A stretch of 38,308 bases of DNA, taken from positions 1-38,308 of the forward strand of contig NZ_AZEA01000024.1 in assembly GCF_001435575.1 (NCBI RefSeq). The letters run 5' to 3'. The notes below the pieces were generated by a model that worked only from the letters and a program-made list of their open reading frames with translations, was not told the origin of the DNA and did no database searches. Positions 1 to 38,308 of this stretch are shown here, piece by piece. This DNA comes from Lentilactobacillus sunkii DSM 19904 (GTDB lineage Bacteria > Bacillota > Bacilli > Lactobacillales > Lactobacillaceae). The first letter of the stretch is position 1. Each line of letters opens with the position of its first letter. The translations under genes were made by a program, and so were the position numbers.

Positions 1-31
1 GTTGTCGACGGTTCGAGCCCGCCTGCCGGAG
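1..31 (+). tRNA. tRNA-Asn, 3' end only (probable)
   Basis: The window opens inside a tRNA. Only the variable region, the T arm (loop TTCGAGC) and the acceptor 3' strand TGCCGGA with discriminator G are visible. The anticodon lies outside the window. Asn is inferred from the order Asn-Ser-Glu-Val-Asp-Phe known from Bacillales and Lactobacillales tRNA operons and from discriminator G. The T stem seems to hold one A-C mismatch (positions 50 and 64). No CCA is encoded. Confidence 0.6.
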
Positions 32-43
32 TTATTATTTAAT

Positions 44-135
44 GGAGAGTTGTCCGAGCTGGCCGAAGGAGCATCATTGGAAATGATGTAAACGGGTAAA
101 AGCCTGTTTCAAGGGTTCGAATCCCTTACTCTCCG
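44..135 (+). tRNA. tRNA-Ser(GGA)
   Basis: A class II tRNA of 92 nt with a long variable arm. The acceptor GGAGAGT pairs with ACTCTCC and the discriminator is G. The anticodon GGA sits in the loop between matching CATCATT/AATGATG arms, and the T loop is TTCGAAT. CCA is not encoded. Confidence 0.95.
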
Positions 136-155
136 TAACCGAATAATAAGTATAT

Positions 156-227
156 GACCCGTTGGTCAAGTGGTTAAGACACCGCCCTTTCACGGCGGTA
201 ACATGGGTTCAAATCCCGTACGGGTCA
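156..227 (+). tRNA. tRNA-Glu(TTC)
   Basis: A 72-nt cloverleaf with acceptor GACCCGT/ACGGGTC and discriminator A. The anticodon TTC lies in a loop closed by CCGCC/GGCGG. CCA is not encoded. Confidence 0.95.
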
Positions 228-231
228 TTTT

Positions 232-304
232 GGAGGATTAGCTCAGCTGGGAGAGCATCTGCCTTACAAGCAGGAGGTCACAGGTTCGATCCCTGTATCC
301 TCCA
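232..304 (+). tRNA. tRNA-Val(TAC)
   Basis: A 73-nt cloverleaf with acceptor GGAGGAT/ATCCTCC and discriminator A. The anticodon TAC lies in a loop closed by CTGCC/AGCAG-type pairing, and the T loop is TTCGATC. CCA is not encoded. Confidence 0.95.
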
Positions 305-320
305 TTTCCATAGCAACATT

Positions 321-394
321 GGTTCGTTGGTCTAGCTGGTTAGGACGCCTGCCTGTCACGCAGGAGATCACGAGTTCGAGTCTCGTACGAACCG
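321..394 (+). tRNA. tRNA-Asp(GTC)
   Basis: A 74-nt cloverleaf with acceptor GGTTCGT/ACGAACC and discriminator G. The anticodon GTC lies in a loop closed by CTGCC/GCAGG pairing. CCA is not encoded. Confidence 0.95.
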
Positions 395-456
395 TTGTTA
401 TGTATTTGACAATTGAATACACAACATAAGGTATTATTATATTCAAGATGGTAAAT

Positions 457-529
457 GGCTCGGTAGCTCAGTCGGTAGAGCAATGCATTGAAGCTGCATG
501 TGTCGGCAGTTCGATTCTGTCCCGCGCCA
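457..529 (+). tRNA. tRNA-Phe(GAA)
   Basis: A 73-nt cloverleaf with anticodon GAA in the loop TTGAAGC, closed by ATGCA/TGCAT. The T arm is GGCAG/CTGTC. The acceptor arms are GGCTCGG and CCGCGCC, which leaves one T-C mismatch at the fourth acceptor pair (4-69). The discriminator is A and CCA is not encoded. Confidence 0.93.
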
Positions 530-534
530 TTCAT

Positions 535-617
535 GGAGGGGTAGCGAAGTCTGGCTAAACGCGGCGGACTGTAAATCCGCTCCTTCGGGTTCGGTGGTTC
601 GAATCCACTCCCCTCCA
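535..617 (+). tRNA. tRNA-Tyr(GTA)
   Basis: A class II tRNA of 83 nt with a long variable arm (TCCTTCGGG). The acceptor is GGAGGGG/CCCCTCC with discriminator A. The anticodon GTA lies in a loop closed by GCGGA/TCCGC. CCA is not encoded. Confidence 0.95.
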
Positions 618-623
618 TCTTAT

Positions 624-694
624 AGGGATATAGTTTAATGGTAGAACTACGGTCTCCAAAACCGTCGGTGTGGGTTCAACTCCTACTATCCCTG
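624..694 (+). tRNA. tRNA-Trp(CCA)
   Basis: A 71-nt cloverleaf with acceptor AGGGATA/TATCCCT and discriminator G. The anticodon CCA lies in a loop closed by ACGGT/ACCGT. The T loop is TTCAACT. The 3' CCA tail is not encoded. Confidence 0.95.
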
Positions 695-707
695 TTAATA
701 ATACTAT

Positions 708-781
708 GGCGGTATTGGTGAAGTGGTTAACACATCGGTTTGTGGATCCGACACGCGTGGGTTCGATTCCCACATACCGCC
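708..781 (+). tRNA. tRNA-His(GTG)
   Basis: A 74-nt tRNA that includes the extra 5' G (position -1), which pairs with discriminator C at 781, as is diagnostic of tRNA-His. The anticodon GTG lies in a loop closed by ATCGG/CCGAC-type pairing. CCA is not encoded. Confidence 0.95.
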
Positions 782-788
782 TTTTGAT

Positions 789-860
789 TGGGTTATAGCC
801 AAGTGGTAAGGCAACAGACTTTGACTCTGTCATGCGCTGGTTCGAATCCAGCTAACCCAG
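789..860 (+). tRNA. tRNA-Gln(TTG)
   Basis: A 72-nt cloverleaf with acceptor TGGGTTA/TAACCCA and discriminator G. The anticodon TTG lies in a loop closed by CAGAC/GTCTG. CCA is not encoded. The next bases (861-870) repeat the start of the tRNA and can pair with its 3' end; see the findings. Confidence 0.95.
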
Positions 861-879
861 TTGGGTTAGCCAAATTTAT

Positions 880-950
<71 letters not shown>

Positions 951-983
951 TTTTCCATGGATTGGCCAATCAAATATTATTTT

Positions 984-1068
984 GCCGGAGTGGCGGAATT
1001 GGCAGACGCGCTGGACTCAAAATCCAGTGATCGTTGAGATCGTGTGGGTTCGAACCCCACCTCCGGTA
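984..1068 (+). tRNA. tRNA-Leu(CAA)
   Basis: A class II tRNA of 85 nt. The acceptor GCCGGAG/CTCCGGT has a G-T first pair and discriminator A. The anticodon CAA lies in the loop CTCAAAA, closed by CTGGA/TCCAG. The variable arm is long. This is the last tRNA of the operon, and a terminator follows. Confidence 0.95.
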
Positions 1069-1100
1069 TCATTAGCTCAAATAGGGCACATTGCTTCATT

Positions 1101-1137
1101 GAGGAACGTTGATAAATCAGCGTTCCTCTTTTTTTCT
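1101..1137 (+). terminator. Terminator of the tRNA operon
   Basis: GAGGAACG (1101-1108) pairs with CGTTCCTC (1121-1128), with a further GAT/ATC pair inside. A run of T follows at once. It lies 33 bp after tRNA-Leu. Confidence 0.9.
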
Positions 1138-1198
1138 GTTGTAAACAAATCATGATCCCAAGATATAAAAAACCTAAGAAGTGTCATAATAAGCCAAT

Positions 1199-1233
1199 AA
1201 AAAAGCCTGCTGCCCAAGAGGGGCGCAGACTTT
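1199..1233 (-). terminator. Terminator of the 42-residue peptide gene
   Basis: Read on the minus strand, AGTCTGC pairs with GCAGGCT and an inner GCCC pairs with GGGC, followed by five or more T. It lies 15 bp after the stop of the small gene, so that gene is a separate transcription unit. Confidence 0.85.
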
Positions 1234-1248
1234 ACTAGTTATATGAAC

Positions 1249-1377
1249 TTATCTTCCCATCCCGCAGCCACGTTCAACACGAGGCTGTACTTGATGTGGA
1301 GTCGTACAATAATGCGTGACACCGACTGCACCGCTACAGAGCATGACAGCGGCCACACAACCCATAATAAACTTCAT
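1249..1377 (-). CDS. Small Cys-rich secreted or membrane-anchored peptide, 42 aa
   Basis: I do not recognise this gene. It starts at ATG (1377-1375) behind a well-placed ribosome binding site (AAGGATGGTGA), ends at 1249 and has its own terminator, so it is probably real. The N-terminal half (residues 2-20: one Lys, then Phe, Ile, Met, Ala, Val and Leu) looks like a signal peptide or single membrane segment. The C-terminal half is polar, with Cys at about 24 and 38, His and Arg. Cys7 and Cys14 lie inside the hydrophobic part, but neither sits in a standard lipobox. It could be a small membrane peptide or a bacteriocin-like peptide. No immunity or transport gene lies next to it, so I assign no function. 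Confidence 0.55.
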   Translation of the reverse strand: MKFIMGCVAAVMLCSGAVGVTHYCTTPHQVQPRVERGCGMGR

Positions 1378-1530
1378 TGCTAGCTCACCATCCTTAAAAA
1401 GAGGGTAACCAATTTCCATCTATATTTTAACATATTGAATGTCTTAAATACTAACTTTGGTAGTGATATCAGAAGGATAAAGCTAAAACGGAAAACGGAT
1501 TGAGCACAATCGATGGATGAATGGAATCGT

Positions 1531-2652
1531 TCAAGGCCTAGCGTACTGATTACCACGCGATGCTTGCGTTGAACCACTGGCATTTGCTTGAGACTGGCTT
1601 TCATATTGGTAGTTATTAGGATTTTTGACCTCTGAATAATATTTATTAGTATCAGAGACGAATACCATTCCTGATTCGGCTACGGTCCATGGTCCATCTG
1701 TATGGGTTGAACCTGTCTGTTGAGAACGCGCACCCGAATTAGTACTTCTTGTATTTGCTGAATTTTGGCTGTGGTGAGGTCTAACATATGTTTTCGCGTT
1801 GTTACTGCCATCGCTGTAATTAAGATGAATCCCTTCAGCGGAATTAATTACAACAATCTCAGTATTCAAAGTTTTGTCGGACGACCGCACATCAACGATC
1901 GATCCTCGAGGCATTGTTTCATTGCCTTTGTATAGTGGGGTGGTTTGATAATAAATAACATGGTGTGTGCCGGGATAACTTTCCCAAAAGTTTTCAGCCG
2001 ACTCTTCCGCGAAACGCATTCCGCCGTTTTGATCAGCACCCACGTTTTGAGGACGGGTTCCGGTCGTAAAATTATACTCGGAGGTGTACGATTTGGTGCC
2101 TAACAAACTATCGCCAATGGAATGACTTTTGTTGTACAAATAACCGTGATAGGTGCGTCCGGTTAAACCGTAGCTGATTGCCACAATTTTGTTTTCCGGC
2201 CACGCTGGTGGGTCAAGAGGTTCTCCTTGGCGACTTCCTCGTGAAGCCTCATATTCAGAGTAGGTTAAGACAGCCCGGGCAGTAGCTGATCGGCCCTGGC
2301 TGTCAGCCCCGAAACGATAGTCACCAGCTTTTAAACCGGCAAACTTGGTAAAATGAGCTTTCCCATTTACCCAATAATAGTCACCTGTGGGACCGGCAGA
2401 CTCTTTATCTGTGTAGCTGATCAGCTTACTTAAAATCGCTTCGTGGTGCTGATTTGGTGAAGATTTGGCTCTTGCATGATGTTTTTGATGATGCGTTTTT
2501 GGAGCTGCCATCTCAGATGACTGACTACTTGATCTCACCTGAGACGAGTGAGTTGATGAAGGCTGGCTTTCATCACTGCCACAGGCGGTAAGAGTTCCAC
2601 CAGCGAATAATAGGATAAATATGCTAAGTAATACATTCTTACGAAATTTCAC
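1531..2652 (-). CDS. Lipoprotein DNA/RNA non-specific endonuclease, EndA-like
   Basis: A 373-residue extracellular nuclease of the EndA/NucA beta-beta-alpha-metal family. It starts at GTG (2652) after GAGGGGGAT. Residues 1-24 form a lipoprotein signal ending in the lipobox LTAC (Cys24). Residues 25-70 are a Ser/His/Gln-rich linker. The nuclease core spans about 75-290. It has GRSATARAVLT near 120, a DPPAWP element, the catalytic segment YNKSH with His177 (the DRGH motif of EndA; here Asn-Lys-Ser-His) and the NFTTGTRPQNVG block near 194-205 that supplies the metal-binding Asn. The tail (about 325-373) resembles the C-terminal module of related lactobacillar nucleases but lacks its cysteines. 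A likely role is breakdown of extracellular DNA, or DNA uptake; no competence gene is adjacent. Confidence 0.82.
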   Translation of the reverse strand: MKFRKNVLLSIFILLFAGGTLTACGSDESQPSSTHSSQVRSSSQSSEMAAPKTHHQKHHARAKSSPNQHHEAILSKLISYTDKESAGPTGDYYWVNGKAHFTKFAGLKAGDYRFGADSQGRSATARAVLTYSEYEASRGSRQGEPLDPPAWPENKIVAISYGLTGRTYHGYLYNKSHSIGDSLLGTKSYTSEYNFTTGTRPQNVGADQNGGMRFAEESAENFWESYPGTHHVIYYQTTPLYKGNETMPRGSIVDVRSSDKTLNTEIVVINSAEGIHLNYSDGSNNAKTYVRPHHSQNSANTRSTNSGARSQQTGSTHTDGPWTVAESGMVFVSDTNKYYSEVKNPNNYQYESQSQANASGSTQASRGNQYARP

Positions 2653-2843
2653 GTCATGATCCCCCTCAGAAATAATTGCATAATTGATTACAGGAATTAC
2701 CGAAAAAATGTGCTACGAAAAAAACTCCCGAATAATTTATATTAATTATACAATTTCATCAAAATCAGTAACAGACGAACACCGTATTTGTTTTCATGTA
2801 ATCTCCACTGTTTTAAATAATAAGGGGATATAGACTTTTCCCA

Positions 2844-2880
2844 AATAAAAAGCATGTTAAGACAATTGTCCTAACATGCT
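2844..2880 (-). terminator. Terminator of glnPQ
   Basis: A nearly perfect 15-bp inverted repeat (2851-2865 with 2866-2880) is followed on the minus strand by TTTTTATTT. It begins 10 bp after the glnQ stop codon. Confidence 0.88.
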
Positions 2881-2890
2881 TCACTATTTA

Positions 2891-3628
2891 TTAAACATTC
2901 AAAATCTTGTTCAGGAAATCCTGGAGTCGTTCATTTTTTGGATGTTCGAAGATTTGTTCAGGCGTTCCTTCTTCAAGAATTTGACCATCGTCAACGAATA
3001 CAACGCGATCGGCAACTTCTTTTGCGAACCCCATTTCATGGGTTACCACAACCATTGTCATTCCTTGCTTAGCTAAGCGCTTCATAACTTCCAGCACATC
3101 ACCAACCATTTCAGGATCTAGTGCTGAAGTTGGTTCATCGAAAAGCATGATGTCTGGATTCATAGCTAACGCCCGCGCAATCGCGACACGCTGCTGTTGT
3201 CCACCAGACAATGATTGAACAGTTGCGTCAAACTTTTCTTCCAGACCGACCGTTGCCAACAACTTTTTGGCTTGGTCTTCAGCCTCGTCTTTGGCTTCTT
3301 TTTTAAGCTCAACTGGTGCCAACATAATGTTTTCACCAACTGACAGGTTTTTGAATAAATTGAAATGTTGGAACACCATTCCGATATTCTCACGGACCGA
3401 ATTAATATCGACATCATCACGGGCAATATCAACATTGTCAATCACAATTGAGCCTGAAGTGGGTTCCTCCAGCTTGTTCAAATTACGGAGCAGGGTACTT
3501 TTCCCTGATCCTGAAGGGCCAATGATAACCACCACTTCATTGTTTTGGACAGTTAAATTAATTCCTTTGAGGACTTCATTATCGCCAAAGGTTTTGACTA
3601 AATTTGTGACTTTTACTTTTTCGCTCAT
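2891..3628 (-). CDS. glnQ: Glutamine/polar amino-acid ABC importer, ATP-binding protein
   Basis: A 245-residue cytoplasmic ATPase that powers the GlnP permease. All ABC motifs are present: Walker [10 protein letters not shown] near 38-46, Q-loop (VFQHFN), signature LSGGQQQR near 142, Walker [15 protein letters not shown] and the switch His in VVVTHEMG. The length is typical of polar amino-acid ATPases. Its ATG overlaps the glnP stop by 4 bp (ATGA), which indicates translational coupling. A terminator follows. The homologous GlnPQ of Lactococcus takes up glutamine, glutamate and asparagine. Confidence 0.93.
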
Positions 3629-5772
3629 ACCTTAGTTCTCCTTTGTACCCAATTTGATAACCAAGTTAAGACAGTAATGATAATCAGATAAATTGCGGCA
3701 ACGATTGTCCAGACCTTGAATCCTTCCAGGTTTCTGGCAATGATAATTTTACCTGTTTGCGTCAATTCCAGCAATCCGATAATCGAAAGGATTGAAGTAT
3801 CCTTCAAAGTAATAATAAACTGGTTAATAAATGACGGTACCATAATCTTGATTCCTTGAGGTAAAATAATCTTTCGCATTGATTTTCCAAACGGCAGTCC
3901 CAAACTTCTGGCTGCTTCCATTTGACCAGGGTCAACTGCTTGAATACCACCCTTAACGAACGCGGCTATATAAGCTCCTTCATTAAATGTTAAAGTAACA
4001 ACTCCGGCAATAAATGCTGGGATCTTTTGACCAGTCAAACTTGGAATTCCTGTATAGATAAACAGGGCCAAAACCAAGAGTGGCATTCCTCTAAACAGAT
4101 AGATTAACGTTGTTGAAGTACCTCGGCTAAATTTGTTGGGGACAACGCCCATCAGTCCAACAAGCACACCAAAGATTGTCGCAAAGAAGATTGAAACAAC
4201 GGTTAACCAAAGAGTTTCTTGGAGTCCTGAGAGCAGGGCGCCTTTATTTTGTTTGATCAATCCGATAAATGTTCGGTCTTCTGCACTATTCCCGGAAGTT
4301 TTGGCTGCGGTCTTGATTTCATCGGCACCGAGATATTTCGCTTTGATGGTGTCGTAAGTCCCACTGGCCTTCAAATCTTCCAACCCGGTATTGAATGCTT
4401 GCAGGAGGGCTTTATTATGGCCTTTTTTAACGGCGAACCCATAAGGCGCATTTAGTGCCGGCTTTGTGACGATTTTTAACTTGGTACCTTGTTTAATTGC
4501 ATACTGCATAACCGGATGGTCTTCAAAACAGGCGATTGAATTTCCCGTGGTTACATCTTGATACATATTATTTGAATCATCGAACGTAACGACCTTAAAA
4601 CCATATTTTTTCTTGATGCTGTTGGCATAATCAGCGCCTGACGTACCGGTCTTGACAGCAACCTTTTTGCCCTTTAACTGTGACAGTTTATGGATCTTAC
4701 TATTTTTCGCAACGGCCATGACCACGCCAGAATTGAAATAAGGTTTCGAGAAGTCGAATTGCGCTTTTCGTTCATTGGTAATTGACATCCCGGCGATCAC
4801 ACCATCGGCCTGGCCGGATTCCACAGCCTGAACAGCTGCGTTGAATCCCAGTGCCTTTATTTTAACTTTGAATCCCTGTTCATTGGCAATTGCACGGATC
4901 AAATCCATATCGATTCCAACGTACTTGTTATTTTTGTTGGCAAATTCAAATGGCGGGAAGGTAACATCCGTTCCAATTATAAAGGTTTTTCCTTTAACTT
5001 TGGAGTTGGCAGTTGTTCCCAAATATTTGCCGACAATTTTGTCGTAGGTTCCATTTGCTCGGATCTTCTTGAGACCGGCATTAAATTTCTGGACTAATTC
5101 CTTGTGTGTGCCCTTTTTAACACCAAACCCATACCAGCCTTGATTTGCCGGTTTAGTGGCAATCTGAAGCTTTAAACCATGTTTAATGCCATACTGAAGA
5201 ACCGGTTGGTCGTCGAAACAGGCAACCGAGTTGCCTGTCGTGACATCCTGATACATATTATCCGAATCATCGAACGTAACGGTCTTAAATCCATACTTCT
5301 TTTTTAAGCTGTTGGCATAGTCGGCCGCTGCCGTTCCAGTCTTTAAGGCAACTTTTTTACCCTTCAGCTGTTTTAAACTGGTGATATCGCTGCCTTTTTT
5401 GACCGCCATCACAGCACCCGTTTTATAATAGGGAGTTCCGAAATCGAATTTATCTTTTCGTTCCGGCGTAATTGTCATTCCGGCAATAATTCCATCCAGC
5501 TGGCCGGATTGGACCGATTGAACGGCGGCATTAAAGCCAACCGGCTTAACATTAACCTTAAAGCCCTCTTCTTTGGCAATTGCCTGCATAATGTCAATAT
5601 CAATCCCAACGTATTTGTTGCTTTTGTTGGCAAACTCAAACGGCGGGTAAGTCACGTCTGTTCCAATTTGATAAGTCTTTGCTTGTGCTTTGCTGCCTGG
5701 TAACCCCAAACAGAATAGGATTGTGGCGAACATCGCCAGCAATCCGAAAGCTGTTAACACTTTCCGCTTCAT
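3625..5772 (-). CDS. glnP: Glutamine ABC transporter: two substrate-binding domains fused to the permease
   Basis: A 715-residue membrane protein. Residues 1-31 form a signal segment with a cleavage-like AQA site. Two tandem substrate-binding domains follow (about 33-252 and 262-490). Each starts with IGTDVTxPPFEFAN and contains a GTxxADYANS block, so they arose by duplication. The permease (about 505-715) has several membrane helices and the EAA loop [20 protein letters not shown] that contacts GlnQ. This is the domain order of lactococcal GlnP, in which the two binding domains prefer different ligands (Asn/Gln versus Gln/Glu); assigning this here is inference. The ribosome binding site is strong (AGGAGGAATCATTC). 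A weak minus promoter is possible near 5830-5860 (TATACA, 17 bp, TATCAT). Confidence 0.93.
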
Positions 5773-5940
5773 GAATGATTCCTCCTAGACATATGTAATA
5801 AAACATAACATATAATAATGAGAATATGATACCAGAAAATTGAGTGTCTGTATAGCATATGCGCAGTTGTGCAAACGGTGCCAATACCGACATATCATTG
5901 CAAAACGCTGAGAATCATTAATTTTAAATTAGAAAATATA

Positions 5941-5969
5941 TTGACTTTTATTCCCCCATTTACCATAAT
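5941..5969 (+). promoter_or_regulatory. Promoter of the aminotransferase gene
   Basis: TTGACT (5941-5946) and CATAAT (5964-5969) are separated by 17 bp. This implies a leader of about 55 nt before the TTG start at 6032. Confidence 0.75.
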
Positions 5970-6031
5970 TAACTTTAATCTTTATTTTGAATGAATCAGC
6001 AATTATTCAGATATTTAACGGAGGAACGAAT

Positions 6032-7204
6032 TTGAATTTTGAAGAATCAAAAATATTGCAGAATTTACCAAAACAGTTTTTTGCCAGCCTTGTTAAGAAG
6101 GTCAATGACAAGGTAGCAACAGGAGCCGATGTGATTAATTTAGGGCAGGGGAACCCCGATCAGCCAACTCCCGATTTTATTGTAAAAGCGATGCAGGAAC
6201 AGACAGCGATTCCTGCGAATCACAAATATTCTCAATTTCGGGGTGACCCTGAATTAAAACGGGCGGCTGCCAACTTTTATCAGCGTGAATATGGTGTATC
6301 TTTGGATCCTGACAAGGAAATTGCGATACTTGGCGGTTCAAAAATCGGCTTGGTGGAATTACCGTTTGCAATTTTGAATCCAGGCGATACGATGCTTCTT
6401 CCAGATCCCGGCTATCCTGATTATTTATCAGGTGTTGCATTGGCTCAAGTCAAGCTGGAGCTAATGGCCTTGCGCGAAGAAAATGACTTTTTACCTGATT
6501 ACAGTTCCCTGGACCCACAAATTGTTGATGCTGCGAAACTCATGTATTTAAATTATCCCAACAATCCGACCGGTGCGGTGGCAACCCCTGAATTTTATTC
6601 ACAGACAGTTGCGTTCGCCCAGAAGAACCACATCGGGGTCGTTCAAGATTTCGCTTATGGTGCGATTGGCTTCGATGGCAAAAAGCCGGTCAGTTTTCTC
6701 CAAACTCCTGGGGCAAAAGATGTTGGTATTGAAATGGACACATTCTCCAAGTCTTACAACATGGCGGGCTGGCGAATTGGGTTTGCGGCAGGAAATGCCG
6801 ATATGATTGAAGCCATTAATCTTATCCAAGATCATTTATTTGTAAGTGTCTTTCCGGCAATTCAAAAAGCGGCTGTCACTGCTTTGAACAGTGATCAGGC
6901 ATCGGTTCATCAATTGGTTGCGTTGTATGAGAAACGCCGCAATCAATTTTTCAAGGCTGCCAGGGCAATCGGCTGGGAACCTTATCAATCCGGTGGCTCG
7001 TTTTATGCCTGGATGCCTGTTCCAAAGGGCTACACCAGCGAATCGTTTGCTGATCTTCTGCTGGAAAAAGCAGCGGTTGCGGTTGCTCCTGGAACTGGTT
7101 TCGGTAAAGGCGGTGAAGGCTTTGTCAGAGTTGGCCTCCTGATTGATGAACCGCGTTTTACGGAAGCTTGCGAACGAATTGCTAAATTAAATTTGTTTCA
7201 ATAA
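6032..7204 (+). CDS. PLP-dependent class I/II aminotransferase (MtnE/YkrV-like)
   Basis: A 390-residue fold-type I aminotransferase. I chose the TTG at 6032 because GGAGG lies 7 bp before it. An in-frame TTG at 5987 lacks such a site and would add 15 unrelated residues. Family marks are NLGQGNPDQPTP at the N-terminus, the NYPNNPTGAVA substrate and cofactor loop, the SKSYNMAGWRIG segment with the PLP-binding Lys, and the C-terminal GFVRVGLL with the carboxylate-binding Arg. The family contains aspartate, methionine and branched or aromatic amino-acid transaminases. The closest remembered relative is the B. subtilis methionine-salvage enzyme, but no salvage gene is nearby, so the substrate is open. 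The gene is monocistronic. Confidence 0.85.
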   Translation: MNFEESKILQNLPKQFFASLVKKVNDKVATGADVINLGQGNPDQPTPDFIVKAMQEQTAIPANHKYSQFRGDPELKRAAANFYQREYGVSLDPDKEIAILGGSKIGLVELPFAILNPGDTMLLPDPGYPDYLSGVALAQVKLELMALREENDFLPDYSSLDPQIVDAAKLMYLNYPNNPTGAVATPEFYSQTVAFAQKNHIGVVQDFAYGAIGFDGKKPVSFLQTPGAKDVGIEMDTFSKSYNMAGWRIGFAAGNADMIEAINLIQDHLFVSVFPAIQKAAVTALNSDQASVHQLVALYEKRRNQFFKAARAIGWEPYQSGGSFYAWMPVPKGYTSESFADLLLEKAAVAVAPGTGFGKGGEGFVRVGLLIDEPRFTEACERIAKLNLFQ

Positions 7205-7216
7205 ATAAATTCAAAC

Positions 7217-7266
7217 GAAAACATCGGGAATTCAAGGCTTAATGCCAAATTCCCGATGTTTTTTAA
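7217..7266. terminator. Bidirectional terminator between aminotransferase and metalloprotease
   Basis: AACATCGGGAATT and AATTCCCGATGTT pair around a short loop. T runs on the right and A runs on the left. It serves the two convergent genes. Confidence 0.85.
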
Positions 7267-8298
7267 TTACCAATATCCGAGTATTTTCGTTAACTTTGCT
7301 CTGTTTAAATCCCGATCGGAGATGGCGGCCATTTCTGTTCCGTCCAAACCAGTGCTGGATTTTTCAACTGGCTTTGCCCATTTATACTTGGCGATCATGT
7401 TGCCGGAACTGCTGGATGCATACATCAGATCAGCTTGATATCCCGTGTGGTCAAGCCCCAATGTGTGGCCAAGTTCATGGGCAATCACGCCGTCCCAATA
7501 TTGGGAAGTGGTAAATTTAGCTGCGAGCTGTGGCCTTATATATCCCAAGGGGTACTTGGCATCGTTGTAATGGGACTTATCGACATAAATCTGTTTGCCA
7601 TCATATAAGCCGTCCCAATTTTCTTTTGCACCATTACCAAAAGAAATCCGGAGGGTGTAATTATTTTTACTCCCAAGCTTGAAAACTGTTTCGCCTAAAG
7701 CTTCATTCCACTTAGTCATTGCGTTTTGAACATGTTGGCTTAATTCAGGATCGACCGTGTAAACAGTTGCCTGATTATTTTTGAACATTGAAGTAGGCGA
7801 GAAGTGAAAAACATTGTAGGCCAAGTCAAATGCAGCTTCGTGAGCCTCATAATTAATGGGTTTTAAGCTCTGAATCGACTCTACCGGATTCATGTCGGGC
7901 GACCTGTTAATGAGTTTGACCAACGATTTTTGCGACATGGGAACTTCTGCCTTCACTAAGTTACCACGCCAAATGTAGCCTCTGACTGCATTCTTTTTAT
8001 CAGTAATATAATAATAGACGGCAGTTTTTCCGTTCGATTTTTTGACTGTGGCCTGCTTGGAAGCATAAAAGATCGTTTGGCGATAATTCTTAGCGTTATG
8101 AATCTTTTTAGTTAACGTTGCATTTTTATAGATATAGCCTTTTGAGGCATGATAAGTCGCTTTGGCGGTTGAGTTAACCTTTAGAACCTTTGCTGACGCA
8201 ACTTTGGCTGCAGCTGTTGAATTGATATGATGGTTTATTATGGCAAATGAAAAAAGTGCTGCCGGTAACATTAATAAACTTTTCCCGAAATGCTTCAT
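7267..8298 (-). CDS. Secreted zinc metalloprotease, matrixin-like
   Basis: A 343-residue exported protein. Residues 1-30 are a signal peptide. Residues about 38-125 form a bacterial SH3/GW-like or S-layer-associated repeat region rich in Lys and Tyr (RGYIWRGNLVKA). The catalytic domain (about 180-343) carries the metzincin zinc motif HELGHTLGLDH (His274, Glu275, His278, His284) and a Met-turn-like DLMYAS that follows, as in matrixins. A role in trimming cell-surface or host proteins is inference. The ribosome binding site GAGGGGGAA precedes ATG at 8298. The gene is monocistronic, and a cre-like dyad lies at its predicted transcription start. Confidence 0.82.
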   Translation of the reverse strand: MKHFGKSLLMLPAALFSFAIINHHINSTAAAKVASAKVLKVNSTAKATYHASKGYIYKNATLTKKIHNAKNYRQTIFYASKQATVKKSNGKTAVYYYITDKKNAVRGYIWRGNLVKAEVPMSQKSLVKLINRSPDMNPVESIQSLKPINYEAHEAAFDLAYNVFHFSPTSMFKNNQATVYTVDPELSQHVQNAMTKWNEALGETVFKLGSKNNYTLRISFGNGAKENWDGLYDGKQIYVDKSHYNDAKYPLGYIRPQLAAKFTTSQYWDGVIAHELGHTLGLDHTGYQADLMYASSSSGNMIAKYKWAKPVEKSSTGLDGTEMAAISDRDLNRAKLTKILGYW

Positions 8299-8321
8299 GT
8301 GAATCGTTTCCCCCTCAACCC

Positions 8322-8343
8322 TGTAAGTGTTTACATCAATATA
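8322..8343 (-). promoter_or_regulatory. cre-like site and -10 box of the metalloprotease gene
   Basis: On the minus strand the -10 candidate TATATT (8343-8338) is followed 2 bp later by TGTAAACACTTACA (8335-8322). This has perfect TGTAA/TTACA arms and matches the CcpA consensus TGWNANCGNTNWCA at all positions but one in the central CG. No good -35 is visible. Confidence 0.45.
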
Positions 8344-8386
8344 ACATATTTAATTAATAATTTGTTACTTATTGAGTTGCTGAAGA

Positions 8387-8707
8387 TTAGTAGTTATGAC
8401 CATGAATTTTGTCGTTGGTAATTTCCGGAATTGGCTCTACCAAATGAGAAGTATCCCGGTATTCAATGCTCAAGTGGCTGACTTCTTTGAGGTCTGCCAG
8501 CACCTGCTCGTATTTTTCTTTATTGTGGACCAATGCTAATAATTCATGGGAGCGGACCAGCTTCGTTTTCAATTTTCTACTATATATAAAGAAATAGTAT
8601 CGGTCATTAAAATGGTTATCGACAACGACCAGCCAATATTGATAATGGGGGAGCCGCTTGAAATATTGGTGATATTTTTGGATGAGTTCTCTTGATTCTG
8701 CAAGCAT
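8387..8707 (-). CDS. Hypothetical protein in the SOS polymerase operon, 106 aa
   Basis: I do not recognise a named family. It is a compact protein rich in Tyr and charged residues, with no signal peptide or membrane segment (YYFFIYSRKL and similar beta-like segments). It starts 26 bp after the polymerase stop behind AGAAGGAATTATA, with no promoter or terminator between, so it is very probably co-transcribed and damage-inducible. Small proteins of unknown role often accompany UmuC-like polymerases in lactobacilli, and an accessory or regulatory role is plausible but not shown. Confidence 0.65.
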   Translation of the reverse strand: MLAESRELIQKYHQYFKRLPHYQYWLVVVDNHFNDRYYFFIYSRKLKTKLVRSHELLALVHNKEKYEQVLADLKEVSHLSIEYRDTSHLVEPIPEITNDKIHGHNY

Positions 8708-8733
8708 TATAATTCCTTCTTACATAATAAATA

Positions 8734-10026
8734 TTAGGCTTGGTGACCACCGACTAGACCGGCTCTTTCGATGGCGGTACCGCCCTTAGTCTTGGAAGAT
8801 GCCCGGACCAGGGCCTTGTAGCCATACTTTTTTCGGATGATGTCAATGGTGTGTTCTAACTTTTCTCTGTCAACAGTTGTTTCTGGATCCTCAAAGAGAC
8901 TAAAGTGGGTTACCCGTTTTTGAGAAATTCGGTTGCATCTGACGCCGACGTTACGAATTGCACTGCCATCCCACTTGGATTCTATCAGGTAGTTGACGGC
9001 GTTGGTAATACTTTGGGTGGAGTTGGTCGGCTCAACGTGCATTTGGGCTGAATAGTGTGTCCGGCCCTGTTTGTCGGTAGTGGCCATTCCAACAAAAATA
9101 CTAACGACTTCTGCGACAACATTATTTTTTCGCAAACGGGTGGCAACCTGATCGGCAATTTCATCTAAAACGGTCTTTAAATCGACCAGTTCTGTATAAT
9201 CGCGCATCAAAACCTGTGAATTGCCATAGCCTTTATTATCGGAACGCGGCAGGTACTTCTTTTCAAGGGTGGAATAATCGATTCCCCAAGCGTGATAGTA
9301 TAACTGTTCGCCCATGACGCCAAACTTTTGCCTAAGCTTTTTAACGTCGGCATGGGCCAGCTCCTTAATTGAGTAGATTCCCATGTAGTTGAGTTTGGCG
9401 GCGGTGTGGCCGCCGATTCCCCACATATCGGCCAGACTTGGGATCTTCCAGATGGTTTCGGGAACATCTTCATAATGCCATTCAGCGATCCAGGGAGCTT
9501 TTTTCTTGGCAGCATTATCGAGGGCTAATTTGGCCAAAAGTGGGTTTTGACCAATGCCAATGGTGGTGACAATGCCGGTTTCCTTGAAGACTTTGGCTTG
9601 AATCATTTTTGCGATTTGAACACTGGAGCCGAATAGTTTGTGGCTGTGACTGACGTCGATAAAGCTTTCATCAATGGAATATGGAAACCAGTGCTTATCA
9701 TCGGTAAATTGTCGGTAAATGAGATTAATTTTGTAATTAAGCTGAACGTAATCGGCCATGTGGGGCTCGACCATTTCGATGTCCATATCGTCGTTGATTT
9801 CAAAGCGCCGGGTACCGAGTTTGACACCGTAATTTTGTTTGGAGAAAGGGCTGGCAGCCAAGATAAGACCGCCGGAAGACTCTTCACGACTCATCACGGC
9901 GATTTTAGCGGAAAGGGGATGTTCACCCCGTTTGATGGCCTCGGTGGAAGCGTAAAAAGACTTGCAGTCAATGCACATGACGTCATGGACGGGAAGAATT
10001 TCTGGATTATCAAGAGGTGTTTTCAT
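8734..10026 (-). CDS. Y-family translesion DNA polymerase, UmuC/UvrX-like
   Basis: A 430-residue error-prone polymerase. The catalytic core has the metal-binding MCIDCKSFYAS near 17-27 (Asp and the steric-gate region) and YSIDESFIDVS near 118, whose acidic pair binds magnesium. A helix-hairpin-helix thumb (IPSLADMWGIGGHTAAKLNYMGI) and a little-finger domain with QVLMRDYT follow. The length and the MCIDCKSFYAS start resemble B. subtilis UvrX/YqjW rather than DinB/Pol IV (about 360 residues). The ribosome binding site is AGGTGATCC. The promoter holds a consensus LexA box, so expression is SOS-induced. It heads a two-gene operon. Confidence 0.9.
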   Translation of the reverse strand: MKTPLDNPEILPVHDVMCIDCKSFYASTEAIKRGEHPLSAKIAVMSREESSGGLILAASPFSKQNYGVKLGTRRFEINDDMDIEMVEPHMADYVQLNYKINLIYRQFTDDKHWFPYSIDESFIDVSHSHKLFGSSVQIAKMIQAKVFKETGIVTTIGIGQNPLLAKLALDNAAKKKAPWIAEWHYEDVPETIWKIPSLADMWGIGGHTAAKLNYMGIYSIKELAHADVKKLRQKFGVMGEQLYYHAWGIDYSTLEKKYLPRSDNKGYGNSQVLMRDYTELVDLKTVLDEIADQVATRLRKNNVVAEVVSIFVGMATTDKQGRTHYSAQMHVEPTNSTQSITNAVNYLIESKWDGSAIRNVGVRCNRISQKRVTHFSLFEDPETTVDREKLEHTIDIIRKKYGYKALVRASSKTKGGTAIERAGLVGGHQA

Positions 10027-10061
10027 GAAGGATCACCTGCGAATATTTATGGAGTACCTAT

Positions 10062-10090
10062 ATAATACGAACATTTGTTCGGAGTGTCAA
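10062..10090 (-). promoter_or_regulatory. SOS promoter with LexA box
   Basis: On the minus strand TTGACA (10090-10085) and TATTAT (10067-10062) are exactly 17 bp apart. The spacer contains CGAACAAATGTTCG (10081-10068), a perfect dyad that fits the Gram-positive LexA (DinR) consensus CGAAC-N4-GTTCG. A bound repressor would cover the whole promoter. Confidence 0.93.
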
Positions 10091-10100
10091 GTGAAGCAGA

Positions 10101-10217
10101 GTGCGACGAGACCCGGGTGATCGTGGTGCATAAGTGGGGACCGACAATTGATGAACGTTCTTTGTTTATTGATTGTCGGTCCCCACTTATGTGTAGCGAT
10201 CAGGGTTGTCGAAGCAC
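10101..10217 (+). repeat. Hairpin element, copy 1
   Basis: It starts with GTGCGACGAGACCCG, the same 15 nt as at 14336. Exactly 28 nt later comes a 63-nt hairpin (10129-10191). Its 28-bp stem has Watson-Crick pairs except three G-U pairs, and its 7-nt loop is GTTCTTT. Outside it, GATCG pairs with CGATC, CCC with GGG, GAC with GTC, and GTGC (10101-10104) with GCAC (10214-10217), with small internal loops. The wobbles are G-U only on the plus strand. The flanking genes are both on the minus strand. The element could act as a 3'-end structure, an RNase III target or an independent small RNA. The family is not one I can name. Confidence 0.7.
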
Positions 10218-10574
10218 GTTTGATCCAAATAACAGAGGAAACACAAAATTACCTCATCAACAAATTGAGACCACAAAGTAAAAGAAGGATTATCACAAAT
10301 ACAAAAGTGGTCTGATAGGCTAACAATAAGCCTAAGGAATTGTGCAGTTACCCTTCAGATCCGAAAAAATAAAATTAGCAAAATAGAAGGGCAACTCTTG
10401 TGCTGTGCAGCCCCAACGATCAAATTTTCATCCCAACAAAAAAAGCGCCCCTCCCAGAGTTTTCCGCCTCCAGAAGTGGCACTTCAATTTCATTTTTATC
10501 AATTATCATCGACTTCATCAATAGTTCAAAAACAATTATTGCATCGTAAAACTTTGTCTCTATTTCTGAGTTAA
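10218..10574. other. Gene-free stretch with inverted repeats
   Basis: No credible ORF lies here. It holds AGACCAC/GTGGTCT, a small AGGCT-N7-AGCCT hairpin, and GTTACCCTTC/GAAGGGCAAC (one mismatch). It also has a run of A at about 10438-10446 next to a GC-rich segment, which on the minus strand reads as GC-rich DNA followed by seven T. That last part may end the hydratase transcript, but I cannot fold a clean stem there. Confidence 0.4.
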
Positions 10575-11387
10575 TTAATCACCTGCAACTTTCAAGAACA
10601 CAGCGCCAAGGCCTTTGTCAAAGGTTGCTTTCCAATCGCCGTTTGTAAGTGACTCAGGTAATAAGAAAGTTCCACTTGAAACCCGTTGGCCGGCTTGAAG
10701 CGGCATACCTTGAGATTCCAGCTTGGCGACCAGCCAATGAAGTGACTTTAAAGGATTGCCCAAGACTTCTGATGAGGCACCATCTTTTAGCTTTTTGCCG
10801 TCATGGAATAATTCACATTTTACTTTTGATAAATCGTCAACGTTATCAAAGAGTAAATCTGCATCCTTTTCGTCGCCGTAGACCACAAAGCCACCAACCG
10901 CTGCATCAGACATGACCATGTATTTAGAAAGGCTTGGGAACCAGTCACTGAATCGTGAGTCGGGAACCTCAACTGCGGGGGCAACTTTTGTCTTGTGCAG
11001 GAGATCTTCTAAGGAATCTTTAGAACTGAGGTCTTCTTTTGCAGTGAAAAGCATTTCAACTTCAGCAAGGGGCTCCATTAATTCGCCACGGTGAAGGGTT
11101 ACAGGTGATTGAAGGAAGTGACTCTTAACTTGAGCACCATAGAGAGGTGAGTCGGAGTCGAACATATCCTGAGTCTGTTTGCTGGTAAGTGAAACTTTGT
11201 AGCCGCCAACATCTTCTTTTTTGAGTTCGGTTAATCGATGTTGAACTCGGTAACCAGATTGTTCGTTGGTGACAACACCATCAAAATCAGATTCTTTTAA
11301 TGGTTTGTGAGTCTCATATGCGTTAAATAATTTGTTTGCCAATTCATTTTCTTTAGTTGTTAATTCCATAGTTGCTTGTTCGTCCAT
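10575..11387 (-). CDS. 2-keto-4-pentenoate hydratase (MhpD) family protein
   Basis: A 270-residue soluble protein that resembles the 2-oxopent-4-enoate hydratase/4-oxalocrotonate decarboxylase family. I see the N-terminal helix (LANKLFNAYETHKPL), then YRVQHRLT, GGYKVSLTSKQTQ, AEVEMLF with the metal-binding Glu residues, VAPAVEVPDSRF, and LGNPLKSLHWLVAKLESQG before VSSGTFL. Such enzymes hydrate 2-keto-4-enoic acids. No aromatic-degradation genes are near, so its substrate is unknown. The start at 11387 has GGAGGAAACG before it; an in-frame extension to 11447 does not. It is the last gene of a T-box-controlled operon, which suggests a link with amino-acid supply. Confidence 0.75.
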   Translation of the reverse strand: MDEQATMELTTKENELANKLFNAYETHKPLKESDFDGVVTNEQSGYRVQHRLTELKKEDVGGYKVSLTSKQTQDMFDSDSPLYGAQVKSHFLQSPVTLHRGELMEPLAEVEMLFTAKEDLSSKDSLEDLLHKTKVAPAVEVPDSRFSDWFPSLSKYMVMSDAAVGGFVVYGDEKDADLLFDNVDDLSKVKCELFHDGKKLKDGASSEVLGNPLKSLHWLVAKLESQGMPLQAGQRVSSGTFLLPESLTNGDWKATFDKGLGAVFLKVAGD

Positions 11388-11407
11388 AAGCGTTTCCTCC
11401 AAATATT

Positions 11408-11575
11408 TTAGTTGTGGATCCCCGCTTGTATGTAAGGCGAGGACCAATCAGTGTCGTGAAATATGATATAAATTGCTATGTCAATGGCGCTATGTCGGTT
11501 AAAAATATGTGTTGAATCTTGCAAAATCTGAATCTGACCAGGATTTTCATTGGAGCTGCTAATCACCGATTCCAT
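11408..11575 (-). CDS. Short Ile-rich ORF between T-box and hydratase, 55 aa
   Basis: I do not recognise it. The ATG at 11575 follows AAGGTGGTGAGGACTT, a good ribosome binding site. The frame is open for 55 codons, and its stop lies 20 bp before the hydratase start. Eleven of the 55 residues are Ile, with a cluster in AIDIAIYIIF. It has no clear signal peptide. It could be a small structural protein, a leader peptide that senses isoleucine, or the remnant of a larger gene. Translation of the 5' region of a T-box operon is unusual, because T-box control itself needs no leader peptide. Confidence 0.5.
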   Translation of the reverse strand: MESVISSSNENPGQIQILQDSTHIFNRHSAIDIAIYIIFHDTDWSSPYIQAGIHN

Positions 11576-11611
11576 AAGTCCTCACCACCTTAAAATAGTT
11601 AATTAAATTCA

Positions 11612-11905
11612 AACAAAAAGACGTCCAGTCAGCTACCCATAAATGGATAGTTAAAAGGACGTCTAATGCGCGGTACCACCTTAATTTGTAATTCTATTAC
11701 TAGAATTACCTCACACGTACAGCTTTCGCGATACGCTGACACAATAATGGGTGCACCCAATGCAATCTACTAAATCTTTGATCACATAGCTCGGAGATGA
11801 TAATCATCTAATGTTGCAAATTGCTTCACACCAACCAGCAACTCTCTTATTGCAAACAGAAGATGACGTTTCTCTTCATCGCTTTTTAATTTGAATTTAA
11901 TGATT
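11612..11905 (-). promoter_or_regulatory. T-box riboswitch leader, probably isoleucine-specific
   Basis: On the minus strand the leader contains a stem I with basal GATGA/TCATC, a distal AGAGAGTTGCT-GGTTGGTG segment, and the CCGAGC element after stem I. The T-box itself, AGGTGGTACCGCG, maps at 11669-11681. A terminator follows, in which GACGTCC and GGACGTC pair before five T (11615-11664). The 3' side of the specifier loop reads ATTA between AGATG and TCATC, so the best specifier is ATT (Ile) followed by the usual A. TTA (Leu) or GAT (Asp) cannot be excluded, because the segment GATGATAATCATC is self-complementary. Uncharged tRNA would allow read-through into the two downstream ORFs. Confidence 0.88.
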
Positions 11906-11911
11906 GGTATT

Positions 11912-11940
11912 AAATTACACCCTGTTGAATTGATTGTCAA
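11912..11940 (-). promoter_or_regulatory. Promoter of the T-box operon
   Basis: On the minus strand TTGACA (11940-11935) and TAATTT (11917-11912) have 17-bp spacing. The start point would be near 11905, just ahead of T-box stem I. Confidence 0.7.
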
Positions 11941-11958
11941 CAGTAATTTTAAAATTAA

Positions 11959-12525
11959 TTATTCTTTATTTGGATTCTCTCGGATGACTTGTGCAGGATT
12001 ACCGGCGATGATCAGGTTGTCGCCAAAGGACTTTGTAACGGTGGAATTGGCACCGACAATCACGTTGTTGCCAAGCGTAACACCAGGAAGAATAACGGAT
12101 CCGCCACCAACCCAAACGTCATTACCCAACGTAACCGGCTTGCCCATACCGACAAAATTAGCCCGCGCTTTTGGATCCAGTGGATGGTAAGCTGCATAAA
12201 TCTGGACGTGGGGTGCCAGCATGACATGATTGCCGATGGTCACAGGGGCAATATCCAAGATGACATTATCATAGTTGCAAATAAAGTTATCACCAACGTG
12301 AATATTGTAACCAAAATCACATCGAAAGTTGGGTTGGACCCACGGATCTTTACCAACGGACCCAAACAATTTTCGAACCAGAGCTTCCTTTTCAGCACTG
12401 GCAGTATCATCAAGTTCATTCATCATTTTACATAAGCGCCGGGCTTTGGTCTCGTCACTCGTCAATTCCGGATCCATTACCAGGTAAGGGTCACCGGCTA
12501 AAAACTTTTCTTTTTCAGTTGCCAT
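11959..12525 (-). CDS. Maltose/galactoside O-acetyltransferase (hexapeptide repeat)
   Basis: A 188-residue left-handed beta-helix acetyltransferase that transfers acetyl from acetyl-CoA to a sugar. The N-terminal Mac domain (KEKFLAGDPYLVMDPELTSDETKARRLC) is followed by hexapeptide turns (VTIGNHVMLAPHVQIY, VTLGNDVWVGGGSVILPGVTLGNN, VIVGANSTVTK). The catalytic His lies in YAAYHPLD, and the substrate loop is WVQPNFRCDFGYNIHVGDN. I prefer the ATG at 12525 (11 bp after AAAGGA) over the one at 12537, which abuts the binding site. Two repeated dyads lie upstream (12572-12615), so it is probably controlled by a local repressor. No terminator is visible before the T-box promoter. Confidence 0.87.
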   Translation of the reverse strand: MATEKEKFLAGDPYLVMDPELTSDETKARRLCKMMNELDDTASAEKEALVRKLFGSVGKDPWVQPNFRCDFGYNIHVGDNFICNYDNVILDIAPVTIGNHVMLAPHVQIYAAYHPLDPKARANFVGMGKPVTLGNDVWVGGGSVILPGVTLGNNVIVGANSTVTKSFGDNLIIAGNPAQVIRENPNKE

Positions 12526-12567
12526 ATGAATATCCATCCTTTATTGTAAATTATTTTATATTATATC

Positions 12568-12619
12568 ATAATTTGTAAGTATAAATTAGTGAGGATAAAT
12601 ATTTATAAGTACAAATTAT
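12568..12619. promoter_or_regulatory. Two repeated dyads (probable repressor operators)
   Basis: TTTGTAAGTATAAA (12572-12585) and TTTATAAGTACAAA (12602-12615) are both TTTRTA-AG-TAYAAA dyads, and their starts are 30 bp apart. Together they also form a larger symmetric palindrome (ATAATTTGTA ... TACAAATTAT). They lie between the divergent acetyltransferase and ACT-domain promoters. The regulator is unknown. Confidence 0.6.
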
Positions 12620-12626
12620 TTTGAAA

Positions 12627-12655
12627 TTGCCGATCCTTTAAATATCGGGTATGAT
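12627..12655 (+). promoter_or_regulatory. Promoter of the ACT-domain/DUF711 operon
   Basis: TTGCCG (12627-12632) and TATGAT (12650-12655) have 17-bp spacing, about 50 bp before the ATG. The second dyad ends 11 bp before the -35. Confidence 0.55.
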
Positions 12656-12707
12656 AAGTGCAATTAACATAAAAAATATAACTTTGGGAACTGAAAGGAC
12701 ACGAATA

Positions 12708-12977
12708 ATGAAAGCAGTTATTACGGTTATCGGACACGATCAAATTGGAATTGTTGCAACGGTTTCACAACGACTGGCAGCTTTGAAGGTCAACATTACC
12801 GATATTTCTCAGACTTTGATGCATGGCGATTTTACCATGATGCTCATGGGTGAATGGGATGATAATGACGTTAAGTTTGAAGTTGTTAAGCAGGGACTTC
12901 TTGATCTTGCAAAAGAAACCGGCCTTTCAATCAATATTCAGCGTCAAGAATTATTTGATGCGATTCAAAAGCTGTAG
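12708..12977 (+). CDS. ACT domain protein, UPF0237
   Basis: An 89-residue single ACT domain. It starts MKAVITVIGHDQIGIVATVSQRLA, a GcvR-like amino-acid-binding fold with the GHDxxGIVA ligand loop, and continues to NITDISQTLMHGDFTMMLMG. The ATG at 12708 follows GAAAGGACACGAATA; an upstream in-frame extension to 12651 has no binding site. Its stop TAG overlaps the ribosome binding site of the DUF711 gene, so the two are translated together. This pair is conserved across Firmicutes and Archaea, which suggests the ACT protein senses an amino acid for its partner. The ligand is unknown. Confidence 0.9.
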   Translation: MKAVITVIGHDQIGIVATVSQRLAALKVNITDISQTLMHGDFTMMLMGEWDDNDVKFEVVKQGLLDLAKETGLSINIQRQELFDAIQKL

Positions 12978-12989
12978 GAGGTCATTGTA

Positions 12990-14333
12990 ATGGAAACCAA
13001 GCAAATTTTAGATACCATTCAGATGATTTCTGAAGAAAAGTTGGATATTCGAACCATTACCATGGGGATCTCGCTTTTTGACTGTATCGACAGTGATGGC
13101 GAAAAAGCCCGTCAAAAAATTTATGAAAAGCTGACGACCAGTGCCAAGGATTTGGTTAAGGTGGCCGATCAAATTGAATCGGAGTACGGCATTCCAATTG
13201 TTAATAAGCGGATATCGGTTACTCCAATTTCAATGATTGCCGCAGCGTGTCATGATGATAATTACGTTGCCTACGCCCAAACGATGGAGAAAGCTGCTGA
13301 AACTCTTGGCGTTGATCTCATCGGCGGCTTTTCTGCTCTGGTCCAAAAGGGATATCAATCCGGCGATCGCAAATTGATTGCGTCAATGCCTGAAGCACTG
13401 AGTGAAACCAAGCGGGTATGTGGTTCAGTCAACGTTGGTTCGACCCGTGCCGGAATTAATATGGATGCTGTCAGACAGATGGGCCGCGTTGTCAAAGATT
13501 TGTCAGAAATTGATCCCGTCAGTTGTATGAGTTTGGTTGTGTTTGCCAACGCCGTTGAAGATAACCCCTTTATGGCAGGGGCGTTTCATGGAGTTGGTGA
13601 AGCTGATAAGGTTATCAATGTCGGTATTAGTGGCCCAGGAGTTGTTAAACGGGCCCTTGAGCAGGTTAAGGGCGAATCAATTGATACAGTTTCCGAAACA
13701 ATCAAAAAGACGGCGTTCAAGGTAACCAGAATGGGCCAATTCGTTGGTAATGTCGCTGCCAAAGCATTAAATGTGCCGTTTGGAATTGTCGATCTTTCAT
13801 TGGCACCAACCCCAAGTCAGGGGGATTCAGTTGCTGAAATTCTTGAAGAAATCGGCTTGGAAAGCGTGGGCGCTCCTGGAACGACAGCTGCTCTTGCACT
13901 CTTAAATGACGCAGTTAAAAAAGGCGGGGTCATGGCCTGTGAACATGTTGGTGGCTTATCCGGTGCCTTCATTCCGGTTTCAGAAGACAGTGGGATGATT
14001 AAAGCGGTTGAGCATGGTAATTTGAATTTGGAAAAATTAGAGGCAATGACCGCCGTTTGTTCGGTCGGCTTGGATATGGTTGCGGTCCCTGGTGATACCA
14101 CCGCGGAAACCATCAGCGGCATGATTGCTGATGAAGCTGCGATTGGTGTGATTAACAATAAGACCACAGCAGTCAGAGTGATTCCTGCCAAGGGCAAAAA
14201 GGTCGGTGAACAAATTGATTTTGGCGGAATATTCGGATATGCACCGGTGATGCCGGTCAATACAAACAGCCCAGCTAAGTTCGTGACAAGGGGAGGAAGA
14301 ATCCCGGCACCGATCCATTCGTTCAAAAATTAA
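12990..14333 (+). CDS. UPF0210/DUF711 family protein
   Basis: A 447-residue cytoplasmic protein of the DUF711 (UPF0210) family, structurally related to glycyl-radical enzyme folds but without an established reaction. Conserved stretches are [15 protein letters not shown] at the start, [78 protein letters not shown] and the C-terminal [33 protein letters not shown]. The length is typical of the family. The start has AGGAGG with 8-bp spacing. The only partner gene is the upstream ACT protein. Hairpin element copy 2 begins 3 nt after its stop codon, so it would form the 3' end of this transcript. Confidence 0.9.
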
Positions 14334-14335
14334 GT

Positions 14336-14474
14336 GTGCGACGAGACCCGTTTAGGACCCGGAGTACAAGGAAAAGCAGGCAATGATGAACGCACTTAGT
14401 TCATCGTTGCCTGCTTTTTCTTGTACAGTACCAAGTAGGCTAGGCGTTTCACGCCGTCGGGGCCCTGAGTCTCG
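14336..14474 (+). repeat. Hairpin element, copy 2
   Basis: It starts with the same 15 nt as copy 1 (GTGCGACGAGACCCG). At exactly +28 a 63-nt hairpin follows (14364-14426) with a 28-bp stem, two G-U pairs and the 7-nt loop GCACTTA. The stem sequence differs from copy 1 except at the top (TGATGAAC next to the loop). Outside, CGAGAC (14342-14347) pairs with GTCTCG (14469-14474) and TTAGG with CCTGA, which encloses the first unit of the small-hairpin array. It follows the DUF711 stop directly. Confidence 0.7.
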
Positions 14475-14510
14475 CCAAGTAGGCTAGGCAGGCTTTGAGC
14501 CTGCCGTCGG
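14431..14510 (+). repeat. Tandem hairpin array, two units
   Basis: Each unit is CCAAGTAGGCTAGGC, then a variable hairpin, then GCCGTCGG. Unit 1 (14431-14460) has GGCG-TTTCA-CGCC. Unit 2 (14475-14510) has GGCAGGC-TTTGA-GCCTGCC. The flanks are identical, while the stems differ in length and stay fully paired, which argues for selection on RNA structure. A small GAGC/GCTC hairpin follows. There is no ORF here. Confidence 0.65.
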
Positions 14511-14523
14511 AGCATAGCTCAAA

Positions 14524-14626
14524 GGCAGAAGGGATCTGTAAATAAAATCATAGATTCAAAACTTAAAGCATTTACAGCACAATATAACAGAAAAAATGAA
14601 CGTCCTTTGTTCATCGTTGTCTGCCG
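14524..14626 (+). repeat. Degenerate hairpin element, copy 3, in a nested fold
   Basis: ATGAAC-GTCCTTT-GTTCAT (14596-14614) has the same top and 7-nt loop pattern as copies 1 and 2. Its 3' arm continues CGTTGTCTGC, like the copy 2 arm, but its 5' arm has diverged. GGCAGA (14524) pairs with TCTGCC at the right end, and CTGTAAAT pairs with ATTTACAG between them, so the region can still form a three-way fold. Confidence 0.5.
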
Positions 14627-14738
14627 TGTCTCATATAGGAGATTTCAAAATCCCCCAAAAAATATTATCGAAAAACGCAAAAGATAGCATCAAAAAATGC
14701 CATACCTTGACCAACCAACTCAAGGTACAGCAAAAATA

Positions 14739-15167
14739 TCACAAATCTTTTTCAACCACGACACAAGGCACACCATCTTCATAAAACACATCTGATGTGA
14801 TTTTGTATCCTAAACGTTTATAGAAGTTGATGGCATCCATTTCACTATGAATCAGTGAATGGGTGAAACCCATTTTCTTTGCTTTTTCTTCCAAAGCACT
14901 AACAACTTTGCGGCCATATCCGTGGCCCCGGCTTTCTTTCAAAGTTGCAACTCTGCCAATTTTTAATGTGTGCTTGTCATAAGTTTCGAAACGGCACGTT
15001 GCAGCAGGTAATTTCCCGTCAAACAGCACCGCATAAACCATTCTGTCAGAATCTTTGTCGTCGAATTCATCAGTAAATGCAATTCCACGTTCCAAGACAA
15101 AAACAGACATTCGAATGTAAGCCGCAGCGGCCCGGGCAGGCTTTGAGCTTTCCACAATTAGTTTCAT
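14739..15167 (-). CDS. GNAT family N-acetyltransferase
   Basis: A 142-residue acetyl-CoA-dependent acetyltransferase. The acetyl-CoA loop is KIGRVATLKESRGHGYGRKVVSALEEKAK (R-G-H-G-Y-G), preceded by a central beta-strand VYAVLFDGKLPAATCRFE and followed by HSEMDAINFYKRLGYK, the usual last motif. The closest remembered group is the ElaA/YjcF type of small GNATs. The ATG at 15167 has AAAGGTGAAG before it and suits better than the GTG at 15176. The substrate is unknown. Upstream and downstream genes are separate units. Confidence 0.85.
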   Translation of the reverse strand: MKLIVESSKPARAAAAYIRMSVFVLERGIAFTDEFDDKDSDRMVYAVLFDGKLPAATCRFETYDKHTLKIGRVATLKESRGHGYGRKVVSALEEKAKKMGFTHSLIHSEMDAINFYKRLGYKITSDVFYEDGVPCVVVEKDL

Positions 15168-15227
15168 TTTCTTCACCTTTTAAATCATTCCGATAGACGC
15201 AATATTTGAATAACCGTAAGCGGATTT

Positions 15228-15713
15228 TTATGCTTCTTCATCGACCAGCCAACCTTTGCAAACATCGACCCAGTGATCAGCATTGGCGTATGTCATTAAT
15301 TCTGGGAGGGAAAGCTGAACGGCACTGTGTGAATTGCCGGCAGCCGGGTAGATAACATTAAACCGTTTAAGTGAAATATCAAGATAGACTTTGACGCCTT
15401 CCTTGAGAGCGAAAGGGCAGACACCACCTGGCTTGTGACCGATATAGCCTTCAACCTCATCTCGGGGAATCATTCTGGCACGTTTGTGGAACTCGGCTTT
15501 AAACTTTTTATTATCTACCTTGGCATCGCCTGCCATTACGACCAACAGCGGTTCTGAATCGACTAAAAAAGACAGCGTTTTGGCGATATGCTCCGGTTCA
15601 CAGTTAAGCGCATCAGCTGCTTCCAACACGGTCGCACTGGACTCATCCAAAACCTTGATTCGATCAGCGAGCCCCGCATCGTTAAAATACTTTTGGACCT
15701 TTTCAAATGACAT
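15228..15713 (-). CDS. YbaK/EbsC-type aminoacyl-tRNA deacylase-like protein
   Basis: A 161-residue protein of the prolyl-tRNA-synthetase editing-domain family. Family marks are TVLEAADALNCEPEHIAKTLSF, VVMAGDAKVDNKKFKAEF with the conserved Lys, ARMIPRDEVEGYIGHKPGGVCPFAL and VYLDISLKRFNVIYPAAGNSHSAVQL. Relatives (YbaK) hydrolyse mischarged Cys-tRNA(Pro); the exact substrate here is inference. The ATG at 15713 lies 8 bp after AAGGAG; longer starts at the preceding ATG or GTG would overlap this site. It lies 60 bp upstream of the GNAT gene on the same strand and may be co-transcribed with it. Confidence 0.9.
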   Translation of the reverse strand: MSFEKVQKYFNDAGLADRIKVLDESSATVLEAADALNCEPEHIAKTLSFLVDSEPLLVVMAGDAKVDNKKFKAEFHKRARMIPRDEVEGYIGHKPGGVCPFALKEGVKVYLDISLKRFNVIYPAAGNSHSAVQLSLPELMTYANADHWVDVCKGWLVDEEA

Positions 15714-16074
15714 TCTCATCACTCCTTGCCGGTTTATTAAGACTAATATACAGGTCCATTAAGAATTAGTAAATCAAATATTAGTTTCTCAAGGATTGGA
15801 AAAAGATGGCGCATTGTGAAGTGGGGAAAATATGTCAAAAAGTGATTATCGTAGGAAAAACAGGTAATACAAGGTAAAATTGAGCTAAAGAATTGGCCTG
15901 TTCCCTTAATTTTTTTTCGGATTAATGGTACGATAAAAGCCTATGATTCATGATTATGAGAAAAAGCTGAAGATTTGGTTAAGTCTCTGTAAGTTGAGGG
16001 CTTTTGCTAGATTGAATGGTGGAAACTTCGTAAAATATGATTGTAGAAAGTTATAAAGGGGGTTGGCATTAACG
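15714..16074. other. Long intergenic region before the L,D-transpeptidase
   Basis: There is no gene. A plus-strand promoter candidate is TTAATT (15906-15911), 17 bp, TACGAT (15929-15934). It implies a leader of about 135 nt whose sequence shows no recognised riboswitch. The left part must also hold the minus promoter of the YbaK gene, which I cannot place with confidence. Confidence 0.4.
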
Positions 16075-17463
16075 ATGTCACGTAAAGAGAAGTTCGGCAA
16101 AAAGACAAAGAAGAAGCTGCTGCCACGGATTCTGATTGGAATCGTGTTAGTCTTTTTTGGCGGGTTCATTGGCTCACACTTCTATTTTCAGAATCATTTT
16201 AAATTTACCAGAATTAACGACGTTGATGTTTCCGGCCTGACTGTGGCACAAGCAACAAAAAAATTAAACACTTCGCACATTGATGAAGACGGCAATTATT
16301 TAGTTGTTCGGGATTCCAAGATTAACGTGAACTCCCAAGATGTTAAGAAATTATTCAAGCACCGTAGTTCAATGAGTGCGATGACATCTGCAAAGATGAG
16401 CGCCAAATCCGATGTTTCAACAAAGCAGGTCAACTATCGGTTGAAGACCTTGCTGCCCAAGTTTGAAAATCGAATTGATCAGATCAATACCAGCCGGAAG
16501 CAAACAGTTGATTCACAGGTTCTTTTGAAGGACGGCAAGATTGTCGTTAAGGCTGGTCAAAAGGGAAACACCTTAGACAAAGCCGCAATGGTCCAATCAT
16601 TTAAGAAACAGGCCAAGTTCAATCTGTTGATCTCCGTTAAAATGACCAAAGATGCTTATGTGAAGCCGAATAGTTCCACAATTAACAAACAGAAACAGCA
16701 ATTGGCAAAAGTCTTGGATAACACGGTTACCCTGAACACATACAACAAGACCTATAAGTTTGTTGCAAAGCGTTGGGTTAAGAACGGTTATCCAACTGCC
16801 AATGGCAACTACAAGTTTGATTCAGCCGAAGTTCAAAACTGGATTGCAAAATTCTCCAAGAAGGTTGATACCCTTGGAAAGTCTGTTTGGATTACGACTC
16901 ATCAAGGCAAGAAGGTCCGGGTTCATGCTGGTGGAACATACGGCTGGAAAGTGAACCAGAAGGCTTTGACCAGAAACATTGTTAAGAATCTTGGCCGATC
17001 ACATTCTGTTACGATGAATTTGAGTCACTATGCTGTTGGTACCGGATATGGTATTAAAGGATCCGGCAAGACTTATGTTGCCATTGATCTTCAGAGACTT
17101 CATGAATATGTCTATAAAAACGGTAAGCTGATGGCAAACATTCCGATTATGTCCGGAACGTTAACCGGTGGTAACCGTACTCCTCAAGGTGCTTTTTATA
17201 TCATGTATAAGCAGCGTCACGCAACTTTGAGAGGGAAGAACAGTGACGGTTCAAAGTATGCATCACCTGTTAGCTACTGGGAACCGTTGACCAATTCTGG
17301 TGTTGGGATGCATGATTCACCATGGCAACCCGCATCTGTATACGGAAATCCAAGTGCCCGTGCTCAGTATCATTCTCATGGATGCTTGAACAATCCACCT
17401 TCACGGATGAGTGAAGTATGGAAGAACACGCATACGCTGGAACCAGTTTTCATTTACTATTAA
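16075..17463 (+). CDS. L,D-transpeptidase (YkuD) with peptidoglycan-binding domain
   Basis: A 462-residue membrane-anchored enzyme that makes 3-3 cross-links or attaches proteins in peptidoglycan. A basic start (SRKEKFGKKTKKKLL) leads to one membrane helix (about 19-40). A PG4-type peptidoglycan-binding region (about 50-320) follows, with the INDVDVSGLTVAQATKKL opening. The YkuD domain (about 335-462) holds AIDLQRLHEYVYKNGKLM, SGTLTGGNRTPQGAFYI and the active site HSHGCLN with catalytic Cys437 near the end. The ATG at 16075 lies 12 bp after AAAGGGGG; the TTG at 16063 touches that site. The gene stands alone, with its own terminator. Confidence 0.92.
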   Translation: MSRKEKFGKKTKKKLLPRILIGIVLVFFGGFIGSHFYFQNHFKFTRINDVDVSGLTVAQATKKLNTSHIDEDGNYLVVRDSKINVNSQDVKKLFKHRSSMSAMTSAKMSAKSDVSTKQVNYRLKTLLPKFENRIDQINTSRKQTVDSQVLLKDGKIVVKAGQKGNTLDKAAMVQSFKKQAKFNLLISVKMTKDAYVKPNSSTINKQKQQLAKVLDNTVTLNTYNKTYKFVAKRWVKNGYPTANGNYKFDSAEVQNWIAKFSKKVDTLGKSVWITTHQGKKVRVHAGGTYGWKVNQKALTRNIVKNLGRSHSVTMNLSHYAVGTGYGIKGSGKTYVAIDLQRLHEYVYKNGKLMANIPIMSGTLTGGNRTPQGAFYIMYKQRHATLRGKNSDGSKYASPVSYWEPLTNSGVGMHDSPWQPASVYGNPSARAQYHSHGCLNNPPSRMSEVWKNTHTLEPVFIYY

Positions 17464-17487
17464 TATTTAAATACCAACCAAATTAAG

Positions 17488-17530
17488 AAGCTGGCTGTTG
17501 ACGAATTTTCGTCAAACGGCCAGCTTTTTA
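17488..17530 (+). terminator. Terminator of the L,D-transpeptidase gene
   Basis: AAGCTGGC pairs with GCCAGCTT, and inner GTTGACG pairs with CGTCAAA-type bases. A run of five T follows, 25 bp after the stop. Confidence 0.88.
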
Positions 17531-17579
17531 TTCTGATATGGTAAGATAAAGGCACTTATCCAAAACGGGGTGAACAATT

Positions 17580-18110
17580 GTGCATTTATATAAACAAATT
17601 GATCTGATGAATAATCGTAACTTAATTTACGGGTTGAACGTGGTAGCTGTCATTGCCTTTATAATCTTCCTGTGGCTGTTTGGAGCGATGGTCGGTGTGG
17701 TTACCTTCAATTTCGATACAACCTACTTTATTTGGCTCATAGTGGCAACTTTAGTAGCCATTACATTCCATGAAGTCATTCATGGAATCTTTTATAAGAT
17801 CTTCAAACACAACGCAGCAATCAAATTTGGTTTTAAAAATGGCATGTTATATGTCAATAGTCCCAAGTCGCTGTACACCAAAAGCCAATTTGCCTGGATT
17901 GCGGGGGCACCATTTGTCATTATTTCGTTGATTCTGATCGCATTGTATTTTTTGGGGTGGCTTCCCGCCGATGTCTTTTTGGGCGTCGCCGCTCTACATG
18001 GTGCTGGCAGTGTGGGTGACTTTTACATTCTCTGGCGCGTGATTGCTGCGCCAAAGTACTACTTCGTGAGCGATACTGAAAACGGTATTAATATCTATTC
18101 TCAAAGTTAA
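17580..18110 (+). CDS. DUF3267 membrane protein, putative zinc peptidase
   Basis: A 176-residue integral membrane protein with about four membrane segments (near 18-40, 47-68, 107-128 and 130-150). The second carries HEVIHG (His64, Glu65, His68), the HExxH zinc motif of the DUF3267 family, and WIAGAPFVIISLIL and GAGSVGDFYILWRV follow. Relatives are considered putative zincins, but no substrate is known. The GTG start lies 6 bp after GGGGTGA. The gene stands alone between two terminators. Confidence 0.82.
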   Translation: MHLYKQIDLMNNRNLIYGLNVVAVIAFIIFLWLFGAMVGVVTFNFDTTYFIWLIVATLVAITFHEVIHGIFYKIFKHNAAIKFGFKNGMLYVNSPKSLYTKSQFAWIAGAPFVIISLILIALYFLGWLPADVFLGVAALHGAGSVGDFYILWRVIAAPKYYFVSDTENGINIYSQS

Positions 18111-18123
18111 TTGGGGATATCCA

Positions 18124-18170
18124 AAATAAAGGATGGTGACAGTCGTTTGATTGTCACCATCCTTTATTCT
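18124..18170. terminator. Bidirectional terminator
   Basis: A 14-bp perfect stem, AAAGGATGGTGACA (18128-18141) with TGTCACCATCCTTT (18152-18165), lies between the convergent DUF3267 and DUF4870 genes. Confidence 0.88.
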
Positions 18171-18181
18171 AATTTTTGATC

Positions 18182-18505
18182 TTAATCAGCAACCAAAATC
18201 TTAATTCCTAAATATAGGTTGTAAATGAACATTCCCAAATCGACCAATCCAACCAAAGCCAGAAGGGCAATGAAAAGGAATCCGGTAAATGCCGCCTGCT
18301 GGGACACCATGCCCATCACGCCAACAATCAATAAGGTTAGGAATGTCAGAAGCAATGGGATTAAATGCAGTATGAATGCATGCCGTGCCGTATCGTGCAT
18401 ATCTTTATTGTTATCGGTAATCAGCCAGACAATAAAAGGGAAGATGAATGGCGCAAACATGATGGATAAATATGATAATGCATTAACAATTCTGTTTTTT
18501 GACAT
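18182..18505 (-). CDS. DUF4870 membrane protein
   Basis: A 107-residue small membrane protein with three hydrophobic segments (about 8-28, 45-66 and 75-103). The pattern NALSYLSIMFAPFIFPFIVWLI, then HDTARHAFILHLIPLLL, is typical of DUF4870 (YtzA-like) proteins, whose function is unknown. Its ATG follows AAGGAGTCAGT and lies 14 bp after the stop of the secreted-protein gene, so the two probably share a transcript that ends at the bidirectional terminator. Confidence 0.8.
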   Translation of the reverse strand: MSKNRIVNALSYLSIMFAPFIFPFIVWLITDNNKDMHDTARHAFILHLIPLLLTFLTLLIVGVMGMVSQQAAFTGFLFIALLALVGLVDLGMFIYNLYLGIKILVAD

Positions 18506-18519
18506 ACTGACTCCTTATC

Positions 18520-18987
18520 TTATTTTGAGTATGACTTGTAAACTGGGGATCGGAAAAGGTCAACGTAGGACGTTCCACCAGAGTAATCTCTGAGCACATT
18601 AACCCGCTGACTTTCAACGGTGCGATGACTGACCCGCCAGCCTTTATCACTTTGGTAGGCTTTTTTTGCAAGTGCATTGAATGTATATCGATTCGTTCCG
18701 TTAATTTTGGCGAATGCCAATTTTCGGTAACCCTTCCAACTGGATTTGAAGAGGGTGTGTTTTTTTCCATCGTACTTTTGAGTCACGGAATACTTGTTAA
18801 CTTGAGTCAGGCAAAATTTCCCGTTCACATAAGAATACCAATTTCCCCGCCAACTGGTGGGCGTTGTTGAATGGATTTTGCCAACTTTGTAGTAAGTATC
18901 AGCTGCGTGCACCGACTGATGATTGGTGACAATCATGAAGCTCAGACAAGCAACTGCAGACACGAGTAATTTTGATAATCGATTCAT
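18520..18987 (-). CDS. Secreted protein of unknown function, 155 aa
   Basis: I do not recognise the family. Residues 1-29 form a classical signal peptide (basic start, hydrophobic core, HAAD cleavage region). The mature part is rich in Lys, Tyr, Trp and Ser, with repeated short beta-like segments (WRGNWYSYVNGKF, SSWKGYRKLAFAKING, GWRVSHRTV). This composition is common in exported lactobacillar proteins that bind the cell wall or S-layer. The ribosome binding site is CTAGGAGAATTCAA. Upstream, GGTCAA-N13-TTGACC (18999-19030 region) is a possible operator. It is the first gene of a pair with the DUF4870 gene. Confidence 0.7.
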   Translation of the reverse strand: MNRLSKLLVSAVACLSFMIVTNHQSVHAADTYYKVGKIHSTTPTSWRGNWYSYVNGKFCLTQVNKYSVTQKYDGKKHTLFKSSWKGYRKLAFAKINGTNRYTFNALAKKAYQSDKGWRVSHRTVESQRVNVLRDYSGGTSYVDLFRSPVYKSYSK

Positions 18988-19109
18988 TTGAATTCTCCTA
19001 GAAGGTGTGGGTCAAGTTGAGAAACATTTTGACCAATTCAGTAAAATATTGAGGCTATACTCAGAAAGGATATCGTATGTTACAGGGGGTTGTCAAATAT
19101 TGGCCAATT

Positions 19110-19143
19110 AAAAAGGCCGCAAACATTGCTGTCTGCGAACCTT
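19110..19143 (-). terminator. Terminator of the MMPL exporter gene
   Basis: On the minus strand AAGG..CGCA pairs with TGCG..CCTT across a small internal loop. Five T follow, 10 bp after the stop. Confidence 0.7.
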
Positions 19144-19153
19144 AGATGACATA

Positions 19154-22105
19154 TTAATCTTCGTTTTTATTACGACGGGTTGGGTGTTCCTTTTCCTGCT
19201 GCTCAACGGATTTATCATACATTTTGTCTTTAACGTATGGGTAAGTCCACTTGACCATTGCCGACATGATGATTGGTAAAGTAAATACAAGAATGACCAA
19301 ACCAACAATCACAGTCATCGCAACCTGAATCAGCGTTAAAACATTTGATGGAATTAATGCGGCAAATGTTCCACCCAAGATGATGGCAGCTGAGATAACA
19401 ACGGTTCCAATGATAGTGGCTGAATTCAAAATTCTTCGGCGGACATCCGGGATCATGGCCGCATCACCACGATACCTCATCATCAGGAAGATACTATAAT
19501 CAACTCCCAACGCAACTAACATGATAAAGCTGAAGAATGGGGTGTTCCAAGTCAACATGTTCTGGAAGAGCAGGTAACTTGAAAGCCATTTGGTAATTTG
19601 AAGTGAACCAAGGTAGGTTACGATCAAAGTTCCAATAATCGTAATCGCTTGAACAAGGGAACGGGTTACAACCATCAATGCCAAGCCAATTCCAACCAGC
19701 ATGATGACAACCGTTCTAAAGAAGTCACCATTGGCAATCTTTTGCAGATCAGATGTCTGTGAACTTTGTCCACCAATTGCTACTTTGGCATTCTTCAAAC
19801 TGGTATCTTTCAACTTGGCATTCAGGTCACGGGTAATGGTGCGGATCCGATTAGCCGATTCTGTGGTACTTGGATCGGAATTTAAAACAACAGTAATTTT
19901 GGTAATCTTACGATCTTTGGACATAAAGGCATCAAGTGATGGGGTAAATGACGCACTCTTGATACTTGCTGCCGGCATGTAGAAGGTATTACCCAAATAC
20001 GATTTCTGCATTTCTTTTAGGTATTTGTTAACGGTCGTTGTTCCACTGGTAACCTGATCCAAGCCGGAATTGGCAGAAGTCAAACCAGTTTGTAATTCTT
20101 GCATCTGACTCTGAAGTTCTTTCATCTTCGAGTTCAACGTCTGGACACCGGAGTTGACTTGAGAACTGCCGCTGGCAACGCTTTGAGCACCAGATACTAA
20201 TGATGCACTCTTGGAATTTAATTGACCAGCACCGCTGCTGACACGGTTAAGACCACTCGAGAATGGGGCAACCTGTGAGTTCAAACGGCCTAATCCCGAG
20301 GATAACTGGCTTGAACCGGATTGCAAGGCGCGCATTCTTGCTCGAAGTGCCTTGAGTTTGGCGGTTTGGCTTCTGACTTGAGAGATGCCCGTGTTCAGTC
20401 GTTGACTTCCTGCAGATAAACGACCGACTCCCGATTGAAGCTGTGAGGTACTTGAACTTAGTTGTTGAGAACCGCTTGCAAGGCTGCTGACACCAGCTGT
20501 ATATGAGCTAACGCCTTGACTTAGCTGTTGGGCACCTGATTCAAGCTTACTTGCGCCGTCAGCTAATTTTTCAACTTGGGAGATACTTTCTGAAGTATTT
20601 GAATTTGCCAGCTTCTCATTGGCACTCTTCAAACCTTTTTGAACTTTCTTGATTCCCTGATTGGCTTGATTCAAGCCGGTTGTTAAGCTTTCAAGTTGAC
20701 TGCGCAGATATAGCGAGTCAATCTTTGTACCGCCGGGACGGGTGACTGATGCAACATTCTTCACACCCGGTTCAGAGTTGAGATAACCAGTTAATTGATC
20801 AATTTCAGCCAAATGCTCCTGGGTGTTCAAAGGTTTCTTGTTTTGAATATAGACCGTTGTTGGACCGGACATTCCGGCAGGGTAATGGTCTTGGATGACG
20901 TTATATCCTGCTTTGGATTGAATCGAATTTGGCAGTTCATCGGCACTATTGAAGTTAAGCTTCTGATTGCCGACAAATAGGAGTGGCAGTGCAGCAATGA
21001 TAAGCACGCCGACCATAATGAATGTATGTGAGAGGGTAAACTTCGAAAGCAGATTCCATACAAAACTGCGATCATGAGCTGAGAGGTTTTTGCTTGGCCA
21101 GAATAGGCGTTCACCAAGCGTTGACATGAAGAACATGTTCAACGTTAATAGGACCATCAATAAGACGGCAACTCCAACAGCCACTGCAACACCTGAACGG
21201 TAGAACGAGAATTTGGCTAATGCAAGAGCTGCAAAACCAATTAAAACGGATGAGCCACTATATAGAATGGTTCTCCCCGCATGTCGCTGGGCTGTTCTGG
21301 CTGCGACCGTCGCGGCTTCGCCCTTTTTAATTTCTTCTTTAAACCTGTCATAGAGTAAAATATTATAGTCAGTTCCGATCCCAAAGAGGACCACCACGAG
21401 AAAGACCTGGGTAAAGTTGGAAATCGGGAAATTATAACTGGCGGCCAAATTTGTAACGATACTGAGGGATATCAAGAAGGAAACCCCAACTGTCAATAGA
21501 GAAATAACCGGAATTAAGAAAGACCGGAAGACGATGATCAATACAATGAAGATAAAGATTGCTGCAATGATTTCCGTCTTCTGCAGCCCTTCTTCAGTTA
21601 CGGTTGCAAAGTCATCATTTAAAATATCTGTTCCAGTTACATAGGTTCTAAGACCTGGCGTTTTAATTTTGTTTAAGATCTTGTCAGTCTGACCCCGGAC
21701 CTTCTGTTTGTTAGGAACGGTGATCATGACCATTTGGGTGGTGTTGTCTTTTGATTGAAGCTGTTGTCTGGTTGCTGCGTTGTCACTTGGCGCCGTGACA
21801 GACACAATGTGTAAGTCAGGGTCGTTTTTAATTGAATTAGTGGCATCTTGAATCTGGAGTGTTTGTTCATCGGAAAGCTTACCGTGCTTAGTGTTAAAAA
21901 CAGCGATCAACGTTCGAACATTTTTGCCGCCTTCATACTTCTTTTCGATTGTGTTGGCGACTTCACTTTGGACGGATGATGGTAATTGGACAGCGCCTTT
22001 ATCACGAACCAATTGGGGGATATTTGGCATTGCGACAAGGGCAGCAATCACCAGGCCGAGCCAAATGATCAGTGATAAAACATGCTTTTCTTTGAACTTC
22101 TGCAT
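19154..22105 (-). CDS. MMPL/RND-family exporter (YdgH/YdfJ-like)
   Basis: A 983-residue membrane transporter in two related halves. Each half has an N-terminal helix, an extracellular domain and about five helices. The first has IIAAIFIFIVLIIVFRSFLIPVISLL then FGIGTDYNILLYDRF, the second MLVGIGLALMVVTRSLVQAI then VALGVDYSIFLMMRYRGD; the (G)xDY motif is typical of proton-coupled MMPL proteins. The region about 490-690 is a long Ser/Gly/Gln/Leu repeat of heptad-like units (QLSSGxxxL and variants), probably an extended extracellular coiled coil. The ATG at 22105 has GAGGAA before it; the one at 22123 has none. A divergent TetR gene suggests drug or lipid export under repression. Confidence 0.9.
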   Translation of the reverse strand: MQKFKEKHVLSLIIWLGLVIAALVAMPNIPQLVRDKGAVQLPSSVQSEVANTIEKKYEGGKNVRTLIAVFNTKHGKLSDEQTLQIQDATNSIKNDPDLHIVSVTAPSDNAATRQQLQSKDNTTQMVMITVPNKQKVRGQTDKILNKIKTPGLRTYVTGTDILNDDFATVTEEGLQKTEIIAAIFIFIVLIIVFRSFLIPVISLLTVGVSFLISLSIVTNLAASYNFPISNFTQVFLVVVLFGIGTDYNILLYDRFKEEIKKGEAATVAARTAQRHAGRTILYSGSSVLIGFAALALAKFSFYRSGVAVAVGVAVLLMVLLTLNMFFMSTLGERLFWPSKNLSAHDRSFVWNLLSKFTLSHTFIMVGVLIIAALPLLFVGNQKLNFNSADELPNSIQSKAGYNVIQDHYPAGMSGPTTVYIQNKKPLNTQEHLAEIDQLTGYLNSEPGVKNVASVTRPGGTKIDSLYLRSQLESLTTGLNQANQGIKKVQKGLKSANEKLANSNTSESISQVEKLADGASKLESGAQQLSQGVSSYTAGVSSLASGSQQLSSSTSQLQSGVGRLSAGSQRLNTGISQVRSQTAKLKALRARMRALQSGSSQLSSGLGRLNSQVAPFSSGLNRVSSGAGQLNSKSASLVSGAQSVASGSSQVNSGVQTLNSKMKELQSQMQELQTGLTSANSGLDQVTSGTTTVNKYLKEMQKSYLGNTFYMPAASIKSASFTPSLDAFMSKDRKITKITVVLNSDPSTTESANRIRTITRDLNAKLKDTSLKNAKVAIGGQSSQTSDLQKIANGDFFRTVVIMLVGIGLALMVVTRSLVQAITIIGTLIVTYLGSLQITKWLSSYLLFQNMLTWNTPFFSFIMLVALGVDYSIFLMMRYRGDAAMIPDVRRRILNSATIIGTVVISAAIILGGTFAALIPSNVLTLIQVAMTVIVGLVILVFTLPIIMSAMVKWTYPYVKDKMYDKSVEQQEKEHPTRRNKNED

Positions 22106-22158
22106 TAAAATTCTTCCTCTCATTATTCAATAATTAATGTTATTCTACTGTTCAGATT

Positions 22159-22229
22159 TAGACACTTGTATAAGCAATAGTAAGATGATAAACTCAGTTC
22201 GGATATGGCGCAAGGGACAATTTGTTGCG
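22159..22229. promoter_or_regulatory. Divergent promoters and operator, exporter and TetR
   Basis: Plus: TAGACA (22159) and TAAGAT (22181), 16-bp spacing, towards tetR. Minus: TTGCGC (22213-22208) and TATCAT (22190-22185), 17-bp spacing, towards the exporter. The dyad CGCAA-N11-TTGCG (22209-22229) overlaps the minus -35, and I infer that it is the TetR operator. Confidence 0.4.
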
Positions 22230-22279
22230 TTAGTTCAAAATTAGACAGAATCCAATAAGTGCAAAGCAGAGGCCTGATA

Positions 22280-22858
22280 ATGAAATATGATTTAACCAAA
22301 AAACCAACGCGTGGTGCGCAACGAACCCTGGAATCCTTTTCCCAGACGATGTTTAAGCTTCTATCGGAAGAGCCTTTCGAAAGAATCAGTGTCAACAAAA
22401 TTTGCGATATCAGTAATTTTCCCCGGGCAACTTTTTATAACTATTTTGATGATAAGTTCGACTTGGTAGATTATTGCTGGTATGTAATTGCCCAGGAGAT
22501 TGAGGTCGATAAAGCGACTGAGGTCAAATCCAACCAGTCTTTAATCATATACTTTGATCGTTTGTACGATGTTTTTAAAAATAATCGCCATTTGCTGGAT
22601 AACATCCTTCAGTATAATGAGTTTTCGGGACAATTAGTCAACAGCTTCGTCAATTATTTCAAAGATAAAATGCAAACGATATTGTCGGGATCCATTGATT
22701 ACTCAAAAGCCGGGCTCCCCGTCGAACTCATTGCAGATCACTGCAGTGAGACGGTCATCCTGGTACTGAAGTGGATATTTTTGAAACATCATGATGCAGA
22801 TAAACGACTTGCTCATACGTATTTAAAGAAATTGCTAAATCTAGATCAATTTATATAG
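22280..22858 (+). CDS. TetR/AcrR family regulator
   Basis: A 192-residue repressor. The N-terminal DNA-binding domain (about 15-65) reads TRGAQRTLESFSQTMFKLL, then FERISVNKICDISNFPRATFYNYFDDKFDLVDYCW, a clear TetR helix-turn-helix. The C-terminal part is helical ligand-binding and dimerisation sequence with few polar patches. The ATG at 22280 has AGAGG before it; the upstream GTG at 22259 does not. Its divergent position beside the exporter is the usual arrangement for a local repressor released by the transported compound. The ligand is unknown. Confidence 0.88.
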   Translation: MKYDLTKKPTRGAQRTLESFSQTMFKLLSEEPFERISVNKICDISNFPRATFYNYFDDKFDLVDYCWYVIAQEIEVDKATEVKSNQSLIIYFDRLYDVFKNNRHLLDNILQYNEFSGQLVNSFVNYFKDKMQTILSGSIDYSKAGLPVELIADHCSETVILVLKWIFLKHHDADKRLAHTYLKKLLNLDQFI

Positions 22859-22980
22859 AACAAATTGGTCTGGCTAACAGTTCAATGACTATATATTACC
22901 ATGTTCCAAGCCCATATGAGTCGCACTTTCGGGAAAAAGTTGAGCAGAGCAACATCTATTATAGCAAATTTATTTTTCAT

Positions 22981-23039
22981 TTGTGAGTCAACTTCGAATG
23001 TGGTACCATGCACTTTAAGTATTTCAAAATGATACTTAA
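22981..23039 (+). promoter_or_regulatory. Promoter and inverted repeat of the DUF2316 gene
   Basis: TTGTGA (from 22986 back to 22981) and TACCAT (23004-23009) are 17 bp apart. TTAAGTAT (23015-23022) and ATACTTAA (23032-23039) form an 8-bp inverted repeat with a 9-nt centre at the predicted transcription start, so it may be an operator. Confidence 0.45.
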
Positions 23040-23068
23040 CCCATTCCAATTGATAAGGAAGTGACACG

Positions 23069-23368
23069 ATGGTATTGACTGGAGATGAGGCAGCCGCAAC
23101 CAAGCAGGAATTACAGGGTAATTTTGATTTGTCAGGAATTACTTTGGAAATGGCGGCTGTTGATTTGAAATCCACACCTGAACATATTCAGGATGTCATG
23201 AATTTAAAAAATTGTCGAATTGAGGAGCCATGGGTGCTTCGAAATTACTTAATTAAAATTATTTTATTCCAAGAAAAAGAACCATATTCCTTTTCAAAAT
23301 TGATCGGGAATCCGAAAAGATTTAAGTTTTTGAATAACCAATTTATTGATCGTGGTGAACTGGCTTAA
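23069..23368 (+). CDS. DUF2316 family protein
   Basis: A 99-residue protein with the DUF2316 pattern: MVLTGDEAAATKQELQGNF, then SGITLEMAAVDLKSTPEHIQDVMNL, then IEEPWVLRNYLIKII, ending NQFIDRGELA. The first part resembles a small helix-turn-helix, so DNA binding is possible but not shown. The ATG at 23069 has AAGGAAGTGACACG before it. It is monocistronic, with an inverted repeat at its predicted start point and a bidirectional terminator after it. Confidence 0.85.
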   Translation: MVLTGDEAAATKQELQGNFDLSGITLEMAAVDLKSTPEHIQDVMNLKNCRIEEPWVLRNYLIKIILFQEKEPYSFSKLIGNPKRFKFLNNQFIDRGELA

Positions 23369-23384
23369 ATACTGGTCCGATAAT

Positions 23385-23436
23385 TAAAGCTGCTGCAGAC
23401 AGAATTTTGCGTTCGGTCTGCAGCAGCTTTTAATTT
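23385..23436. terminator. Bidirectional terminator
   Basis: AAAGCTGCTGCAGAC pairs with GTCTGCAGCAGCTTT (23416-23430). A and T runs lie on both flanks, between convergent genes. Confidence 0.88.
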
Positions 23437-23441
23437 TGACT

Positions 23442-24158
23442 TTAATTAGCAGGTGAAGTTGTGACATCGCTTTGTTTAACCCAACCGTTCACTTGTGGAT
23501 GGGCCGCATCCGTTACATAGTAATAAGTTATATTGGCACTGCGATTATTTTGTTTGCTGCCAATTTTGGTGGCAATGAGTGGGTCTTTATAGAAATTGGT
23601 AGTTGAACTTAAATTGCGGCCAACCTTGTATTGCGTGTAATCAGGCGCAACGTAGGTTAACGTTGATGCTTTGGGAGTTGTAAAGTAGAGTATCGTATTG
23701 GTTAAATATGTCGGCAGGGGATCTTCAATAAATGTTTCCGTGAATTTCAAGCCACCGGAGACAGTGGTGGAATCTGCCGTCGGATCAGTGGTCCCTGCAT
23801 ATATCCAACCACGGTATGTTTTGTCGAAGGAAACGACTTTTAAGTACCATTTACCATCAGAAGTTGAAGCTACCCTGTATCCTCTAAAATATGTCTGGCC
23901 AGCGTCGGTGGTTGTTCCGAGGGCTTTCAGTGAATCGGCCTTTGTAACCACTTTGGCGGTTTTGTTAACTGGAACTTTTGAATATAAAGGGGCAGATCCG
24001 GTAGTCAGGTAATTACGAGTATTGGCATCGGTCGTCAATGGCTGATTATCGGTCACACTGACAACGTTTTTAGCTGATGCTTGGATTGGAACTTGGACAA
24101 ATGAAATCGCAGCGATTACGAAGCCAAGTGCGAATAGAACGGTTCTTGTATTTTTCAA
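23442..24158 (-). CDS. Secreted surface protein with SH3/GW-like repeats
   Basis: A 238-residue exported protein. Residues 1-29 are a signal peptide ending QASAK. The mature part has two similar modules of about 90 residues: one with APLYSKVPVNKTAKVVTK then RGYRVASTSDGKWYLKVV then YRGWIYAG, and a second with TNFYKDPLIATKIG then YYYVTDAAHPQVNGWVKQSDV. The GWxxxxD/GWI endings recall GW or bacterial SH3 modules that hold proteins to the cell wall. The same general style is seen in the metalloprotease at 7267-8298. No catalytic domain is visible. The family has no firm name that I can give. Confidence 0.7.
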   Translation of the reverse strand: MKNTRTVLFALGFVIAAISFVQVPIQASAKNVVSVTDNQPLTTDANTRNYLTTGSAPLYSKVPVNKTAKVVTKADSLKALGTTTDAGQTYFRGYRVASTSDGKWYLKVVSFDKTYRGWIYAGTTDPTADSTTVSGGLKFTETFIEDPLPTYLTNTILYFTTPKASTLTYVAPDYTQYKVGRNLSSTTNFYKDPLIATKIGSKQNNRSANITYYYVTDAAHPQVNGWVKQSDVTTSPAN

Positions 24159-24294
24159 AGTTATCCCTCCAAATACGATGTTTATTCAAAAAGTATACAC
24201 CCCCACTCAGAAATTTAACATGTTTAATTAGTACAAAATTAAAAACAGATGAGAAATAGCGACGAATAAGAGACTGCAATCCTACTTATAACAC

Positions 24295-24337
24295 AATGTT
24301 TTTAAACTTAAACATAAAGTTTAATTGTAGAAACATT
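24295..24337. repeat. Nested palindrome between the secreted protein and amidase genes
   Basis: TTAAACTT (24302-24309) and AAGTTTAA (24317-24324) are an 8-bp inverted repeat. An outer AATGTTT/AAACATT pair encloses it asymmetrically. It lies 29 bp before the amidase promoter and may be an operator. Confidence 0.35.
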
Positions 24338-24365
24338 AAAAATAATTTAATTGTTAGTGTATTTT

Positions 24366-24394
24366 TTAGACCAATGGTTGTATCCTAGTTATAA
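24366..24394 (+). promoter_or_regulatory. Promoter of the peptidoglycan hydrolase gene
   Basis: TTAGAC (24366-24371) and TTATAA (24389-24394) have 17-bp spacing, about 40 bp before the ATG. Confidence 0.55.
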
Positions 24395-24436
24395 ATAATA
24401 TTTGAGATAATGGATATTCATACATGGGGTGATGAC

Positions 24437-26290
24437 ATGACAAAAGATAAAGGGCTGTTTTCTCCGACGCAATTATTACTTGGATTCATTTTACTGATGA
24501 CATTTGTGGTTGGGCTAAGTGTCAAACCGTCGAATGCATCTGCGAGTTCGCTTGAAGCAGATTTTAGTGGGGCGGCTGTTAAATATAAAGTTCCCATAAA
24601 CCTGTTGAAGGCCGTTTCTTACAACGAAAGCTTATTTAACAATCATAGCGGTAAGCCGAGTGTTGCAGGCGGATATGGCGTCATGCATCTGACAGATACC
24701 AGCGGTTTGACGCCAAACGGTGCGGATTCCAAGGCAAGTAAGATACCAAACGTATCTGCACTTCATACTTTACAGAAGGCGTCTAAACTGACAGGAATTA
24801 GTGCTCAAAAGCTGAAGACCAGTTCCAAGGCGAATATTGAGGGTGGGGCTGCATTATTGGCTTATTATCAAAAGTCATTGAGTAAACCACTGAGCTCAAA
24901 TGTGAATTCTTGGTACGCAGCTGTGAAAAAGTATAGTCAATCTGATTCCAAAACAGCAGCTGACTTTTTCGCTGCCAACGTATATAAAATTCTCGCTAAA
25001 GGTGTTAAGAAAAACGGGGTAACGATTTCTGCTCAGAAGGTGAATGCATTGAAGGATGAAGCCGTTGATACGACCAGCAATGAATCTGCCAATACGGACG
25101 GTCCTGCTGGTTTGCCGGTTGAATGGGTCGCCGCGTTGTACAAGGAATTTGATGATCAAGGGGATTATGGCAATTACGATCTTGCCGACCGGCCCAACGA
25201 TATGAAAATCAACTATATTGTGATTCATAATACTGAAACCAGTTTTCAAGATGCTTTAACACTCTTCTCAACGCCGACTTATACATCCGCAAATTACGTC
25301 GTGAGCTCAGTGGAAGGCACTGTGGCTGAAATGGTCCGACCGCAAAACGTCGCTTGGCATGCCGGAAACTGGTACATTAACGCCCATTCGATTGGAATCG
25401 AACATGAAGGTTATGCGGCTGTTGGCGGATTTTGGTACACCGAGAACATGTACAAGTCATCAGCAGCTTTGGTCAAATACTTAGCCGCCAAATATAATAT
25501 TCCATTGGATCGGCAACATATTATTGGCCACGACAACGTTCCGGGCTTAACCCCCACTGCCCAAAAAGCGATGCATTGGGATCCGGGAACTTATTGGAAC
25601 TGGAATCATTACTTCGATTTGTTAGGGGTTGATTTATCCCAGGGACAAGGGGATAGTTCTTCAAACATCATCACAATTACCCCGAATGAGAAAACCAATC
25701 TGACGTCTGATTCAGGGCAAAAGGTAACTGATGATGGCGTTGACTTGCCGCTGGCAGGCTCCAACTTTGTTTACCTATATAAGCAGCCCGGATTTTCTTC
25801 AGATCTGATTAGTGACAAAGACTTTTCTACTGGACAGATCGGAACGACGGAAAAGGATGACTGGACTGATAAGGCGGTCTTTGGCCAGCAGTTCTCAAAG
25901 GTTGGCCAAAACGGTGATTGGACAGAAATTGATTATGGCGGTCAAAATGCCTGGTTTTATAATCCAGACAATTCCAACTCCACAAACGCAACAGGTAAGC
26001 TGGTAACCGTCAAAGGATCGAAGTCAATTCCAGTGTATGGGAGTGCCTATCCGGCCAAGAGTATTTTGAAGAAAAACAAAGTCACTGGAATAACGCCAAC
26101 ACCACTGTATCAAATGGAACCGAGACAGAAGTATGTCTACGGCGGAACGGTGACATCAGATTATTTCAACTCACACTTTGATTCCAACTCGGCAAAAAAC
26201 GTTATTCATGGAACCGATCAGTACTATCAAATTCAATTCAACCATCGAATCGCGTTTGTAAAAGCTTCGGATGCAAACATCATTCAATAA
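24437..26290 (+). CDS. Two-domain peptidoglycan hydrolase: transglycosylase-like plus N-acetylmuramoyl-L-alanine amidase
   Basis: A 617-residue secreted protein. Residues 1-37 form a signal peptide ending NASA. Residues about 45-200 resemble a lytic transglycosylase (SLT) domain: VPINLLKAVSYNESLFNN with the expected Glu, then GGYGVMHLTD. Residues about 260-405 are an Amidase_2 domain: NYIVIHNTETS, VAWHAGN, IGIEHEG, IIGHDNV and DPGTYWNW supply the zinc His residues and catalytic Glu. The C-terminal part (about 440-617) holds Gly/Trp/Tyr-rich SH3-like modules for wall binding. It cleaves the amide between muramic acid and the stem peptide, and possibly also glycan. The ATG at 24437 follows GGGGTGAT; the one at 24410 has no site. 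Confidence 0.85.
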   Translation: MTKDKGLFSPTQLLLGFILLMTFVVGLSVKPSNASASSLEADFSGAAVKYKVPINLLKAVSYNESLFNNHSGKPSVAGGYGVMHLTDTSGLTPNGADSKASKIPNVSALHTLQKASKLTGISAQKLKTSSKANIEGGAALLAYYQKSLSKPLSSNVNSWYAAVKKYSQSDSKTAADFFAANVYKILAKGVKKNGVTISAQKVNALKDEAVDTTSNESANTDGPAGLPVEWVAALYKEFDDQGDYGNYDLADRPNDMKINYIVIHNTETSFQDALTLFSTPTYTSANYVVSSVEGTVAEMVRPQNVAWHAGNWYINAHSIGIEHEGYAAVGGFWYTENMYKSSAALVKYLAAKYNIPLDRQHIIGHDNVPGLTPTAQKAMHWDPGTYWNWNHYFDLLGVDLSQGQGDSSSNIITITPNEKTNLTSDSGQKVTDDGVDLPLAGSNFVYLYKQPGFSSDLISDKDFSTGQIGTTEKDDWTDKAVFGQQFSKVGQNGDWTEIDYGGQNAWFYNPDNSNSTNATGKLVTVKGSKSIPVYGSAYPAKSILKKNKVTGITPTPLYQMEPRQKYVYGGTVTSDYFNSHFDSNSAKNVIHGTDQYYQIQFNHRIAFVKASDANIIQ

Positions 26291-26298
26291 TGATCAAC

Positions 26299-26346
26299 AA
26301 GTAGGAAACTGGGATGTCTAATAAGGCACTGGTTTCCTACTTTTTT
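26299..26346 (+). terminator. Terminator of the peptidoglycan hydrolase gene
   Basis: AAGTAGGAAAC pairs with GTTTCCTACTT and is followed by six T, 8 bp after the stop. Confidence 0.85.
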
Positions 26347-26383
26347 GATTCCAATGGTATAAAATATAACATGAATAGCCGTT

Positions 26384-26406
26384 TTGTTCGGAACGTCATC
26401 GAACAA
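26384..26406. promoter_or_regulatory. Inverted repeat upstream of aspA
   Basis: TTGTTCG (26384-26390) and CGAACAA (26400-26406) form a perfect 7-bp repeat with a 9-nt centre, about 70 bp before the aspA -35. The halves point the wrong way for LexA (GTTCG before CGAAC). The function is unknown. Confidence 0.35.
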
Positions 26407-26474
26407 GGATAAATACCATGGTCGTGTAAGGTATTGGTATACATCAAAATTTCGAGGTTATTTACGGATTGATG

Positions 26475-26502
26475 TTGACTTTTTGAAAAATGGGTATATA
26501 TT
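26475..26502 (+). promoter_or_regulatory. Promoter of aspA
   Basis: TTGACT (26475-26480) and TATATT (26497-26502) have 16-bp spacing. Confidence 0.65.
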
Positions 26503-26553
26503 AATAAACGTAAGTTGATGTTACAAAACATTACATGAAATGAGGAATTGAGA

Positions 26554-27975
26554 ATGAGAATTGAGAGAGATTGCATTGGAGAAATGTTTGTACCAGATAA
26601 TGTGTTATACGGAATCCATTCGTTACGAGCAAAACATAATTTTCCAATCACCGATGAAAAGGTGGATCATGCCGTTATTCAAAGCTATCTGCAAATCAAG
26701 AAAGCAGCTGCTGAAGCTAATGAGCTGGCTGGGACTTTGGATAAACAAAAAAGTACATTGATCATGTCGGCCTGCAACCAATTGTTATTCTCAAACGATT
26801 ACAGTGCCTTTATCGTTCCTGCTATTCAGGGTGGGGCAGGTACCTCGACTAATATGAATGTCAATGAAGTGGTTGCCCAGCTTGCAATGCGGTTAGGGAC
26901 GCAGTCGGGTAATGAACCTGTTGAAATCAAGCCCAATGATGATGTCAACCAGTCACAGTCGACTAATGATACATATCCAACGGCCGGAAAAATGGCAATG
27001 TTAAAACGCTTGTCACCATTGCTGACATCGGTATCGAAACTAGTTGATTCTTTAACAGATAAAGCTGACGAATACAAATCAGCAATTAAAGTCGGCAGAA
27101 CCCAGCTTCAGGATGCTGTCCCAACCACATTCGGAAGAACCTTTAACGCTTATGCATCGATGTTTAAGCGTGATATACTCCGTCTAAAGCATGCCCAAAA
27201 GGTTTTGTCACAGGTTAATCTCGGTGGCACAGCGATTGGAACCGGGATTAACGCAACGGATGATTATCAGGACACAATCATTCCAATCCTGAACAAATAT
27301 TCACATCTCAACTTACACCAGGCTGCTGATCTGGTTGACGGTACCCAGAACAGCGATGCATTTACAACTATTTCTGGAGCGATGAAATCCTTGGCGGCCG
27401 ATTTATCAAAATTCAGCAATGATCTTAGATTGTTATCAAGCGGTCCACAGGCCGGTTTAAATGAACTAGAGCTACCTAAAAAAGCAGCCGGCTCATCGAT
27501 TATGCCGGGTAAAGTTAATCCGGTTATTCCAGAAGTTGTCAATCAGGTCGCATTTGAAGCAATTGGCAATGACGTCACGGTTACAATGGCAGCAGAGGCC
27601 GGCCAGCTGGAACTCAACGCATTTGAACCAATCATGTTTAAGAGTATTTTGACCAGCGAGATGCATTTGACCCGAGCCATTGATACTCTAGTTGATAATT
27701 GTGTCAGCGACATTAAGGTTAATGTCGAGTATTGCCGAAACGAAGTGGAGCATTCATCCATTGCGGCGACGGTTCTCTCACCATTGTTGGGATATGAAAA
27801 GACAACTGCACTAATTAAGGAAGCATTGGCTACCAAACAATCGGTTAAGGAAATTGTTAAACAAAAGCAATTATTGCCTGATACTTTAGTTGATAACTTG
27901 TTTACACCGGAAGTTCTTACCAATGTCAGCAAGGTGAAAGACGAACGAACGGCAGCAGGATCAACATTAAATTAG
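26554..27975 (+). CDS. aspA: Aspartate ammonia-lyase
   Basis: A 473-residue enzyme of the aspartase/fumarase superfamily that splits L-aspartate into fumarate and ammonia in the cytoplasm. The signature GSSIMPGKVNP with its catalytic Ser lies near residue 315. The substrate-binding stretches NVNEV, NQSQSTNDTYPTA, GRTQLQDAVPTT and GTGINA are all present. QVAFEAIGNDVTVTMAAEAGQLELNAFEP after the signature matches aspartases of the B. subtilis AnsB type better than fumarases. The ATG at 26554 lies 8 bp after GAGGAA; the TTG at 26548 does not fit. In heterofermentative lactobacilli fumarate feeds succinate formation, which would suit a role in aspartate use and redox balance (inference). Confidence 0.88.
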   Translation: MRIERDCIGEMFVPDNVLYGIHSLRAKHNFPITDEKVDHAVIQSYLQIKKAAAEANELAGTLDKQKSTLIMSACNQLLFSNDYSAFIVPAIQGGAGTSTNMNVNEVVAQLAMRLGTQSGNEPVEIKPNDDVNQSQSTNDTYPTAGKMAMLKRLSPLLTSVSKLVDSLTDKADEYKSAIKVGRTQLQDAVPTTFGRTFNAYASMFKRDILRLKHAQKVLSQVNLGGTAIGTGINATDDYQDTIIPILNKYSHLNLHQAADLVDGTQNSDAFTTISGAMKSLAADLSKFSNDLRLLSSGPQAGLNELELPKKAAGSSIMPGKVNPVIPEVVNQVAFEAIGNDVTVTMAAEAGQLELNAFEPIMFKSILTSEMHLTRAIDTLVDNCVSDIKVNVEYCRNEVEHSSIAATVLSPLLGYEKTTALIKEALATKQSVKEIVKQKQLLPDTLVDNLFTPEVLTNVSKVKDERTAAGSTLN

Positions 27976-27988
27976 AAAAATCACAGTT

Positions 27989-28020
27989 GGAGCCAGTCTG
28001 AAAGGACTGGCTCCTTTTTG
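27989..28020 (+). terminator. Terminator of aspA
   Basis: GGAGCCAGTC pairs with GACTGGCTCC around a 6-nt loop and is followed by five T. Confidence 0.92.
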
Positions 28021-28106
28021 TTTAGAAAAATCTGCACATAACCTACCAATATTTTAAATAGGGATATAATTGAGTTGTTTGGTACAACAATTTGGGGTGA
28101 TTTAAG

Positions 28107-30896
28107 ATGCAAAAAAATAAGTCAACATTGATTGATGATTATGCCAAAGCAGATCCAACTCAATTAATGAACAAGTTTCAGACCGGAAACGAAGGATTGT
28201 CGCATGCAGAAGCTGCTCGCCGGTTGGAAAAGTACGGTGAAAATACAATTCGCCAAGCTAAAAGGCGGTCGGAGCTGTTAATCTTTCTTGAAAATTTTAC
28301 TTCATTGATGGCAATCCTGTTGTGGGTCTCTGGTATTATTGCAATCTTTGCGGGGATGCTTGAACTCGGCATTGCGATTTGGGCAGTCAACGTTATTAAT
28401 GGCTGCTTTTCATACTGGCAGCAGCATGCGGCTCAAAAAGCAACCGATTCATTAAAAAAGATGCTGCCGTCATACGTTAAAGTCCGCCGTGACGGTAAAT
28501 TTCAACAGATAAAAGTAGAACAGCTGGTTCCTGGTGATATTTTCGATATTCAAGCCGGGGATTCGATTCCTGCGGATGCTCGGGTGTTCAATCCATCTAA
28601 TTTACAGGTCGATGAATCCTCGCTGACTGGTGAATCGGTGCCTGTTGAAAAAGTCGCCCCTTATCAGCACGGTGACGGGGAATTTGCCCAACAGAATATT
28701 GTCTTCGCAGGAACAATCTGTACAAGCGGGACTGCATCAGCAATGGCTTTAGCCACTGGAATGGTTACCGAATTTGGTCGGATTGCGACGTTGACCGAAT
28801 CCCAAAAGAAGACCATGTACCCATTGGAACGGGAGTTGAACCATTTAACCCGTCAATTAACGGTGATTGCCATTATGATCGGGATTGCCTTCTTTTTACT
28901 GGCGATTTTCTTCGTAAAATATCCAGTGACCAAGTCGTTCATATTTGCTTTGGGGATGATTGTTGCCTTTATTCCGGAAGGCCTTTTACCAACGGTTACT
29001 TTATCGTTGGCGCAAGGGACTCAGCGGATGGCAAAAAAACACGCGTTGTTGAAAAATTTAAGCAGTGTCGAAACATTGGGCCAGACGACCGTCATCTGTT
29101 CGGATAAGACAGGAACTTTGACCCAGAACCAAATGACAATCAACCACTTATGGCTGCCGGGAAAGCAGTATGAAGTGACAGGAACCGGTTATGTCACCAA
29201 TGGTAAGATTCAAGCCAACGGCCAGGATGTCGATCCGGCAAATGAACCTGATCTTAATAAATTACTAATTAACGCAACGATTAATAATGATACAGAGGTC
29301 ACTGAAGGAAAAGCGGACGAAAAATCCAAAATTTTGGGAACGCCTACCGAAGCCGGCTTGGTGATTTTAACTCGAAAAGCCGGAATTGATGCCAAAGCTC
29401 AAAAGACTCAGTTCCCACGACTTAAAGAATTGCCGTTTGATTCCGGCAGAAAACTCATGTCAGTCATTACCAAAAATTCTCAAGGGCAATTAGTTATCAA
29501 CACCAAGGGGGCCTTGGGAAGTGAATTGACGATTTGTGACCGGATTTTGGAAAATGGGCAAGTCCGTCCACTTACAGATGATGATCGTGCCAAAATCATG
29601 CAGGTTAATGAAGATTATTCAAAGCGGGGATTAAGAACACTTGCATTTTCGTATCGGATAGTTGACGGTGAAGATCCCTTGGCTGATCAATCAATGGCGG
29701 ACTGCACAATTGAGACTGCAGAGAAACATATGATTTTTGTCGGTCTCGCGATGATGTCTGATCCACCGCGACCAGAAATATTTGAAGCGGTCAAAAATTG
29801 TCGAAGAGCCAATATCCGGATCATCATGGTAACTGGTGACAGTCCGGTTACCGCTAAAAGCATTGCCACTCGGATTGGGATTACTTCTGACAAGGTTCGG
29901 GTAATTTCCGGTGATGAATTGGACAAAATGTCCGATCAACAACTGCAAGAAGCCGTTAAGCATGAAGTGATCTTTGCCCGAGTTGCTCCAGAACACAAAT
30001 TCAGAATTGTATCAATGTGTCAGAAGAATGGTGAAGTGGTTGCTTCAACTGGAGACGGGGTAAACGATGCGCCTGCACTTAAACGTGCCGATATCGGAAT
30101 TGCGATGGGCGTCACCGGAACCGATGTCGCCAAAGATGCTGCTGATATGATTTTGACCGATGATAATTTTGCATCAATTGTCAGTGCGATTGAAGAAGGG
30201 CGGACAGTTTATAGTAATCTGCAAAAGTTCTTACTATATATATTGACCAGTAATGTTCCTGAAGCTGCACCATCGGTTATCTTTCTGCTAACCCGCGGGC
30301 TGGTTCCATTACCATTGACAGTTATGCAGATTTTGACTGTTGATTTGGGAACCGATTTACTGCCAGCTCTGGGGTTGGGAACTGAAAAAGCCGAACCTGG
30401 CATTATGGATTTACCACCTCGGCCTCTGAACAGTCACCTACTGAACCGGTCGATTATTTGGAAGGCGTTCGGTTGGTATGGCATGATTGCATCCATTATT
30501 TCAACGTGTGCCTACTTCTTTGTTAACCACGTTAATGGCTGGCCCAATGTACCTTTAGCACCGTCTGGGCAAGTCTATGCGGAAGCAACGACGATCACTT
30601 TAGGTGCCATCGTCTTTTCACAAATTGCTTCAGCCATGAATTGTCGGACTCAGATTTCCTCGGTATTTTCGATTGGTCTTTTCAGCAACCATCGAATTTT
30701 GATGGGAATTGGTGTTGAAATTGGTTTAATTGCGTTACTGATGTACGTACCATTTCTCCAAGGCGTCTTTAATACCGGTCCACTAAATGTGGCAGAGTGG
30801 ATTTTCCTTTTCTGCATCCCTGTACCACTGTTCTTAATCGAAGAGTTCCGGAAGCTGATTGTCCGTAAAATCAAGGCACGTCACCAACAAACTTAA
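28107..30896 (+). CDS. P-type cation ATPase, Na,K-ATPase-like (P2 type)
   Basis: A 929-residue membrane ATPase. Actuator motif LTGES (about 173-177); helix 4 IPEGLLPTVTLSLA (about 289-302) with the PEGLL ion-binding form seen in Na,K-ATPase rather than the PEGLP of Ca2+ pumps; phosphorylation site CSDKTGTLTQ with Asp333; nucleotide site FDSGRKLMSV and KGALG; hinge MVTGDSPVTAKSIATRIGI and TGDGVNDAPALKRADIGIAMG. A C-terminal block of helices has TSNVPEAAPSVIF and QILTVDLGTDLLPALGLG. The family exports or exchanges Na+, K+ or Ca2+; the ion is inference. A TATAAT (28065-28070) and GGTGATTTAAG precede the ATG. It stands alone with a terminator. Confidence 0.9.
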   Translation: MQKNKSTLIDDYAKADPTQLMNKFQTGNEGLSHAEAARRLEKYGENTIRQAKRRSELLIFLENFTSLMAILLWVSGIIAIFAGMLELGIAIWAVNVINGCFSYWQQHAAQKATDSLKKMLPSYVKVRRDGKFQQIKVEQLVPGDIFDIQAGDSIPADARVFNPSNLQVDESSLTGESVPVEKVAPYQHGDGEFAQQNIVFAGTICTSGTASAMALATGMVTEFGRIATLTESQKKTMYPLERELNHLTRQLTVIAIMIGIAFFLLAIFFVKYPVTKSFIFALGMIVAFIPEGLLPTVTLSLAQGTQRMAKKHALLKNLSSVETLGQTTVICSDKTGTLTQNQMTINHLWLPGKQYEVTGTGYVTNGKIQANGQDVDPANEPDLNKLLINATINNDTEVTEGKADEKSKILGTPTEAGLVILTRKAGIDAKAQKTQFPRLKELPFDSGRKLMSVITKNSQGQLVINTKGALGSELTICDRILENGQVRPLTDDDRAKIMQVNEDYSKRGLRTLAFSYRIVDGEDPLADQSMADCTIETAEKHMIFVGLAMMSDPPRPEIFEAVKNCRRANIRIIMVTGDSPVTAKSIATRIGITSDKVRVISGDELDKMSDQQLQEAVKHEVIFARVAPEHKFRIVSMCQKNGEVVASTGDGVNDAPALKRADIGIAMGVTGTDVAKDAADMILTDDNFASIVSAIEEGRTVYSNLQKFLLYILTSNVPEAAPSVIFLLTRGLVPLPLTVMQILTVDLGTDLLPALGLGTEKAEPGIMDLPPRPLNSHLLNRSIIWKAFGWYGMIASIISTCAYFFVNHVNGWPNVPLAPSGQVYAEATTITLGAIVFSQIASAMNCRTQISSVFSIGLFSNHRILMGIGVEIGLIALLMYVPFLQGVFNTGPLNVAEWIFLFCIPVPLFLIEEFRKLIVRKIKARHQQT

Positions 30897-30913
30897 AATG
30901 ATAGAAACAATAA

Positions 30914-30953
30914 GTCATCCAGTTCGATATGAATTGGGTGATCTTTATTTTTG
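30914..30953 (+). terminator. Terminator of the P-type ATPase gene
   Basis: GTCATCCAGTTC pairs with GAATTGGGTGAT (12 bp including G-U pairs), followed by CTTTATTTTTG. Its last T residues run into the MarR operator. Confidence 0.75.
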
Positions 30954-30982
30954 TTGCAGATGCAACAAAAATATTATAGGAT
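30951..30982 (+). promoter_or_regulatory. Promoter and palindromic operator of the marR operon
   Basis: TTGTTGCA-GA-TGCAACAA (30951-30968) is a perfect 18-nt palindrome of the MarR kind. It overlaps the -35 TTGCAG (30954-30959), which is 17 bp from TAGGAT (30977-30982). The encoded MarR protein probably represses itself here. Confidence 0.7.
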
Positions 30983-31016
30983 AGTTGTGAACATGAACGC
31001 TGAGGAGGTCAAAAGG

Positions 31017-31469
31017 ATGGCAGAAATTTTAAGGTCAATTGGGATCATTGCCCGGGCACTCGACTCGATTGCAAATATTGAATTTAAACAATACGATTTA
31101 ACCAAAGGTCAATATTTGTACCTCGTCAGAATTGGAGAAAATCCCGGCTTGATTCAGGAACAGTTAGCCGAAATGGTCAAAGTGGACAGGACAACCGCTG
31201 CGCGTGCAGTTCAAAAACTTGAAGCAAAAGGGTTGGTTACCAGGTTACCGGATGACAACAACAAGAAAATCAAGCGATTATTTTTGAGCAAGCAGGGTAA
31301 GAAAGTATATCCCATCATTGAACGGGAAAATGCCTATTCGAATCAAGTTGCACTAGAATCTTTGAGCGACCAGCAATCTGTCGAACTTGAACGACTGCTT
31401 AATATTGTGAGCCAAAATATTGATAAAAATTGGAATTATGTAAAAAAAGGTAATCAGCGCCATTATTAG
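31017..31469 (+). CDS. MarR family regulator
   Basis: A 150-residue winged-helix regulator. The DNA-binding domain (about 30-95) has LTKGQYLYLVRIGENPGLIQEQLAEMVKVDRTTAARAVQKLEAKGLVTRLPDDNNKKIKRLFLS, including the recognition helix DRTTAARAVQKL and the wing. Long helices at both ends form the dimer. I chose ATG 31017 because GAGGAGG lies 8 bp before it; the frame continues upstream to 30951 but that start falls inside the operator. Its stop codon overlaps the binding site of the GNAT gene, so the operon is marR-GNAT-B3/4. A palindrome in the promoter supports autoregulation. The ligand is unknown. Confidence 0.88.
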   Translation: MAEILRSIGIIARALDSIANIEFKQYDLTKGQYLYLVRIGENPGLIQEQLAEMVKVDRTTAARAVQKLEAKGLVTRLPDDNNKKIKRLFLSKQGKKVYPIIERENAYSNQVALESLSDQQSVELERLLNIVSQNIDKNWNYVKKGNQRHY

Positions 31470-31478
31470 GAGGCAAAC

Positions 31479-31997
31479 GTGTCAGTGGCAATAACAAAAT
31501 GTACAATATCAGATTTGAAAGCACTACAGAAAATCAGCGGTGAAACTTTTGCGGATACTTTTGGCCCATACAATTCTGCCGAAAATATTCAAAATTACAT
31601 TCAGCAGTCATACAATGACCAGCAATTAACTAAAGAAATGGCTGATCCGCATTCACAGTTTTACTTCATCAACGTCGATGGTCGTCCAGCCGGGTATCTT
31701 AAGGTCAATGTCGGGGATGCTCAAACTGAAGAGATGGGACCGAACGGCTTGGAAATTCAACGGATCTATGTGCTTCCCGAATTTAAACACCAAGGTCTGG
31801 GGAGCCAGCTGCTTAACAAGGGAATTTCAATTGCCGAACAATTAAATAAGTCATTTGTTTGGCTGGGCGTTTGGGAAAACAATCTGTCAGCATTGAAATT
31901 TTATCAAAAGTTTGGCTTTAAGCAGCATTCTGATCATGTATTTACCCTGGGTGGCAGCCGACAGCGGGATTTGATCATGAAAAAAACAATTAAGTAA
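31479..31997 (+). CDS. GNAT family N-acetyltransferase
   Basis: A 172-residue acetyltransferase. Motif A is EIQRIYVLPEFKHQGLGSQLLNKGISIAEQ (acetyl-CoA loop Q-G-L-G-S). Motif B, WLGVWENNLSALKFYQKFGFK, carries the Tyr that protonates CoA. TFADTFGPYNSAENIQNYIQQ at the start matches the spermidine/spermine-like (PaiA-type) GNATs of Firmicutes. GTG start at 31479 with AGGAGG 5 bp before. In the same operon as a MarR regulator and a B3/4 protein, it may act on a toxic amine, amino acid or peptide (inference). Confidence 0.87.
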   Translation: MSVAITKCTISDLKALQKISGETFADTFGPYNSAENIQNYIQQSYNDQQLTKEMADPHSQFYFINVDGRPAGYLKVNVGDAQTEEMGPNGLEIQRIYVLPEFKHQGLGSQLLNKGISIAEQLNKSFVWLGVWENNLSALKFYQKFGFKQHSDHVFTLGGSRQRDLIMKKTIK

Positions 31998-32011
31998 AGG
32001 AGTCAGCAATT

Positions 32012-32728
32012 ATGAAAAAATTTATTCTGGATCCAAAGACCATTGAATTATTTCCAGACATTCAAATCGATGTTTTAGTATTGAATGGAATTGATAATCA
32101 TGTAAATGAAAAAGATGATCCATATTTCCAAACACTTTTAGATGAAGGAACAGGGGCTGCTGAGCAATTTATCACTGTCGAACCGTTCCGTGACAATCCA
32201 GTGGTTGCGCAATGGCGGGAAGCGTTTCGCAAATTCAAGACGAAGAAGGGTGCCCGATCAACAATCGAAGCCCTTCTTAAACGGGTCAGCCATGGTAAGA
32301 CATTCTCACCAATCAGCCCACTGGTCGACATTTATAATAGCCAATCTTTGAAATATGGTGTATCGGTAGGCGGTGAAAACATTGACGCGATTGCTGGTGA
32401 TATGCATCTCGGAGAGGCAAAGGGAGGCGAATCCTTCCTGCCATACGGTGAAGACGAGGATATGCCAGCGCTGCCGGGTGAAATTTGTTACATGGATGAT
32501 AAGGGCGCCGTTTGCCGGTGCTTTAACTGGCGCGAGAATCAACGAACCGAGTTAACCGAAGATACCACCCATGCAATTATTGATATCGAATCAATCAATA
32601 AAGATCAAGCTGAGAGATCAGACGTTGCGATAAAGGAAATTCAGCGTTTATGCAAAGACTACTTTAAAGTAGAAGGCAAGCTGCTTCGATTAACGGCCGA
32701 CCATCCGGAAATTGTGATTGCGGATTAA
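32012..32728 (+). CDS. B3/B4 (PheRS beta-like) domain protein
   Basis: A 238-residue soluble protein of the stand-alone B3/4 family, which is homologous to the editing domain of the phenylalanyl-tRNA synthetase beta subunit. Visible family marks are PVVAQWREAFRKFKTKKGARSTIEALLKRV, SPISPLVDIYNSQSLKYGVSVGGENIDAI, GDMHLGEAKGGESFLPYGE and GAVCRCFNWRENQRTELTEDTTHAIIDIES. Such proteins may hydrolyse mischarged aminoacyl-tRNA or bind amino acids. AAAGGAGTCAGCAATT precedes ATG 32012, 14 bp after the GNAT stop. It is the last gene of the MarR operon. Confidence 0.85.
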   Translation: MKKFILDPKTIELFPDIQIDVLVLNGIDNHVNEKDDPYFQTLLDEGTGAAEQFITVEPFRDNPVVAQWREAFRKFKTKKGARSTIEALLKRVSHGKTFSPISPLVDIYNSQSLKYGVSVGGENIDAIAGDMHLGEAKGGESFLPYGEDEDMPALPGEICYMDDKGAVCRCFNWRENQRTELTEDTTHAIIDIESINKDQAERSDVAIKEIQRLCKDYFKVEGKLLRLTADHPEIVIAD

Positions 32729-32735
32729 TAGAGTA

Positions 32736-32772
32736 AACAAAAACGATTGGAATTCTTCCAATCGTTTTTGTT
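32736..32772. terminator. Bidirectional terminator
   Basis: AACAAAAACGATTGGAA pairs with TTCCAATCGTTTTTGTT around a 3-nt loop, with A and T runs built into the stem ends. It overlaps the stop codon of the convergent zinc-ribbon gene. Confidence 0.85.
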
Positions 32773-33355
32773 ATTTGCTGTATTTGTCAGCAATATTATA
32801 CGTAATCTTGCCTTGATTAATTTTTAAAAGCACCTTTTTCTTATCGTGCTTATCCACAACTTTGAACTTTGCGTTAATTTGGTCGGCATAAATTCCACTA
32901 AAAGCTTTTGATCGATTCTGTGCCCGCTTAACCAGATAATTCCATTGAGCGGGTTTGCCAGCCTTCAAATTTTTAACTGCCTGGCTGGACTTGTCGATCT
33001 TAATGATGACACCTTTTTTCTTGTCAGCTTTTACAGTCGGTTTTTTGCCGTAAGGGGTATCCACTTTTGCGTTAAAAAGATACTGGGTCAATTCCCGACC
33101 GACTTTGTTATGGCCTGGTCCGTCTTGCAGGGTGAATAAGCTACCCACCCAAAGAATGACAGCTGCCGAAACGACCAACGTTACAAATTTACCAACTGGT
33201 TTTTCGTACCATTTTAACAGTTGTTTTGCATCTTTGCTTTGAATCTCATCATCCTCAAGCCAAGGCTGTTTTGCCCCACAATATGGGCAAAAATTTGAAT
33301 ATGCGGGGATCGTCTTCCCACACATTACACATTTCTTGGTCTTTTCTTCCGCCAT
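32771..33355 (-). CDS. Zinc-ribbon membrane protein
   Basis: A 194-residue protein with an N-terminal zinc ribbon (CVMCGKTIP, then FCPYCGAKQ; Cys residues near 9, 12, 23 and 26), a linker, one membrane helix (about 56-75) and an extracellular part of about 115 residues rich in Lys and Val. Zinc ribbons followed by a membrane helix are common in Firmicutes membrane proteins of unknown role, often regulatory. Nothing in the outer part is recognised. An extended -10 box (33401-33409) precedes it, and the ribosome binding site is GGAGGAGC. Confidence 0.78.
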   Translation of the reverse strand: MAEEKTKKCVMCGKTIPAYSNFCPYCGAKQPWLEDDEIQSKDAKQLLKWYEKPVGKFVTLVVSAAVILWVGSLFTLQDGPGHNKVGRELTQYLFNAKVDTPYGKKPTVKADKKKGVIIKIDKSSQAVKNLKAGKPAQWNYLVKRAQNRSKAFSGIYADQINAKFKVVDKHDKKKVLLKINQGKITYNIADKYSK

Positions 33356-33400
33356 TCTGACTGCTCCTCCAATATGAACCTCTGTTTAATATACCTGTCA

Positions 33401-33409
33401 ATTATAGCA
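33401..33409 (-). promoter_or_regulatory. Extended -10 promoter of the zinc-ribbon gene
   Basis: On the minus strand TGCTATAAT is an extended -10 (TG-N-TATAAT), 46 bp before the ATG. The -35 region is weak. Confidence 0.5.
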
Positions 33410-33449
33410 AAGAATCGTGAGTTTGGAGCAGTTATCTGATGAAATAGCG

Positions 33450-34076
33450 TTAATGGGGCAAATGTTTGTCAACAAATTCTTTAATTGGCATTCTAAAATC
33501 AAGATAATATTTTTCCAGATCTTCTCTGGACCAGTTCCACCAGGCAATTTTTTCCAAGTCGGTTTTGATCTCATCAGGGAACCGATCCTTGATAGGTTTT
33601 GCAGGGACACCACCGACAATCGTATAAGGGGCAACGTCTTTGGTGACCACGGCCCCTGAGCCGATGACAGCACCATCACCAACGGTCACGCCGGCTTGGA
33701 TGATAACGCCATGGCCAATCCAGACATCATTTCCAATCGTTGTGCGCAAATGGGTTCGATTTTCCAAGAACTCGGTATCTGGATGACCAAAACCGTATGC
33801 ACCGCCGTTATACGCAAAAATATGCTGTGCCGGCCGATCGTAGGGGTGGTTCGTTGGTCCGATTCGGATCATCGCTGCCATACTGATGAACTTTTTGAGA
33901 TCACTGTTCTGAATGAAACAGTACTGACCGGTGTAGGTATAATCACCGATTGAACTATTATCAATTAAATTGCTGCTTCCTATTTCCACCCATTCCCCGA
34001 ATGTAGTATTCTTGGTTTGAGTCATTTTTCCAATCGTTGGTTTATCTTTTGATAGTTTCACAAAATCAATATGCAT
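33450..34076 (-). CDS. Hexapeptide-repeat acetyltransferase, Vat/CatB-like
   Basis: A 208-residue left-handed beta-helix acetyltransferase of the xenobiotic or phosphonate-associated group. It has [46 protein letters not shown] with the likely catalytic His, [59 protein letters not shown], and the C-terminal [16 protein letters not shown]. This pattern is shared with acetyltransferases beside C-P lyase genes and with the Vat/CatB antibiotic acetyltransferases, so the substrate cannot be told. The ATG at 34076 follows AAAGAGGT. It is divergent from serA, 83 bp apart. Confidence 0.85.
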
Positions 34077-34094
34077 ACGGCCAACCTCTTTCTC

Positions 34095-34123
34095 TGAGAT
34101 ATTTTTCTAACAACTATTATAAT
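34095..34123 (+). promoter_or_regulatory. Promoter of serA
   Basis: TGAGAT (34095-34100) and TATAAT (34118-34123) have 17-bp spacing. The -10 is perfect and the -35 is weak. Confidence 0.55.
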
Positions 34124-34159
34124 ATGTTTTTAAACAATTTAGTTAAAAGGAGCTTACAA

Positions 34160-35338
34160 ATGTTTGAAGTAAAGACGATTGACCGATTTGACCTGACCGA
34201 TTTTGCGGGTGATGTGTTTCGAACTTCCAACACGGATACCCCCGATGCAATTCTGGTTCGAAGTTCCAAAGTCGACGACAGCCTGATATCGAAGCGACTG
34301 CTATTGATTGCACGTTCAGGGACTGGTACCAATACGATTAATGTGGATGCGGCGACAGCAAATGGCACCGCTGTTTTTAACACACCCGGGGTTAACGCAA
34401 ACGCAGTGAAAGAATTGATTATCCAAAATTTATTCAGGTGTCTGCGACCCTTGAATGGTGCAGTGGAGATGATGAAACAGCTTAAAGTAGAGCCCGGTCA
34501 AGATTTACAGGAAGCTGCCGAAGCCAAACGGGGCGACTTTATTGGTGAAGAACTATATGGTCGAACTCTTGGAATTCTGGGGCTGGGAACGATCGGTCAG
34601 CGATTAGCGGACGCATGCTACCACATGGGAATGCAGGTCATCGGCTATAACCGTAGCTTTAAGAATCTCCGCCATGTTCAGCAGTTGGATACCATTGATG
34701 AAGTTCTGGAACAATCGGATTTTGTGGTTGTTCTGCTGCCATTGACCGATCAGACAAAGGGCTTGTTGGGGCGCAAACAATTTGAGAAAATGCGGGATAC
34801 GGCTTACCTGTTGAATTTTGGCAGGGGTCCAATCGTGGATAATCAAGCTGTTGTCAAAGCGTTGAACCATAATGAGTTTGCCGGGTACGTTTGTGATTTT
34901 CCTAAAACCGAGCTCCAAGATCATCCAAAGATCACACTGTTACCGCATTTGGGCGGAAACACAATCGAGGCATTGACTCATTCTGCCAACTTAATTCTGC
35001 AAAACCTTTTGGACTTTTTGGAGTACGGAACCGTTCGGAATTCAATTAATTTTCCGCGAGTTGATCTACCGTTCATGAGCAATCAAAGACTAACGTTCTT
35101 TTTCCATGCCCGTGACAATATGTGGGTGGACATTGCCGGCATCTTGTCCAGCTATGATCTGCCGGTCCAAGAATTGATGGGCAATACCAAAGACAACTAC
35201 GGCTATACCATGGTTAATACAGATTTGGCGGAAACAACGCCTAAGCAGGTTCAATCCTTGTTCAATGATTTGAACAAAGTGGAAGGCATGATTCGGGTTC
35301 GTCTGCTGAACAACCCAACTCAAGGTGAGTGGCAATAA
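34160..35338 (+). CDS. serA: D-3-phosphoglycerate dehydrogenase
   Basis: A 392-residue NAD-dependent oxidoreductase that starts serine synthesis from 3-phosphoglycerate. The catalytic and Rossmann domains (about 10-300) show GRTLGILGLGTIGQRLADAC (GxGxxG), LLPLTDQTKGLLGRK, LNFGRGPIVDNQAVV with the substrate Arg, VCDFPKTE with the catalytic Glu and TLLPHLGGNTIEA with the catalytic His. An ACT domain (about 315-392) may bind serine. The ATG at 34160 has AAAAGGAGCTTACAA before it. The long upstream extension to 34037 overlaps the divergent acetyltransferase and is not real. No serC or serB is in the window. Confidence 0.9.
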   Translation: MFEVKTIDRFDLTDFAGDVFRTSNTDTPDAILVRSSKVDDSLISKRLLLIARSGTGTNTINVDAATANGTAVFNTPGVNANAVKELIIQNLFRCLRPLNGAVEMMKQLKVEPGQDLQEAAEAKRGDFIGEELYGRTLGILGLGTIGQRLADACYHMGMQVIGYNRSFKNLRHVQQLDTIDEVLEQSDFVVVLLPLTDQTKGLLGRKQFEKMRDTAYLLNFGRGPIVDNQAVVKALNHNEFAGYVCDFPKTELQDHPKITLLPHLGGNTIEALTHSANLILQNLLDFLEYGTVRNSINFPRVDLPFMSNQRLTFFFHARDNMWVDIAGILSSYDLPVQELMGNTKDNYGYTMVNTDLAETTPKQVQSLFNDLNKVEGMIRVRLLNNPTQGEWQ

Positions 35339-35340
35339 GA

Positions 35341-35390
35341 TTGTAATCTCTTTTACAAGCAATAAATTACTAATATCTCGGTAATTTATT
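35341..35390. promoter_or_regulatory. Two inverted repeats upstream of the first ADH gene
   Basis: TTGTAA-TCTCTT-TTACAA (35341-35358) is a perfect 6-bp dyad two bases after the serA stop. AATAAATTAC (35361-35370) and GTAATTTATT (35381-35390) form a perfect 10-bp repeat that ends in the -35 of the ADH promoter. They may be operators. The second could weakly end the serA message. Confidence 0.5.
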
Positions 35391-35437
35391 GAATTTTACT
35401 AAAACAACCGATATAATGAAATATGTAAGCGGTTAAA
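35389..35437 (+). promoter_or_regulatory. Promoter and cre-like site of the first ADH gene
   Basis: TTGAAT (35389-35394), 17 bp, TATAAT (35412-35417). Six bases later TGTAAGCGGTTAAA (35424-35437) fits the CcpA consensus with one mismatch, at the predicted start point. A leader of about 120 nt follows, with a symmetrical AAAGGAAATTTCCTTT hairpin near 35460-35475. Confidence 0.65.
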
Positions 35438-35549
35438 CCAGCAATCTGAATGATTTTTCAAAGGAAATTTCCTTTTGAACGATCACTTTCTTTTTTGTTG
35501 GACTTAATTGCTCACTAAATAGCAAAATAAATGTAATGGAGATGTGATT

Positions 35550-36671
35550 ATGCGAATCAAAGCAGCTGTTGTTAATCAAAAGGGCGGAGACTTCGAAATG
35601 AAGGATGACGTCGAATTAGCCGACATGCAGCCAGATGACTTACAAGTTCATATGGTTGCCACCGGTATCTGTCATTCCGATGAAGCATTACGTAAAGGTA
35701 CTGCAGAAATTGATTACCCAATCGTTCTTGGTCATGAAGGATCAGGAATTGTTGAAAAAGTTGGTTCAGAAGTTAAAGATTTCAAACCCGGTGACCACGT
35801 TGTTCTTTCGTTTTATGGTTGTGGAAACTGTGTTAACTGTTTGAAAGGAATTCCAACCCAGTGTTTGAACTACGCTGCCAACAACTTGTCAGGTGTCCGT
35901 CCTGACGGTAGTGCCCACTTTACAGAAAATGGTCACAAAGTTGCCGATATGTTTGATCAATCCTCATTTACAACGACCACAGTTGTTCGCGAAAGAAATG
36001 CAGTTAAAGTTCCCAAGGACTTGGACTTGCGTCAACTCGGACCCCTTGGCTGTGGTTATGTAACCGGGAGTGGAACTGTCTTCAATACTTTGAAGCCTGA
36101 ACCAGGTTCAACGATTGCTGTATTTGGTACCGGTGCCGTTGGTCTGGCTGCTATGATGGCTGGTCGGATTTCCGGCTGTACTCGAGTTATCGCGGTTGAT
36201 ATCGTTCCATCACGTTTGGAATTAGCCAAAGAATTGGGCGCAACTGATGCAATCAATAGTAAAGAACAAGATCCAGTTAAAGCAATCCAAGACTTAACTG
36301 ACGGTCATGGTGTTGATTATGCTGTCGATACAACTGGCGTTAAGGCTGTTATGGAAGCTTCAATCAAGGCCTTGGCACAAGGTGGAACAACTGCTACGAT
36401 CGCTGTTACCGACCAACACGTTGATCTGGACACATGGAATGACCTCTGTGTCAGCGATCGCAAGGTTATTGGTGTTAACATGGGTGACTCAATTCCACAA
36501 ATCGATATTCCTCGTTTGATCAGATTCTACAAACTTGGTATGTTCGACTTTGATAAGACTGAGAAGTTCTACAAATTCGATGACATCAATCAAGCAAATG
36601 CTGATTCTGTCAGTGGTAAGACAATCAAGCCGGTTCTGGTCATTGATGATGATTACAAGCCCGGTAAATAA
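35550..36671 (+). CDS. Zinc-dependent NAD alcohol dehydrogenase, aryl-alcohol type (copy 1)
   Basis: A 373-residue medium-chain dehydrogenase. The catalytic zinc ligands are Cys41 (GICHSD), His62 and Glu63 (GHEGSG) and Cys168 (GPLGCGYVTG). The structural zinc lobe has Cys91, 94, 97 and 105 (GCGNCVNCLKGIPTQC). The Rossmann motif is FGTGAVG (192-198). Asp217 (VDIVPSR) at the end of beta2 favours NAD over NADP. Sequence style matches aryl-alcohol (benzyl-type) dehydrogenases. The ATG at 35550 lies 8 bp after GGAG. It is followed by a terminator and a second copy. In a heterofermenter it may regenerate NAD by reducing aldehydes (inference). Confidence 0.9.
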   Translation: MRIKAAVVNQKGGDFEMKDDVELADMQPDDLQVHMVATGICHSDEALRKGTAEIDYPIVLGHEGSGIVEKVGSEVKDFKPGDHVVLSFYGCGNCVNCLKGIPTQCLNYAANNLSGVRPDGSAHFTENGHKVADMFDQSSFTTTTVVRERNAVKVPKDLDLRQLGPLGCGYVTGSGTVFNTLKPEPGSTIAVFGTGAVGLAAMMAGRISGCTRVIAVDIVPSRLELAKELGATDAINSKEQDPVKAIQDLTDGHGVDYAVDTTGVKAVMEASIKALAQGGTTATIAVTDQHVDLDTWNDLCVSDRKVIGVNMGDSIPQIDIPRLIRFYKLGMFDFDKTEKFYKFDDINQANADSVSGKTIKPVLVIDDDYKPGK

Positions 36672-36699
36672 ATGTTTTAGATAGCCAGCTTTACCATGA

Positions 36700-36729
36700 A
36701 GCGTCCTTCATTTTGAAGGACGCTTTTTT
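36700..36729 (+). terminator. Terminator of the first ADH gene
   Basis: AGCGTCCTTC pairs with GAAGGACGCT around a 5-nt loop, followed by six T. Confidence 0.92.
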
Positions 36730-36770
36730 GTTTTAAGATTAAAGCAGACGAAGTAAATACAGTTTAAATT

Positions 36771-36788
36771 TTAGTAAATATTTCACAA
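36771..36788. promoter_or_regulatory. Rex-like half-conserved site
   Basis: On the minus strand this reads TTGTGAAATATTTACTAA, 15 of 18 positions identical to the Rex consensus TTGTGAAATATTTCACAA, with the second half-site broken. It lies about 95 bp before the -35 of the second ADH. Confidence 0.45.
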
Positions 36789-36856
36789 TCTTGAATTTAT
36801 TTGAAATTATGAAAGTGAAAGGCGCAGTATGGGTTTCGTGATTTAGAGTGTTTATT

Positions 36857-36926
36857 TCACAAATAAAAAATTTAATAACTATTGAATTCATTTGTGACTC
36901 GCCTATAATAGGCATTGTAAGCGGTT
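36857..36926 (+). promoter_or_regulatory. Promoter of the second ADH gene with TTGTGA half-sites and TGTAAGCGGTT
   Basis: TTGAAT (36882-36887), 16 bp, TATAAT (36904-36909). TCACAAAT (36857-36864) and ATTTGTGA (36890-36897) flank the -35 as an 8-bp inverted repeat. TGTAAGCGGTTG starts at 36916, 6 bases after the -10, exactly as in copy 1. Beyond that the cre match is weaker. Confidence 0.55.
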
Positions 36927-36940
36927 GTTAGTTGAAAAGA

Positions 36941-37003
36941 GCAAATGATCAATTCACATGAAAGTGCTTGTGTAAGCGCGGAATTATCATTTGCTTTTGT
37001 GTT
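36941..37003 (+). promoter_or_regulatory. Terminator-like hairpin in the second ADH leader
   Basis: GCAAATGAT and ATCATTTGC (36941-36949, 36986-36994) pair, with inner AATTC/GAATT and a 25-nt loop. TTTTGTGTTG follows. It lies about 30 nt after the promoter and 50 nt before the ATG, and could act as an attenuator. Copy 1 has an unrelated hairpin at this place. Confidence 0.5.
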
Positions 37004-37051
37004 GTTTGCAATTGCTCACTGATTAACAATAAAACATTTGGAGATGTGATT

Positions 37052-38173
37052 ATGCGAATTAAAGCAGCTGTTGTTAATAAAAAAGGCGGAGACTTCGAAA
37101 TGAAGGATGATGTCGAATTAGCAGATATGCAGGCTGATGATCTACAAGTTCATATGGTTGCCAGTGGTATTTGCCACTCCGATGAAGCTTTACGTAAAGG
37201 TACCGCTGAAATTGGTTACCCAATCGTTCTTGGTCACGAAGGATCAGGAATTGTTGAAAAGGTGGGTCCCGAAGTTAAGGACTTTAAGCCCGGTGATCAC
37301 GTTGTCCTGTCATTCTATGGCTGTGGCAACTGTATCAACTGTTTAAAGGGTGTTCCTACCCAATGCTTAAATTACGCAGCAAACAACTTGTCAGGTGTTC
37401 GTCCTGACGGCAGTGCCCACTTTACTGAAAATGGTCATCAAGTTGCTGATATGTTTGACCAATCATCATTCACAACAACGACTGTTGTCCGTGAACGTAA
37501 CGCCGTTAAAGTTCCTAAGGACTTGGACTTGCGTCAACTTGGACCTCTTGGCTGTGGCTATGTAACCGGTAGTGGAACTGTCTTCAACACATTGAAGCCA
37601 GAACCAGGTTCAACGATCGCCGTATTTGGTACCGGTGCCGTTGGTTTGGCTGCCATGATGGCTGGCCGGATTTCCGGATGCACCAAGGTGATTGCCGTTG
37701 ATATCGTGCCTGATCGTTTGAAGTTAGCTAAGGAATTAGGTGCTACTGATACCATTAACAGTAAAGATGGTGACACTGTCAAAGCTATCCAAGACTTAAC
37801 TGATGGCCATGGTGTTGATTACGCCGTTGATACAACTGGTGTTAAGGCGGTTATGGAAGATTCCATCAAAGCTTTGGCACAAGGTGGAACAACCGCAACA
37901 ATCGCTGTTACCGACCAACACGTTGATTTGGACACATGGAATGATCTTTGTGTCAGCGATCGTAAAGTTGTTGGTGTCAACATGGGGGATTCAATTCCTC
38001 AAGTTGATATTCCTCGTTTGATCAGATTCTACAAGATGGGCTTGTTTGACTTTGATAAGACTGAAAAGTTCTACAAGTTCGATGAAATCAACCAAGCCAA
38101 CGCTGATTCAGTCAGTGGTAAGACCATCAAGCCTGTTCTTGTGATTGATGAGGACTATAAGCCGGGCAAGTAA
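37052..38173 (+). CDS. Zinc-dependent NAD alcohol dehydrogenase, aryl-alcohol type (copy 2)
   Basis: A 373-residue paralogue of the gene at 35550, with about 22 amino-acid differences (near 94 percent identity). All zinc ligands, Asp217 and the Rossmann motif are unchanged. Differences cluster near 219-236 (SRLELAKELGATDAINSKEQDP versus DRLKLAKELGATDTINSKDGDT) and are otherwise conservative. The ATG at 37052 has TTGGAG before it, with the same spacing and the same GATGTGATT spacer as copy 1. The frame is open to 36968 but that would start inside the leader hairpin. Copies probably arose by tandem duplication that included the promoter. Confidence 0.9.
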   Translation: MRIKAAVVNKKGGDFEMKDDVELADMQADDLQVHMVASGICHSDEALRKGTAEIGYPIVLGHEGSGIVEKVGPEVKDFKPGDHVVLSFYGCGNCINCLKGVPTQCLNYAANNLSGVRPDGSAHFTENGHQVADMFDQSSFTTTTVVRERNAVKVPKDLDLRQLGPLGCGYVTGSGTVFNTLKPEPGSTIAVFGTGAVGLAAMMAGRISGCTKVIAVDIVPDRLKLAKELGATDTINSKDGDTVKAIQDLTDGHGVDYAVDTTGVKAVMEDSIKALAQGGTTATIAVTDQHVDLDTWNDLCVSDRKVVGVNMGDSIPQVDIPRLIRFYKMGLFDFDKTEKFYKFDEINQANADSVSGKTIKPVLVIDEDYKPGK

Positions 38174-38177
38174 AAGA

Positions 38178-38284
38178 GTGTGAGTTGGGGCGCTTAATGA
38201 CTGGATGCTAAGTCTCCTCAATTCAAAATCGAGTTTGATTTTGAATTGAGGTGCTTAGCAGGAAGTCATTGCCCCAAGGAACAC
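38178..38284 (+). repeat. Long imperfect hairpin downstream of the second ADH gene
   Basis: Five helices in a row: GTGT/ACAC, TGGGGC/GCCCCA, AATGACT/AGTCATT, TGCTAAG/CTTAGCA and a 15-bp CCTCAATTCAAAATC/GATTTTGAATTGAGG, with a 6-nt loop. They are separated by small internal loops of 2-4 nt. It has the same GTGYGA opening and outer GTGY/RCAC pairing as copy 1, but not the conserved ATGAAC loop. There is no T run, so it is not a standard terminator. Confidence 0.6.
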
Positions 38285-38308
38285 GTTTTCTACGTATAGT
38301 CAATATAT

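Follow-up and report, generated by a model that had tools for sequence, protein, structure and literature searches.

Hairpin rods next to stop codons in lactic acid bacteria suggest a hitherto undescribed type of RNA element at mRNA ends

Known hairpin repeats and the element behind a DUF711 gene

Dispersed hairpin-forming repeats on the 3' side of genes are, as a general kind, already known. The intergenic BOX, RUP, ERIC and Bcr1 repeats also fold into stem-loops, but unlike the elements described here, which we call rods, they are defined by a sequence consensus, and they are not known to be homologous to the rods. Their sizes are given as 84 (BOX), 63 (RUP) and 167 (Bcr1) in the accessible parts of PMC2267715 and PMC3049150. 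REPs are 20-40 bp long with a GTAG or CGTC end, the GTAG type being associated with RAYT transposases (PMC3733652, accessible part), and those with fewer than 16 nt between them and a stop codon are reported, for E. coli, to cause ribosome stalling and cleavage of the mRNA (PMC12306157, accessible part, citing Liang 2015). Rods and REPs are alike as dispersed extragenic hairpin repeats with many copies per genome, some of them near a stop; the rods differ in being about 120 nt long, in conserving geometry rather than sequence and in their sense orientation. Membership in the REP/RAYT group was considered and rejected, the unit measuring about 115-125 nt with AGA/AGT...TTT borders and the transposase family PF01797 being absent from the genome studied here (G000).

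Lacto-rpoB, Lacto-usp and the L17 downstream element are likewise structured RNA motifs of Lactobacillales (Weinberg 2010, PMC2864571, accessible part), and the Rfam 15 scans of the rods gave no match to these families, so far as that release includes them; Lacto-int has no Rfam number in the table seen in that source and hence falls outside the comparison. An Rfam 15 scan of our stretch of DNA and of 11 loci with other copies gave nothing above the gathering threshold on the hairpins, which produced only sub-threshold matches of miRNA type. The GTGCG at the start of the rod recalls a group II intron, an assignment that was dropped, with no such Rfam match and no reverse transcriptase in the same genome. 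A literature search by title and abstract start, mainly of open-access work and weak as evidence of absence, found no description of the rod among the papers listed. Its combination of conserved geometry with nearly free sequence, a sense position at stop codons and spread across genera was unmatched in the literature found.

The stretch analysed (the window) comprises 38,308 nt of Lentilactobacillus sunkii DSM 19904 and contains three copies of the element. Copy 2, directly behind a DUF711 gene, is interrupted by two inserts. The features are as follows, with scores from the models R1 and R2 and column positions from alignment A2, all described below.

12990..14333, plus strand: DUF711 protein gene, its stop abutting copy 2 (ORF; PF05167, E=4e-192)
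14333..14520, plus strand: element copy 2, full extent, with two nested hairpin inserts (from comparison with uninterrupted copies and the fold)
14336..14363, plus strand: conserved 5' arm of copy 2 (from the column positions of A2), consisting of P1 GTGC (14336-14339), then GA, P2 CGAGACCC (14342-14349), the one-sided bulge GTTT (14350-14353), P3 AGGACCC (14354-14360) and the internal loop GGA (14361-14363)
14364..14426, plus strand: P4 of copy 2, 28 bp, the hairpin first recognised; loop GCACTTA at 14392-14398, two G-U pairs
14427..14430, plus strand: AGTA, 3' side of the P3/P4 internal loop, common in the long type
14431..14459, plus strand: nested mini-hairpin insert 1 (CCAAGTAGGCTAGGC...GCCGTCG), the same module as in other copies
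14460..14474, plus strand: 3' strands of P3 and P2
14475..14509, plus strand: nested mini-hairpin insert 2, 35 nt, between the 3' strands of P2 and P1
14510..14520, plus strand: 3' strand of P1 and element end (GAGCATAGCTC)
10098..10221, plus strand: element copy 1, uninterrupted (R1 99 bits, R2 80 bits)
38175..38288, plus strand: element copy 3, diverged type (R2 51 bits, E 1.2e-12; sequence)

An earlier note, made from the sequence alone, had described copy 2 as a 15-nt start shared with copy 1 and followed at +28 by a hairpin with a 28-bp stem and a 7-nt loop. This was borne out: the 15-mer GTGCGACGAGACCCG occurs exactly twice within the window, at 10101 and 14336, the arms of the hairpin (14364-14391 and 14399-14426) are 28 nt long, 93% complementary and 7 nt apart, and the two wobbles, read on the plus strand, are both G-U, as had been said. 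The beginning, placed 3 nt past the DUF711 stop, needs correction. Just GT (14334-14335) separates the stop from the 15-mer, and the conserved start AGT of the element shares the last A of the TAA stop. From this AGT the element extends to GAGCATAGCTC, its 3' arm running to ~14520 and pairing with the 15-nt start; since two small hairpins split this arm, the inner stem alone had been seen. The stems of copies 1 and 2 had been said to share no clear similarity, which holds except for an apical CAA(T)TGATGAAC and a basal AAG common to both.

The whole of copy 2 folds with -99.6 kcal/mol, compared with a mean of -60.9 for shuffled sequences (z -9.6; 0 of 200 shuffles as good), so that its hairpin is more than a product of chance, the minimum-energy fold pairing the base slightly otherwise than the assignment derived from A2. 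R1 scores this copy at 66 bits, and because of the two inserts its 3' arm is misaligned in the match. The folding energies on the plus and minus strands are -76.9 versus -59.4 kcal/mol for copy 1 and -60.1 versus -54.3 kcal/mol for copy 3. Copy 3 lies directly behind the stop of a zinc-dependent dehydrogenase gene; the ORF nearest to copy 1 ends 32 nt before its AGA and has no Pfam match. The Rfam scan also placed 11 clustered tRNA genes (44-1068) and a T-box leader (11652-11888, minus strand) in the window, all ordinary.

Geometry of the rod and selection on its plus strand

Across the copies with the exact 15-nt start, eight in the window's genome and found in 7 of the 24 genus genomes including the window's own, the start pairs with a partner some 100 nt downstream (...GGGTCGTCGGAGCAC), and in most copies compared the whole 115-125 nt form one rod. 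At its base lies P1, usually 4-5 bp long, followed by a 2x2 loop (GA/GA), an 8-bp P2 in which one base is often bulged, a bulge of 3-4 nt confined to the 5' side, and P3, usually 6-7 bp. Beyond an internal loop that mostly measures 2-3 by 3-4 nt come P4 (mostly 26-31 bp) and, at the tip, the apical loop. The pairing of its ends as P1 amounts to terminal inverted repeats such as those of MITEs, although P1 is short for that purpose. In a scripted measurement of 59 own-genome copies, the P4 span was 27 in 22 copies, 29 in 13, 28 in 10, 30 in six and 26 and 31 in one each, while the remaining six scored 36-40 because P4 runs into P3. The apical loop had 7 nt in 27 copies, 5 nt in 21 and 3, 4, 6 or 8 nt in the other 11. 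The near-fixed geometry proposed earlier thus holds as a tight pattern of stem and loop across copies, but not under the rules attached to it: the expected constant 28-bp stem occurs in just 10 of the 59, and the loop formula GNNCTTW has no strict fit, the long type, judged by eye, being nearer to G-NNN-YTT and another type having CCC-NGGNNTT-GGG. Further types with a similar build and other stem sequences can be seen by eye in the oriented hairpin list.

Starting from an alignment of 30 copies (A1), which left out nine exact-start copies without the required 3' end, copy 2 among them, 26 were carried into two alignments, A2 (17 sequences) and A3 (9 sequences), from which the models R1 and R2, respectively, were made. 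The two types were modelled apart because one joint alignment misregistered the stem. In A2, 98.9% of cells are paired with double changes in 23 of 48 pairs, and in A3, 97.5% with double changes in 22 of 45. A further alignment, A4 (11 sequences from several genera), showed double changes in 39 of 47 pairs; in the outer helix 9 of 12 pairs are of this kind. Paired cells make up 94% of A4, a fraction lowered by the partly misregistered rows of copy 1 of the window and of locus L218. None of 500 shuffles reached the double-change values of any of the three alignments, and controls in which the partner was slid gave 7-11 (A2), 2-8 (A3) and 12-23 (A4) double-change pairs with 36-47% of cells paired. 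One gene is common to four genomes, its orthology established by BLAST for two and from the sequence upstream for the others; between its P4 stems there are at most four double changes, and no pair is broken.

The mismatches are strongly one-sided. The variable stem of A2 and A3 contains 100 G-U, one A-C and eight other mismatches, a count oriented by sequence motif and hence free of a bias toward the better-folding strand. Across 1534 positions of the 59 own copies there are 180 G-U, five A-C and 36 other mismatches (binomial p 7e-47). With G-U so far above A-C, it is the plus strand that folds. The earlier proposal of structural constraint rather than recent duplication is therefore supported, pairing having survived double changes in all three alignments with wobbles that are nearly all G-U. 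We are highly confident that a structured element family exists and is under plus-strand selection. G-T pairs are tolerated in single-stranded DNA as well, so the G-U excess alone cannot separate RNA from single-stranded DNA.

The mini-hairpin module of the two inserts (CCAAGTAGGCTAGGC...GGCCGTCG) was searched for in the fetched loci with one mismatch allowed and found at 33 distinct places, a few of which look like chance; by eye, it often sits at internal-loop positions of other rods. It has GTAG ahead of its hairpin, as in REPs.

Copy number, stop codons and turnover

When the lists from R1 and R2 (the best 150 candidates of each) were merged, at least 85 distinct full-length places remained in the window's genome, counted without reverse-strand shadows or partial matches, though a few may be tandem fragments. 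Of these, 82 pass 40 bits on the first score taken and the other three, copy 2 included, pass with R1. The true number may be higher, as both genome searches missed copy 3. A search-free scan for hairpins with stems of at least 27 bp, not all of which are rods, found 47 in 400 kb of genome G001, 25 in 394 kb of the window's genome and none in 400 kb of G002. With a limit of E 0.01, R1 matches (counted on both strands) occur in 16 of the 24 genus genomes; at E 1e-6 they occur in 42 of 251 family genomes and 12 of 40 genera. In the order sample, 11 of 395 genomes have a match. Two of the latter belong to another family, and three loci from these two fold alike, one of them less regularly. Five L. 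brevis plasmid records contain a 71% identical match, located, according to the annotation of one record, directly behind an MgtC/SapB family gene. In the phage collection the only match was a short one of 26 bases in an Aeromonas phage (E 0.4), taken as chance. At one locus (L231 in G108, contig 6), three identical rods follow one another head to tail at intervals of about 125 bp.

Position was assessed for 59 own copies with flanks (58 model matches and copy 2), seven of which had too little upstream sequence. Of the 52 evaluable copies, 35 begin at -8..+12 nt from a sense stop of an ORF of at least 80 codons, compared with 52 of 3000 random positions; accepting any ORF of at least 80 codons raises the number to 36. 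The corresponding share of E. coli REPs, those within 15 nt of a stop, is 446 of 4072 (PMC12306157, accessible part). Seven of the 52 follow directly behind another copy, one of these being also near a stop, and 11, copy 1 of the window among them, have neither a near stop nor a tandem copy upstream. The mirrored arrangement, with an opposite-strand stop, was found for none of the 56 copies with enough downstream sequence (one within 60 nt), and among the 49 that could be judged on both sides 33 are sense and none mirrored. The commonest offsets are -2 (10 copies) and -1 (seven), so that in these 17 copies the end of the stop codon (A or AG) comes from the element itself. In G002, which has no R1 match, long hairpins that are probably ordinary terminators also mostly begin within ~16 nt past a stop. 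Position alone would therefore fit a terminator; the rod geometry and the missing U-tract do not.

The DUF711 gene itself is present in 18 of 24 genus genomes. In the 16 species examined, a rod of the same build lies at or within some 16 nt of its stop in eight and is absent from eight, one of which (G006) has a different long hairpin instead; the rod is thus dispensable at this gene. Where present, the stems, judged by eye from the folds, differ strongly among species and include outer stems without resemblance. At the DUF711 rod of G004 (L233, 1480-1819) there are 3.7 repeats of a 93-bp unit that comprises loop, 3' arm and tail. For 15 own sites the fetched stretches of G001 include an ortholog; seven of these orthologs have a hairpin of at least 22 bp past the stop, compared with 41 of 329 genes in G001 overall (p 0.002), a comparison that takes any long hairpin and in which one positive (L081) rests on a short ORF in a tandem region.

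Eight sites were compared with empty counterparts. Clear homology directly behind the insert was seen at L112 and L086, homology only further downstream at L114, L119, L129 and L110, and unconvincing similarity at L105 and L107. At L086 and L112, the downstream sequence resumes 19-25 nt past the stop in G001 versus 182-216 nt in the window's genome, the difference thus corresponding to a rod plus a tail of about 67-89 nt, and no duplication is recognisable in these two clean comparisons. The tail is A-rich and G-poor (A 38-44% and G about 15% at 20-60 nt behind the rod). Of 177 copy-pair alignments (identity of 80% or more across 90 nt or more), 101 have their start within 2 nt of AGA and 87 their end 0-2 nt past TTT, others stopping inside or entering the tail. 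Among the best 45 of 429 copy pairs the top identity is 93.5%, barring three 100% pairs of overlapping loci. A parent transposon was sought in the form of Y1 and reverse transcriptase families: Y1 transposases (PF01797) occur in 7 and reverse transcriptases (PF00078) in 8 of the 24 genus genomes, and both are absent from the copy-rich genomes G000, G001, G008, G013 and G014. The very different stems at orthologous genes agree in a sense with the earlier idea of an insertion mechanism that replaces stems. They suggest turnover by copying, insertion and loss.

Some rods adjoin contig ends. The window's contig ends in TCTACGTATAGTCAATATAT directly past the TTT of copy 3 (38175-38308); the same string stands behind the rods that end contigs C6 and C40 and, in shorter form, C48, and C47 contains it a fourth time in exact form. 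At the ends of C5, C14, C21, C27 and C49, rods are preceded by another string, which ends in CATAACA. The probable source is an insertion sequence with multiple copies whose insertion points coincide exactly with the borders of rods.

Candidate roles of the rod and their meaning

Selection of an RNA-like kind, sense orientation and a place 3' of genes are all found for the rods, as would be expected of a cis-acting 3'-UTR RNA, with some room left for single-stranded DNA. On balance, we favour a dispersed structured Lactobacillales RNA that forms the start of the 3' UTR of the upstream gene and acts in cis on the 3' end of the mRNA. The rod, about 115-125 nt, would be made as the beginning of this untranslated region, and the transcribed RNA would fold into a helix of roughly 50 bp that begins in or just past the footprint of the stop-bound ribosome. 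Such a rod would most likely act on the 3' end of its own message, probably, by analogy, like the stop-proximal REPs of E. coli. It may protect the coding part against 3'-5' decay, hinder the terminating ribosome or do both, and its long helix is also a candidate site for a double-strand RNase; exonuclease protection and cleavage would each make use of a long stable rod, which gives no choice between them.

It is less probable, and we consider it doubtful, that the rod is mainly a selfish non-autonomous mobile element whose mobilising enzyme recognises folded RNA or single-stranded DNA, the stop codon being a tolerated or aimed insertion site and any effect on host genes incidental. The at least 85 places in one genome, the sharp borders of copy pairs near AGA and TTT, presence or absence at orthologous stops, head-to-tail copies and carriage on L. 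brevis plasmids are what such an element would produce, and the tolerance of G-T in single-stranded DNA deprives the G-U excess of its decisive weight for RNA. The five copy-rich genomes, however, have no resident Y1 or reverse transcriptase mobiliser, the orientation of the rod follows the upstream gene, no target-site duplication was identified, and no recent burst is visible at a top identity of 93.5% in the best 45 of 429 pairs, although G108 has identical tandems. That the rod is instead an unusual transcription terminator closing the upstream transcription unit appears very unlikely. It does occupy the place where terminators lie, it is followed by an A-rich, G-poor tail, and the first terminator-like site on the plus strand past the DUF711 rod, at 14857, is weak, within a region with two such sites on both strands versus 1.7 expected by chance. 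As an intrinsic terminator it was rejected, the hairpin having no immediate U-tract: most rods end in GCACGTTT and mixed bases or in GCATAGCTC. The RNA-binding domain of Rho (PF07497) was found in none of the 24 genus genomes, whereas 9 of the 14 genomes used as controls, Lactococcus lactis among them, were positive; a Rho site in the A-rich tail was therefore rejected. A co-directional gene comes next in 35 of 56 copies with enough sequence downstream, though this does not exclude termination, and some copies have a separate terminator-like hairpin further downstream, which would place those rods inside the transcript; this last result is mixed, as the hairpins may include remnants of other rods.

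Least probable of all is a palindrome acting at the DNA level, as a cruciform or folded DNA to which a protein binds or which template switching keeps perfect. The long near-perfect inverted repeats suit this reading, which we regard as extremely unlikely, since a symmetrical cruciform explains neither the 180 G-U versus five A-C nor the sense orientation, and template switching would yield perfect Watson-Crick arms rather than 180 wobbles. A more speculative and distinctly unlikely thought is that the rod is a bacterial counterpart of SINEs: a geneless structured RNA that has stop codons as its target when it spreads, perhaps in RNA form and by way of the terminating ribosome or of a cut made at the stop codon, and that gives very many genes new 3' ends, its shape kept while its stems drift.

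If the cis-acting 3'-UTR reading is right, many 3' ends in lactobacilli would carry one unlisted RNA element whose geometry is selected and whose sequence is nearly free. The rods would then offer a natural experiment on how a stop-proximal hairpin affects the termination of translation and the decay of mRNA in bacteria that lack Rho, and they would pose the question of how a geneless element reaches stop codons across genera.
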